A stretch of DNA of 38,885 bases from Oscillospiraceae bacterium (GTDB lineage: Bacteria; Bacillota; Clostridia; Oscillospirales; Oscillospiraceae). A program made the position numbers and the translations under genes. The notes under the pieces were generated by a model, which was given only the letters and a program-made list of their open reading frames with translations, had not been told where the DNA came from and did no database searches. Location of the stretch: positions 1-38,885 of the forward strand of contig JAGAQA010000023.1 in assembly GCA_017622995.1 (NCBI GenBank), given 5' to 3'. Positions 1-38,885 of this stretch are shown here, in pieces (position 1 is the first letter of the stretch; every line of letters begins with the position of its first letter).

Positions 1-305
1 CCTTCTCCTGGGAGAAGGTGGCTCGCCCGTAAGGGCGAGACGGATGTGGGGCGGTAGCAGCTGGAAACTCAGATAACGCCCTTGCCTCTCCCATAAGAAG
101 CGGTGCAGAAGTAGCGCGCACTGGGGCGGAGAGGGGGCCGCGCCCGGGATCTCCTCTCAGTCACGGCAGATGCCGTGCCAGCTCTCCTAGGGGAGAGCCA
201 AGGGCACTTTGCGCCCAAAGAGCTCAAATGCTCAACCGGATACCGCCCCACAGCCGCCCCCTTCGGGGGCACCCTCTCCCAGGAGAGGGCTTCGTTCGCG
301 AAAGC
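1..305. repeat. palindrome-rich intergenic repeat, no gene
   Basis: This stretch upstream of the first gene holds no convincing coding region. Its two ends are imperfect inverted copies of one motif: around 1-55 a CTCCTGGGAGAAGG hairpin followed by a GTGGGGCGGTA tail, and around 245-292 the same motif on the opposite strand, where CCGCCCCAC leads into CTCTCCCAGGAGAGGG. Between them, 154-199 carries CTCTCAGTCACGGCAGATG-type sequence ending in CTCTCCTAGGGGAGAG, an inverted relative of the motif at about 31490-31524. The same hairpin-plus-tail motif returns at the right edge of the window (from about 38754). I read it as a dispersed non-coding palindromic repeat, not a gene remnant. Confidence 0.7.
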
Positions 306-345
306 ATCCTTTATCCACCCAACGACCCCACGAAAGGAGGCCCCT

Positions 346-1035
346 ATGGCCCTTATCTATATTGTCGAAGACGATGAAAACATCCGGGAGATTGAGTCCA
401 TCGCCCTGAAAAACAGCAACTACATGGTCAAGGCCTTCGGCCGGGCTTCGGATTTTTACAGGAGCCTGGATGTGCTTTTGCCGGATCTGGTGCTGCTGGA
501 TGTGATGCTGCCGGATGAAAACGGCTGTCAGATTGTCCGTAGGCTCCGGGCCAACGCGGCAACCCGGCGGCTGCCCGTGATTATGGTTACCGCCAAAACC
601 TCTGAAATGGATATGGTCAAGGGCCTGGATGAGGGAGCCGACGATTACATCAAAAAACCCTTCTCCGTGATGGAGCTGCTGAGCCGGGTCAAAGCCCTGC
701 TGCGGCGAACCCGGGAGGAGGGGGGCAAGCAGCTCCGGGTGGGCGCCATCCAGCTGGACCACGACCGCCATGTGGTGCTGGCGGACGGATGCCCTGTGGA
801 GCTGACCTACAAGGAGTATGAGCTTTTGCGCTACCTGATGATCAACGTGGAGATGGTGCTGTCAAGAGAGGCCATCATGCGGTTCGTCTGGGGGACGGAG
901 TTTGAAGGGGAAACCCGTACCGTGGATATGCACATCAAGACCCTGCGGCAGAAGCTGGGGGCCTGCGGCCGCCAGATCGGCACTGTGCGCAATGTGGGCT
1001 ATGTGCTGCAAAGCAGCCCGGAGGCCGGGGCATGA
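346..1035 (+). CDS. PhoB/OmpR-family response regulator
   Basis: DNA-binding response regulator of 229 residues. Residues 1-120 form a receiver domain: acidic pair ED/DE at 8-11, phospho-acceptor Asp52 in the LLDVMLP strand, Thr/Lys of the switch in MVTAKTS and KKPFS. Residues about 130-226 are a winged-helix trans_reg_C domain with the LTYKEYELLRYL and RTVDMHIKTLRQKLG motifs. The ATG at 346 is chosen over an upstream in-frame start because AAAGGAGG lies just ahead of it and the protein then begins directly with the first receiver strand. The stop overlaps the next gene's ATG by four bases (ATGA), so regulator and kinase should be co-translated. It resembles PhoP/PhoB regulators; the signal and targets cannot be read from the sequence. 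Confidence 0.93.
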   Translation: MALIYIVEDDENIREIESIALKNSNYMVKAFGRASDFYRSLDVLLPDLVLLDVMLPDENGCQIVRRLRANAATRRLPVIMVTAKTSEMDMVKGLDEGADDYIKKPFSVMELLSRVKALLRRTREEGGKQLRVGAIQLDHDRHVVLADGCPVELTYKEYELLRYLMINVEMVLSREAIMRFVWGTEFEGETRTVDMHIKTLRQKLGACGRQIGTVRNVGYVLQSSPEAGA

Positions 1036-2339
1036 AGCAGAAAATCAATATCCGGCTGGGGCTTGTGGCGCTGGTGGCCCTGGCGCTGACCACCCTGGGC
1101 GTGACCACCGTATACTACAACCTGTTCCAGCAGCAGGTCCGCCGGGATCTGCGGGTCACTGCGGAAATGCTCAGTGCCTCCGCGGTTTTTGAGGATCCCC
1201 AGGCCATACCCAAACTGCCTGCTGGGGACCTGCGGGTTACCTGGATCGATGGGGACGGCAGGGTCCTTTATGACAACGAGGCGGATCCCCAGGGCCTTCC
1301 CAACCATGCCGACCGGCCGGAGATCCAGATGGCCCTCTCGGAAGGAACGGGGGAGACGGTCCGCAAATCCGACACCCTGAATATGAACACCTTCTACTAC
1401 GCCAAGCGCCTGCCCGGGGGCACGGTGCTCCGGCTGGCGGCGGAAGCAAGAAGCATGGGCAGTGTGTTTCTCGCCGCGGCCCCGGTGCTGCTGGGGATCA
1501 TTCTGGTGATCTTCCTGGGCTGCCTGCTTCTGAGCCGCCTGCTGACGGCCCAGCTCATCGCCCCCATCGAGGATATGGCGGCGCACCTGGATGAGCCGGG
1601 ACGGAGGCCCGCCTACCGGGAGCTGGAGCCCTTTGCCAATGAGATTCGGGCCCAGCATGAAAAGATACTGTCCGCGGCCAAGAGCCGCCAGGATTTTACC
1701 GCCAATGTATCCCACGAGCTGAAAACCCCCCTGACGGCCATTTCCGGCTACGCCGAGCTGGTGGAGAACAAAATGGTGGACGAGGATCAGACGGTGCGCT
1801 TTGCCCATGAGATCCGAAAGAACGCGGCCCGGCTGCTGAGCCTCATCAACGACATCCTCCGGCTTTCGGAGCTGGACGAGCTGGAAATGCCCGTCCAGCC
1901 CCAGAAGGTGGAGCTGTTCTCCCTGGCCCGGGAGGTCTGCGGCAATATGCAGCTGCAGGCGGACGCCAGACACATCCGGCTCCAGTGCTTTGGCCGGGAG
2001 GCGGAGATCACCGGGGAGCGGGAGCTGATCAAGGAAATGATGGAAAATCTGGTGCAGAATGCCATCCGCTACAACCGGGAGGGGGGCTATGTCCAGGTGA
2101 CGGTCAAGGATGCGGGAAGGCCGGCGTTTGTGGTGGAGGACAACGGCATCGGCATCCCGCAGGAGGCCCAGGAACGGGTTTTTGAGCGGTTCTACCGGGT
2201 GGATAAGAGCCGGTCCCGGGAAACCGGCGGCACCGGCCTGGGACTGGCCATTGTCAAGCACATCGTCCAGATTCACGATGCCCACCTGGAACTGGCTTCC
2301 GCCCTGGGAAAGGGAACGAAGATTACCGTCACATTTTAA
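1032..2339 (+). CDS. sensor histidine kinase (PhoR-like)
   Basis: Membrane-bound sensor kinase of 435 residues, partner of the preceding regulator. Transmembrane segment 1 spans about 9-28, followed by an extracytoplasmic region of about 115 residues and transmembrane segment 2 at about 146-168. A HisKA domain carries the phospho-acceptor His228 in NVSHELKTPLT. The HATPase domain shows the N box (ENLVQNAIRYN, 338-348), G1 (DNGIGIP, 370-376) and G2 (GTGLGLAI, 400-407). The order TM, sensor, TM, HisKA, HATPase matches PhoR-type kinases; a clear PAS domain is not seen. It overlaps the regulator gene by four bases and is followed within 35 bp by a strong terminator, so the pair forms a complete two-gene operon. 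Confidence 0.93.
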   Translation: MKQKINIRLGLVALVALALTTLGVTTVYYNLFQQQVRRDLRVTAEMLSASAVFEDPQAIPKLPAGDLRVTWIDGDGRVLYDNEADPQGLPNHADRPEIQMALSEGTGETVRKSDTLNMNTFYYAKRLPGGTVLRLAAEARSMGSVFLAAAPVLLGIILVIFLGCLLLSRLLTAQLIAPIEDMAAHLDEPGRRPAYRELEPFANEIRAQHEKILSAAKSRQDFTANVSHELKTPLTAISGYAELVENKMVDEDQTVRFAHEIRKNAARLLSLINDILRLSELDELEMPVQPQKVELFSLAREVCGNMQLQADARHIRLQCFGREAEITGERELIKEMMENLVQNAIRYNREGGYVQVTVKDAGRPAFVVEDNGIGIPQEAQERVFERFYRVDKSRSRETGGTGLGLAIVKHIVQIHDAHLELASALGKGTKITVTF

Positions 2340-2371
2340 CGGGCGAAAGCTCCCGAATATCCATGAAAAGA

Positions 2372-2419
2372 GGCTGTCTCAAAATGATTTGCGGAAATCA
2401 TTTTGAGACAGCCCTTTTT
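2372..2419 (+). terminator. intrinsic terminator after the two-component operon
   Basis: A perfect 19-bp stem (2372-2390 with 2395-2413) around a GCGG loop is followed by a run of five T. It ends the two-component operon. Because the GH3 gene converges from the other side, the stem may also serve that strand, where the T-run is poorer. Between here and 2521 the sequence is GC-rich and I see nothing else. Confidence 0.9.
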
Positions 2420-2520
2420 GATGCTGAGAGCGGACTTCATTCCAGTGTATTTTCTCGTTCACCACGCCGGCCCGACGCCGCGGCCCGGCGCGCCGCCCAT
2501 CCGCCGGGCGGAGGACCGCC

Positions 2521-4941
2521 CTATTTCCCGGTGAGCCGCTTGGCCAGGTGCAGGACCCGGGTGGCGTTTTGCTCCAGCTGAACCCGGGTCAGAACCCCGG
2601 AACGCAGGGCGGCCAGGCAGCGGTTGTAATCTCCCTGGCAGCCGGGCATAAACAGGTCGCCGCCAGCGGCGGCCACCTTTCCCGCGTTGGGCATGGGGTG
2701 CTTTTTGCTGTTGTACAGCATGGAACCGCCCACCACCCAGTCCGTCATCACGATGCCCCGGAAGCCGAATTCGCACCGCAGAATGTCCTGGGTCAGCTCC
2801 CGGCTCTCGGAGGTGTGGACGCCGTTGATCAGATTGTAGGAGGTCATCACCGCGCAGGGCTGGCTTTCCCGGATGCACAGGCCAAAGCCCTTCAGGTAGA
2901 TTTCCCGCAGGGCCCGCTGGGAAACGAGGCTGTTATTGTTGTAGCGGTTGTACTCCTGGTTGTTGGCGGCAAAGTGCTTGATGGTCACGCCCCGGCCCGG
3001 ATGCTTCTGCACACCCCGGGTGATGGCGGCGGCCATGAGGCCGCTGACCATGGGATCCTCGGAGAAGTATTCAAAATTCCGGCCGCACAGGCTGCTCCGG
3101 TGGATGTTCAGGGCGGGAGCCAGCCACAGGTGGACGCCAAAGCGCTCCATTTCGCTGCCCACAATATCGCCGCAGCTTTCGGCGTAGCTCACATTGAAGC
3201 TCTGGGCAATGGCGGTGCCGATGGGAATGGCGGTGGTGTACTGGTGCTTCCGTTCCTTCCCCTTGGGGAGCTTTTTGGGCCGGTCCGCCAGCCATTGAAC
3301 AGGCTTGGGCAGCAGCTCCGCCATGGTGGGCAGCATGGCATTTCCAAGGGTGTGGGCATCGGTTTCATCTTCGTAGTAGTCCGGGGCCAGACGCAGTCCC
3401 GCGGGGCCGTCGGCCATGACCAGGCTGGGAATATCCCGGAGCACCCGGGTGGTTTCACCGGCGGAACCGGCCACCCTGGAGCCGGAGTCGCCCACAACGG
3501 AGGAACGTTCCTTCAGCCGGAAGCCGCCGATGTTCAGGTACACCAGCTCCTCGTCACTGAGGGCCTGGACACGGCTGTCAGGCAGCGCTTTCCATTCGTA
3601 GCTGATGGTTTCGGTGGACAGGGCGTCGGGTGAAATGTTGTATACCGGCAGCCCTTTGGGAGGTACCCAGCCCTTTTCCGGCTTCCAGTCGGCAAAGCCG
3701 GGCTTGCCCAGCTTGGCTTTCACCTGCCGGGTGATCACTTCCCGGGTCAGCCGCAGCAGAGCAATGGCAGGGGCGGAGCGGGAGCTGTCGCCGCAGCGCA
3801 GCACATAGTCTCCCTTTTCCAGCACATAGGCCTGCCGGCTTTCGTCAAAGCCTGCAAGATCCGCCATGCGGAACCGCAGTTCGATCCGGCAGCTGCCGCC
3901 GCTGGGCAGCTCCCCGGTTTTGGCAAAGGCGGCCAGAGCCTGATAGGGCTGATCAAGCCGTCCCCAGGGGCTGGTCACATACAGCTGTACCACCTGCTTG
4001 CCGGGGAAAGCGCCGGTATTGCGGACCTCGGCGCTGACGGTGACCAGATCACCGGCAACGGCAACCGACTTGGCTTCCACGGTAAAGTCCGTATAGCCAA
4101 GGCCAAAGCCGAAGGGGAAGGTGGGGGTTATCCCGGCGCTGTCAAAATAGCGGTAGCCCACATAGATGCCCTCGCCGTAGCGGGTTTCTTCCTTCCGGCC
4201 GAACTCGGCCGCCGGGCAGACAGAATCCGGCCTTGCCCAGGTGGTGGCCAGCTTTCCGGAGGGATAGGCGGTGCCCAGAAGGATGTCGGCAAGGATGGCG
4301 CCGGTCTCCACCCCCAGCTGGCCCAGCAGAAGAATATCTTCCGTCTCCGCAAGAACGGGGGTCAGGTCCACGGGGCCGCCTACATTCAGCACCAGAATGA
4401 ACACGGGATACAGCTTTTGCAGGGCCAGAATGTCCCGGATCTCGCTTTCACTCAGAAGCACATCCCCGGGAACAACCTTCCGGTCGCTGCCCTCACCGGA
4501 GGAACGGGAGAGCACATACACGGCGGTATTGCACCGCTTTTCCAGGGGAATCTGATATTCAGGCGACCCCATGGCGGCGCCCATGCCCTGAATCAGTACG
4601 CTGGTGTGGTTTTTTCGGGCGGTGCGGCGGAGCTCCTTCAGGAAATCCTGATAGGCCTTTCGGTGCAGCTCGTCATACCGGTCCAGCCAGTCCTTGGTGG
4701 TGATGCGGAAGCCTGCCTGCTCCAGCCCCTGCTCCACGGTGGTAAAGAACCGGGAGTTCACTTCCCCGGAGCCGGTGCCGCCCTTGACGGTGTACCGGGC
4801 GCCGCTGCCGTAGAGGGCCACATCCCCGGGACCGGGCAGAGGCAGCTTGCCGCTGCGCTTCAGAAACAGGGTGCATTCGGCGTTGCTTTGCCGCAGCTGG
4901 GCCAGATGCCGTACTTCATAGTCTTCCATCCGGATGTTCAT
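2521..4941 (-). CDS. GH3 beta-glucosidase with permuted domain order
   Basis: Glycoside hydrolase family 3 protein of 806 residues, probably acting on beta-glucosides or other beta-linked oligosaccharides. No signal peptide is visible, so it is probably cytoplasmic. The order is inverted relative to classical GH3 enzymes: the GH3 C-terminal sandwich domain comes first (about 30-240), then a fibronectin-III-like domain (about 285-400), and the catalytic TIM-barrel domain last (about 460-806). Visible barrel motifs are MADGPAGLR (509-517), KHFAANN (655-661) and VMTDW, whose Asp734 is the expected nucleophile. Such permuted GH3 enzymes are known from rumen clostridia, for example Ruminococcus albus. 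The start at 4941 follows GGAGGAACCACC; a longer frame would run into the signal peptidase gene. It is last in a minus-strand group with lepB and the flippase gene. Confidence 0.92.
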   Translation of the reverse strand: MNIRMEDYEVRHLAQLRQSNAECTLFLKRSGKLPLPGPGDVALYGSGARYTVKGGTGSGEVNSRFFTTVEQGLEQAGFRITTKDWLDRYDELHRKAYQDFLKELRRTARKNHTSVLIQGMGAAMGSPEYQIPLEKRCNTAVYVLSRSSGEGSDRKVVPGDVLLSESEIRDILALQKLYPVFILVLNVGGPVDLTPVLAETEDILLLGQLGVETGAILADILLGTAYPSGKLATTWARPDSVCPAAEFGRKEETRYGEGIYVGYRYFDSAGITPTFPFGFGLGYTDFTVEAKSVAVAGDLVTVSAEVRNTGAFPGKQVVQLYVTSPWGRLDQPYQALAAFAKTGELPSGGSCRIELRFRMADLAGFDESRQAYVLEKGDYVLRCGDSSRSAPAIALLRLTREVITRQVKAKLGKPGFADWKPEKGWVPPKGLPVYNISPDALSTETISYEWKALPDSRVQALSDEELVYLNIGGFRLKERSSVVGDSGSRVAGSAGETTRVLRDIPSLVMADGPAGLRLAPDYYEDETDAHTLGNAMLPTMAELLPKPVQWLADRPKKLPKGKERKHQYTTAIPIGTAIAQSFNVSYAESCGDIVGSEMERFGVHLWLAPALNIHRSSLCGRNFEYFSEDPMVSGLMAAAITRGVQKHPGRGVTIKHFAANNQEYNRYNNNSLVSQRALREIYLKGFGLCIRESQPCAVMTSYNLINGVHTSESRELTQDILRCEFGFRGIVMTDWVVGGSMLYNSKKHPMPNAGKVAAAGGDLFMPGCQGDYNRCLAALRSGVLTRVQLEQNATRVLHLAKRLTGK

Positions 4942-5030
4942 GGTGGTTCCTCCTTCCATGCGGGCAAAGCCCGCGGCATGTGCGTTACGGGCGGCCGTGC
5001 CGCCAAATCCCGATTTCGCGGGCAGAACCG

Positions 5031-5681
5031 TCAATCTCCGCACGCCTTCCGGCGGCGCAGGAACAGATCCAGCAGACAGAACAGGGTCAGCGCCGCGCAG
5101 AGGGGTGCCACAATGGTCAAAATGTAGACAAGAATATTGGGGCTCGCCAGGGCCCGGCCCAGAATGGCGTCTTCAGTTACGGCTCCGTAGAACCGGGAGT
5201 CCAGGGAGCCCTTCCGGAAGTCGCCCAGAACATAGTATTCGTTCGCTCCCAGGGTCAGGCTGTTCTGCCCCTCAGGGAGGTAGGTGGCCGCCGGACCGTC
5301 TTCGTCCAGATAGGGCTCCTCCAGGGCCTGCCCGTTTACCGCTACGGTGCCGTCTTCCAGAATGGTCACCGTTTCACCCGGCAGGCCGATGACCCGGCGC
5401 AGGGAGGTATGGGTTTCCCGGTCGCCCAGCTGATTCTCCCGGGCCCGGAAGCAGACAATATCAAACCGGTCCGCGGAGGATACCCGGGTACACAGCAGAA
5501 AATCGCTGTTCCGATAGGTGGGCTCCATGCTGTTGCCCTGCACCCGGGAAAAGAGGAAGGAGCGGTAGAAGAGAACCAGGGCGCCCAGGAGAACCAGGGC
5601 AAACACCACATCCAGAAGGATGACCGTGGTGCCGGAAAGGGTGCCTTTGCGGGGGGGATCGGAGCGGTTGTTGCGTTTCAT
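5031..5681 (-). CDS. signal peptidase I-like protein with Arg at the catalytic Lys position
   Basis: Type I signal peptidase homologue (S26 family) of 216 residues that would cleave signal peptides on the outer face of the membrane. Transmembrane segment about 18-40, box B GNSMEPT with catalytic Ser51, box D RRVIGLPGE (95-103) and box E GDFRKGSLDSR (153-163). A second hydrophobic segment (about 183-207) ends in RRRK. In active bacterial enzymes the general base is a Lys in a K-R-x-x-G-L-P-G context; here the aligned residue is Arg95 (codon CGC at 5397-5399). Box E also has Phe where Asn is usual (GDNR to GDFR). It may be a divergent or inactive peptidase. The gene starts 21 bp after the flippase gene and belongs to the same transcription unit. 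Confidence 0.85.
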   Translation of the reverse strand: MKRNNRSDPPRKGTLSGTTVILLDVVFALVLLGALVLFYRSFLFSRVQGNSMEPTYRNSDFLLCTRVSSADRFDIVCFRARENQLGDRETHTSLRRVIGLPGETVTILEDGTVAVNGQALEEPYLDEDGPAATYLPEGQNSLTLGANEYYVLGDFRKGSLDSRFYGAVTEDAILGRALASPNILVYILTIVAPLCAALTLFCLLDLFLRRRKACGD

Positions 5682-5702
5682 ATCGTTTACCTCATTCGTG
5701 GA

Positions 5703-7193
5703 TTACAGACGGACCTGCAGGGCCTTGGCCCGGAAAAGGTATGCGGTCAGAAGGAAAATTGCCAGGGTGGCGACGCCGTACAGCCCGATGGCCCCCGGAC
5801 CGGGAAGAACGGGAAGGGCCTTTTTGAGGGCCAGCACGGCAAGAATGCTCACGGCCATAATCAGGTTGCCCAGCAGGTACTGCCCAAGAAAGCCCCGGAA
5901 TTCCGGGAACAGGCCGTAGTTCTTTTTCATTTTGCCCAGAATCATGACAAGGGACAGAAGTCCCGCCAGCACAGTGCCCAGGATGATGCCGTAAAGCCCC
6001 AGGAACTGAACCAGCACCAGGCTTAGCACCAGATTGGCGCAGCTGACCGCAACGCTGTTGCGGAAGGTGGCTTTGGTATTGCCCTTGCCGAAAAAGTAGC
6101 GGTAGACAAGATCCCGGATGATGTTGTTTTCCTGGCCCAGCAGGTAGATACAGCTGCCAATATAGACCATTTTGGATGCGTCCCTGCTGAATTTTCCGTG
6201 GAGGAACAGCAGATCGATGCCCTCCTGGCCTACGGCAAAGAAGCCGGCAATCAGCAGGCATACCGCCAGCTGGAAAAGCATGCTGTAGTCCCACAGGGCC
6301 TTCTGACCGGCGCGCTCATCCTGGCCCTCCATCCGGGCCACGATTTTGGGAAAGGCGTAAACCGTCAGGTTGCCGATGATGATGGTATTGACCAGGCTCA
6401 CCACCATATTGGCATAGCTGAGAATGGTCAGCTGCCCGTCTCCCAGGGAGGCGGCAATGAGGGAATCCACCAGAGCGTGAATCCGGTATACACCGGTGGA
6501 GAATACACAGGGCAGGAAGATGGCCAGCAGCTGCCGGAAGCCCGGGGACCGGAACCGGAAGGTGGGCCGGTAGCGAAAACCGCACTTGATGGCGATGCCC
6601 ACATCCAGCACCAGATTGATCAGCGCCGCCAGGGACAGAAACCACAGGTATCTGGGAATGGTCAGGTTCTTGTCCAGCAGAATGAGCACCACCGCCAGGC
6701 AGTTGCAGCCCAGCAGGATGACCTTGGGGATGTTGTAGCGGTTGGAGCACTGATAGTAGGCGGTGGTCACCGCCAGAATGCCGGTGACACCCTGGATGAT
6801 GATGGTGTAGAGCATCACATCCGCGGCGGCCTGCCGGAAGGCAGCATCCCGGTTGGAGAGCAGACCGATGATGGGCTCCCGGAACAGGTAGATAAGGCCC
6901 GTTCCGCCGAATACCAGCAGATACAAAAAGGTGAGAAAGCTGTCGGTCACTTCTCCGGGCCGCTTCTGCACATAGGCGGGAATAATCACCGCCGTAATGC
7001 CGGAGGAGAGGAAAGAGAAGAGAAACAGAATGATGTTGTTGGAGAAATTGTAGGCATCCATTTCCATGGACGCGCCAAAGGCGGAGGCGGTTACCGTGGA
7101 CTTGAGCAGCGCTACGCACTGGGTGGCCACGGACAGCACCAGCATCAGCACAAGATGCCCGGATTCTCCATTCAGCAGTGATTTTCGTTTCAA
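5703..7193 (-). CDS. MurJ/MviN-family lipid flippase
   Basis: Polytopic membrane protein of 496 residues with about 13-14 hydrophobic helices, resembling the MurJ/MviN branch of the MOP superfamily that flips lipid-linked cell-wall or polysaccharide precursors. The N-terminal helix with LKSTVTASAFGASMEMDAY and the following SSGITAVIIPAY segment are typical of MurJ-like proteins. It could be the lipid II flippase or a paralogue for exopolysaccharide units; the sequence alone does not decide. The start is TTG at 7193, preceded by GAGG at a suitable distance; the ATG four bases upstream is out of frame. It is first in a minus-strand unit with the signal peptidase and the GH3 gene, and its promoter lies at 7253-7280. 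Confidence 0.85.
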   Translation of the reverse strand: MKRKSLLNGESGHLVLMLVLSVATQCVALLKSTVTASAFGASMEMDAYNFSNNIILFLFSFLSSGITAVIIPAYVQKRPGEVTDSFLTFLYLLVFGGTGLIYLFREPIIGLLSNRDAAFRQAAADVMLYTIIIQGVTGILAVTTAYYQCSNRYNIPKVILLGCNCLAVVLILLDKNLTIPRYLWFLSLAALINLVLDVGIAIKCGFRYRPTFRFRSPGFRQLLAIFLPCVFSTGVYRIHALVDSLIAASLGDGQLTILSYANMVVSLVNTIIIGNLTVYAFPKIVARMEGQDERAGQKALWDYSMLFQLAVCLLIAGFFAVGQEGIDLLFLHGKFSRDASKMVYIGSCIYLLGQENNIIRDLVYRYFFGKGNTKATFRNSVAVSCANLVLSLVLVQFLGLYGIILGTVLAGLLSLVMILGKMKKNYGLFPEFRGFLGQYLLGNLIMAVSILAVLALKKALPVLPGPGAIGLYGVATLAIFLLTAYLFRAKALQVRL

Positions 7194-7252
7194 GCCATTA
7201 CCTCGGATTCTGTGATCGGGAAGGATACAGGGTACAATTCCACGTATAAACC

Positions 7253-7280
7253 ATTATACCATAATCCCGCCAGAACGCAA
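7253..7280 (-). promoter_or_regulatory. sigma-A promoter for the flippase-lepB-GH3 unit
   Basis: On the minus strand TTGCGT (7275-7280) and TATAAT (7253-7258) are separated by 16 bp. Transcription would start about 50 bp ahead of the TTG codon of the flippase gene. This promoter is divergent from that of the acetyl-CoA synthase cluster. Confidence 0.65.
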
Positions 7281-7346
7281 GAGAGAAACCGCCGGACCCG
7301 GCAGGGGCGGCGGCATGAAAAAATGTGGTTTTTGGAAAAATCATGG

Positions 7347-7375
7347 TTGAAATCCGGGCCTATGCGTGATATGAT
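7347..7375 (+). promoter_or_regulatory. promoter of the acetyl-CoA synthase cluster
   Basis: TTGAAA (7347-7352) and TATGAT (7370-7375) with a 17-bp spacer lie upstream of the cooC-type gene. The predicted transcript would have a leader of about 130 nt with several potential helices. Confidence 0.6.
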
Positions 7376-7381
7376 ATGTTT

Positions 7382-7515
7382 GTATCGATATGGGCGGGGT
7401 GCGCCCTTTGGATACCCGAATCCGGTGACCGGAGAGCCGGTCTGCCGAACCCCACGCACCTCCTGTTTTATCAACCTGGGGGCTTGCCCACCAGGCCGTC
7501 AAAGGAGCAAAGCTT
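7382..7515 (+). promoter_or_regulatory. structured 5' leader of the acs transcript, unidentified
   Basis: The leader can form GACCGG (7427-7432) with CCGGTC (7437-7442) around an AGAG loop. Two longer-range helices compete: GGTGCG (7398-7403) with CGCACC (7455-7460), or GGGGT (7396-7400) with ACCCC (7449-7453). A further strong hairpin, CCTGG-GGGC with GCCC-A-CCAGG, lies at 7475-7495 just ahead of the ribosome site AAGGAG (7502-7507). No T-run follows, so it is not a plain terminator. I do not recognise a known riboswitch class here. Confidence 0.35.
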
Positions 7516-8286
7516 ATGGCAAATCCCCATACCATTGCCGTTGCCGGTAAAGGCGGCGTCGGCAAGACCACTACCTGCGGCATGATCATTGAGTATCTGT
7601 GCAAGCAGAAAAAGGGCCCCGTCCTGGTTGTGGACGCGGATGCCAACAGTAACCTCAACGAGGTTTTGGGCGTGAAAGCCGACATCACCCTGGGTCAGAT
7701 CCGGGAAGAGATGGCCCACGCCGAACAGACCGGTTCCATTCCCACGGGAATGACCAAGGCAGACTATGCCGAAATGCAGTTTAACAACGCCCTCATCGAG
7801 GAAGACGACTTCGATATGCTGGTCATGGGCCGCACCCAGGGCAAGGGCTGCTATTGTTATGTAAACGGTGTGCTGAAGACCCAGGTGGACAAGTACGCCA
7901 AGAATTATTCCTATCTGGTCATGGACAACGAGGCGGGCCTGGAGCACGTTGCCAGAGGAACCCTGCCCCATGTGGATACCATGCTGCTCATTTCCGACTG
8001 CTCCCGCCGGGGCATCCAGGCGGTGGCAAGAATCGCGGAAATGATCGATGAGATGGGCCTGAACCCCGGCACCATGGGCCTTATCGTCAACCGGGCCCCC
8101 GGCGGTGTGCTGGAACCCGGCGTCCGGGAGGAGATTGACCGCCATGGCCTCAAGCTGCTGGGCGTGCTGCCTCAGGACGACGGGGTGTACCGCTGCGACT
8201 GCAACGGCGAGCCCTCCGCGCTGCTTCCCGAAACCTCTCCCATGAAGCAGGCCCTGTACGGCATCATGAAAGAGCTGAAGCTGTAA
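7516..8286 (+). CDS. CooC/AcsF-type nickel-maturation ATPase
   Basis: P-loop ATPase of the MinD/CooC group, 256 residues, which in CODH/ACS organisms helps insert nickel into CO dehydrogenase or the ACS A-cluster. The deviant Walker A GKGGVGKTT is at 11-19, the DADANSNL switch at 40-47 and the CxC motif GCYCYVN (Cys112, Cys114), typical of CooC-like dimers that bind metal between subunits. The length fits the family (about 250-260). AAGGAG at 7502-7507 supports the ATG at 7516. It is the first gene of the ACS cluster, 69 bp ahead of acsD. Whether it serves ACS (AcsF) or CODH (CooC) cannot be separated by eye; the absence of a CODH gene nearby and the linkage to acsB favour AcsF. Confidence 0.88.
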   Translation: MANPHTIAVAGKGGVGKTTTCGMIIEYLCKQKKGPVLVVDADANSNLNEVLGVKADITLGQIREEMAHAEQTGSIPTGMTKADYAEMQFNNALIEEDDFDMLVMGRTQGKGCYCYVNGVLKTQVDKYAKNYSYLVMDNEAGLEHVARGTLPHVDTMLLISDCSRRGIQAVARIAEMIDEMGLNPGTMGLIVNRAPGGVLEPGVREEIDRHGLKLLGVLPQDDGVYRCDCNGEPSALLPETSPMKQALYGIMKELKL

Positions 8287-8355
8287 ACTACCGGATAATC
8301 GAAGCAAGCCTTTGCTTCTTCTATCAATACACATTCAAACAAGGGGGATATTGAA

Positions 8356-9297
8356 ATGTCTTTCGAACCTAAGAAGCAGCCCTACAGCGGCAAGATCAAT
8401 GCCGTGACCCTGGGCACCGGCGACAAGGCAATTGTCATCGGCGGCCAGAACGTGCTGCCCTTCTACACCTTCGATGCGCCCATCGAGAATGCACCGAAGA
8501 TCGGTATCGAAATCTCCGACCTGGCTGGCGAGTGGACTGCGCCTGCCCTGAAGGAGTTCTATGCCGGCTGCACCACCATGGCGGACTACGCCAAGAAGGC
8601 AGAAACCATGGAAGGCGCTGATTTCCTGTGCCTGCACTTTGAGTCTGCCGATCCCAACGGCGCCAACCGCAGCGTCGCCGACTGCGTCGCCGATGCCAAG
8701 GCTGTTGCCGAGGCCGTTTCCATGCCCATCGTCATCATGGGCTGCAAGAACATCGAGAAGGACGGCGAGCTGTTCAGCAAGATCGCCGAGGCCCTGCAGG
8801 GCAAGAACATCCTGGTTCTGTCCGCCCGCAGCGAGGACTACAAGACCGTCGGCGCTTCCGTTGCTCTGGCTTACGGCCAGAAGGTGGGCGCTGAGACCGC
8901 TGACGACATCAACCTGGCAAAGCAGCTGAACATCATGCTGAAGGGCCTGACGGTTTCTCCCGCTTCCATCGTGATGAACGTTGGTACCGCTGCCGTGGGC
9001 TACGGCTATGAGTATGTGGCCTCCACTCTGGACCGGGTCCGTCTGGCCGCTCTGGCTCAGTCCGATGCCGACCTGCAGATGCCCATCATCGCTCCCGTAT
9101 CTCCCGACACCTGGGGCGTGAAGGAATCCACTGCTTCCGAAGAAGATGAACCCACCTGGGGCAGCCAGGAAGAGCGGGCAATCGGCATGGAAGTTGCCAC
9201 TGCCGCTGCTGACCTGACCGGTGGCGCCGATGCCGTGATTATGCGTCATCCCGCCGCGGTTGCTACCATCAAGAAGTTCATCAACGAGCTTATGTAA
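8356..9297 (+). CDS. acsD: corrinoid iron-sulfur protein small subunit (AcsD)
   Basis: Small subunit of the corrinoid iron-sulfur protein, 313 residues, close to the known size of about 320. With AcsC it carries the methyl group from methyl-tetrahydrofolate to acetyl-CoA synthase in the cytoplasm. It reads as the CdhD/AcsD TIM-barrel family: an N-terminal KKQPYSGKINAVTLGTG segment, FYTFDAPIENAPKIGIEI, then barrel strands such as FLCLHFESADPNG and MPIVIMGCKN, and NVGTAAVGYGYEYVAST near the C-terminus. Codon use is strongly biased to C/G-ending codons (AAG, CTG, GCC), as in the next two genes, consistent with high expression. The following gene starts 20 bp downstream with its own GGAGG, so the two subunits are co-transcribed. 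Confidence 0.93.
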   Translation: MSFEPKKQPYSGKINAVTLGTGDKAIVIGGQNVLPFYTFDAPIENAPKIGIEISDLAGEWTAPALKEFYAGCTTMADYAKKAETMEGADFLCLHFESADPNGANRSVADCVADAKAVAEAVSMPIVIMGCKNIEKDGELFSKIAEALQGKNILVLSARSEDYKTVGASVALAYGQKVGAETADDINLAKQLNIMLKGLTVSPASIVMNVGTAAVGYGYEYVASTLDRVRLAALAQSDADLQMPIIAPVSPDTWGVKESTASEEDEPTWGSQEERAIGMEVATAAADLTGGADAVIMRHPAAVATIKKFINELM

Positions 9298-9317
9298 GCG
9301 GAAGGAGGATACATATC

Positions 9318-11600
9318 ATGGCTTTGAAAGGTCTGGACATTTTTAAGCTGTCTCCTAAGAAGAACTGTAAGGAGTGCGGCAGCCCCACCTGTATGGCATT
9401 CTGCATGAAGGTGGCCCAGGGCGCCATCACAATCGATAAGTGCCCCTACTTCTCTGACGACGCAAAGGCAATGCTGAACGAGCAGACTGCGCCCCCCATG
9501 AAGACCATTACCTTCGGTAAGGATCACAAGCTGGGCGGCGAGACCGTGCTGTTCCGTCACGAGAAGACCCTGGTAAACAAGAACCTGTACGCCGTTCCCG
9601 TGTGCACCTGCATGGACGATGCCACTGTGGACGCCAAGCTGGCTGAGATGGCCAAGGTTGACTACGAGCGTATCGGCGAGCGTATGTACGTGGAAACCAT
9701 CTTTGTCCGCAACGCCGGCAACGATGCTGCCGCCTACACCAAGCTGGTGGAGAAGGCTGCCGCTACCGGCCGGGACCTGATCCTGGAGTGCTGGGATGTG
9801 GACTGCGCCAAGGCCGCTCTGGCTGTCTGCAAGGATTCTAAGCCCATCCTGGACGGCGCCACCCCCGACAACTGGGAGGCAATGAACGAGGTTGCCAAGG
9901 AAGCCGGTGTGGTTCTGGGCGTTTGGGCCGAGAACATCTCCGACCTGTACGACACCGTGAAGAAGCTGGAAGCCGCCGGCAACAAGAACCTGGTTCTGGA
10001 TGTCACCGGCAAGACCGCCAAGGAGACCCTGGCCAACGCCGTTCTGGTCCGCCGCACCGCTCTGAAGGACGGCGACCGCAGCTTCGGTTATCCCTCCATC
10101 GTGAACGTTGCCAAGCTGGCCAAGGGTGACAAGCACCTGCAGACCGCTCTGGCTGCCATGTTCACCGAGAAGTACGCCTCCGTCATCGTTATGGAGAGCA
10201 TGGACTACGCCCAGGCCCTGCCGCTGTACGGCCTGCGCCAGAACATCTTCACCGATCCTCAGAAGCCCATGAAGGTGGAGTCCAAGATCTATCCGCTGAA
10301 CGGCGCCGACGAGAACAGCCCCTGCGCCCTGACCGTGGACTTCGCTCTGACCTACTTCCTGGTTTCCGGCGAACTGGAGCGTTCCAACCAGCCTGTGAAC
10401 CTGATCATCACCGACGCCTCCGGTATGTCCGTTCTGACTGCCTGGGCTGCCGGTAAGTTCTCTTCCACCTCCGTGAAGAAGACCTTCGCCGATCTGGACA
10501 TCGAGAACAAGATCAAGAACCGCACCCTGATCATCCCCGGCAAGGTTGCCGTTATGAAGGGCGAAATCGCCGAGAAGCTGCCCGGCTGGAACGTGGTTGT
10601 GGGTCCCACCGAAGCGGTTCAGCTGCCCAAGTACATGAAGGATAAGGAATACGAGGCCGCTGCCAAGGCCGCTGCTGCCGAGGCTGCCGCCAAGGCTGCT
10701 GCCACTCCCGCGGAAGAGGTCAAGGAGCTGTCCTTCGAGGAGCTGCTGGCTACCAAGGTTCCCGCCATCGAAGTGGTGGACATGGGTGTTCAGTACAAGG
10801 GCCACAACCCCGAGGCACAGACCTTCGTTACCATCGGCGAGCGGATCCACTGCATCTCCCCCGTCATCCGCAAGGCTATGGACGAGCGGGATCCCGCTCC
10901 CATCCTGAAGCGTGCCGCTGAGCAGATCGCTGCCGGTGCCACCTACCTGGACGTCAACATCGGACCTGCCGAGAAGGATGGTCCCGAGCGTATGATGTGG
11001 GCTGTCAAGCTGCTGCAGGAGAACTTCAACAACGTGCCTCTGGCGCTGGATACCGCCAACAAGAAGGCCATCGAGGCCGGTATCAAGGTCTACAACCGGA
11101 CCAACGGCAAGCCCATCGTCAACTCCGCTGACGCCGGCTCCCGTATCTCCTACATCGACCTGGCTGCTGCCAACGATGCCATCTGTATCGCCCTGTGCTC
11201 TGCCGACGGCATCGCAAAGGACAACGAAGAGCGCATGAAGCACTGCCACAACATGCTGGAGCGTGGCCTGAGCCTGGGCATGGAGGCCACCGACCTGTGG
11301 TTCGATCCTCTGTTCCTGGTTGTCAAGGGCATGCAGGACAAGCAGATGGACGTTCTGAACGCCATCAAGCTGTTCGCCGACGAGGGCCTGAAGTCCACCG
11401 GCGGCCTGTCCAACAACTCCAACGGCGCACCCAAGAACGTCCGTCCCATCATGGACTCCGCTCTGGTCGCCATGGCTATGATGCAGGGCCTGACCTCCGC
11501 AATCGTCAACCCCTGCGACCTGCGCCTGATGGAAACCATCAAGTCCTGCGACATCTTCAAGAACCACGTTCTGTACTCCGATTCCTACCTGGATCTGTAA
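9318..11600 (+). CDS. fusion of corrinoid protein large subunit (AcsC) and methyltransferase (AcsE)
   Basis: Single 760-residue protein joining two enzymes that are separate in well-studied acetogens. Residues 1-440 are AcsC, the large corrinoid iron-sulfur subunit: [4Fe-4S] ligands Cys17, Cys20, Cys25 and Cys42 (C-x2-C-x4-C-x16-C), a TIM barrel, and the C-terminal cobalamin-binding domain (MSVLTAWAAGKFS, IIPGKVAVMKGEI, VVGPTEA). Residues about 441-480 are an alanine-rich charged linker with two EAAAK units. Residues about 504-758 are AcsE, the methyl-tetrahydrofolate methyltransferase: IGERI, LDVNIGP (Asp545, Asn547), VNSADAG (Asn602), WFDPL (Asp663), GLSN (Asn699). The frame is open with uniform codon use and no frameshift, so it appears genuine. 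The tether would hold the methyl donor site beside the cobalamin acceptor. Confidence 0.93.
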   Translation: MALKGLDIFKLSPKKNCKECGSPTCMAFCMKVAQGAITIDKCPYFSDDAKAMLNEQTAPPMKTITFGKDHKLGGETVLFRHEKTLVNKNLYAVPVCTCMDDATVDAKLAEMAKVDYERIGERMYVETIFVRNAGNDAAAYTKLVEKAAATGRDLILECWDVDCAKAALAVCKDSKPILDGATPDNWEAMNEVAKEAGVVLGVWAENISDLYDTVKKLEAAGNKNLVLDVTGKTAKETLANAVLVRRTALKDGDRSFGYPSIVNVAKLAKGDKHLQTALAAMFTEKYASVIVMESMDYAQALPLYGLRQNIFTDPQKPMKVESKIYPLNGADENSPCALTVDFALTYFLVSGELERSNQPVNLIITDASGMSVLTAWAAGKFSSTSVKKTFADLDIENKIKNRTLIIPGKVAVMKGEIAEKLPGWNVVVGPTEAVQLPKYMKDKEYEAAAKAAAAEAAAKAAATPAEEVKELSFEELLATKVPAIEVVDMGVQYKGHNPEAQTFVTIGERIHCISPVIRKAMDERDPAPILKRAAEQIAAGATYLDVNIGPAEKDGPERMMWAVKLLQENFNNVPLALDTANKKAIEAGIKVYNRTNGKPIVNSADAGSRISYIDLAAANDAICIALCSADGIAKDNEERMKHCHNMLERGLSLGMEATDLWFDPLFLVVKGMQDKQMDVLNAIKLFADEGLKSTGGLSNNSNGAPKNVRPIMDSALVAMAMMQGLTSAIVNPCDLRLMETIKSCDIFKNHVLYSDSYLDL

Positions 11601-11617
11601 ATCGCATAAACTTTCCC

Positions 11618-11643
11618 GGCGGGGAGGGGGCTCCCTCCCCGCC
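11618..11643 (+). terminator. perfect GC hairpin between acsC-acsE and acsB
   Basis: An 11-bp perfect stem (11618-11628 with 11633-11643) around GGCT is followed by ATTTTGCTTT. The T-run is broken, so it could be a leaky terminator or a 3'-end stabiliser that sets the ratio of upstream transcripts to acsB. I see no strong promoter in the remaining 100 bp before acsB. Confidence 0.55.
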
Positions 11644-11746
11644 ATTTTGCTTTCCCGATGCCGGTGGGGACCGGAAAACGTGTTTGCCGGTTCCCGGTGC
11701 CCACTGTTATCGCGAAAGCGGAGCAGAATATTAGGAGGGAAAAAAC

Positions 11747-13873
11747 ATGAGTGTATTAACCGATCTGATTTACGGTGGTTCCAACGCGGTTGCGGGCTTG
11801 ACCGAAAACGCTGTGAACAATGCCATTGCCAAGTACGGCGCAGATAAGGAAATCGCATTCCCCGATACCGCCTATTTCTTCCCCACGATTTACGCGGCTA
11901 CCGGTGTTAAGGTTAAGACCCTGGGTGATTTGCCTGCCTGCGTGGGCGTGCTCAAGAGTCTGATCACCAATCAGGAGGATCTTGGCCAGGCCCTGAACGC
12001 CGGTCTTGCCACTGCCGTGGGCGCCGAGATCATTGAAGGCCTCAAGTATGTGGAGGGCGGCAACCCCTACGAGAACGAGTCCGGCATCGGCTTCGTTCCC
12101 GATCCCATCATCCGTTCCCTGGGCGTGCCCCTGGTTACCGGCGATATTCCCGGTGTTGCTGTTGTGCTGGGCAAGGCCGATGACCCCGCCGAGGTGGTCA
12201 AGGTTGTCAAGGATTACCAGTCCAAGGGCATTATGACCTTCATGGTGGGCGACTGCATTGAGCAGTGTGCCGAGGGCGGCGTCAAGATGGGCCTGGAGCT
12301 CCGGGTGATCCCCCTGGGCCATGATGTCACCTCCGTCATCCATGTTGTCACCGTTGCCATCCGTGCCGCTCTGATCTTCGGCAACGTTCAGCCCGGTGCC
12401 CTGGGCGAGCTGCTGAAGTACACCAAGGAGCGTGTGCCCGCCTTTGTCAATACCTTCGGCGCCATTGATTCCGTTGTGGTTTCCGCCGGTGCCGGCGCCA
12501 TCGCCCTGGGCTTCCCCGTGGTGGTGGACATCGATCTGGGTGAGAACCAGGTTCCCGGTGCTCTGGAATCCGTCTGCGATCACAACGAGACCGTTAAGAA
12601 GTCCCTGGAGCTGCGCAACATCAAGATCAAGGTCAAGGAGCTGCCCATTCCCGTGGCCTTTGCCGCCGCTTTCGAAGGTGAAATCATCCGCAAGGCCGAT
12701 ATGCACAACGAGTTCTGGTCCGCCAAGAACCCCACCGCTGAGCTGGTGGTTATGCGGGAGCTGAACGAAATTGAGGACCACAAGATCAACATCATCGGAC
12801 CGGACCTGGATGAGGCCAAGGATCTGGCTCTGGCTACCTTTGTGGAGGTTGCGGGCAAGAAGATGCAGCCCGACTTCGAGTCCGTCATCGAGCGGAAGTT
12901 CCACGCCTGGTTCAACTACATGGAGGGCGTGATGCACACCGGCCAGCGCAACCAGGTTCGTGTCCGTGTCAGCAACGCCGCCTATGAGGCAGGCCTGCGG
13001 CTGAAGGACTTTGCGGAAGTGCTGTATGTCATGATCATGGACGAGTTCGACGCGGTTGTGGATAAGTGCCAGATCACCCTGATCACCGATGCCGCCCAGG
13101 CTGAAAAGTTCCGTGACGAGATGGCAATGCCCCGTTACAACGCAAGAGACGACCGTCTGGCTTCCATGACCGACGAGGCTGTGGACCGCTACTACACCTG
13201 CATTCTGTGCCAGTCCTTCGCGCCCGCCCACTGCTGCGTGGTCACCCCCGAGCGTCTGGGCCTCTGCGGCGCCGTGTCCTGGCTGGATGCCAAGGCCACC
13301 AACGAGCTGAACCCCAACGGTCCCTGCCAGCCCATCTTCAAGGAAGGCTGCCTGGACGAGCGCACCGGCCGGTATGAGTCCGTCAACAAGGCGGTTACCG
13401 AGGCCACCCACGGCGCGGTTGAGAACGTGACCCTGTACTCCCTGCTGGAGGATCCCATGACCTCCTGCGGCTGCTTCGAGTGCATCTGCGGCATTGAGCC
13501 CGTTTCCAACGGTGTCATCGTGGTCAACCGGGAATACAAGGGCATGACCCCTGCCGGTATGACCTTCGGCGAGCTGGCTTCCTGCACCGGCGGCGGTGTC
13601 CAGACACCCGGCTACATGGGCCATGGCCGTCACTTCATCGCCTCCAAGAAGTTCGTGGCTGCCGAGGGCGGCATCGAGCGGATCGTCTGGATGCCCAAGG
13701 AGCTGAAGGACGATGTGGCGGAGCGCCTGAACAAGACCGCCAAGGAACTGTACGGCATCGACAACTTCACCGATATGGTGGCCGATGAAACCATCACCAC
13801 CGATTGCGAGGAGCTGATGAACTGGCTCACCGAGAAGGATCACCCCGTTCTGGGCCTGGATCCTCTGATGTAA
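11747..13873 (+). CDS. acsB: acetyl-CoA synthase (AcsB)
   Basis: Catalytic subunit of acetyl-CoA synthase, 708 residues (Moorella AcsB is about 729). It condenses CO, a methyl group from the corrinoid protein and CoA into acetyl-CoA at the nickel A-cluster. All expected A-cluster cysteines are present: Cys485, Cys488, Cys497 and Cys507 in YYTCILCQSFAPAHCC and ERLGLCG, plus the Cys574-Gly575-Cys576 motif (MTSCGCFEC) that holds the distal nickel. The N-terminal region (about 1-310) is the domain that contacts CODH in known complexes, followed by the middle and A-cluster domains. The ATG at 11747 follows TAGGAGGG. It shares the strong codon bias of acsD and acsC-acsE. No CODH subunit gene adjoins it, unlike the classical acsA-acsB arrangement. 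Confidence 0.95.
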   Translation: MSVLTDLIYGGSNAVAGLTENAVNNAIAKYGADKEIAFPDTAYFFPTIYAATGVKVKTLGDLPACVGVLKSLITNQEDLGQALNAGLATAVGAEIIEGLKYVEGGNPYENESGIGFVPDPIIRSLGVPLVTGDIPGVAVVLGKADDPAEVVKVVKDYQSKGIMTFMVGDCIEQCAEGGVKMGLELRVIPLGHDVTSVIHVVTVAIRAALIFGNVQPGALGELLKYTKERVPAFVNTFGAIDSVVVSAGAGAIALGFPVVVDIDLGENQVPGALESVCDHNETVKKSLELRNIKIKVKELPIPVAFAAAFEGEIIRKADMHNEFWSAKNPTAELVVMRELNEIEDHKINIIGPDLDEAKDLALATFVEVAGKKMQPDFESVIERKFHAWFNYMEGVMHTGQRNQVRVRVSNAAYEAGLRLKDFAEVLYVMIMDEFDAVVDKCQITLITDAAQAEKFRDEMAMPRYNARDDRLASMTDEAVDRYYTCILCQSFAPAHCCVVTPERLGLCGAVSWLDAKATNELNPNGPCQPIFKEGCLDERTGRYESVNKAVTEATHGAVENVTLYSLLEDPMTSCGCFECICGIEPVSNGVIVVNREYKGMTPAGMTFGELASCTGGGVQTPGYMGHGRHFIASKKFVAAEGGIERIVWMPKELKDDVAERLNKTAKELYGIDNFTDMVADETITTDCEELMNWLTEKDHPVLGLDPLM

Positions 13874-13895
13874 TTCGCAAAACCCATTTGATCCC

Positions 13896-13924
13896 CCGGG
13901 GGCACCATTCGGTGCCCCCGGTTT
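13896..13924 (+). terminator. terminator after acsB
   Basis: An 11-bp perfect stem (13896-13906 with 13911-13921) around ATTC is followed by a short TTT. It probably ends the first ACS transcript, since the next gene has its own promoter. Confidence 0.7.
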
Positions 13925-13980
13925 GCGTATATTGCCAGCGCAGCTCCACAGAAGCGGGAAACAAAGGGACAATCGTATGA

Positions 13981-14382
13981 ATTGACAATGGACAATGGAC
14001 AATTGACAATGAAGGAATCCCCTGCGGGGATGATTCAAAATATTTTCAGAAATCTATGAAATTGATCAAATACTTCATATTTTTGAAGGAAAATGTGAAT
14101 CAAGAGTTGATATACGATAAACGTTGGAATCACAGAAACGTATGTCATCCTGAGCGGAGCGCGAAGCGCGTAGTCGAAGGATCTTTCCGGTGATTTGACC
14201 GTACTGCTGGGCGAACGTAGAAGATCCTTCGACTCGCTGCGCTCGCTCAGGATGACAAATCCGTTCGTACTCCGGTTATTCGCGACATTTGGGACCTTGA
14301 TTTGCATTTATAATTCATAAAATCAAATTTATCCCGAAGGGATACCACAACTGTCAACTGTCCATTGTCAATTGTCAATTCG
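13981..14382. repeat. MITE-like nested palindromic element in the ACS cluster
   Basis: The 660-bp gap between acsB and acsV contains no gene but a two-layer element. The outer ends (13981-14035 and 14325-14382) are imperfect inverted repeats rich in ATTGACAATGGACAATTGAC, each followed inward by a small palindrome (CCCCTGCGGGGA on the left, TCCCGAAGGGA on the right). Inside, 14143-14257 is a second palindrome: TGTCATCCTGAGCGGAGCG leading to GAAGGATCTT, mirrored by AAGATCCTTCGACTCGCTG leading to CTCAGGATGACA. Both are widespread types of non-coding dispersed repeat. The stretch between the layers is AT-rich, unlike the neighbourhood. No transposase is encoded. Confidence 0.75.
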
Positions 14383-14472
14383 ATAATTCCCATTTGCCGC
14401 GCGGCCGGTTCTCTCCCCGGAAGGCAGGGGAAAACAGCCTGCTTCAATCCGATAATATTATATCGATTAAGC

Positions 14473-14501
14473 TGGACAAGCGGTTATATTTGTGCTATAC
14501 T
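14473..14501 (+). promoter_or_regulatory. promoter of acsV
   Basis: TGGACA (14473-14478) and TATACT (14496-14501) are separated by 17 bp, with the acsV ATG about 33 bp downstream of the -10 box. It gives acsV and the DUF3786 gene transcription independent of the acsB transcript. Confidence 0.65.
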
Positions 14502-14534
14502 AAAAACAAAAACGGTAGAAAGAGGGCTGCGCTT

Positions 14535-16463
14535 ATGCCAAAAGTGATCTTTGATATTGAAGGCGGCAAACCCGTCACCGCGGAGTGCAACGTTGGCGAC
14601 AATCTGCTGGAGCTGGCCCGCCGCAGCAATGTGGCCATCGATGCCCCCTGCTCCGGCAACGGCTCCTGCGGCAAGTGCCGGGTAAAGCTCACCGCCGGTA
14701 GTTTGGACTGCATCCAGACCCGCCATATTTCCGACGAGGAATACGCGGAGGGCTGGCGGCTTTCCTGCGCTTCCAAGGTTGTGGGGGACTGCACGGTGCT
14801 GGTGCCGGATATTGCCTCTGCCTATCAGTCCAGGATGAAAACGGCAGACCTTTCTTCCCCCAAGGAGGTCGCTATTTTTGAAAAGGCCCAGCAGGACCTG
14901 CAAAACAGCGGCATCCATTTTGAAAATTCCTACCGCAGTGTGGTGCTGGAGCTGGCAGAGCCCAGCCTGGAGGACACCATGCCGGACAATGAGCGGCTGA
15001 CCTGGGCTCTGGAAGACGCACTGGGGGTTTCCCGGGTCCGGATTCCCCACACCGTTATGGTCCGGCTGGCAGCGACCCTGCGGGAACAGAACTTCCGGGT
15101 CTGTGTCAAGGGCCTGCTGGAGGGGGACAGCTTCACCTGCATGGAAATCTGCGGCCCGGAGGATACCGGAATCTATGGCTGCGCCATCGACATCGGCACC
15201 ACCACCGTGACCATGGTCATCACCGACCTGACCTCCGGCAAGATTCTGGCCAAGGGCTCTTCCGGCAACGGCCAGATCCGCTACGGCGCGGATGTGATCA
15301 ACCGGATCATTGAGCAGGGCAAGCCCGGCGGCAAGAAAAAGCTCCAGGATGCCATCATTAAGGAAACCCTGGTTCCCATTATGGCGGGCCTGTGCAAATC
15401 CGCGAATCTGAGCCCCCGGAGCATTCTGCGGCTGTGCGTGGGCGCCAACACCACCATGAACCATCTGTTTGTGGGGGTGGATGCCCAGAGCGTGCGGATG
15501 GAGCCCTACATCCCCAGCTTCTTTAGCTGGGATGGACTGCTGGCCGGAGATGTAAAGCTCCCGGCCAATCCCCTGGCCCAGGTGCTCATCGCCCCCAACA
15601 TCGGCTCCTATGTGGGCGGCGACATCACCGCCGGTACCCTGGCCTCCGGCATCTGGGACCGGGACGAAATGAGCCTGTTCATCGACCTGGGCACCAACGG
15701 CGAGATCGTCTTCGGCAACCGGGATTTCCTGATGAGCTGTGCCTGCTCCGCCGGCCCTGCCTTTGAGGGCGGCGACATCTCCTGCGGTATGCGCGCCACC
15801 GACGGCGCCATTGAGGCCTGCACCATCGACAAAACCACCATGGAGCCCACCCTCACCATCGTGGGGGACTCCGGGCAGAAGCCCGTGGGCATCTGCGGCA
15901 GCGGCATCATCGATATTATCTCCGAGCTTTTCCGCTGCGGCATCATCAATGCCAAGGGCCTGTTTGTCCGGGAAGGGAACCGGGTCCGCCGGGACCACCA
16001 CGGCATGGGAAGATATGTTCTTGCCGAGCCCCAGGACAGTGAGACCGAGCGGGAAATTTCCATCAACGAGGTGGACATCGACAATTTCATCCGTGCCAAG
16101 GGCGCCATTTTCTCCGCCATCGATACCTTGCTGAAGAGCGTGGATATGACGGTGGAGCTCATCGACGATGTGTATGTTGCCGGCGGCATCGGCTCCGGCA
16201 TCAACATGGGCAACGCGGTGAACATCGGTATGTTCCCGGATGTGCCTCTGGAGAAATTCCACTACATCGGCAACTCCTCCCTGACCGGCGCCTATGCCAT
16301 GGTGATGAGTGACGAGGCAAACACCAAGACCTCCGAAGTGGCGGCAAATATGACCTATCTGGAGCTCAGCACCCACCCGGGCTATATGGATGCCTTTGTG
16401 GCGGCCTGCTTCATTCCCCATACCGATTCCCGGCTGTTCCCCCACAGCGTTCAGGAGGTTTGA
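14535..16463 (+). CDS. acsV: corrinoid protein reductive activator (AcsV/RACo)
   Basis: ATP-dependent activator, 642 residues, that returns inactive Co(II) corrinoid iron-sulfur protein to Co(I). The N-terminal [2Fe-2S] ferredoxin-like domain has Cys39, Cys45, Cys48 and Cys78 (C-x5-C-x2-C-x29-C). A linker region (about 95-205) leads to an ASKHA ATPase domain from about 212: GCAIDIGTTTVTMVITD (phosphate-1), FIDLGTNGEIV (phosphate-2) and VYVAGGIGSGINMG (adenosine motif). The order and length match RACo of Carboxydothermus and AcsV of Acetobacterium. The ATG at 14535 is chosen because AAAGAGGG precedes it and the protein then begins at the ferredoxin strand; upstream in-frame sequence overlaps the promoter and repeat. 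Its stop lies 4 bp ahead of the next gene's TTG. Confidence 0.92.
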   Translation: MPKVIFDIEGGKPVTAECNVGDNLLELARRSNVAIDAPCSGNGSCGKCRVKLTAGSLDCIQTRHISDEEYAEGWRLSCASKVVGDCTVLVPDIASAYQSRMKTADLSSPKEVAIFEKAQQDLQNSGIHFENSYRSVVLELAEPSLEDTMPDNERLTWALEDALGVSRVRIPHTVMVRLAATLREQNFRVCVKGLLEGDSFTCMEICGPEDTGIYGCAIDIGTTTVTMVITDLTSGKILAKGSSGNGQIRYGADVINRIIEQGKPGGKKKLQDAIIKETLVPIMAGLCKSANLSPRSILRLCVGANTTMNHLFVGVDAQSVRMEPYIPSFFSWDGLLAGDVKLPANPLAQVLIAPNIGSYVGGDITAGTLASGIWDRDEMSLFIDLGTNGEIVFGNRDFLMSCACSAGPAFEGGDISCGMRATDGAIEACTIDKTTMEPTLTIVGDSGQKPVGICGSGIIDIISELFRCGIINAKGLFVREGNRVRRDHHGMGRYVLAEPQDSETEREISINEVDIDNFIRAKGAIFSAIDTLLKSVDMTVELIDDVYVAGGIGSGINMGNAVNIGMFPDVPLEKFHYIGNSSLTGAYAMVMSDEANTKTSEVAANMTYLELSTHPGYMDAFVAACFIPHTDSRLFPHSVQEV

Positions 16464-16467
16464 CCCA

Positions 16468-17079
16468 TTGGAAATTGAAAATCATAAGGAAGAGGTGCCC
16501 TTTGCCCATTATGAGGGCCTGTTCCGGGAACTGGATCCCCGGGAGGTTACAGCCCGGGTCACCGATGTGACCTTTGAAGAAGGGGCCTTTCGTGTAACGC
16601 TACTGGGAAGAACCTTTGCCATCTCCCATCCGGACTGCGTATTTACCGCCCTGGACGGCGGCAGCCTGCCGCCTCTGCCCACCCGGACCTTTTTGCTGCG
16701 GTATCTGCTGGAAAGCAAAACCGTGGCCTTTGGCGGCAGCTGGAAAACCTTCCGGGAAATGCCCTGGGGGGAGATGTACATCAAGCCCTACACGGGAAGA
16801 GTGCTGACCCGGGCGGCCTTCACCTTCGGCACCCGTGTAAAGGCCTTCCGGGCCGCTGCCAAAAAGCTGGGGGCGGTGGAGCTTCCCCACGGGGACGCGG
16901 GCTTCCAGTTTGATCTCATCGGACCCTACCGGATGCAGATTCTGGTGTGGGAGGGCGATGACGAATTCCCCCCCAATGCCCAGGTGCTGTACTCCAATAA
17001 CTTCGCCGACGGCTTTGCCCCCGAGGACCGGGTGGTAGCCGGAGACATTCTGATCAGCACCATCAAAGCGAATATGTAA
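16468..17079 (+). CDS. DUF3786 protein linked to the ACS cluster
   Basis: Protein of 203 residues that I match by eye to the DUF3786 family (TFLLRYLLESKTV, WKTFREMPWG, ILVWEGDDEFPPNAQVLY and a C-terminal VVAGDILIS segment). No function is established. The family often accompanies corrinoid and Wood-Ljungdahl genes in anaerobes. The start is TTG at 16468: AGGAGG sits at 16453-16458 inside the end of acsV, 9 nt upstream, whereas the first in-frame ATG at 16390 would overlap acsV by 74 bp without a ribosome site. The protein has no signal peptide or membrane segment and no conserved cysteine cluster. Tight coupling to AcsV suggests a role in corrinoid-protein activation or assembly, which is inference. 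Confidence 0.8.
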   Translation: MEIENHKEEVPFAHYEGLFRELDPREVTARVTDVTFEEGAFRVTLLGRTFAISHPDCVFTALDGGSLPPLPTRTFLLRYLLESKTVAFGGSWKTFREMPWGEMYIKPYTGRVLTRAAFTFGTRVKAFRAAAKKLGAVELPHGDAGFQFDLIGPYRMQILVWEGDDEFPPNAQVLYSNNFADGFAPEDRVVAGDILISTIKANM

Positions 17080-17082
17080 TGC

Positions 17083-17114
17083 ACTTGCCGGCTCCCAGGA
17101 GCCGGCAAGTTTTT
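17083..17114 (+). terminator. terminator after the acsV-DUF3786 unit
   Basis: A 12-bp perfect stem ACTTGCCGGCTC / GAGCCGGCAAGT around CCAG is followed by four further T. It closes the ACS region. Confidence 0.88.
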
Positions 17115-17149
17115 GTCAATTGAGCTTAATCCTTCTTTTCCAACCAAAG

Positions 17150-17178
17150 AAAAAAGCCAGCGCCCTTGAGGCGCTGGC
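17150..17178 (-). terminator. terminator after hisS (minus strand)
   Basis: A 9-bp stem (17156-17164 with 17170-17178) has, on the minus strand, a run of six T at 17155-17150. It lies just past the hisS stop, back to back with the plus-strand terminator of the ACS cluster. Confidence 0.85.
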
Positions 17179-17185
17179 AAAAACG

Positions 17186-18538
17186 TTATTTCTCCAGAAT
17201 CACCGGAATATCGGCATTGACCGCATCCAGAATGACCTTGGCGGCCTCCTGGGGCGTCAGCAGCTGCTGCTCGCCGGTTGCCATGTTCTTCAGGGAGCAC
17301 AGCCCCTGGGCAATCTCGTCCTCCCCCAGCAGCACGGCAAAGGGCACCTGCAGCTTGTTGGCGTAGGCCATTTTCTGCTTGAATTTCTTCTGCTCGCCGT
17401 AGAGCTGAACCCGCAGGCCGAAGGAACGGAGGGTCTCCGCCAGGGAGATGGCGGGAGCCATGTCGTCCGTCATGGGCAGCACCAGGGCGTCGGCAGGGGC
17501 GGAGGGCAGGGCGGGGTTTAAGAGGTCCTGTTCATCCAGCACATAGAAGAGCCGGGTGAGGCCGATGGAAATGCCCACGCCGGGCAGCTGCTTTTCGATG
17601 TAGTAGCCCGCCAGATTGTCATACCGGCCGCCGGAGCAGACCGAGCCGATCTCCGGGTGGTCCAGCAATGTGGTTTCGTAAACGGTGCCGGTGTAGTAGT
17701 CCAAACCTCTGGCAATGGTCAGGTCCACGGCAAAATTCTCCTCCGGCACGCCGAAGGCGGCCAGGTTCGCGGTGACGGCCTTCAGCTCGGCAACGCCGGT
17801 ATCGAAGAGCTCGTTTTTCCCCAGATACCCTTCCAGGGCGGAGAGGACCTCACCGTTGGTGCCCCGGATGGCGATGAAGCGGAGAATCTCGTCGGCCTGG
17901 GCCTCCGTCAGGCCGCAGTCCTCCAGCAGAATGAGCTTGACCTTGTCGGCGCCGATCTTGTCCAGCTTGTCAACGGTGCGCATGATGTCGCCGCTCTTGT
18001 CCCCAAGGCCCAGCATGTCATAGAAGCCGGAGAGAATCTTCCGGTTGTTCACCCTTATCTGAAACCGGCTCAGGCCGAAGCCCCGGAACACCTTGTAGAT
18101 GATGGCGGGAATCTCCGCCTCGTTCAGAATGTCCAGCTTGCCGTCGCCGATGATGTCGATGTCGGCCTGGTAGAACTCCCGGAACCGGCCCCGCTGGGCG
18201 CGCTCGCCCCGGTAGACCTTGCTGATCTGGAACCGGCGGAAGGGGAAGGCCAGCTCATTGCAGTGCAGCGCCACATACTTTGCCAGAGGCACCGTCAGGT
18301 CGAACCGCAGGGCCAGGTCGCTGTCGCCCTTGGTAAAGCGGTAGATCTGCTTTTCGGTTTCGCCGCCGCCCTTGGCAAGAAGAATCTGAGCATCCTCAAT
18401 GGCCGGGGTATCCAGAGGGGCAAAGCCGTAGGAGGCATAGGTGTCACGGAGAATCTGCACCAGCTTTTCAAAACGGATCTGCTTGTCCGGCAGCAGCTCC
18501 ATAAAGCCGGAGAGGGTGCGGGGCTTGATGATATCCAT
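17186..18538 (-). CDS. hisS: histidyl-tRNA synthetase
   Basis: Class II aminoacyl-tRNA synthetase of 450 residues that charges tRNA-His in the cytoplasm. Visible signatures are the N-terminal PRTLSGFMELLPD start, the motif 2 region FRRFQISKVYRGERAQRGR with FREFYQADIDIIG, the histidine-specific ARGLDYYTGTVYE and GGRYDNL, and motif 3 GVGISIGLTRL. The C-terminal anticodon-binding domain spans about 350-440. The ATG at 18538 follows AAAGGA. It appears monocistronic: its own terminator follows and a palindromic element separates it from mgsA. The 65-bp leader between gene and element is too short for a T-box, and none of the conserved T-box sequence is seen. Confidence 0.95.
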   Translation of the reverse strand: MDIIKPRTLSGFMELLPDKQIRFEKLVQILRDTYASYGFAPLDTPAIEDAQILLAKGGGETEKQIYRFTKGDSDLALRFDLTVPLAKYVALHCNELAFPFRRFQISKVYRGERAQRGRFREFYQADIDIIGDGKLDILNEAEIPAIIYKVFRGFGLSRFQIRVNNRKILSGFYDMLGLGDKSGDIMRTVDKLDKIGADKVKLILLEDCGLTEAQADEILRFIAIRGTNGEVLSALEGYLGKNELFDTGVAELKAVTANLAAFGVPEENFAVDLTIARGLDYYTGTVYETTLLDHPEIGSVCSGGRYDNLAGYYIEKQLPGVGISIGLTRLFYVLDEQDLLNPALPSAPADALVLPMTDDMAPAISLAETLRSFGLRVQLYGEQKKFKQKMAYANKLQVPFAVLLGEDEIAQGLCSLKNMATGEQQLLTPQEAAKVILDAVNADIPVILEK

Positions 18539-18603
18539 AAAAACAATCCTTTCTTTTTAACCTGATTACAGGAAAAGATGCTGCTTCACGAAAGAAAGAA
18601 GAA

Positions 18604-18734
18604 CTGTCATTGCGAGGAAGTAGACCGATGTCACTGGTGTGGCAATCCCCTGATTTTTTGGATGGGGATCGAATACAATTCCCATCCATCCGGGGGATTC
18701 CCACGCCAGTGTGGCTACTTTTTCGGAATGACAG
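18604..18734. repeat. 131-bp imperfect palindromic element upstream of hisS
   Basis: The ends CTGTCATTGCGAGGAAGTAG (18604-18623) and CTACTTTTTCGGAATGACAG (18715-18734) are inverted copies with 17 of 20 matches. Just inside, CACTGGTGTGGCAATCCCC is mirrored by GGGGGATTCCCACGCCAGTG. This is a MITE-like non-coding dispersed repeat. Folded as RNA it would form a long hairpin between the mgsA stop and the hisS leader. Confidence 0.75.
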
Positions 18735-18778
18735 CGTATCTTACATGCTTCGTTGCGGAAGAGACAGCCGAGTCTTCC

Positions 18779-19192
18779 TCAGAACTTAGGCTTGCTGTGA
18801 ACCATTTCACGCCAGTCGAGGTCGCCTCTTTGCAGGCCCAGAATGAACATTTCGGCGCTGGCCAGATTGGTGGCGATGGGCACATTCTGCTTGTCGCAGT
18901 GGCGGATGGTTTCAATCATCTGGGCGTCATCCCAGGGATCGGTGGTGTTGGGGTCGGTGAACAGCAGCACCAGATCAATCTCATTGTAGGCAATCCGGGC
19001 GTTGATCTGCTGATGGCCGCCCTGCTTATGGCTCAGAAGCAGGGTAATGGGCAGGCCGGTATTGTCGGCAATCAGACGGCCTGTGGTTGCTGTGGCGTAA
19101 AGGTTGTGCTTGGCGAGGACGCTCTTGTATGCAGTACAGAATTGAACCATCAGTTCTTTCTTTTTGTCATGGGCCAGAAACGCGATATTCAT
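18779..19192 (-). CDS. mgsA: methylglyoxal synthase
   Basis: Converts dihydroxyacetone phosphate to methylglyoxal and phosphate, bypassing lower glycolysis; 137 residues, a usual length. Motifs: MNIAFLAHDKKK start, TGRLI (phosphate-binding loop), LLLSHKQGGHQQI, and LLFTDPNTTDPWDDAQMIETIRHC, which carries the catalytic Asp residues and the active-site His of the family. The ATG at 19192 is preferred over a GTG three codons upstream because AAGGAG lies 8 nt ahead of the ATG but abuts the GTG. It follows minD by 25 bp on the same strand, so the two probably form an operon from the promoter at 19985-20013. Confidence 0.93.
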   Translation of the reverse strand: MNIAFLAHDKKKELMVQFCTAYKSVLAKHNLYATATTGRLIADNTGLPITLLLSHKQGGHQQINARIAYNEIDLVLLFTDPNTTDPWDDAQMIETIRHCDKQNVPIATNLASAEMFILGLQRGDLDWREMVHSKPKF

Positions 19193-19217
19193 CCTCTTCA
19201 CTCCTTATTAGAATCGC

Positions 19218-19955
19218 TTAAAGCTTCAATTTTGTGGGAACACCCTCCAAACGGGCGGCAATCCGGCGGAAAGCCCGGGCGGCGGGGCATTTTCTTGCGT
19301 ACATCAGCACCGGAGTGCCGAAGGCAGCGGCCAGGGTGATGTTGGCATCCTCCGGAACCACACCGCTCAGGGGGGTGCCGGTGGTATCCATCACATCATC
19401 AATGGTCAGCCGGACCGTGGACAGCAGCTCTTCGTCTACCCGGTTTACCACCAGGCGCACATTCCGTTTGCCGGAGAGCTCCAACAGATCGCTGACCCTG
19501 GCGGCGTCCCGGATGGCGGCGGGGCCGGGGCCGGTAACCAGCAGAAACCGGTCCGTCCAGGTGCTGCAAAGGCGGAAGCCGGCGTCCACTCCAGCGGGAG
19601 CGTCCAGGAAAACAAAGTCAAAGGAATCCCGGGCCCGCCGCAGCATGGCGCCGAAGGCTTCCGTGTCAATTTTTTCCACAGGCCGGTTCATCGGGGCTGT
19701 GAGAAACCGAAGGGTGGGATACCTGGGGTGCCGGGCGGCATCCTCCAGGGTGTAGGACCCCTCTGAAACATCCAGGAAGGAAAGCGCGGGCACATCGCTT
19801 AAGCCCAGGGAAATATCCAGGTTCCGCAGGCCCACATCGCAGTCGATGCACAGAACCTTCCGGTTCTGTTCTGCCAGTGCGGAGGCGATGCCGGCGCAGA
19901 CGGATGTTTTGCCGGTGCCGCCTTTGCCGGAGACAATGGCATACGTTTCCCCCAC
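19218..19955 (-). CDS. minD: MinD-like septum-site ATPase
   Basis: ParA/MinD-family ATPase of 245 residues. The deviant Walker A SGKGGTGKTS is near the N-terminus, followed by CIDCDVGLRNLDISLGL (MinD-typical switch I), FVFLDAPAGVD (switch II) and LVVNRVDE. MinD recruits MinC to the membrane to block septation near cell poles, but minC and minE are not adjacent and the C-terminal amphipathic membrane-targeting helix is only suggested (RRIAARLEGVPTKLKL). The GTG at 19955 is chosen because AAGGAGG lies 7 nt upstream; a TTG two codons earlier is only 1 nt from that site. The pair minD-mgsA is transcribed divergently from pta. FlhG- or CooC-like roles are less likely given the DVGLRNLD motif. Confidence 0.82.
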   Translation of the reverse strand: MGETYAIVSGKGGTGKTSVCAGIASALAEQNRKVLCIDCDVGLRNLDISLGLSDVPALSFLDVSEGSYTLEDAARHPRYPTLRFLTAPMNRPVEKIDTEAFGAMLRRARDSFDFVFLDAPAGVDAGFRLCSTWTDRFLLVTGPGPAAIRDAARVSDLLELSGKRNVRLVVNRVDEELLSTVRLTIDDVMDTTGTPLSGVVPEDANITLAAAFGTPVLMYARKCPAARAFRRIAARLEGVPTKLKL

Positions 19956-19984
19956 GGGCAATCCTCCTTACATAGTTTGGGTCC

Positions 19985-20013
19985 ATTATAAAGCCTAACG
20001 GTACAAAAAGCAA
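19985..20013 (-). promoter_or_regulatory. promoter of minD-mgsA
   Basis: On the minus strand TTGCTT (20008-20013) and TATAAT (19985-19990) are separated by 17 bp, about 30 bp upstream of the GTG start. Confidence 0.6.
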
Positions 20014-20089
20014 TAGCAAAATCGGGGATTGCAAAAAGAAATTCATCATTTTGCCCAAAATCCGGCGGGCTTTCCCTTCAAAAAAATGG

Positions 20090-20118
20090 TTGCGAAGGAA
20101 AAGGATGTGAGCTATAAT
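20090..20118 (+). promoter_or_regulatory. promoter of pta
   Basis: TTGCGA (20090-20095) and TATAAT (20113-20118) with 17-bp spacing lie about 47 bp ahead of the pta ATG. It is divergent from the minD promoter. Confidence 0.65.
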
Positions 20119-20164
20119 AGTAGCGAAAAAATGGGCTCCGGCCCATAATATGGAGGAAATATTC

Positions 20165-21163
20165 ATGTTCAATGCAATGATTGAAACTCTGAAGGCCAAT
20201 CCCCGCAAGATCGTCTTCACGGAGGGCCACGACGCCCGTATCCTGGAGGCAACGGACCGTCTGGTCAAGGACGGCTTCCTGACCCCCATCCTCATCGGCA
20301 ACGTGGAGGAAGTCAAGGCCAACGCGGCGAAGGGCGGCTTCAACATTGAAGGCGTGGAGATCATCGATCCCCTGACCTATGCCGGTATGGACGAGATGGT
20401 GGACAAGATGGTGGAGCTCCGCAAGGGCAAGATGACCCCGGAGGACTGCCGCAAGGCCCTTTCCAAGGGCAACTACTTCGGCACCATGCTGGTGAAGATG
20501 GGCTACGCCGATTCCCTGCTGGGCGGCGCTACCTACTCCACCGCGGATACCGTCCGTCCCGCTCTGCAGCTGGTCAAGACCAAGAAGGGCGCCCATCTGG
20601 TGTCCTCCTGCTTCATCATGGTCCGGGGCGACGAGAAGCTGGCCATGGGCGACTGCGCCATCAACCTGAGCTACGAGGATTCCGTGGATAAGGACGGCAA
20701 CGTGACCCTGACCGCTGCCCAGAAGCTGGCCGAGGTGGCCATTGAGACCGCCAACACCGCCAAGGTCTTCGGCATCGACCCCAAGGTTGCCATGCTGAGC
20801 TTCTCCACCAACGGCTCCGGCAAGGGCGGCACGGTGAAGCTGAGCCACGACGCTACCGCTGTTGCCAAGGAAATGGCACCCGATCTGCTGATCGACGGCG
20901 AGATGCAGTTTGACGCGGCTGTGGCTCCCGAGGTGGGCCAGCTGAAGTTCCCCGGCTCTCCCGTTGCCGGCTACGCCAACACCTTCATCTTCCCCACCAT
21001 CGAGGCCGGCAACATCGGCTACAAGATTGCCCAGCGTCTGGGCGGCTTTGAAGCCTACGGTCCCATCCTGCAGGGCCTGGCCGCACCCATCAACGACCTG
21101 TCCCGTGGCTGCAATGCCGACGAGGTCTACAAGATGGCCATCATCACCGCCGCAATGGTGTAA
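20165..21163 (+). CDS. pta: phosphate acetyltransferase
   Basis: Interconverts acetyl-CoA and acetyl phosphate, the step before substrate-level ATP formation by acetate kinase; 332 residues, the short single-domain form common in Firmicutes. Family motifs: IVFTEGHDARILEATDRL, the SLLGGATYSTADTVRPALQ segment, SSCFIMV, VAMLSFSTNGSGKG and DGEMQFDAAVAPEVG, and the C-terminal NTFIFPTIEAGNIGYKIAQRLGG-type region. The ATG at 20165 follows TGGAGGAAA; an in-frame ATG at 20150 overlaps that ribosome site. It has strong codon bias like the ACS genes. A bidirectional terminator follows. No ackA gene is in the window. Its location near the ACS cluster fits disposal of acetyl-CoA made there. Confidence 0.95.
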   Translation: MFNAMIETLKANPRKIVFTEGHDARILEATDRLVKDGFLTPILIGNVEEVKANAAKGGFNIEGVEIIDPLTYAGMDEMVDKMVELRKGKMTPEDCRKALSKGNYFGTMLVKMGYADSLLGGATYSTADTVRPALQLVKTKKGAHLVSSCFIMVRGDEKLAMGDCAINLSYEDSVDKDGNVTLTAAQKLAEVAIETANTAKVFGIDPKVAMLSFSTNGSGKGGTVKLSHDATAVAKEMAPDLLIDGEMQFDAAVAPEVGQLKFPGSPVAGYANTFIFPTIEAGNIGYKIAQRLGGFEAYGPILQGLAAPINDLSRGCNADEVYKMAIITAAMV

Positions 21164-21175
21164 GACCTACATAGC

Positions 21176-21214
21176 AAAAAGGCCGCCGCTCAAAAGAGCG
21201 GCGGTATTTTATTT
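21176..21214. terminator. bidirectional terminator between pta and the ROK-like gene
   Basis: A 9-bp stem CCGCCGCTC / GAGCGGCGG around AAAA is flanked by five A on the left (T-run for the minus strand) and TATTTTATTT on the right (plus strand). It sits between the two convergent genes and overlaps the end of the ROK-like gene. Confidence 0.85.
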
Positions 21215-22591
21215 CCGGATTTCCGGCAGGCTGGCGGCGGCAACGGCCTGGCCGATGCGGCGGGTCTTCTCGTCCGGCAGCATCAGGGTGACTTTTTCCG
21301 CCAGAGCGGGGTGGTCCGCGGCCAGAACTCGCTGGGCAGTGGAGAGAATCACATCGCCGCCCTTGCCGGACATAACCCGGCCCATGAGGATCAGCTTTTC
21401 AATATCGTAGAACCGGGCGTAGAGCACCACGGTGTGAGCCAGATAAATGCCGATGTCCCGGAAAATCCCGGCTGCCCGTTCATCCCCCTCTTCCATCAGA
21501 GCCTGAACCTGCTTGAGCTGGTCGGCAGGGGAGCGGCTTTCGTCCAGCCGGATACCGGCCCGGGGGGCCAGCTTGATTACGGCGTCCTGGGAGAAGTATT
21601 TGCAGCCGGCGCCGATGTCCGTGGACCACTCGTCCCGCATGGCGTTTTCACTCAGGTCCACCGGGGCGAAGGCCAGCTCGGAGATCCAGCCCAGCACATT
21701 TTTGTCCTTGTCCACATAGCCAACGGCTTCGCTGGTGCCCATGGCCAGGCCCATAATCCGTCCGGCGTTCAGGCCCATGGCACCGGCCAGGGCGGAAACG
21801 TCGCCGTCATTGGCGACCACCACCGGCACATCTCCGATTTCCCGGCCCGCCCGGTCGTAGCAGGTCTTGACCTCATCCCACCGGTCCCGGGGAACCTGGT
21901 AGAAGATGCTGGAAATCATGGGGGCGTTTCCGATAAAGGTGCCGGCGGAGGAGACGCCGATGGCATCCACCCGGGGCAGCTTGGAGGCGGCGGTGCGGAA
22001 GGCGGTGAGAATCTCTCCGTACTGGTAGCTGGGGTCCGGATTCAGCTTGGGATACCACACCACCTCTTCGGAGTAGACGCATTCGCCGTCAATGACAGCG
22101 GAAACCTTCCGGTCGGAGCCACCGGCGTCAAAGCCAATGCGGCAGCCGTCCAGATGGCCGCCCAGAGGCCGGGGGACCTCCTTGGGCTGGGGGCAGGCTT
22201 CCAGAGGCAGATCCAGAATTTCCAGATCCACCTCGTAGAGCTTGTGGAAGAAATCAAAGTCAAAGGCACGCTCACCGGTGGGGGCGTAGTCCTTTTGCAG
22301 CCGCTTGGCAATGGGGGAGCAGCCGCAGATGGAAATCCGGAAGCCGCCGATGGACCACAGCAGAAATTTCACCATCCGCTCCACATAGCGGTAGTCGGCC
22401 TGCTCCATTTCCGGCGTGCCGTGGATGAAGGTTCTGCGGACGGTAATCTGGCCTTCGTTGCGCTCTACGGCAATGGCCAGGGGCTGGCTGGCCCCCTGAA
22501 GATAGGCCTCCATCCACACACCGAAGGGGATAAAGTCGGGGTCCAATAAGGGAACCGTTCCCGGATCATAGGAAACGCCTAAGTATTGCAT
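21209..22591 (-). CDS. ROK-like ASKHA protein with N-terminal extension
   Basis: Protein of 460 residues. The C-terminal two-thirds resemble the ROK/ASKHA sugar-kinase fold: phosphate-1 loop GFDAGGSDRKVSAV (153-166), IGVSSAGTFIGN, the VVANDGDVSALAGAMG segment with candidate catalytic Asp in NDGD (261-264), and GLAMGTSEAVG. The zinc motif C-x-C-G-x2-G-C-x-E typical of classical ROK proteins is not present. The first 150 residues have no domain I recognise and contain no helix-turn-helix, so it is more likely a kinase or sugar sensor than a repressor. The ATG at 22591 follows CGGAGG. It is divergent from the kinase-nucleotidyltransferase fusion gene, suggesting joint action on a sugar; the substrate is unknown. 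Confidence 0.7.
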   Translation of the reverse strand: MQYLGVSYDPGTVPLLDPDFIPFGVWMEAYLQGASQPLAIAVERNEGQITVRRTFIHGTPEMEQADYRYVERMVKFLLWSIGGFRISICGCSPIAKRLQKDYAPTGERAFDFDFFHKLYEVDLEILDLPLEACPQPKEVPRPLGGHLDGCRIGFDAGGSDRKVSAVIDGECVYSEEVVWYPKLNPDPSYQYGEILTAFRTAASKLPRVDAIGVSSAGTFIGNAPMISSIFYQVPRDRWDEVKTCYDRAGREIGDVPVVVANDGDVSALAGAMGLNAGRIMGLAMGTSEAVGYVDKDKNVLGWISELAFAPVDLSENAMRDEWSTDIGAGCKYFSQDAVIKLAPRAGIRLDESRSPADQLKQVQALMEEGDERAAGIFRDIGIYLAHTVVLYARFYDIEKLILMGRVMSGKGGDVILSTAQRVLAADHPALAEKVTLMLPDEKTRRIGQAVAAASLPEIRK

Positions 22592-22641
22592 GGTTTGTTA
22601 CCTCCGCCTGAAAAGACTCTGTCTATGGGGACCTTTGGGAG

Positions 22642-22670
22642 ATTATACCATAGAAGGCCATGGGGCGCAA
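22642..22670 (-). promoter_or_regulatory. promoter of the ROK-like gene
   Basis: On the minus strand TTGCGC (22665-22670) and TATAAT (22642-22647) are separated by 17 bp, about 50 bp ahead of the start codon. Confidence 0.55.
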
Positions 22671-22754
22671 GGGCAACCTGCGTGAAAGATGCACAAAAAT
22701 AGTTCAAAGTGGCATGATTCTCCCCAATGCCCCCGGGGAGGACAGGAAGAATTC

Positions 22755-22782
22755 TTGACATTGTGCGCAGGTTTGTTATACT
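22755..22782 (+). promoter_or_regulatory. promoter of the kinase-nucleotidyltransferase gene
   Basis: Consensus TTGACA (22755-22760) and TATACT (22777-22782) with a 16-bp spacer; the start codon lies about 40 bp downstream. It is one of the strongest promoters in the window and is back to back with that of the ROK-like gene. Confidence 0.8.
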
Positions 22783-22823
22783 GGAACTGCGAAAACAGCG
22801 GGTTTGGGAAGGAAGGAATGCCT

Positions 22824-24824
22824 ATGGACGCGGTACTGCAAAGTGTCCTGCCCCGGTTTTTCCCGGAGGGCAGTGTACAAAGCTGCAGCCGTTACGGCTG
22901 CGGCCATATCAATGAAACCTATCTGGTGGTGACCAGGGACGGAAAACGCTATATTCTCCAGCGGATCAGCAGCCGGGCATTCCCGGATGTGGAGGGGCTC
23001 CAGGAGAACATCGCTGCCGTTACCCGGTATCTCCACGGAATTCTGGAAAATCCCAATGCCGCTCTGACCCTGGTTCCCACCCTGGATGGAAAGAACTGGT
23101 ACCATCACGGCCCGGACAGCGACTGGCGGGTGTTTGATTTCATCGAGGGGAGCGTCTGCCTTCAGTCCCCCCAGTGTCCCGGGGATCTGTACCAGAGCGC
23201 CATTGCCTTCGGCACCTTCCAGCAGCAGCTCAGCGGATTCCCGGCGGAAACCCTCCACGAAACCATTCGCAACTTCCACAACACCCCGGACCGGTTCCGG
23301 ATTTTCCGGGAGACCGTTGCCCGGGACCCCATGGGCAGGGCCGCTTCCGTGGAACAGGAAATCGCCTTTGCGCTGGCCCATGAGGAGGTGGGCTCCCGGC
23401 TGACGGAAATGCTCCACGCCGGGGTGCTCCCCCTGCGGGTGACCCACAACGATACCAAGCTCAACAATGTGATGCTGGATGAAAAGACCCATGCGCCCCT
23501 GTGCGTCATCGATCTGGATACCACCATGCCGGGGCTCAGCGCCTACGATTTCGGCGACTCCATCCGCTTCGGCGCGGCCACGGCGGCGGAGGACGAGAAG
23601 GATCTGAGCAAAATGGAAATGGATCTGGAGCTGTACCGCATTTTCACCCGGGGCTTTTTGAAGGCCTGCCCCGCCCTTACGGCGGCGGAGCGGAAGGCCC
23701 TGCCCCTGGGGGCGCTGACCATGACGCTGGAATGCGGCGTCCGGTTCCTGACGGACTACCTGGATGGAGACCACTATTTTGGAATCTCCTATCCCGAACA
23801 GAACCTGGATCGCTGCCGCACCCAGTTCAAGCTGGTGGCGGATATGGAAAACAAATGGAAGCAAATGGAACAAATCATTGAGGAGGAAACCTGGACTATG
23901 GAAAAACCCGTTCTTGTGGTTATGGCTGCCGGTATGGGCAGCCGCTATGGCGGACTGAAGCAGATTGACCCGGTGGGCAGCCAGGGAGAGGCCATTCTGG
24001 ACTACTCCCTGTATGATGCCCATGAGGCTGGCTTTGAGAAGGCCGTCATCATCATCAAGGAAGCCATTCGGAAGGACTTTATGGATACCGTAGGCGCCCG
24101 GCTGAAAAATGCCCCTATGGAAATTCGTTATGCCTACCAGGAGCTGTCTAAGCTCCCCCAGGGCTATTCCGTTCCCGAAGGCCGCACGAAACCCTGGGGC
24201 ACCTGCCACGCGGTTTGCTGTGCCCTGGAGGAGATCGGAAACGCACCCTTTGCGGTGATCAACGCCGATGATTACTACGGCAAGGCCGCCTTCCGGGAGA
24301 TCTACAACTATCTGAGCACCCACGGCGACGACGACAAGTACCGCTATTGTATGGTGGGCTATGAGATGGGCAAAACCGTAACCGACAACGGCTCCGTTGC
24401 CCGGGGCGTGTGCCGGGTAAACGAAGATGGCTTCCTGGACGCGGTGATCGAGCGCACCCGGATTGAAAAGCATCCCGGCGGCATCCACTACACCGAGGAC
24501 GGCGGCGAAAGCTGGGTGGATGTGGATGAAAAAGCCACGGTTTCCATGAATATGTGGGGCTTTACACCCAGCTTTGGCCGGGAGAGCAGAGCCCGGTTCC
24601 CGGCGTTCCTGGATCAGGCGCTGGCGCAGAATCCCTTGAAGGGCGAATACTTCCTGCCCTCCACCGTCACCGCCCTGCTGACGGAGGGGAAAGCCACCGT
24701 GCAGATGCTCTACTCCCCGGACAAGTGGCATGGTGTGACCTACGCGGCGGACAAGCCCGTGGTGGTGCAGGCCCTGGCCGACATGACCAAGGAAGGCCTC
24801 TACCCCGACGGCCTGTGGAAATAA
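22824..24824 (+). CDS. fused sugar kinase (APH/NahK-like) and sugar-phosphate nucleotidyltransferase
   Basis: Two-domain protein of 666 residues. Residues 1-358 are a phosphotransferase of the APH fold, similar in plan to N-acetylhexosamine 1-kinase: CGHINETYLV near the N-terminus, VTHNDTKLNNVML with catalytic Asp210 and Asn215, and VIDLDTTMPG (metal-binding Asp230/232). Residues 359-666 are an NTP-transferase domain: VVMAAGMGSRYGGLKQID, INADDYYGK and a SMNMWGFTP segment. Together they could phosphorylate a hexose or hexosamine at C1 and convert it to an NDP-sugar; the sugar is unknown. The ATG at 22824 is preferred because GGAAGGA lies 6 nt upstream. An in-frame ATG at 23898, preceded by GAGGAGG, could yield the second domain alone. 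Confidence 0.85.
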   Translation: MDAVLQSVLPRFFPEGSVQSCSRYGCGHINETYLVVTRDGKRYILQRISSRAFPDVEGLQENIAAVTRYLHGILENPNAALTLVPTLDGKNWYHHGPDSDWRVFDFIEGSVCLQSPQCPGDLYQSAIAFGTFQQQLSGFPAETLHETIRNFHNTPDRFRIFRETVARDPMGRAASVEQEIAFALAHEEVGSRLTEMLHAGVLPLRVTHNDTKLNNVMLDEKTHAPLCVIDLDTTMPGLSAYDFGDSIRFGAATAAEDEKDLSKMEMDLELYRIFTRGFLKACPALTAAERKALPLGALTMTLECGVRFLTDYLDGDHYFGISYPEQNLDRCRTQFKLVADMENKWKQMEQIIEEETWTMEKPVLVVMAAGMGSRYGGLKQIDPVGSQGEAILDYSLYDAHEAGFEKAVIIIKEAIRKDFMDTVGARLKNAPMEIRYAYQELSKLPQGYSVPEGRTKPWGTCHAVCCALEEIGNAPFAVINADDYYGKAAFREIYNYLSTHGDDDKYRYCMVGYEMGKTVTDNGSVARGVCRVNEDGFLDAVIERTRIEKHPGGIHYTEDGGESWVDVDEKATVSMNMWGFTPSFGRESRARFPAFLDQALAQNPLKGEYFLPSTVTALLTEGKATVQMLYSPDKWHGVTYAADKPVVVQALADMTKEGLYPDGLWK

Positions 24825-24833
24825 CGATGAAAT

Positions 24834-24864
24834 GAGCCCGGACGTTCGTCCGGGCTCGTTTTTT
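24834..24864 (+). terminator. terminator after the kinase-nucleotidyltransferase gene
   Basis: A 10-bp perfect stem GAGCCCGGAC / GTCCGGGCTC around GTTC is followed by G and six T. It lies between two convergent genes and touches the stop codon of the MBL-fold gene. Confidence 0.88.
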
Positions 24865-25660
24865 ACAGTTCGATGGTTTCCATATCCTCGGGAACAAAGA
24901 TATTGCCGTCAAAGGCGGTTCTTGCCTCCTGGGTCATCCGGGCCTTGCGGTCGGGGCCGTAGTCCTCGGTGTGGTAGATGACCATATTGGAAACCTGCAT
25001 TTCCTGGGCAAGCCTTGCGGCGTCCAGGCTGGTGACATGGCTGCGTTCATAGGGCTTGTAGATTTCCCGGTCCGCATACAGGCAGTAGGCTTCGCTGAAC
25101 AGCCATTTGGCCTGTTTGGCATACTTCTCCGTGGAGGGCTTAACGGGCTCGTCTCCCGCAAAGCACAGCATTTCGCCGTCAGGCAGCGCCAGCCGGAAGC
25201 CGAACTGCCGCATCTTTTTGGAGCCGATGTCAAAGGCGGTAAGCCGGAAGCCTGCCAGCGTCAGTTCCTCTCCGTCGGAAACCTCCCGGAACAGAATCTG
25301 ACTGTCAAAGTATTTGGTCAGCTTCCTGCCCAAAATCATGTGGCAGATGGCGCGCACATCCTGAAGCGTCTGCCTGCAGCCGGCCACGGTAAAGGTGCCG
25401 GTATAGCCTTCCTCCGCCATGGCGGTGGCCACGGCCCGGATGACCCAGGGGGTGCCCAGAATGTGGTCGCTGTGGCTGTGGGTGACGAACATAGCCCCCA
25501 GGGAGGTGACGGGCACATTCAGCCGGTCCAGCCGCACCAGAATCTCATTGCCGCCGCCGGCATCCACCAGCAGCCGGTTTTCTCCATCCTCCAGCAGGAA
25601 GCAGGTGTTGTATCGTTTCAGCACCAGCGCGCAGCCGGTGCCAAGAAAGGTAACGTTCAT
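24863..25660 (-). CDS. MBL-fold metallohydrolase (RNase Z-like)
   Basis: Metallo-beta-lactamase-fold protein of 265 residues. Visible features are MNVTFLGTG at the N-terminus, LLVDAGGGNEI, the metal motif HSHSDH (61-66), CFAGDEP as the later metal-binding Asp strand, and the C-terminal MVIYHTEDYG with a His ligand. The overall pattern is that of RNase Z-like or arylsulfatase-like members, but the flexible exosite arm of true tRNase Z is not evident, so the substrate is unknown. It starts 18 bp after pncB and is the last gene of the nicotinate unit. A role in NAD-related metabolite cleavage is possible only by context. Confidence 0.8.
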   Translation of the reverse strand: MNVTFLGTGCALVLKRYNTCFLLEDGENRLLVDAGGGNEILVRLDRLNVPVTSLGAMFVTHSHSDHILGTPWVIRAVATAMAEEGYTGTFTVAGCRQTLQDVRAICHMILGRKLTKYFDSQILFREVSDGEELTLAGFRLTAFDIGSKKMRQFGFRLALPDGEMLCFAGDEPVKPSTEKYAKQAKWLFSEAYCLYADREIYKPYERSHVTSLDAARLAQEMQVSNMVIYHTEDYGPDRKARMTQEARTAFDGNIFVPEDMETIEL

Positions 25661-25678
25661 AGTTGCGCTTCTCCTGAA

Positions 25679-26872
25679 TTATTTTCCCCGGTGCAGCCGG
25701 AAGTCCACGGAGCGCTTCAGGTAGGACAGGTACTCCTCATCCTGGCACATCTCCTTGCCGGGGGCATCGGAAAGCTTGGCCACCGGGTTGCCGTTGACAT
25801 ATTGGAGCTTGATGACAATGTTCAGGGCTTCCTCGCAGGTGTCGTTGGTTACGAAGGTGCCGATGCCGAAGGAGACCCGGGTTCTGTCCTTGAAGTGGTC
25901 GTAGAGCTTTTGGGCGTGGTCAAAGTCCAGACCGTCGCTGAACAGCAGTACCTTGCTTTTGGGGTCGGCGCCATACTTTTCGAAGTGGCGGATCATCTTT
26001 TCACCCCACGCGTAGGGATCGCCGCTGTCGTGGCGGACGCCGGAGTAGTTGTTCACCATGGCCCGGTCAAAGTCCAGCAGGAACAGGTCTGTGGTGATGG
26101 TGTCCGTCAAAGCGGTGCCGTTGTCGCCCCGGTACTCGTCGTACCAGTCGGCCATGGCATAGTGGTTGGTGTAGGCCAGAGGGATGGAATCAATGCCCTG
26201 GTACATCTGCACGAACTCATGGGCGTAGGTGCCCACGGGAATCAGGTTGTACTTCCAGGCAAGGTAGACATTGGAGGTGCCCACGCAGTTGAGGGTCTCC
26301 TGGGCCAGTCTGCGCACGGCCTCCTCCTGCCACTGGCGGGAGAGACGGCGGCGGCAGCCGAATTCCGCAAAATTGAAGGTGTACTTCCCGGAATGGAAGT
26401 CCTGGATTTTCTGCTCCAGCTTTTCCCGGGCGGAGGCCTCCAGGGTGGCGTAATCGAAATGCATCCGGAAATAGACTTCGTTGACGATTTCCAGCAGATA
26501 GATTTCAAACTGCATGGCGCTGAACATGGGCCCCTTTACAGTGAGGATCAGCTCTCCCGTTTCACTCAGGCCGGTGTGAACATACTCCCGGATGGGGTGC
26601 CACAGCCGCAGGAACTCCACATAGTCGCTTTTGATGTAGCGAATGGAGCGCAGATAGTCCAGCTCTTCTTTGGTAAAACGCAGGGAGCACAAGTGGTCGA
26701 TCTGCTCGTTGATCTCTTGAAGCATCTCAGGGGTGAATACGGTGTTCTGGTTGCGGCACTTAAAATAGTATTCGCCGTTCAGATCCGTGTGCTTGTGGAA
26801 GATCACCTGATCCATGTTGAATTTATACAGATCGGTGTCCAGCAGGGAGGTGACAATGGGTTCCAGTTTCAT
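25679..26872 (-). CDS. pncB: nicotinate phosphoribosyltransferase
   Basis: Converts nicotinate and PRPP to nicotinate mononucleotide with ATP, the entry step of NAD salvage; 397 residues, fitting the PncB family. Motifs include SLLDTDLYKFNMDQVIF at the N-terminus, the phosphorylatable-His neighbourhood in the TNHYAMADWYDEY region, the SGVRHDSGDPYAWGEK signature, and SKVLLFSDGLDFDHA. The ATG at 26872 follows GAAGG. It lies 15 bp after the nucleotide adenylyltransferase-like gene, giving two consecutive enzymes of the same route in one transcript. Confidence 0.94.
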   Translation of the reverse strand: MKLEPIVTSLLDTDLYKFNMDQVIFHKHTDLNGEYYFKCRNQNTVFTPEMLQEINEQIDHLCSLRFTKEELDYLRSIRYIKSDYVEFLRLWHPIREYVHTGLSETGELILTVKGPMFSAMQFEIYLLEIVNEVYFRMHFDYATLEASAREKLEQKIQDFHSGKYTFNFAEFGCRRRLSRQWQEEAVRRLAQETLNCVGTSNVYLAWKYNLIPVGTYAHEFVQMYQGIDSIPLAYTNHYAMADWYDEYRGDNGTALTDTITTDLFLLDFDRAMVNNYSGVRHDSGDPYAWGEKMIRHFEKYGADPKSKVLLFSDGLDFDHAQKLYDHFKDRTRVSFGIGTFVTNDTCEEALNIVIKLQYVNGNPVAKLSDAPGKEMCQDEEYLSYLKRSVDFRLHRGK

Positions 26873-26887
26873 ACAATTGCCTTCTTT

Positions 26888-27445
26888 TTATATACTTTCG
26901 GTCTCCGAATGCGCCTGGGAGGCCAGGGCCATCTCCCGAAGAATCGGGTACATGGCGTGATTTTCCGGACTTACATAGCGTTCCCACCGGGCACGGTCGT
27001 CCTCGATGAGAAAGATACGCATCTGGGAAGCGGATATGGCGATGGTTTTGGGAATGTAGAGCTCGGCAATGCGTACGCCCTGGACGCTGTCGAACCAGTC
27101 CAGTCTGCGGCTTTCCTTGCCGGAGACCAGCAGGTCCGGAAGACAGCCGAAACGGGTGCGCACATTCTGGAGCACATAGTCTCCCCAGGCGGCGGTGTTG
27201 CCCACGCCGATGTCCGGCAGGGGGTAGATTTCCACCGCGTCCCCAAAGAGATTGCGCAGCAGCTGCCGCCGGATTTCATAGGGGAAGGGGTTGGTGCTGG
27301 TGCCGGATTCCTGGGAGGAACCGACGAAAATGCCCACCCGGCGGCACAGGGAAAGGGCCGTGCGGATCATCTGCTCGTGGCCCGCGTGGACCACCTGAAA
27401 CCGCCCAACCAGAATTCCCAGGGAAAAGGGCTTTTCACTATCCAA
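26888..27445 (-). CDS. NMN/NaMN adenylyltransferase-like protein (NadM/NadR type)
   Basis: Nucleotidyltransferase of 185 residues with the HxGH motif: GILVGRFQVVHAGHEQMI (His20, His23) and a later AISASQMR corresponding to the ISxSxxR signature. It resembles NadM/NadR-type adenylyltransferases that make NAD or its deamido form from the mononucleotide, which fits the adjacent pncB. The start is placed at TTG 27445: the promoter at 27478-27506 predicts transcription beginning near 27471, so a TTG at 27469 would be almost leaderless, while AAAGGGTGG precedes 27445 at a good distance. Substrate preference (NMN or NaMN) is not readable, and other cytidylyltransferase-like roles remain possible. 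Confidence 0.78.
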   Translation of the reverse strand: MDSEKPFSLGILVGRFQVVHAGHEQMIRTALSLCRRVGIFVGSSQESGTSTNPFPYEIRRQLLRNLFGDAVEIYPLPDIGVGNTAAWGDYVLQNVRTRFGCLPDLLVSGKESRRLDWFDSVQGVRIAELYIPKTIAISASQMRIFLIEDDRARWERYVSPENHAMYPILREMALASQAHSETESI

Positions 27446-27477
27446 TTTGATCCCACCCTTTGCGCTCAAGTGCCTTT

Positions 27478-27506
27478 ATTTTACCAGAACAATCCCATAC
27501 AGTCAA
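27478..27506 (-). promoter_or_regulatory. promoter of the nicotinate salvage operon
   Basis: On the minus strand TTGACT (27501-27506) and TAAAAT (27478-27483) are separated by 17 bp. It directly follows the argF terminator, so the NAD genes are a separate unit from the arg operon. Confidence 0.65.
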
Positions 27507-27539
27507 ATAAAAACTTCCCCGGGGAAATCCCGGGGAAGT
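27503..27539 (-). terminator. terminator of the arg operon
   Basis: On the minus strand an 11-bp stem ACTTCCCCGGG / CCCGGGGAAGT around ATTTC is followed by TTTTATTTG. It begins 5 bp past the argF stop. Confidence 0.9.
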
Positions 27540-27543
27540 GGGG

Positions 27544-28533
27544 TTATACCAAAGTGGCGGCCATGACGGCCTTGATGGTGTGCATCCGGTTTTCGGCTTC
27601 ATCAAAGACGATGGATTGACTGCCTTCAAACACGGAATCCGTAACCTCCATGCAGGTCAGGCCGAACTTTTCCCGGACCTGCTGGCCGATGCCGGTGCCC
27701 AGATCGTGGAAGGCGGGCAGGCAGTGCATGAACCGGCACTGCTTCCCTGCGTTTTTCATCAGGCTTTCCGTCACCCGATAGGGGAGAAGATCCTGAATCC
27801 GCTGCTCCCAAACCCGGTCGCTTTCACCCATGGAGACCCACACATCGGTATAGATCACATCGGCAGCCTTGGTGGCCAGAATGGGATCGGTGATGAATTC
27901 CAGGGTGGCGCCGTTTTCCGCGGCAATCTGGGCGCAGATCCCCCGCAGCTCCATGTCGGGGAAATACTTCTCCGGGGCGCAGGCCACAAAGTGCATGCCC
28001 ATCTTGGCGCAGCCAACCATCAGGGAGTTGGCCATGTTGAACCGGGCGTCGCCCATGAACACCAGCTTCTTGCCCTTCAGGGAGCCGAAGTGCTCCTCAA
28101 TGGTCAGAAAATCCGCCAGAACCTGGGTAGGATGGTACTCGTTGGTCAGACCGTTCCATACGGGAACCCCCGCGTATTTGGCCAGGGTTTCTACCAGCTC
28201 CTGGCCGTAGCCCCGGTACTCGATGCCGTCGTACATCCGGCCCAGGACCCGGGCGGTGTCGGCAATGCTTTCCTTTTTGCCCATCTGGGAGCTCTGGGGA
28301 TCCAGGTAGGTGCAGTGCATGCCCAGGTCAAAAGCTGCCACTTCAAAGGCGCAGCGGGTACGGGTGCTGTTTTTCTCAAACAGCAGGGCAATGTTCTTGC
28401 CGGTGCACAGCTGGTGGGGAAGGCCGGCCTTTTTCTTGGCTTTCAGATCCGCGGACAGGTCCAGAAGAGAACGGATCTGCTCCGGAGTGAAGTCCAGCAG
28501 CTTCAGAAAGCTCTTGCCTTTCAGGTCTTTCAT
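27544..28533 (-). CDS. argF: ornithine carbamoyltransferase
   Basis: Makes citrulline from ornithine and carbamoyl phosphate; 329 residues. Carbamoyl-phosphate motifs STRTR (56-60) and HPTQ (134-137), the ornithine-side loop DVWVSMGE (230-237) and HCLP (270-273) are all intact, and the SMG sequence distinguishes it from aspartate carbamoyltransferase. The ATG at 28533 follows AAAGGAG. It is the last gene of the arg unit, 12 bp after the ABC permease gene. The same reaction can run catabolically (ArcB), but linkage to argG and argH favours biosynthesis. Confidence 0.95.
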
Positions 28534-28545
28534 GGTGATGCTCCT

Positions 28546-29223
28546 TTATTTCTTACTCATGCGCTTTTCAAAGTGCTCCAGTGCGGCAGTGAGCACCAGC
28601 ACCAGTGTCAGGTAGGTCAGTGCCACCAGCAGCAGGGGGTTCACGGCGTCGTAGGTGTTGTTTCTTACCAGATTTCCGGCCCGGGTCAGGTCCACCACGG
28701 CCACATAACCGGCAACGGAGGTTTCCTTCAGCAGGGCGATGAACTCATTGCCGATGGCGGGGAGAATGTAGTGGATGGCCTGGGGGAAGATGATTTGCCG
28801 CATGGTCTGCAGTCTGGAAAGTCCCAGGCTCCGTCCGGCCTCCGCCTGGCCGCCGTCAACGGCCTGGATGCCGCTGCGGATCAGCTCCGCCATGTAGGCA
28901 CCGGAGTTGATGCCGAAGGTCAGTACGGCTACCACGGTGCCCTCGGAGGAGGAAAAGATGATGAAGTAGAAGATGAGCAGCAGCACCACCACAGGGATGC
29001 CCCGGATGACCTTTACATACAGGTCGCACAGCCAGGCGGCGGGGGCAAGCCCGGGGCTGTCTTCCGCGAAGTACTTGACCACGGCGATGAGGGTTCCGAT
29101 GACCACGCCGATAATCAGTGCCCCCAGGGTGATGACGACGGTGTTGCTCAGACCCTCCAGCATCATGTGCCAGTAGCCCGTTACCAGGAAGGTTTCATTC
29201 AGTTTTTCCAGCCATGCGCTCAT
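28546..29223 (-). CDS. amino-acid ABC transporter permease (HisM family)
   Basis: Membrane permease of 225 residues with about five hydrophobic helices, of the polar amino-acid ABC importer family. The coupling signature (EAA loop) is EAGRSLGLSRLQTMRQIIFPQA, split here as EAGRSLGLS and MRQIIFPQA. It starts 4 bp after the binding-protein stop, and the ribosome site AAGGGG overlaps that stop, so the two are translationally coupled. The matching ATP-binding subunit is not encoded in the operon and must come from elsewhere. Given its place between argH and argF, the substrate may be arginine, ornithine or citrulline. Confidence 0.9.
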   Translation of the reverse strand: MSAWLEKLNETFLVTGYWHMMLEGLSNTVVITLGALIIGVVIGTLIAVVKYFAEDSPGLAPAAWLCDLYVKVIRGIPVVVLLLIFYFIIFSSSEGTVVAVLTFGINSGAYMAELIRSGIQAVDGGQAEAGRSLGLSRLQTMRQIIFPQAIHYILPAIGNEFIALLKETSVAGYVAVVDLTRAGNLVRNNTYDAVNPLLLVALTYLTLVLVLTAALEHFEKRMSKK

Positions 29224-29227
29224 TTCA

Positions 29228-30016
29228 TTACCCCTTCAGAGGAGAGGTGAAGGGCGCCTCGTATTTTTGGAAGATTTCGGCGATGGTGCCGTCGGCCAGC
29301 ATACCTTCCAGAATGGTATTGATCTTTGCAATGGTGTCCTCGCTGCCGAAGGCCATGGCAAAGGCGTAGGGCTCGGTGGTCATGGCCTCGTCCAGGATCA
29401 CCAGCTGGTCGCCGCCCTGGGCATTGTAGGTCTTTACCATGTCGGCAGCGGTCAGATCGTCAATGACCCAGGCGTCTACCTTGCCCTGAAGCACGGCGGA
29501 CTGGGCATCGTTGTTGGCGGCGTAGGCGTTCACGGTGTAGCCGTTTTCCATGCAGAAGGACTCGGCGGTGGTGCCGGTCTGGACGGATACGGTCTTGCCG
29601 GTCAGGTCGGCCTTACCGGTGATGGGGCTGCCTTCCTTTACCACGATGGCCTGGGCGGCCAGGCAGTAGGGCTCGGTGAAGAGCACGTTCTTCTGCCGCT
29701 TTTCGGTGACGGAGATACCGGATACGCCCATGTCGTACTTGCCGGCCTGAACACCGGGCAGCACGGAGTCAAAGTCCATCTGCTGAATCTCCAGGGTTAC
29801 GCCCAGTTCCTTGCAGACGATTTCCAGAATGTCGATCTCGATGCCTTCCACCTTGCCGTCTCCGGAAAGAGACTCAAAGGGCGGGAAGTCGGGGCTGGTG
29901 GCAATCACCAGCTTGCCGGCCTTTTGGAGCTTCTTCAGGGGGGTACCCTTGGTGCCGCAGCCTGCCATGGTCAGTGTCAGGATCACACACAGAACAATCG
30001 CAATCAGTTTTTTCAT
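29228..30016 (-). CDS. amino-acid ABC transporter substrate-binding lipoprotein
   Basis: Extracellular lipoprotein of 262 residues. The signal peptide ends in lipobox LTMAGC with Cys20 as lipidation site. The mature part is an SBP_bac_3 domain: LVIATSPDFPPFES, GIEIDILEIVCKELG, YDMGVSGISVTEKR and LTGKTVSVQTGTTAE, typical of polar amino-acid binding proteins. It starts 13 bp after argH and is followed by its permease. The ligand is probably a basic amino acid or an arginine-pathway intermediate, by context only. Confidence 0.92.
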   Translation of the reverse strand: MKKLIAIVLCVILTLTMAGCGTKGTPLKKLQKAGKLVIATSPDFPPFESLSGDGKVEGIEIDILEIVCKELGVTLEIQQMDFDSVLPGVQAGKYDMGVSGISVTEKRQKNVLFTEPYCLAAQAIVVKEGSPITGKADLTGKTVSVQTGTTAESFCMENGYTVNAYAANNDAQSAVLQGKVDAWVIDDLTAADMVKTYNAQGGDQLVILDEAMTTEPYAFAMAFGSEDTIAKINTILEGMLADGTIAEIFQKYEAPFTSPLKG

Positions 30017-30029
30017 AATTCTCTTCCTC

Positions 30030-31400
30030 TCAGTTCAGTTTTGATTTTACAAACGCAATCTGGTTTTCCACCGACGCGATGCCGGTTCCGCCAAGACTGA
30101 TTCGTTTCTCTACACAGGTTTTCAGGTCCACCGCCTGGTAAACATCGGACTCTATCAGTGTGCTGCGGGCCCTGTAGTCTTCCAGGGGGTAGGTTTCCAG
30201 CACCAGATCCTTTGCCATGCAGTCTGCCACGATGGCACCGGAAATTTTATAGGCGCTGCGGAAGGGCAGCCCCTTGCGGACCAGGTAGTCGGCAAGGTCC
30301 GTGGCGTTGATAAAGCCCTTTTGGGCGGCCAGAAGCATATTCTCTTCCTTTGCCTGCATACCCCGGAGCATTTCCGTGAACACCTTCAGGCACATCTGAA
30401 CGGTGTCGCAGGCATCGAAGACCCCTTCCTTGTCCTCCTGCATATCCTTGTTGTAGGCCAGAGGCAGCCCTTTCATGGTGGTGAGCAGCCCCATCAGGTC
30501 GCCGTAGACCCTTCCGGTTTTGCCCCGGACCAGCTCGGCCATATCCGGGTTCTTTTTCTGGGGCATGATGGAGGAGCCAGTGGTGTAGGCGTCGGACAGC
30601 TCCACAAACCGGAATTCCCAGCTGCACCAGAGGATCACTTCCTCGGAAAAGCGGGACAGGTGCATCATGAGAACCGCCAGGCAGCTTAGAAATTCAATGC
30701 AGAAATCCCGGTCGGAGACCCCGTCCATGCTGTTGCGGCACACATCGTCAAAGCCCAGGAGATTGGCCTCCATCACCCGGTCGGTATGGTAGGTGGTGCC
30801 TGCCAGGGCGCAGGAGCCGATGGGGGAGATATTGATGCGTTTCCGGCAGTCGGAAAGCCGGTCCAGATCCCGCAGCAGCATCATGGCATAGGCCATCAGG
30901 TGGTGCCCGAAGGTCACGGGCTGAGCCCGCTGCATATGGGTGTAGCCCGGGAGAATGGCGGCTTTGTAGGTCTGCGCCTTCTCTGTCAGAACCTCCAGCA
31001 GCCCACGGATGAGCGATGTAATCTCGTCTGTCTGATTTCGCAGGTACAGCCGCAGATCCAGGGCCACCTGATCGTTTCGGCTCCGGGCGGTGTGAAGCTT
31101 TTTGCCCACATCCCCCAGCCGCTGGGTCAGCTCCTGCTCCACGAACATATGGATGTCCTCGCAGTCCATGTTGAAGGCCAGCTTGCCGCTGTTCAGGTCC
31201 TCCAAAATGCCCTGCAGGCCCTCGATCAGGGTGTCCGCCTCCTCCTGGGTCAGGATCCCGCAGGACCCCAGCATGGCGGCATGGGCCTGGGAGCCGGTGA
31301 TGTCCTGAACATACATCCGGCTGTCAAAGGGGAGGGAGGAATTGAAGTCGTCTGCCAGACGGCTGGTCACACCGTCGGTCCGTCCTGCCCATAGTTTCAT
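30030..31400 (-). CDS. argH: argininosuccinate lyase
   Basis: Cleaves argininosuccinate to arginine and fumarate; 456 residues, usual for ArgH. Signatures: KLWAGRTDG start, HTARSRNDQVALDLRLYLR, the general-acid region PGYTHMQRAQPVTFGHH, and the fumarase-superfamily signature GSSIMPQKKNP (275-285). The ATG at 31400 is preceded by AAAGGA, and a longer frame to 31649 would read through the palindromic repeat. A 275-bp gap to argG holds that repeat, with no clear terminator or new promoter, so joint transcription with argG is likely. Confidence 0.95.
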   Translation of the reverse strand: MKLWAGRTDGVTSRLADDFNSSLPFDSRMYVQDITGSQAHAAMLGSCGILTQEEADTLIEGLQGILEDLNSGKLAFNMDCEDIHMFVEQELTQRLGDVGKKLHTARSRNDQVALDLRLYLRNQTDEITSLIRGLLEVLTEKAQTYKAAILPGYTHMQRAQPVTFGHHLMAYAMMLLRDLDRLSDCRKRINISPIGSCALAGTTYHTDRVMEANLLGFDDVCRNSMDGVSDRDFCIEFLSCLAVLMMHLSRFSEEVILWCSWEFRFVELSDAYTTGSSIMPQKKNPDMAELVRGKTGRVYGDLMGLLTTMKGLPLAYNKDMQEDKEGVFDACDTVQMCLKVFTEMLRGMQAKEENMLLAAQKGFINATDLADYLVRKGLPFRSAYKISGAIVADCMAKDLVLETYPLEDYRARSTLIESDVYQAVDLKTCVEKRISLGGTGIASVENQIAFVKSKLN

Positions 31401-31475
31401 GGGGATCGTCCTTTCGTTCAGATTTCGGCCCCGCGGAGAGCAGGGGGGAAATAAGGATTTGTGGGTAGGCGCTCT

Positions 31476-31585
31476 TGGCTCCCCCTTTGGGGGAGCTGGC
31501 ACGGCGTAAGCCGTGACTGAGAGGGCCCTCTCCGCCCCCATAGGGGGCACCTCTCCCATAGGGAGAGGCAAGGCGCCTTCGGCGC
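31476..31585. repeat. palindromic intergenic repeat between argG and argH
   Basis: A chain of small hairpins: GGCTCCCCCTTTGGGGGAGC, CACGGCGTAAGCCGTG, CCGCCCCCATAGGGGGC, CTCTCCCATAGGGAGAG and GGCGCCTTCGGCGC. The first two are an inverted relative of 154-199 near the window start. It is a non-coding dispersed repeat within the 275-bp argG-argH gap; transcribed, it could influence expression of the downstream argH part. Confidence 0.75.
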
Positions 31586-31674
31586 AGACTGCAAATGGCC
31601 CGCCAAATTCCCAATTCACCCGTTTGCCCATAAACACCGGGCCGCACAATCGCTCAATGGCGGGTTACGAAGGC

Positions 31675-32892
31675 TTACTTCTTCCCGTTCACCATGGCCT
31701 GAACCTTGATGGGCAGACCGTAGAGGTTGATGAAGCCCTCGGCGTCTTTCTGGTTGTAGTCGCTTTCACCGAAGGTGGCGATTTCCTCGGAGTACAGGGA
31801 GTTGGGGCTCCAGACGCCGGCATTGATGATGTTGCCCTTATAGAGCTTCAGCTTGACGGTACCGGTGACCACCTCCTGGGTCTTGTCCACGAAAGCGGAC
31901 AGGGCCTCCCGCAGAGGGGTGAACCACTGACCGTTGTATACCAGCTCCGCGAAGGTGATGGCGATTTTCTGCTTTTCGTGCATGGTCATCTTGTCCAGAC
32001 ACAGGGTTTCCAGAACGCTGTGGGCCTTGTAGAGGATGGTGCCGCCGGGGGTCTCGTAGACGCCTCTGCACTTCATGCCCACCAGCCGGTTTTCCACAAT
32101 GTCGAGTAAACCGATGCCGTTGGCGCCGCCCAGCTGGTTGAGCTTCAGGATCACGCCCTTGGGGGTCAGCTTCTCACCGTCCACGGCTACGGGCACACCC
32201 TTTTCAAAGTCGATGGTCACATAGGTGGGCACATCCGGGGCATTCAGAGGGCTTACCGACATCTCCAGGAAGCCGGGCTTTTCGTACTGGGGCTCATTGC
32301 CCGGGTCCTCCAGGTCCAGGCCCTCGTGGCTCAGGTGCCACAGGTTCTTATCTTTGGAGTAGTTGGTTTCCCGGCTGATCTTCAGGGGCACGTTGTGGGC
32401 CTCCGCGTACTCGATCTCCTCTTCCCGGGATTTGATGGTCCATTCCCGCCAGGGGGCGATGATGGGCATATTGGGGGCAAAATGCTTGACGGCCAGCTCG
32501 AACCGAACCTGATCGTTGCCCTTGCCGGTGCAGCCGTGGCAGATGGCATCGGCGCCTTCCTTGATGGCGATGTCCACCAGACCCTTGGCGATGCAGGGGC
32601 GGGCGTGACTGGTGCCCAGCAGGTATTCCTCATATACGGCGCCGGCCTTCAGGCAGGGCATGATGTAGTCGGCGGCGTATTCCTCGGTGAGATCCAGCAC
32701 ATAGAGCTTGCTGGCGCCGGTTTTCAGGGCTTTCTCTTCCAGACCCTCCAGCTCGTCGGCCTGCCCCACGTTGCCGGAGACGGCGATGACCTCACAGTTA
32801 TTGTAATTCTCCTTCAGCCAGGGAATGATAACGGAAGTGTCCAAACCGCCGGAGTAAGCCAGCACAACTTTTTTAATTTGATCCTTGTTCAT
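31675..32892 (-). CDS. argG: argininosuccinate synthase
   Basis: Joins citrulline and aspartate with ATP to give argininosuccinate; 405 residues. The PP-loop [10 protein letters not shown] (11-20), the [10 protein letters not shown] segment and [13 protein letters not shown] are diagnostic, followed by [12 protein letters not shown] and NLWHLSHEG. The ATG at 32892 follows TTGGAGG; a longer frame would extend through the promoter. It is the first gene of the argG-argH-binding protein-permease-argF unit. Confidence 0.96.
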
Positions 32893-32935
32893 GTCAATTA
32901 CCTCCAAGGGGCGAATATTATTCATTGATGTGATG

Positions 32936-32964
32936 AATATATACGAATTGCATAAATATGTCAA
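32936..32964 (-). promoter_or_regulatory. argG promoter with ARG-box-like sequences
   Basis: On the minus strand TTGACA (32959-32964) and TATATT (32936-32941) are separated by 17 bp. ARG-box-like sequences (consensus about TGNATAWWWATNCA) cover or adjoin it: TGAATATATACGAA (from 32935), TGCATAAATATGTC (from 32949) and, on the minus strand, TGTATAATTATGCT (32964-32977). Each is imperfect, but three in tandem over the promoter suggest ArgR control. The rest of the 417-bp gap up to brnQ is AT-rich with the brnQ signals described separately. Confidence 0.5.
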
Positions 32965-33124
32965 GCATAATTATACAAAATGGTCCTTGAGGCAAAATGA
33001 TTTGTATGCGTGCATAAAACAAAACGGGAAAGAACGGGCGAAATTCGTTGTTTTGACAAGGAAAATGAGAAAATGGATGTATAATATACGGTATATTTGA
33101 AAATGAAACCCAGCGGATACAAGG

Positions 33125-33167
33125 GAAGCCTGCGGAGACGTTTGTACGCAGAACATGGACAGGCTTC
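33125..33167 (+). other. potential alternative RNA stems upstream of brnQ
   Basis: GAAGCCTG (33125-33132) can pair with CAGGCTTC (33160-33167), while CTGCG (33130-33134) can pair with CGCAG (33147-33151), so the two stems compete. A TATAAT at 33080-33085 lies upstream, although its nearest TTGACA is 21 bp away. I recognise no known riboswitch or T-box sequence here. Confidence 0.3.
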
Positions 33168-33229
33168 AAAGAAAAACAGGGGGAAAAGTATTGCCGAATA
33201 AGATATTTGGGGGAAATGATAAATAATTG

Positions 33230-33259
33230 TTTACATTTCGGGACCGCATATGGTATACT
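33230..33259 (+). promoter_or_regulatory. promoter of brnQ
   Basis: TTTACA (33230-33235) and TATACT (33254-33259) with an 18-bp spacer lie about 50 bp ahead of the brnQ ATG. Confidence 0.6.
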
Positions 33260-33309
33260 CAAAATGATTTAGTCCACACATTGCGGACAAACGGAAGGAA
33301 GGGATATGT

Positions 33310-34647
33310 ATGAAACGTAAACTGTCTGTGAGGGAAACCGCGGCGGTAGCAAGTCTGCTGTTTGGGTTGTTTTTTGGGGCCGGGAATCTGATTTTCCCTG
33401 TACACATGGGCCAGATGGCGGGCAGCAGCTCTCCGGTGGCCATTTTGGGTTTCTGCATTACGGCAGTGGGCCTTCCGTTGATGGCCATTGCGGCCATGGC
33501 CATCTCCCGCAGTGAAAGCCTGGCCCAGCTGGCGGGCCGGGTGGGCAAGGGCTACGGCCTGTTCTTCTCCTGCCTGCTGTATCTGACCATCGGTCCCTTT
33601 TTCGCCATTCCCAGATGCGCCTCCACCTCCTTTACCGTTGGCGTGGCGCCCCTGGTCAGTGAGGGGCAGGCAAGGCTCTGGCTGCTGCTGTTTTCCGTCG
33701 CCTTTTTTGCCCTGGTGCTCTGGTTTTCCCTGCGGCCCAACGGCATACTTACTTATGTAGGCAAGATCATCAATCCGGTGTTTCTGGTGTTTTTGTTCCT
33801 GCTGGTGATTGCCTCCCTGGCAAATCCCATGGCAGGGCTCCGGGAGCTGCCGCCGGAAGGGAATTATGAGACCCAGGCCTTTATCACCGGTTTTCTGGAA
33901 GGCTACAATACCATGGACATTTTGGCGGCCCTGGCCTTCGGCATCACCATTGTGCAGGTCATCAAGGATCTGGGCATTGAAAATGCCGGGGACGTGGCGG
34001 GGAATTCCTTCCGGGCTGGTATTTTCAGCAGCCTGCTGATGGCCGTCATCTACGCGCTGATTACCGTGATGGGTGCTGCCAGCCGGGGCGTCTACCCCAC
34101 CAGCGAAAACGGCGGCATTGCCCTGACCCAGATCGCGGCCCACTATTTCGGCGCCTTTGGTCAGATCATTCTGGCGGCCACGGTGACCCTGGCGTGTCTC
34201 AAAACCTCCATCGGTCTGGTCACCTCCTGCGCCGAGACCTTCTCCCTTCTGTGCCCCAGGGTTCCCTACCGGCACTGGACCGTTCTCTTCAGCCTCTTCC
34301 CCCTGATGGTTTCCAATCTGGGCCTGACCCAGATCATCACCGTGTCCATTCCGGTGCTGATGTTCCTGTACCCTCTGGCCATCACCCTGATTCTGCTGAC
34401 CCTGTGCGGCAGCTTCTTCGGAAATGACCGGCGGGTGTATGTCAGCGTTACTGCCTTTACCCTGGCGGCCGCGGTGCTGGACCTTTTGAACGCACTGCCC
34501 GCAGGCGCCCAGGAAGCGCTGAAGCTGACGGGGCTTCTGACCTGGGTCCGGGGAAATGTGCCCCTGTTCAGTCTTGGCCTGGGCTGGATCCTCCCCGCCG
34601 CCCTGGGCCTGGCAGTGGGCTTGATTCTCAGAAAAGTACAGAAATAA
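33310..34647 (+). CDS. brnQ: branched-chain amino-acid carrier BrnQ
   Basis: Cation-coupled symporter of the LIVCS family for leucine, isoleucine and valine; 445 residues with about 12 hydrophobic helices in the cytoplasmic membrane. The N-terminal LLFGLFFGAGNLIFPVHMGQ and the IGPFFAIPRCASTSFTVGV segment are diagnostic of BrnQ. The ATG at 33310 follows GGAAGGGA. It is divergent from argG, with separate promoters, and is followed by a stem-loop, so it is a single-gene unit. Confidence 0.95.
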   Translation: MKRKLSVRETAAVASLLFGLFFGAGNLIFPVHMGQMAGSSSPVAILGFCITAVGLPLMAIAAMAISRSESLAQLAGRVGKGYGLFFSCLLYLTIGPFFAIPRCASTSFTVGVAPLVSEGQARLWLLLFSVAFFALVLWFSLRPNGILTYVGKIINPVFLVFLFLLVIASLANPMAGLRELPPEGNYETQAFITGFLEGYNTMDILAALAFGITIVQVIKDLGIENAGDVAGNSFRAGIFSSLLMAVIYALITVMGAASRGVYPTSENGGIALTQIAAHYFGAFGQIILAATVTLACLKTSIGLVTSCAETFSLLCPRVPYRHWTVLFSLFPLMVSNLGLTQIITVSIPVLMFLYPLAITLILLTLCGSFFGNDRRVYVSVTAFTLAAAVLDLLNALPAGAQEALKLTGLLTWVRGNVPLFSLGLGWILPAALGLAVGLILRKVQK

Positions 34648-34651
34648 CAAG

Positions 34652-34688
34652 CAGGACTGCCGCGCGTGAAAGTACGGCAGTCCTGTTT
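34652..34688 (+). terminator. probable terminator after brnQ
   Basis: An 11-bp stem CAGGACTGCCG / CGGCAGTCCTG with a 12-nt loop is followed by TTT only. It is weak in T content but placed 5 bp past the brnQ stop. Confidence 0.65.
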
Positions 34689-34733
34689 GAATAGGTGCTT
34701 GGTAGAAAAGCCCAATTGTCAATTAACAGCCCC

Positions 34734-35126
34734 CTATGCTTCCCCAAAGCCAAGCTTTCGCAGCCGGGTTTGGGCAATCACATACAGCTTTCCGGCGGCC
34801 CAGGCCATGGGAATCCACAGCAGGAAAAACCGGGGGCAGATCTGGCCCAGATAGTTTCCGGGGATGCCCCGGTAATCCCATACGGAGTAGTCCCGGTTGA
34901 ACAGCATCCCTGCCGCCAGCTCCACCATGGTAATCACCCCGGCACCAGTCACCGGCCGCAGGATGCCGGGGAGCCTGGGCCGGTGTGTTTCCAGCTTTCC
35001 CAGCAGCAGAAAACACACCCCTCCGGCAAGAAACATACTGATGTGGCTTCTGCCCCGGTACAACAGTTCAATGCCCACATAACCGGCGCCTCCCAGCAAA
35101 AACATGGGGATGGTTTCGATTGTCAT
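34734..35126 (-). CDS. small membrane protein, putative ABC-transporter type IV (PF06541-like)
   Basis: Membrane protein of 130 residues with four hydrophobic segments. The stretch YVGIELLYRGRSHISMFLAGG resembles the PF06541 (CmpB, 'ABC transporter type IV') family, split here as GIELLYRGRSHISM and FLAGGVCFLLLG. Despite that name no transport activity is established for such short members. The ATG at 35126 follows GAGGTGAAGGGA; a longer frame would run into the tRNA promoter region. It stands alone on the minus strand between brnQ and the tRNA genes. Confidence 0.72.
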   Translation of the reverse strand: MTIETIPMFLLGGAGYVGIELLYRGRSHISMFLAGGVCFLLLGKLETHRPRLPGILRPVTGAGVITMVELAAGMLFNRDYSVWDYRGIPGNYLGQICPRFFLLWIPMAWAAGKLYVIAQTRLRKLGFGEA

Positions 35127-35183
35127 TCCCTTCACCTCGGGGGAAGCATTCCCGATATTTTCTAAAAAAATACAAATGAACCC

Positions 35184-35212
35184 TTGACAAATAGGGGGCC
35201 TTCGGGTATAAT
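35184..35212 (+). promoter_or_regulatory. promoter of the tRNA pair
   Basis: TTGACA (35184-35189) and TATAAT (35207-35212) are both perfect consensus with a 17-bp spacer. GC-rich sequence follows downstream of the -10 box, as expected for a stable-RNA promoter. Confidence 0.88.
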
Positions 35213-35254
35213 ACAGAAGCTGTTTCGGCGGTGCCGAAATTGCGTTGACCACAT

Positions 35255-35330
35255 GGCGGCATAACTCAGTTGGTAGAGTAGCCGGTTCATACCCGGTATG
35301 TCATCTGTTCGAATCAGATTGCCGCTACCA
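35255..35330 (+). tRNA. tRNA-Met (anticodon CAT)
   Basis: 76-nt cloverleaf: acceptor GGCGGCA with TGCCGCT (first pair G-U), D arm ACTC/GAGT, anticodon stem GCCGG/CCGGT with loop TTCATAC, T arm ATCTG-TTCGAAT-CAGAT, and encoded ACCA end. It lacks the three G-C pairs of an initiator anticodon stem, so it is elongator tRNA-Met. A lysidine-modified tRNA-Ile2, which shares the CAT anticodon, cannot be excluded. Confidence 0.93.
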
Positions 35331-35405
35331 GGCCCGTTGGTCAAGCGGTTAAGACACCGCCCTTTCACGGCGGTAACATGGGTTCGATTCCCGTACGGGT
35401 CACCA
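35331..35405 (+). tRNA. tRNA-Glu (anticodon TTC)
   Basis: 75-nt cloverleaf: acceptor GGCCCGT with ACGGGTC, anticodon stem CCGCC/GGCGG with loop CTTTCAC, T arm with TTCGATTC, and encoded ACCA. It begins at the base immediately after the CCA of the preceding tRNA, so the pair must be cut from one transcript with no spacer. Confidence 0.95.
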
Positions 35406-35408
35406 TGA

Positions 35409-35450
35409 AAAACCCGACAACTGTTTCGGTTGTCGGGTTTTCCGTTTTTT
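35409..35450 (+). terminator. terminator of the tRNA pair
   Basis: A 13-bp perfect stem AAAACCCGACAAC / GTTGTCGGGTTTT with loop TGTTTCG is followed by CCG and six T (35445-35450). Confidence 0.92.
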
Positions 35451-35477
35451 GGTCCCATGCCTCTCTCGGCTTTCCGG

Positions 35478-35505
35478 TTGCAATTGGGCCGTAATCTGGT
35501 ATAAT
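35478..35505 (+). promoter_or_regulatory. promoter of the capG-capF-larC unit
   Basis: TTGCAA (35478-35483) and TATAAT (35500-35505) are spaced by 16 bp, with the start codon about 35 bp further on. Confidence 0.7.
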
Positions 35506-35539
35506 AGCCGTAGAATCATAGAATGAGGAGACTGTGGTT

Positions 35540-36718
35540 ATGTTGGATTTTAAGGACGTTCATTGGAAAGAAAACGGGCGGCTGAGGCTGCTGATCATTG
35601 TGGGCACCCGGCCGGAAATCATCCGTCTGTCAGCGGTGATCAACAAGACCCGGCAGTATTTTGATGTGATCCTGGCCCACACAGGGCAGAACTACGACTA
35701 CAATCTGAACGGTGTTTTCTTCCACGACCTGTGCCTTCAGGACCCGGAGGTCTATCTGGACGCGGTGGGCGCGGACCTGGGGGAGACCATGGGCAACATC
35801 ATTGCCAGAAGCTACCAGCTCATGGCGGCAATCAGGCCCGACGCGGTGCTGGTGCTGGGCGATACCAATAGCTGCCTTTCCGTCATCGGCGCCAAGCGGC
35901 TGCACATTCCCATTTTCCACATGGAGGCCGGAAACCGCTGTAAGGACGAGTGCCTGCCGGAGGAGACCAACCGCCGGATTGTGGACATCATCTCCGACGT
36001 GAACATGGCCTATTCCGAGCACGCCCGCCGGTATCTGGCCGATACGGGACTCCCCAAAGAGCGGACCTATGTGACCGGCTCCCCCATGGCAGAGGTGCTG
36101 CACCAGAACCTGCCCAAAATCCAGGCTTCGGACATTCATGCCCGGCTGGGGCTTCAGAAGGGGAAGTATATCCTCCTGTCTGCCCACCGGGAGGAAAACA
36201 TCGATACGGAAAAGAATTTCCTATCCCTGTTCAACGCGGTGAATCAGATGGCGGAAAAATACGATCTGCCCATCCTCTACTCCTGCCATCCCCGGTCCCG
36301 GAAGCGGCTGGAGGCCACCGGCTTCCGGCTGGACAGACGGGTGATTCCCCATGAGCCCTTGGGCTTCCACGACTACAACTGCCTGCAAATGAACGCCTTC
36401 TGCGTGGTCTCCGATTCCGGCACTCTGCCGGAGGAGAGCAGCTTCTTTACCTCCGTGGGTCATCCCTTCCCGGCGGTGTGCATCCGCACCTCCACCGAGC
36501 GGCCCGAAAGTCTGGACAAGGCGGGCTTTATCCTCTCCGGCATCGAGGAAAAGGGTCTGCTGCAGGCTGTGGATGTGGCGGTGGAAATGGTCCGGGACGG
36601 TCACTGGGGCCTGCCGGTACCCGACTATGTGGATGAAAACGTATCCGATAAGGTGGTCAAGATCATCCAGAGCTACGTCGGCGTGGTCAACAAGATGGTC
36701 TGGCGGAAGGAGAGCTGA
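35540..36718 (+). CDS. non-hydrolysing UDP-GlcNAc 2-epimerase family (CapG/WbjD-like)
   Basis: UDP-sugar 2-epimerase of 392 residues, GT-B-like fold. The N-terminal LLIIVGTRPEIIRL (GTRPE at 22-26), HTGQNYDYNLNG, LVLGDTNSCLS, HMEAGNRCKDECLPEETNRR and LLSAHREENI match the WecB/CapG family. Because capF follows 3 bp later, it is best read as the epimerase of the UDP-N-acetyl-L-fucosamine route (CapG), which acts after CapF; plain WecB (UDP-ManNAc) remains possible. The ATG at 35540 lies 9 nt after GAGGAG; a GTG two codons upstream is too close to it. Confidence 0.88.
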   Translation: MLDFKDVHWKENGRLRLLIIVGTRPEIIRLSAVINKTRQYFDVILAHTGQNYDYNLNGVFFHDLCLQDPEVYLDAVGADLGETMGNIIARSYQLMAAIRPDAVLVLGDTNSCLSVIGAKRLHIPIFHMEAGNRCKDECLPEETNRRIVDIISDVNMAYSEHARRYLADTGLPKERTYVTGSPMAEVLHQNLPKIQASDIHARLGLQKGKYILLSAHREENIDTEKNFLSLFNAVNQMAEKYDLPILYSCHPRSRKRLEATGFRLDRRVIPHEPLGFHDYNCLQMNAFCVVSDSGTLPEESSFFTSVGHPFPAVCIRTSTERPESLDKAGFILSGIEEKGLLQAVDVAVEMVRDGHWGLPVPDYVDENVSDKVVKIIQSYVGVVNKMVWRKES

Positions 36719-36721
36719 GCC

Positions 36722-37918
36722 ATGAATATTCTGGTCACCGGTGCCAGGGGGATGGTGGGAACCGCCCTGGTGAACAACCTGAAAAACATCCGGGACGGCA
36801 AGAACAAAACCCGTCCCAACCTTCATATTGAGGAGATTTACGAATACGAGGTGTCTTCCACCCGGGAGGAGCTGGAGGAATACTGCCGGAAAGCGGACTT
36901 TGTCTTCAATCTGGCGGGGGTCAACCGGCCGGAAAATCCGGAGGATTTTATGAAGGGCAACTTCGGCTTTGCCTCCACCCTGCTGGAAACCCTCCAAAAG
37001 TACGAAAACAAGGCCCCCATTATGCTGTCCTCCTCCATTCAGGCCACGCTTGCGGGCCGGTTTGGCAACTCGGAGTATGGCCGCAGCAAAAAGGCAGGGG
37101 AGGACCTGTTCTTTGCGTATGCCCGGCAGACCGGGGCCAGGGTGGCCGTATACCGGTTCCCAAACCTGATGGGCCACAGCCGCCCAAAGTATAACTCTGC
37201 CGTGTCCACCTTCTGCTGGGCTGTGGCCAACGACCAGCCCTTTACCGTCAACGATCCCAACACGGAGCTGGAGCTGCTCTACATCGATGATCTGGTGGAG
37301 GGTATGTTCGACCTGCTGGAAGGCAAGGAGGTACACTGCGAGTTCGACGGCGTGGACACGGTGCCGGATCCCAAAGGCCGGTTTTGCTGTGTTCCCGTGA
37401 CCCATAAGGCTACCCTGGGCGAGATTGTGGCGCTTTTGCAGCGGTTCAAGGCCCAGCCGGAGACCCTGATGATGCCGGAAATGCCCCAGGGCTCCTTCGC
37501 CAAGAAGCTGTATTCCCTGTACCTGACCTACCTGCCCGCGGACAAATTCAAATACCCCCTGCGCATGAACGTGGATGACCGGGGCAGCTTTACGGAGCTG
37601 CTGCACACCCGGGACTGCGGCCAGGTCAGCATCAACATTTCCCGGCCCGGCATCACCAAGGGCCAGCACTGGCACAACTCCAAGTGGGAGCTGTTCATCG
37701 TGGTTCAGGGCCACGGCCTGATTCAGGAGCGGAACATCAACACGGGAGAGACGGTGGAATTTGAGGTCAGCGGCGACAAGATCGAGGCCGTCCACATGAT
37801 CCCCGGCTGGACCCACAACATCATCAACCTCAGTGACACCGAGAATCTGGTTACGGTGATGACCTGCAACGAGGTTTTTGACCGGAACCATCCCGACACC
37901 TTTTATGAGCCTGTATGA
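36722..37918 (+). CDS. capF: CapF-like UDP-sugar reductase/epimerase with cupin domain
   Basis: Bifunctional enzyme of 398 residues for UDP-N-acetyl-L-fucosamine synthesis in capsule or surface polysaccharide. The N-terminal short-chain dehydrogenase domain has the Rossmann motif MNILVTGARGMVG, FVFNLAGVNRPENPEDF, LSSSIQATL and the YGRSKKAGE catalytic pair. The C-terminal cupin domain holds the epimerase site: GITKGQHWHNSKWELF, VSGDKIEAVHMIPGWTHNI and the closing PDTFYEPV. It follows the pattern of staphylococcal CapF along its whole length. capE, the dehydratase acting first, is not in the window. The stop overlaps the start of the LarC-like gene by four bases (ATGA). Confidence 0.92.
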   Translation: MNILVTGARGMVGTALVNNLKNIRDGKNKTRPNLHIEEIYEYEVSSTREELEEYCRKADFVFNLAGVNRPENPEDFMKGNFGFASTLLETLQKYENKAPIMLSSSIQATLAGRFGNSEYGRSKKAGEDLFFAYARQTGARVAVYRFPNLMGHSRPKYNSAVSTFCWAVANDQPFTVNDPNTELELLYIDDLVEGMFDLLEGKEVHCEFDGVDTVPDPKGRFCCVPVTHKATLGEIVALLQRFKAQPETLMMPEMPQGSFAKKLYSLYLTYLPADKFKYPLRMNVDDRGSFTELLHTRDCGQVSINISRPGITKGQHWHNSKWELFIVVQGHGLIQERNINTGETVEFEVSGDKIEAVHMIPGWTHNIINLSDTENLVTVMTCNEVFDRNHPDTFYEPV

Positions 37919-38649
37919 AAACACTGTATTTTGATTTATCCATGGGCGCCGCGGGGGATATGCTCACGGCTGCCCTGCTGGAACTGACGGAGGACCCGGA
38001 AGAAACCCTGGGCCAGCTGAATGCCCTGGGCATCCCCGGGGTGCGGTTCGAAGCCGAAAAGCAGGAGAGAAAAGGCGTTTCCGGCACCTATATGCGGGTC
38101 ACCGTCCAGGGGGAAGAGGAGGATGGGCACCACCATCACCACCACAGCACCCTGACGGACATCCAGGGGATTCTGGATCACCTCCGGGCCTCCGCTGCCG
38201 TAAAGGAACAGGCCGGAGCCGTCTATGAGCGCATTGCCCGGGCGGAAGCAGAGGTCCACGGACAGCCCGTTACCCAGGTCCACTTTCACGAGGTGGGGGC
38301 CATGGACGCGGTGGCGGATGTGAGCGCCGTGTGCTTCCTGCTGGAAAAGCTGGGGGCAGACGCGATTCTTGCCTCCCCGGTCCATACGGGCTACGGGAAG
38401 GTTCATTGCGCCCACGGCATTCTTGAGGTGCCCGCCCCGGCAACGGCGCTGCTGCTTCAGGGCATCCCCAGAGAGAAGGGGGATGTGGAAGGGGAGCTGT
38501 GTACCCCCACCGGCGCGGCTCTGGTGGGCAGGTTTGTTTCCCGTTATGGGGATTGCCCTGAGGGACGGCTGATCAGACAGGGCACCGGCCTGGGGAAAAA
38601 GGACTTTCCCAGACCCAACTGCCTCCGGGCGTTTCTCCTGGAAGCATAG
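37915..38649 (+). CDS. LarC N-terminal-half protein (nickel-pincer cofactor insertion)
   Basis: Protein of 244 residues matching the first part (LarC1) of LarC, the nickel chelatase that completes the nickel-pincer nucleotide of lactate racemase and relatives. Features: YFDLSMGAAGDMLTAALLE start, the metal-binding His run at 72-77 (six consecutive His) after an acidic stretch, VHFHEVGAMDAVADV, HTGYGKVHCAHGILEVPAPA, CTPTGAALV and the ending GTGLGKKDFPRPN. The protein stops where full-length LarC continues into its C-terminal (LarC2) domain; no such sequence follows in any frame before the terminator at 38690. It is translationally coupled to capF. larA, larB and larE are not in the window. Confidence 0.88.
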   Translation: MKTLYFDLSMGAAGDMLTAALLELTEDPEETLGQLNALGIPGVRFEAEKQERKGVSGTYMRVTVQGEEEDGHHHHHHSTLTDIQGILDHLRASAAVKEQAGAVYERIARAEAEVHGQPVTQVHFHEVGAMDAVADVSAVCFLLEKLGADAILASPVHTGYGKVHCAHGILEVPAPATALLLQGIPREKGDVEGELCTPTGAALVGRFVSRYGDCPEGRLIRQGTGLGKKDFPRPNCLRAFLLEA

Positions 38650-38689
38650 AGCACCGCCTTCAGGCATTGTTCATAAGACACGATAGGAT

Positions 38690-38718
38690 AAAGGCGTGAC
38701 GAATGGTCACGCCTTTCT
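38690..38718 (+). terminator. terminator after the capG-capF-larC unit
   Basis: An 11-bp perfect stem AAAGGCGTGAC / GTCACGCCTTT around GAATG is followed by CTTC. The stem ends in TTT, giving a short T-run. Confidence 0.75.
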
Positions 38719-38753
38719 TCCCGCCCGCCAAATTGGGAGTTGTTGGGCCGAAG

Positions 38754-38885
38754 CCCTCTCCTGGGAGAGGGTGGCTCGCGCAGCGAGACGGGTGTGGGGC
38801 GGTACAACTTACCTGGTTCCGCCCCTCATCCGCCCCAGTGTGCGCACTGGGGCACCTTCCCCCAGGGGAAGGCATCTCCCCGACA
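38754..38885. repeat. palindromic intergenic repeat at the window edge
   Basis: Begins with CCCTCTCCTGGGAGAGGG and GGCTCGCGCAGCGAGAC, then GTGTGGGGCGGTA, the same motif as at 1-55. It continues with CGCCCCAGTGTGCGCACTGGGGC and CCTTCCCCCAGGGGAAGG palindromes and runs to the end of the window. No coding region is supported here. Confidence 0.7.

Follow-up and report, generated by a model that had tools for sequence, protein, structure and literature searches.

A fused acsC-acsE gene in an Oscillospiraceae bacterium and its relatives

AcsC, the protein that carries methyl groups on B12, and AcsE, the enzyme that loads it, are normally separate polypeptides; many uncultured gut bacteria encode the two as a single protein. 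In the window analysed here (the whole stretch of 38,885 nucleotides), positions 9318-11600 of the forward strand form a single open reading frame of 760 codons, in which acsC and acsE are joined. Judged from its sequence, the product, AcsCE, is very probably one bifunctional protein that takes on the roles of both proteins in the methyl branch of the acetate-making Wood-Ljungdahl pathway, in which case methyl transfer would take place in a tethered unit.

The fused gene and its genomic setting

The gene acsCE (9318..11600, forward strand) encodes the large subunit of the corrinoid iron-sulfur protein (CFeSP) fused to the methyl-tetrahydrofolate:CFeSP methyltransferase (760 aa), and an AGGAGG ribosome-binding site can be read 9 nt upstream of its ATG (9303..9308). 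Pfam searches place the FeS domain at residues 13-44, CdhD at 68-438 and Pterin_bind at 522-731. Two NCBIfam profiles match over their full length, NF003195 (AcsC) at residues 1-443 with 531.6 bits (cut-off 306) and NF040758 (AcsE) at residues 502-760 with 470.1 bits (cut-off 370). The protein thus consists of a complete AcsC (residues 1-442), a linker of 61 residues and a complete AcsE (residues 504-760). The original prediction, which had been made from the sequence without database searches and placed AcsC and AcsE in one 760-residue protein, is borne out by the open frame and by both profile scores, and its domain limits agree with the two matches.

The [4Fe-4S] motif region of AcsC, with Cys17, Cys20, Cys25 and Cys42, occupies residues 13-44 (9354..9449, Pfam FeS). 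It is followed by a part that we take to be a TIM barrel (about residues 61-318, 9498..10271), with approximate limits set from the CdhD match and from a low-confidence loop at 313-317 in the AlphaFold2 model. What is presumably the C-terminal B12-binding domain covers about residues 322-442 (10281..10643), and the linker is attached to its end. The role of this C-terminal domain of the corrinoid protein was taken from a part of PMC12289521. In structural comparison the AcsC part aligned with 9fzy_F at a TM-score of 0.87 on the target length, residues 1-442 corresponding to 1-446. The AcsE methyltransferase domain (residues 504-760, 10827..11597) was assigned by conserved residues and by Foldseek matches to 2yck, 1f6y and 2e7f; residues 505-758 align with residues 3-256 of 1f6y, a methyltransferase of the Moorella type.

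The four cysteines are invariant in all 53 distinct full-length fused proteins. The same proteins all contain D578, N602, D663 and N699, which presumably take the methyl-H4folate site roles of Moorella D75, N96, D160 and N199 (D75 and N96 were mapped by script; for D160 and N199 the alignment was read). Both sets of residues had been described as intact in the original prediction, and they are so in all 53 proteins. The AcsE domain is conserved more than the AcsC part, for example 86.9% versus 64.0% identity between the window and locus L155. Between the window and locus L060, 66 codons differ synonymously and 39 with amino acid change in AcsC, and 33 and 7 codons, respectively, in AcsE. Both halves of AcsCE look functional by these sequence criteria.

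The genes around acsCE lie in the order CooC-like gene, acsD, acsCE, acsB and acsV, all on the forward strand. The first (7516..8286) encodes a CooC/MinD-like ATPase with weak MinD/ParA-type profile matches, none of them above cut-off, which we take to be a CooC-type protein and a probable nickel maturation factor. The other neighbours match their profiles above cut-off: acsD, the CFeSP small subunit (8356..9297; NF040759, 475 bits), acsB, acetyl-CoA synthase (11747..13873; NF040764, 1003.7 bits), and acsV, the corrinoid activator (14394..16463; NF040756, 924 bits). The real start of acsV is probably further in, since the profile match begins only at residue 50. Between acsCE and acsB, RNA folding predicted a G+C-rich hairpin of 11 bp followed by TTTT (11618..11643, forward strand), and the fold of positions 11598-11700 had a z-score of -2.60, with 1 of 200 shuffles equally low; this hairpin is a possible attenuator.

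Among the 17 fused named loci of at least 11 kb, acsD lies upstream of acsCE and a cooC homologue precedes acsD in every case; in separate loci of at least 11 kb, acsB precedes acsD in 29 of 31. A tblastn search with AcsB of the window found no acsB in the stretch for five of the 17 fused loci (L060, L069, L075, L079 and L137), so an acsB copy beside acsCE is not universal. In L069, acsV comes after acsCE.

The genome from which the window derives (2.55 Mb) contains no second AcsE match, its sole match being acsCE. Carbon monoxide dehydrogenase (CooS), formate-tetrahydrofolate ligase (Fhs) and MetF are encoded on other contigs of the same genome. The contig with acsCE is not the one with cooS, and cooS has its own acsB. 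The genome carries two acetyl-CoA synthase genes, one by acsCE (11747-13873) and one by cooS (L212:5071-9906, G000:C44), whose products are 56% identical. In the area of the first A-cluster cysteines one copy reads ...PAHC and the other ...PSHV. A further region (L214:422-3950, minus strand) has two frames before MetF, one for an RnfC-like protein of 657 aa that is extended by about 225 residues at its N terminus and one of 247 aa; this is perhaps an arrangement of the MetV/RnfC2 type.

Distribution and evolutionary history

The nearest named relatives in the contig collection are gut Oscillospiraceae. The AcsC part of the window shares 91% identity with that of L060 (Pseudoflavonifractor sp. 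MSJ-30) and 85% with those of L065 and L066 (Candidatus Faecousia), and by this similarity the genus of the window is at or near Candidatus Faecousia. In 37 genomes of the genus, including that of the window, all 27 loci spanning the junction are fused in frame; another three loci end short of the junction, and seven genomes gave no usable match. A set of 80 named loci comprised 33 fused and 40 separate loci, two in which AcsC is stopped with no AcsE in the locus, and five truncated ones. The family sample of 250 genomes yielded 78 with matches, 26 of them fused, 45 unfused and 7 undecided. The fused ones belong to 13 genera, which answers the earlier suggestion to search for both domains in one chain. 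In 38 of the 45 unfused family genomes AcsE lies downstream, and in seven AcsC is stopped and AcsE is absent from the stretch.

Beyond the family, 22 of the 391 genomes in the class sample had matches, and the 21 besides the genome of the window belong to other families and are all unfused. The phylum sample (398 genomes, 118 matching) contained no fusion among 28 newly read junctions, which gives none in the 49 junctions read outside the family in the class and phylum samples. The genome collections share species, and the counts are therefore not independent. Outside the fused set, many matches in two pieces were tabulated with open frames of at least about 700 aa and looked like further fusions, but the DNA shows a stop of AcsC in each one read. 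A tabulated open-frame length can thus hint at a fusion although a stop separates the two matches in the DNA.

Phylogenetic trees were built from loci with complete AcsC and AcsE, leaving out the duplicates L052-L057 and L059 from all of them. One tree included all 145 rows and an outgroup, the others 71 hand-chosen rows, and L134 and L157 were omitted from the split trees. The 23 fused rows have AcsE domains that group in a single clade apart from the 48 unfused rows (SH-aLRT 100), whereas the AcsC part is a mosaic; this is the outcome of mapping the phylogeny as the original prediction had proposed. On the AcsC tree that includes all 145 rows, the fused state has to change three times. A clade of five fused loci (L137, L152, L154, L155 and L156) has as its nearest relative in AcsC residues 1-318 the unfused L173. 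This N-terminal part rejects a single fused clade (AU p 1e-131); residues 322-438 do not (p 0.94), the constrained tree even fitting better than the free one found, and AcsC taken as a whole is equivocal (p 0.075). Compared with L173, the five-locus clade shares 1 of 16 derived sites with the other fused proteins before, and 20 of 23 after, a switch at residues 293-348, a pattern reached in none of 2000 permutations (test without L088, L119 and the long-branched L134 and L157).

We infer from these trees that the fusion arose within one family. Descent of the whole gene from a single fusion was considered and is rejected by the N-terminal part of AcsC. Because AcsC 1-318 rejects and 322-438 accepts a single fused clade, and because the switch in derived sites is sharp, it appears that in the five-locus clade a block made up of B12 domain, linker and AcsE was transferred to another AcsC backbone, following one fusion event. 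The rival account is that two fusions occurred independently, one in the main clade and one in the five-locus clade, and that the residues common to their B12 domains and AcsE are parallel adaptations to tethering. The grouping of the second clade with unfused L173 in AcsC 1-318 (SH-aLRT 99), with the rejection of one fused clade, would fit such a history, as would the different first halves of the linkers in the two clades. However, the AcsE domains of the second clade are nested within the fused AcsE clade (100), next to the genus of the window (91), and the common derived sites begin sharply at residues 293-348, so that we regard two fusions as possible but distinctly less likely than one fusion followed by transfer of a C-terminal block.

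Two unfused AcsC rows, L088 and L119, branch with the fused AcsC clade and may represent a loss of the fusion or a pre-fusion state. Inspection by eye of the intergenic stretches of L088, L096 and L119 found no AcsE remnant. In L088, a small frame of about 140 codons lies between acsC and acsE (L088:7345-7900), flanked by GGGAGTAGG-type repeats, and by eye it resembles a four-helix-bundle protein of the 23S intervening-sequence type. L134 and L157 are fast-evolving fused proteins with long branches and an unsure place in the tree; L134 has an odd composition, and L157 has the shortest junction (44 residues).

Junction, linker and proposed function

The 81 fused loci contain 71 distinct junctions, all with lengths that are multiples of three. 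In the reading frame of the gene their 4398 codons contain no stop, although base composition alone predicts 127.6, whereas the other two frames, of 4327 codons each, are interrupted 29 and 94 times. The G+C content at the three codon positions of the junctions is 0.64, 0.40 and 0.82. A chance origin of the open junction is excluded, since 71 junctions are in frame and without stops, and the stop or frameshift between residues 440 and 504 that would have undone the original prediction was found in none of them. Measured from residue 443 to the IGER motif of AcsE, the junctions span 44-68 residues, with 58-68 in 69 of the 71.

In the window, the linker comprises residues 443-503 (10644..10826), as seen in alignments and in the AlphaFold2 model, and its first half is rich in Ala, Glu and Lys. 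The translation contains two EAAAK units, at residues 446-450 (10653..10667) and 455-459 (10680..10694). The segment that precedes AcsE (residues 481-503, VPAIEVVDMGVQYKGHNPEAQTF, 10758..10826) was recognised by conservation and is predicted to be extended, with mean pLDDT values of 89 and 78 in the blocks covering residues 481-500. Tyr493 and Phe503 are found in 52 and 53, respectively, of the 53 distinct full-length fused proteins. In the same model residues 444-461 form a helix, and the block mean of pLDDT is 56 at 461-470. The model of L155, from another genus, has almost no helix in its linker, with block means of 56, 39 and 64 at residues 451-480. The placement of the domains is not given by these single-chain models, as their pTM values are 0.55 (window) and 0.52 (L155).

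At least one EAAAK unit occurs in 25 of the 71 junctions, and two units in seven. The motif is present in 14 of 26 distinct linkers of the genus and in 3 of 18 among L140-L160, where 17 of the 18 distinct linkers have at least three prolines in their first 45 residues. The EAAAK-type linker of the original prediction therefore holds for the window, with its two units and the predicted helix, but it is not general, the linkers of other genera being mostly Pro-rich. Its explanation of the linker as a helical, rigid spacer is weak as a general one, given the nearly helix-free linker of L155 and the prolines in the L140-L160 linkers; across the alignment and the two AlphaFold2 models, a rigid EAAAK spacer as a functional principle has no support beyond part of the genus. 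Between the window and L060, 9 of the 61 linker codons differ synonymously and 9 with amino acid change, so the linker is weakly constrained. What is kept, judging from the aligned linkers, is the length and the segment before AcsE with Y493 and F503. We read the linker, with the models, as a slack tether whose short last stretch packs against the AcsE barrel.

The hand-over of a methyl group from AcsE to the corrinoid protein is textbook cobalamin chemistry between separate proteins. In AcsCE, the AcsE domain would take the methyl group from methyl-tetrahydrofolate and hand it over to the cobalamin in a B12 domain joined to AcsE, either that of the same chain or that of the partner chain in an AcsE-type dimer. 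As the linker begins at the end of the B12 domain, AcsE would travel with this domain: once methylated, the B12 domain would swing over to AcsB, the acetyl-CoA synthase, and AcsE would follow on the slack linker of about 60 residues. AcsD would complete the corrinoid protein and AcsV would re-reduce it, these being their roles in other acetogens. The chain is assumed to stay uncleaved, with methyl transfer inside the tethered unit, where the tether would raise the effective concentration. A single chain would also fix the stoichiometry of AcsC to AcsE at 1:1, provided that it is not processed. The natural single-chain AcsCE is a ready-made construct for structural and kinetic studies and for engineering acetogens.

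The fusion might instead be only genetic, the chain being cut in the low-complexity linker or AcsE being produced additionally from an internal start. The composition of the linker (Ala/Lys/Glu- or Pro-rich), partly predicted with low confidence, perhaps makes it accessible to proteases, and 49 of the 71 junctions have an in-frame ATG within the last 25 codons before IGER; six ATGs and nine GTG/TTG codons in this stretch have Shine-Dalgarno matches of 4 or 5 bases, those of the ATGs being of 4 bases. Against two products, these codons include no in-frame ATG in the other 22 junctions, and the linker keeps its length in 69 of 71 and its conserved Y493 and F503. The start site of separate AcsE, six codons before IGER, was compared with distinct separate genes that carry an IGER-type motif, duplicates and genes lacking it being set aside. 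All 94 of these genes have a start codon there, 82 of them with a Shine-Dalgarno match of at least 4 bases, and none of the 71 fused junctions has one. Since this codon is gone in all 71 and the genome of the window has a single AcsE match, a separate AcsE product in fused genomes is unlikely, as is an internal start of translation, and we consider a merely genetic fusion, by either route, quite improbable.

That the AcsE domain has degenerated into a structural appendage, with methyl groups supplied by another methyltransferase, is very hard to sustain. Several genomes of the genus do have other pterin-binding methyltransferases, but these are weakly similar (28-32% identity), the only AcsE match in the genome of the window is the fused one, the four site residues are invariant in 53 of 53 proteins, and AcsE is better conserved than AcsC, with few changing codons between the window and L060. 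Most of the assemblies are metagenome-assembled genomes (MAGs), yet an assembly or sequencing error that merged two neighbouring genes through a lost stop or a frameshift has a negligible chance of being the cause, because the in-frame junction recurs in 81 loci with 71 distinct sequences, occurs in Pseudoflavonifractor sp. MSJ-30, whose record title is not marked as a MAG, lacks the standalone start codon throughout, and has a linker that diverged while staying in frame.

Published surveys and comparison with known systems

No description of an AcsC-AcsE fusion was found in searches of open-licence literature, including the parts consulted of PMC11338639, PMC12449052, PMC3584212, PMC12213060 and PMC10823672; the original prediction likewise knew of no characterised example. 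In a 2024 survey of human gut genomes, acsE was undetected in 78% of the Oscillospirales genomes with CODH/ACS, in 7 of 9 genera (PMC11338639). Of the 411 Oscillospirales genomes in the survey that have a CODH gene, 282 are from Faecousia, which is therefore probably among the acsE-negative genera. The Discussion of PMC11338639 does not take up the missing acsE. The genome of the window agrees with two gaps of the survey, having acsE within acsC and acsCE on a different contig from cooS and its own acsB. In the genus of the window acsE is present, inside acsC, and an annotator that assigns one best label would call acsCE acsC, since the profile scores are 531.6 versus 470.1 bits. The fusion is thus probably what lies behind the undetected acsE, and screens that require this gene, such as the acetogen criterion given in part of PMC12449052, might overlook bacteria with the fused gene. 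This bearing on the published absence of acsE had escaped the original prediction, as had the joining of AcsE to the B12 domain and the spread of the fusion over 13 sampled genera.

Both halves of AcsCE are full-length and have the same iron-sulfur and folate-site residues as the separate CFeSP large subunit and methyltransferase (MeTr; PDB 4djd, 1f6y and 9fzy). In contrast to these two polypeptides, AcsCE is a single chain in which a linker of 61 residues connects the B12 domain, at its end, with AcsE, and its AcsE, continuous with AcsC, is not a separate polypeptide as MeTr is. Cobalamin-dependent methionine synthase (MetH) also combines a folate-type methyltransferase barrel and a cobalamin domain in one chain, with methyl transfer between tethered domains. 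The domain order is reversed, the folate barrel preceding the B12 domain in MetH and following it in AcsCE. The metH profile matches AcsCE in the folate-barrel region only (residues 499-742, 88 bits versus a cut-off of 1011), and the MetH set of homocysteine, folate, cobalamin and activation domains is not present.

On balance, we hold it slightly more likely than not that B12 domain, linker and AcsE constitute a methyl-loading cassette in one chain that can be transferred as a unit. This counterpart of MetH in the Wood-Ljungdahl pathway, with the domain order reversed, would have arisen once in one gut Oscillospirales-type family and then been transplanted onto a second AcsC near the boundary of barrel and B12 domain, with methylation occurring between the tethered domains; such a cassette would account for the reported absence of acsE from most gut Oscillospirales with the pathway.

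An HgcAB-like fusion protein (NF043039) likewise joins a corrinoid-binding CdhD-type domain to another domain, and its profile matches AcsCE weakly at residues 317-448, below cut-off (51 versus 285 bits); its partner and reaction are other than those of AcsCE. The acsC-acsE pairs of Lachnospiraceae (Blautia, Hominisplanchenecus and Fusicatenibacter) are among the closer unfused relatives within the named loci. They share 65-69% identity in AcsC and have the gene order acsD-acsC-acsE, and in all that were read a stop terminates AcsC.
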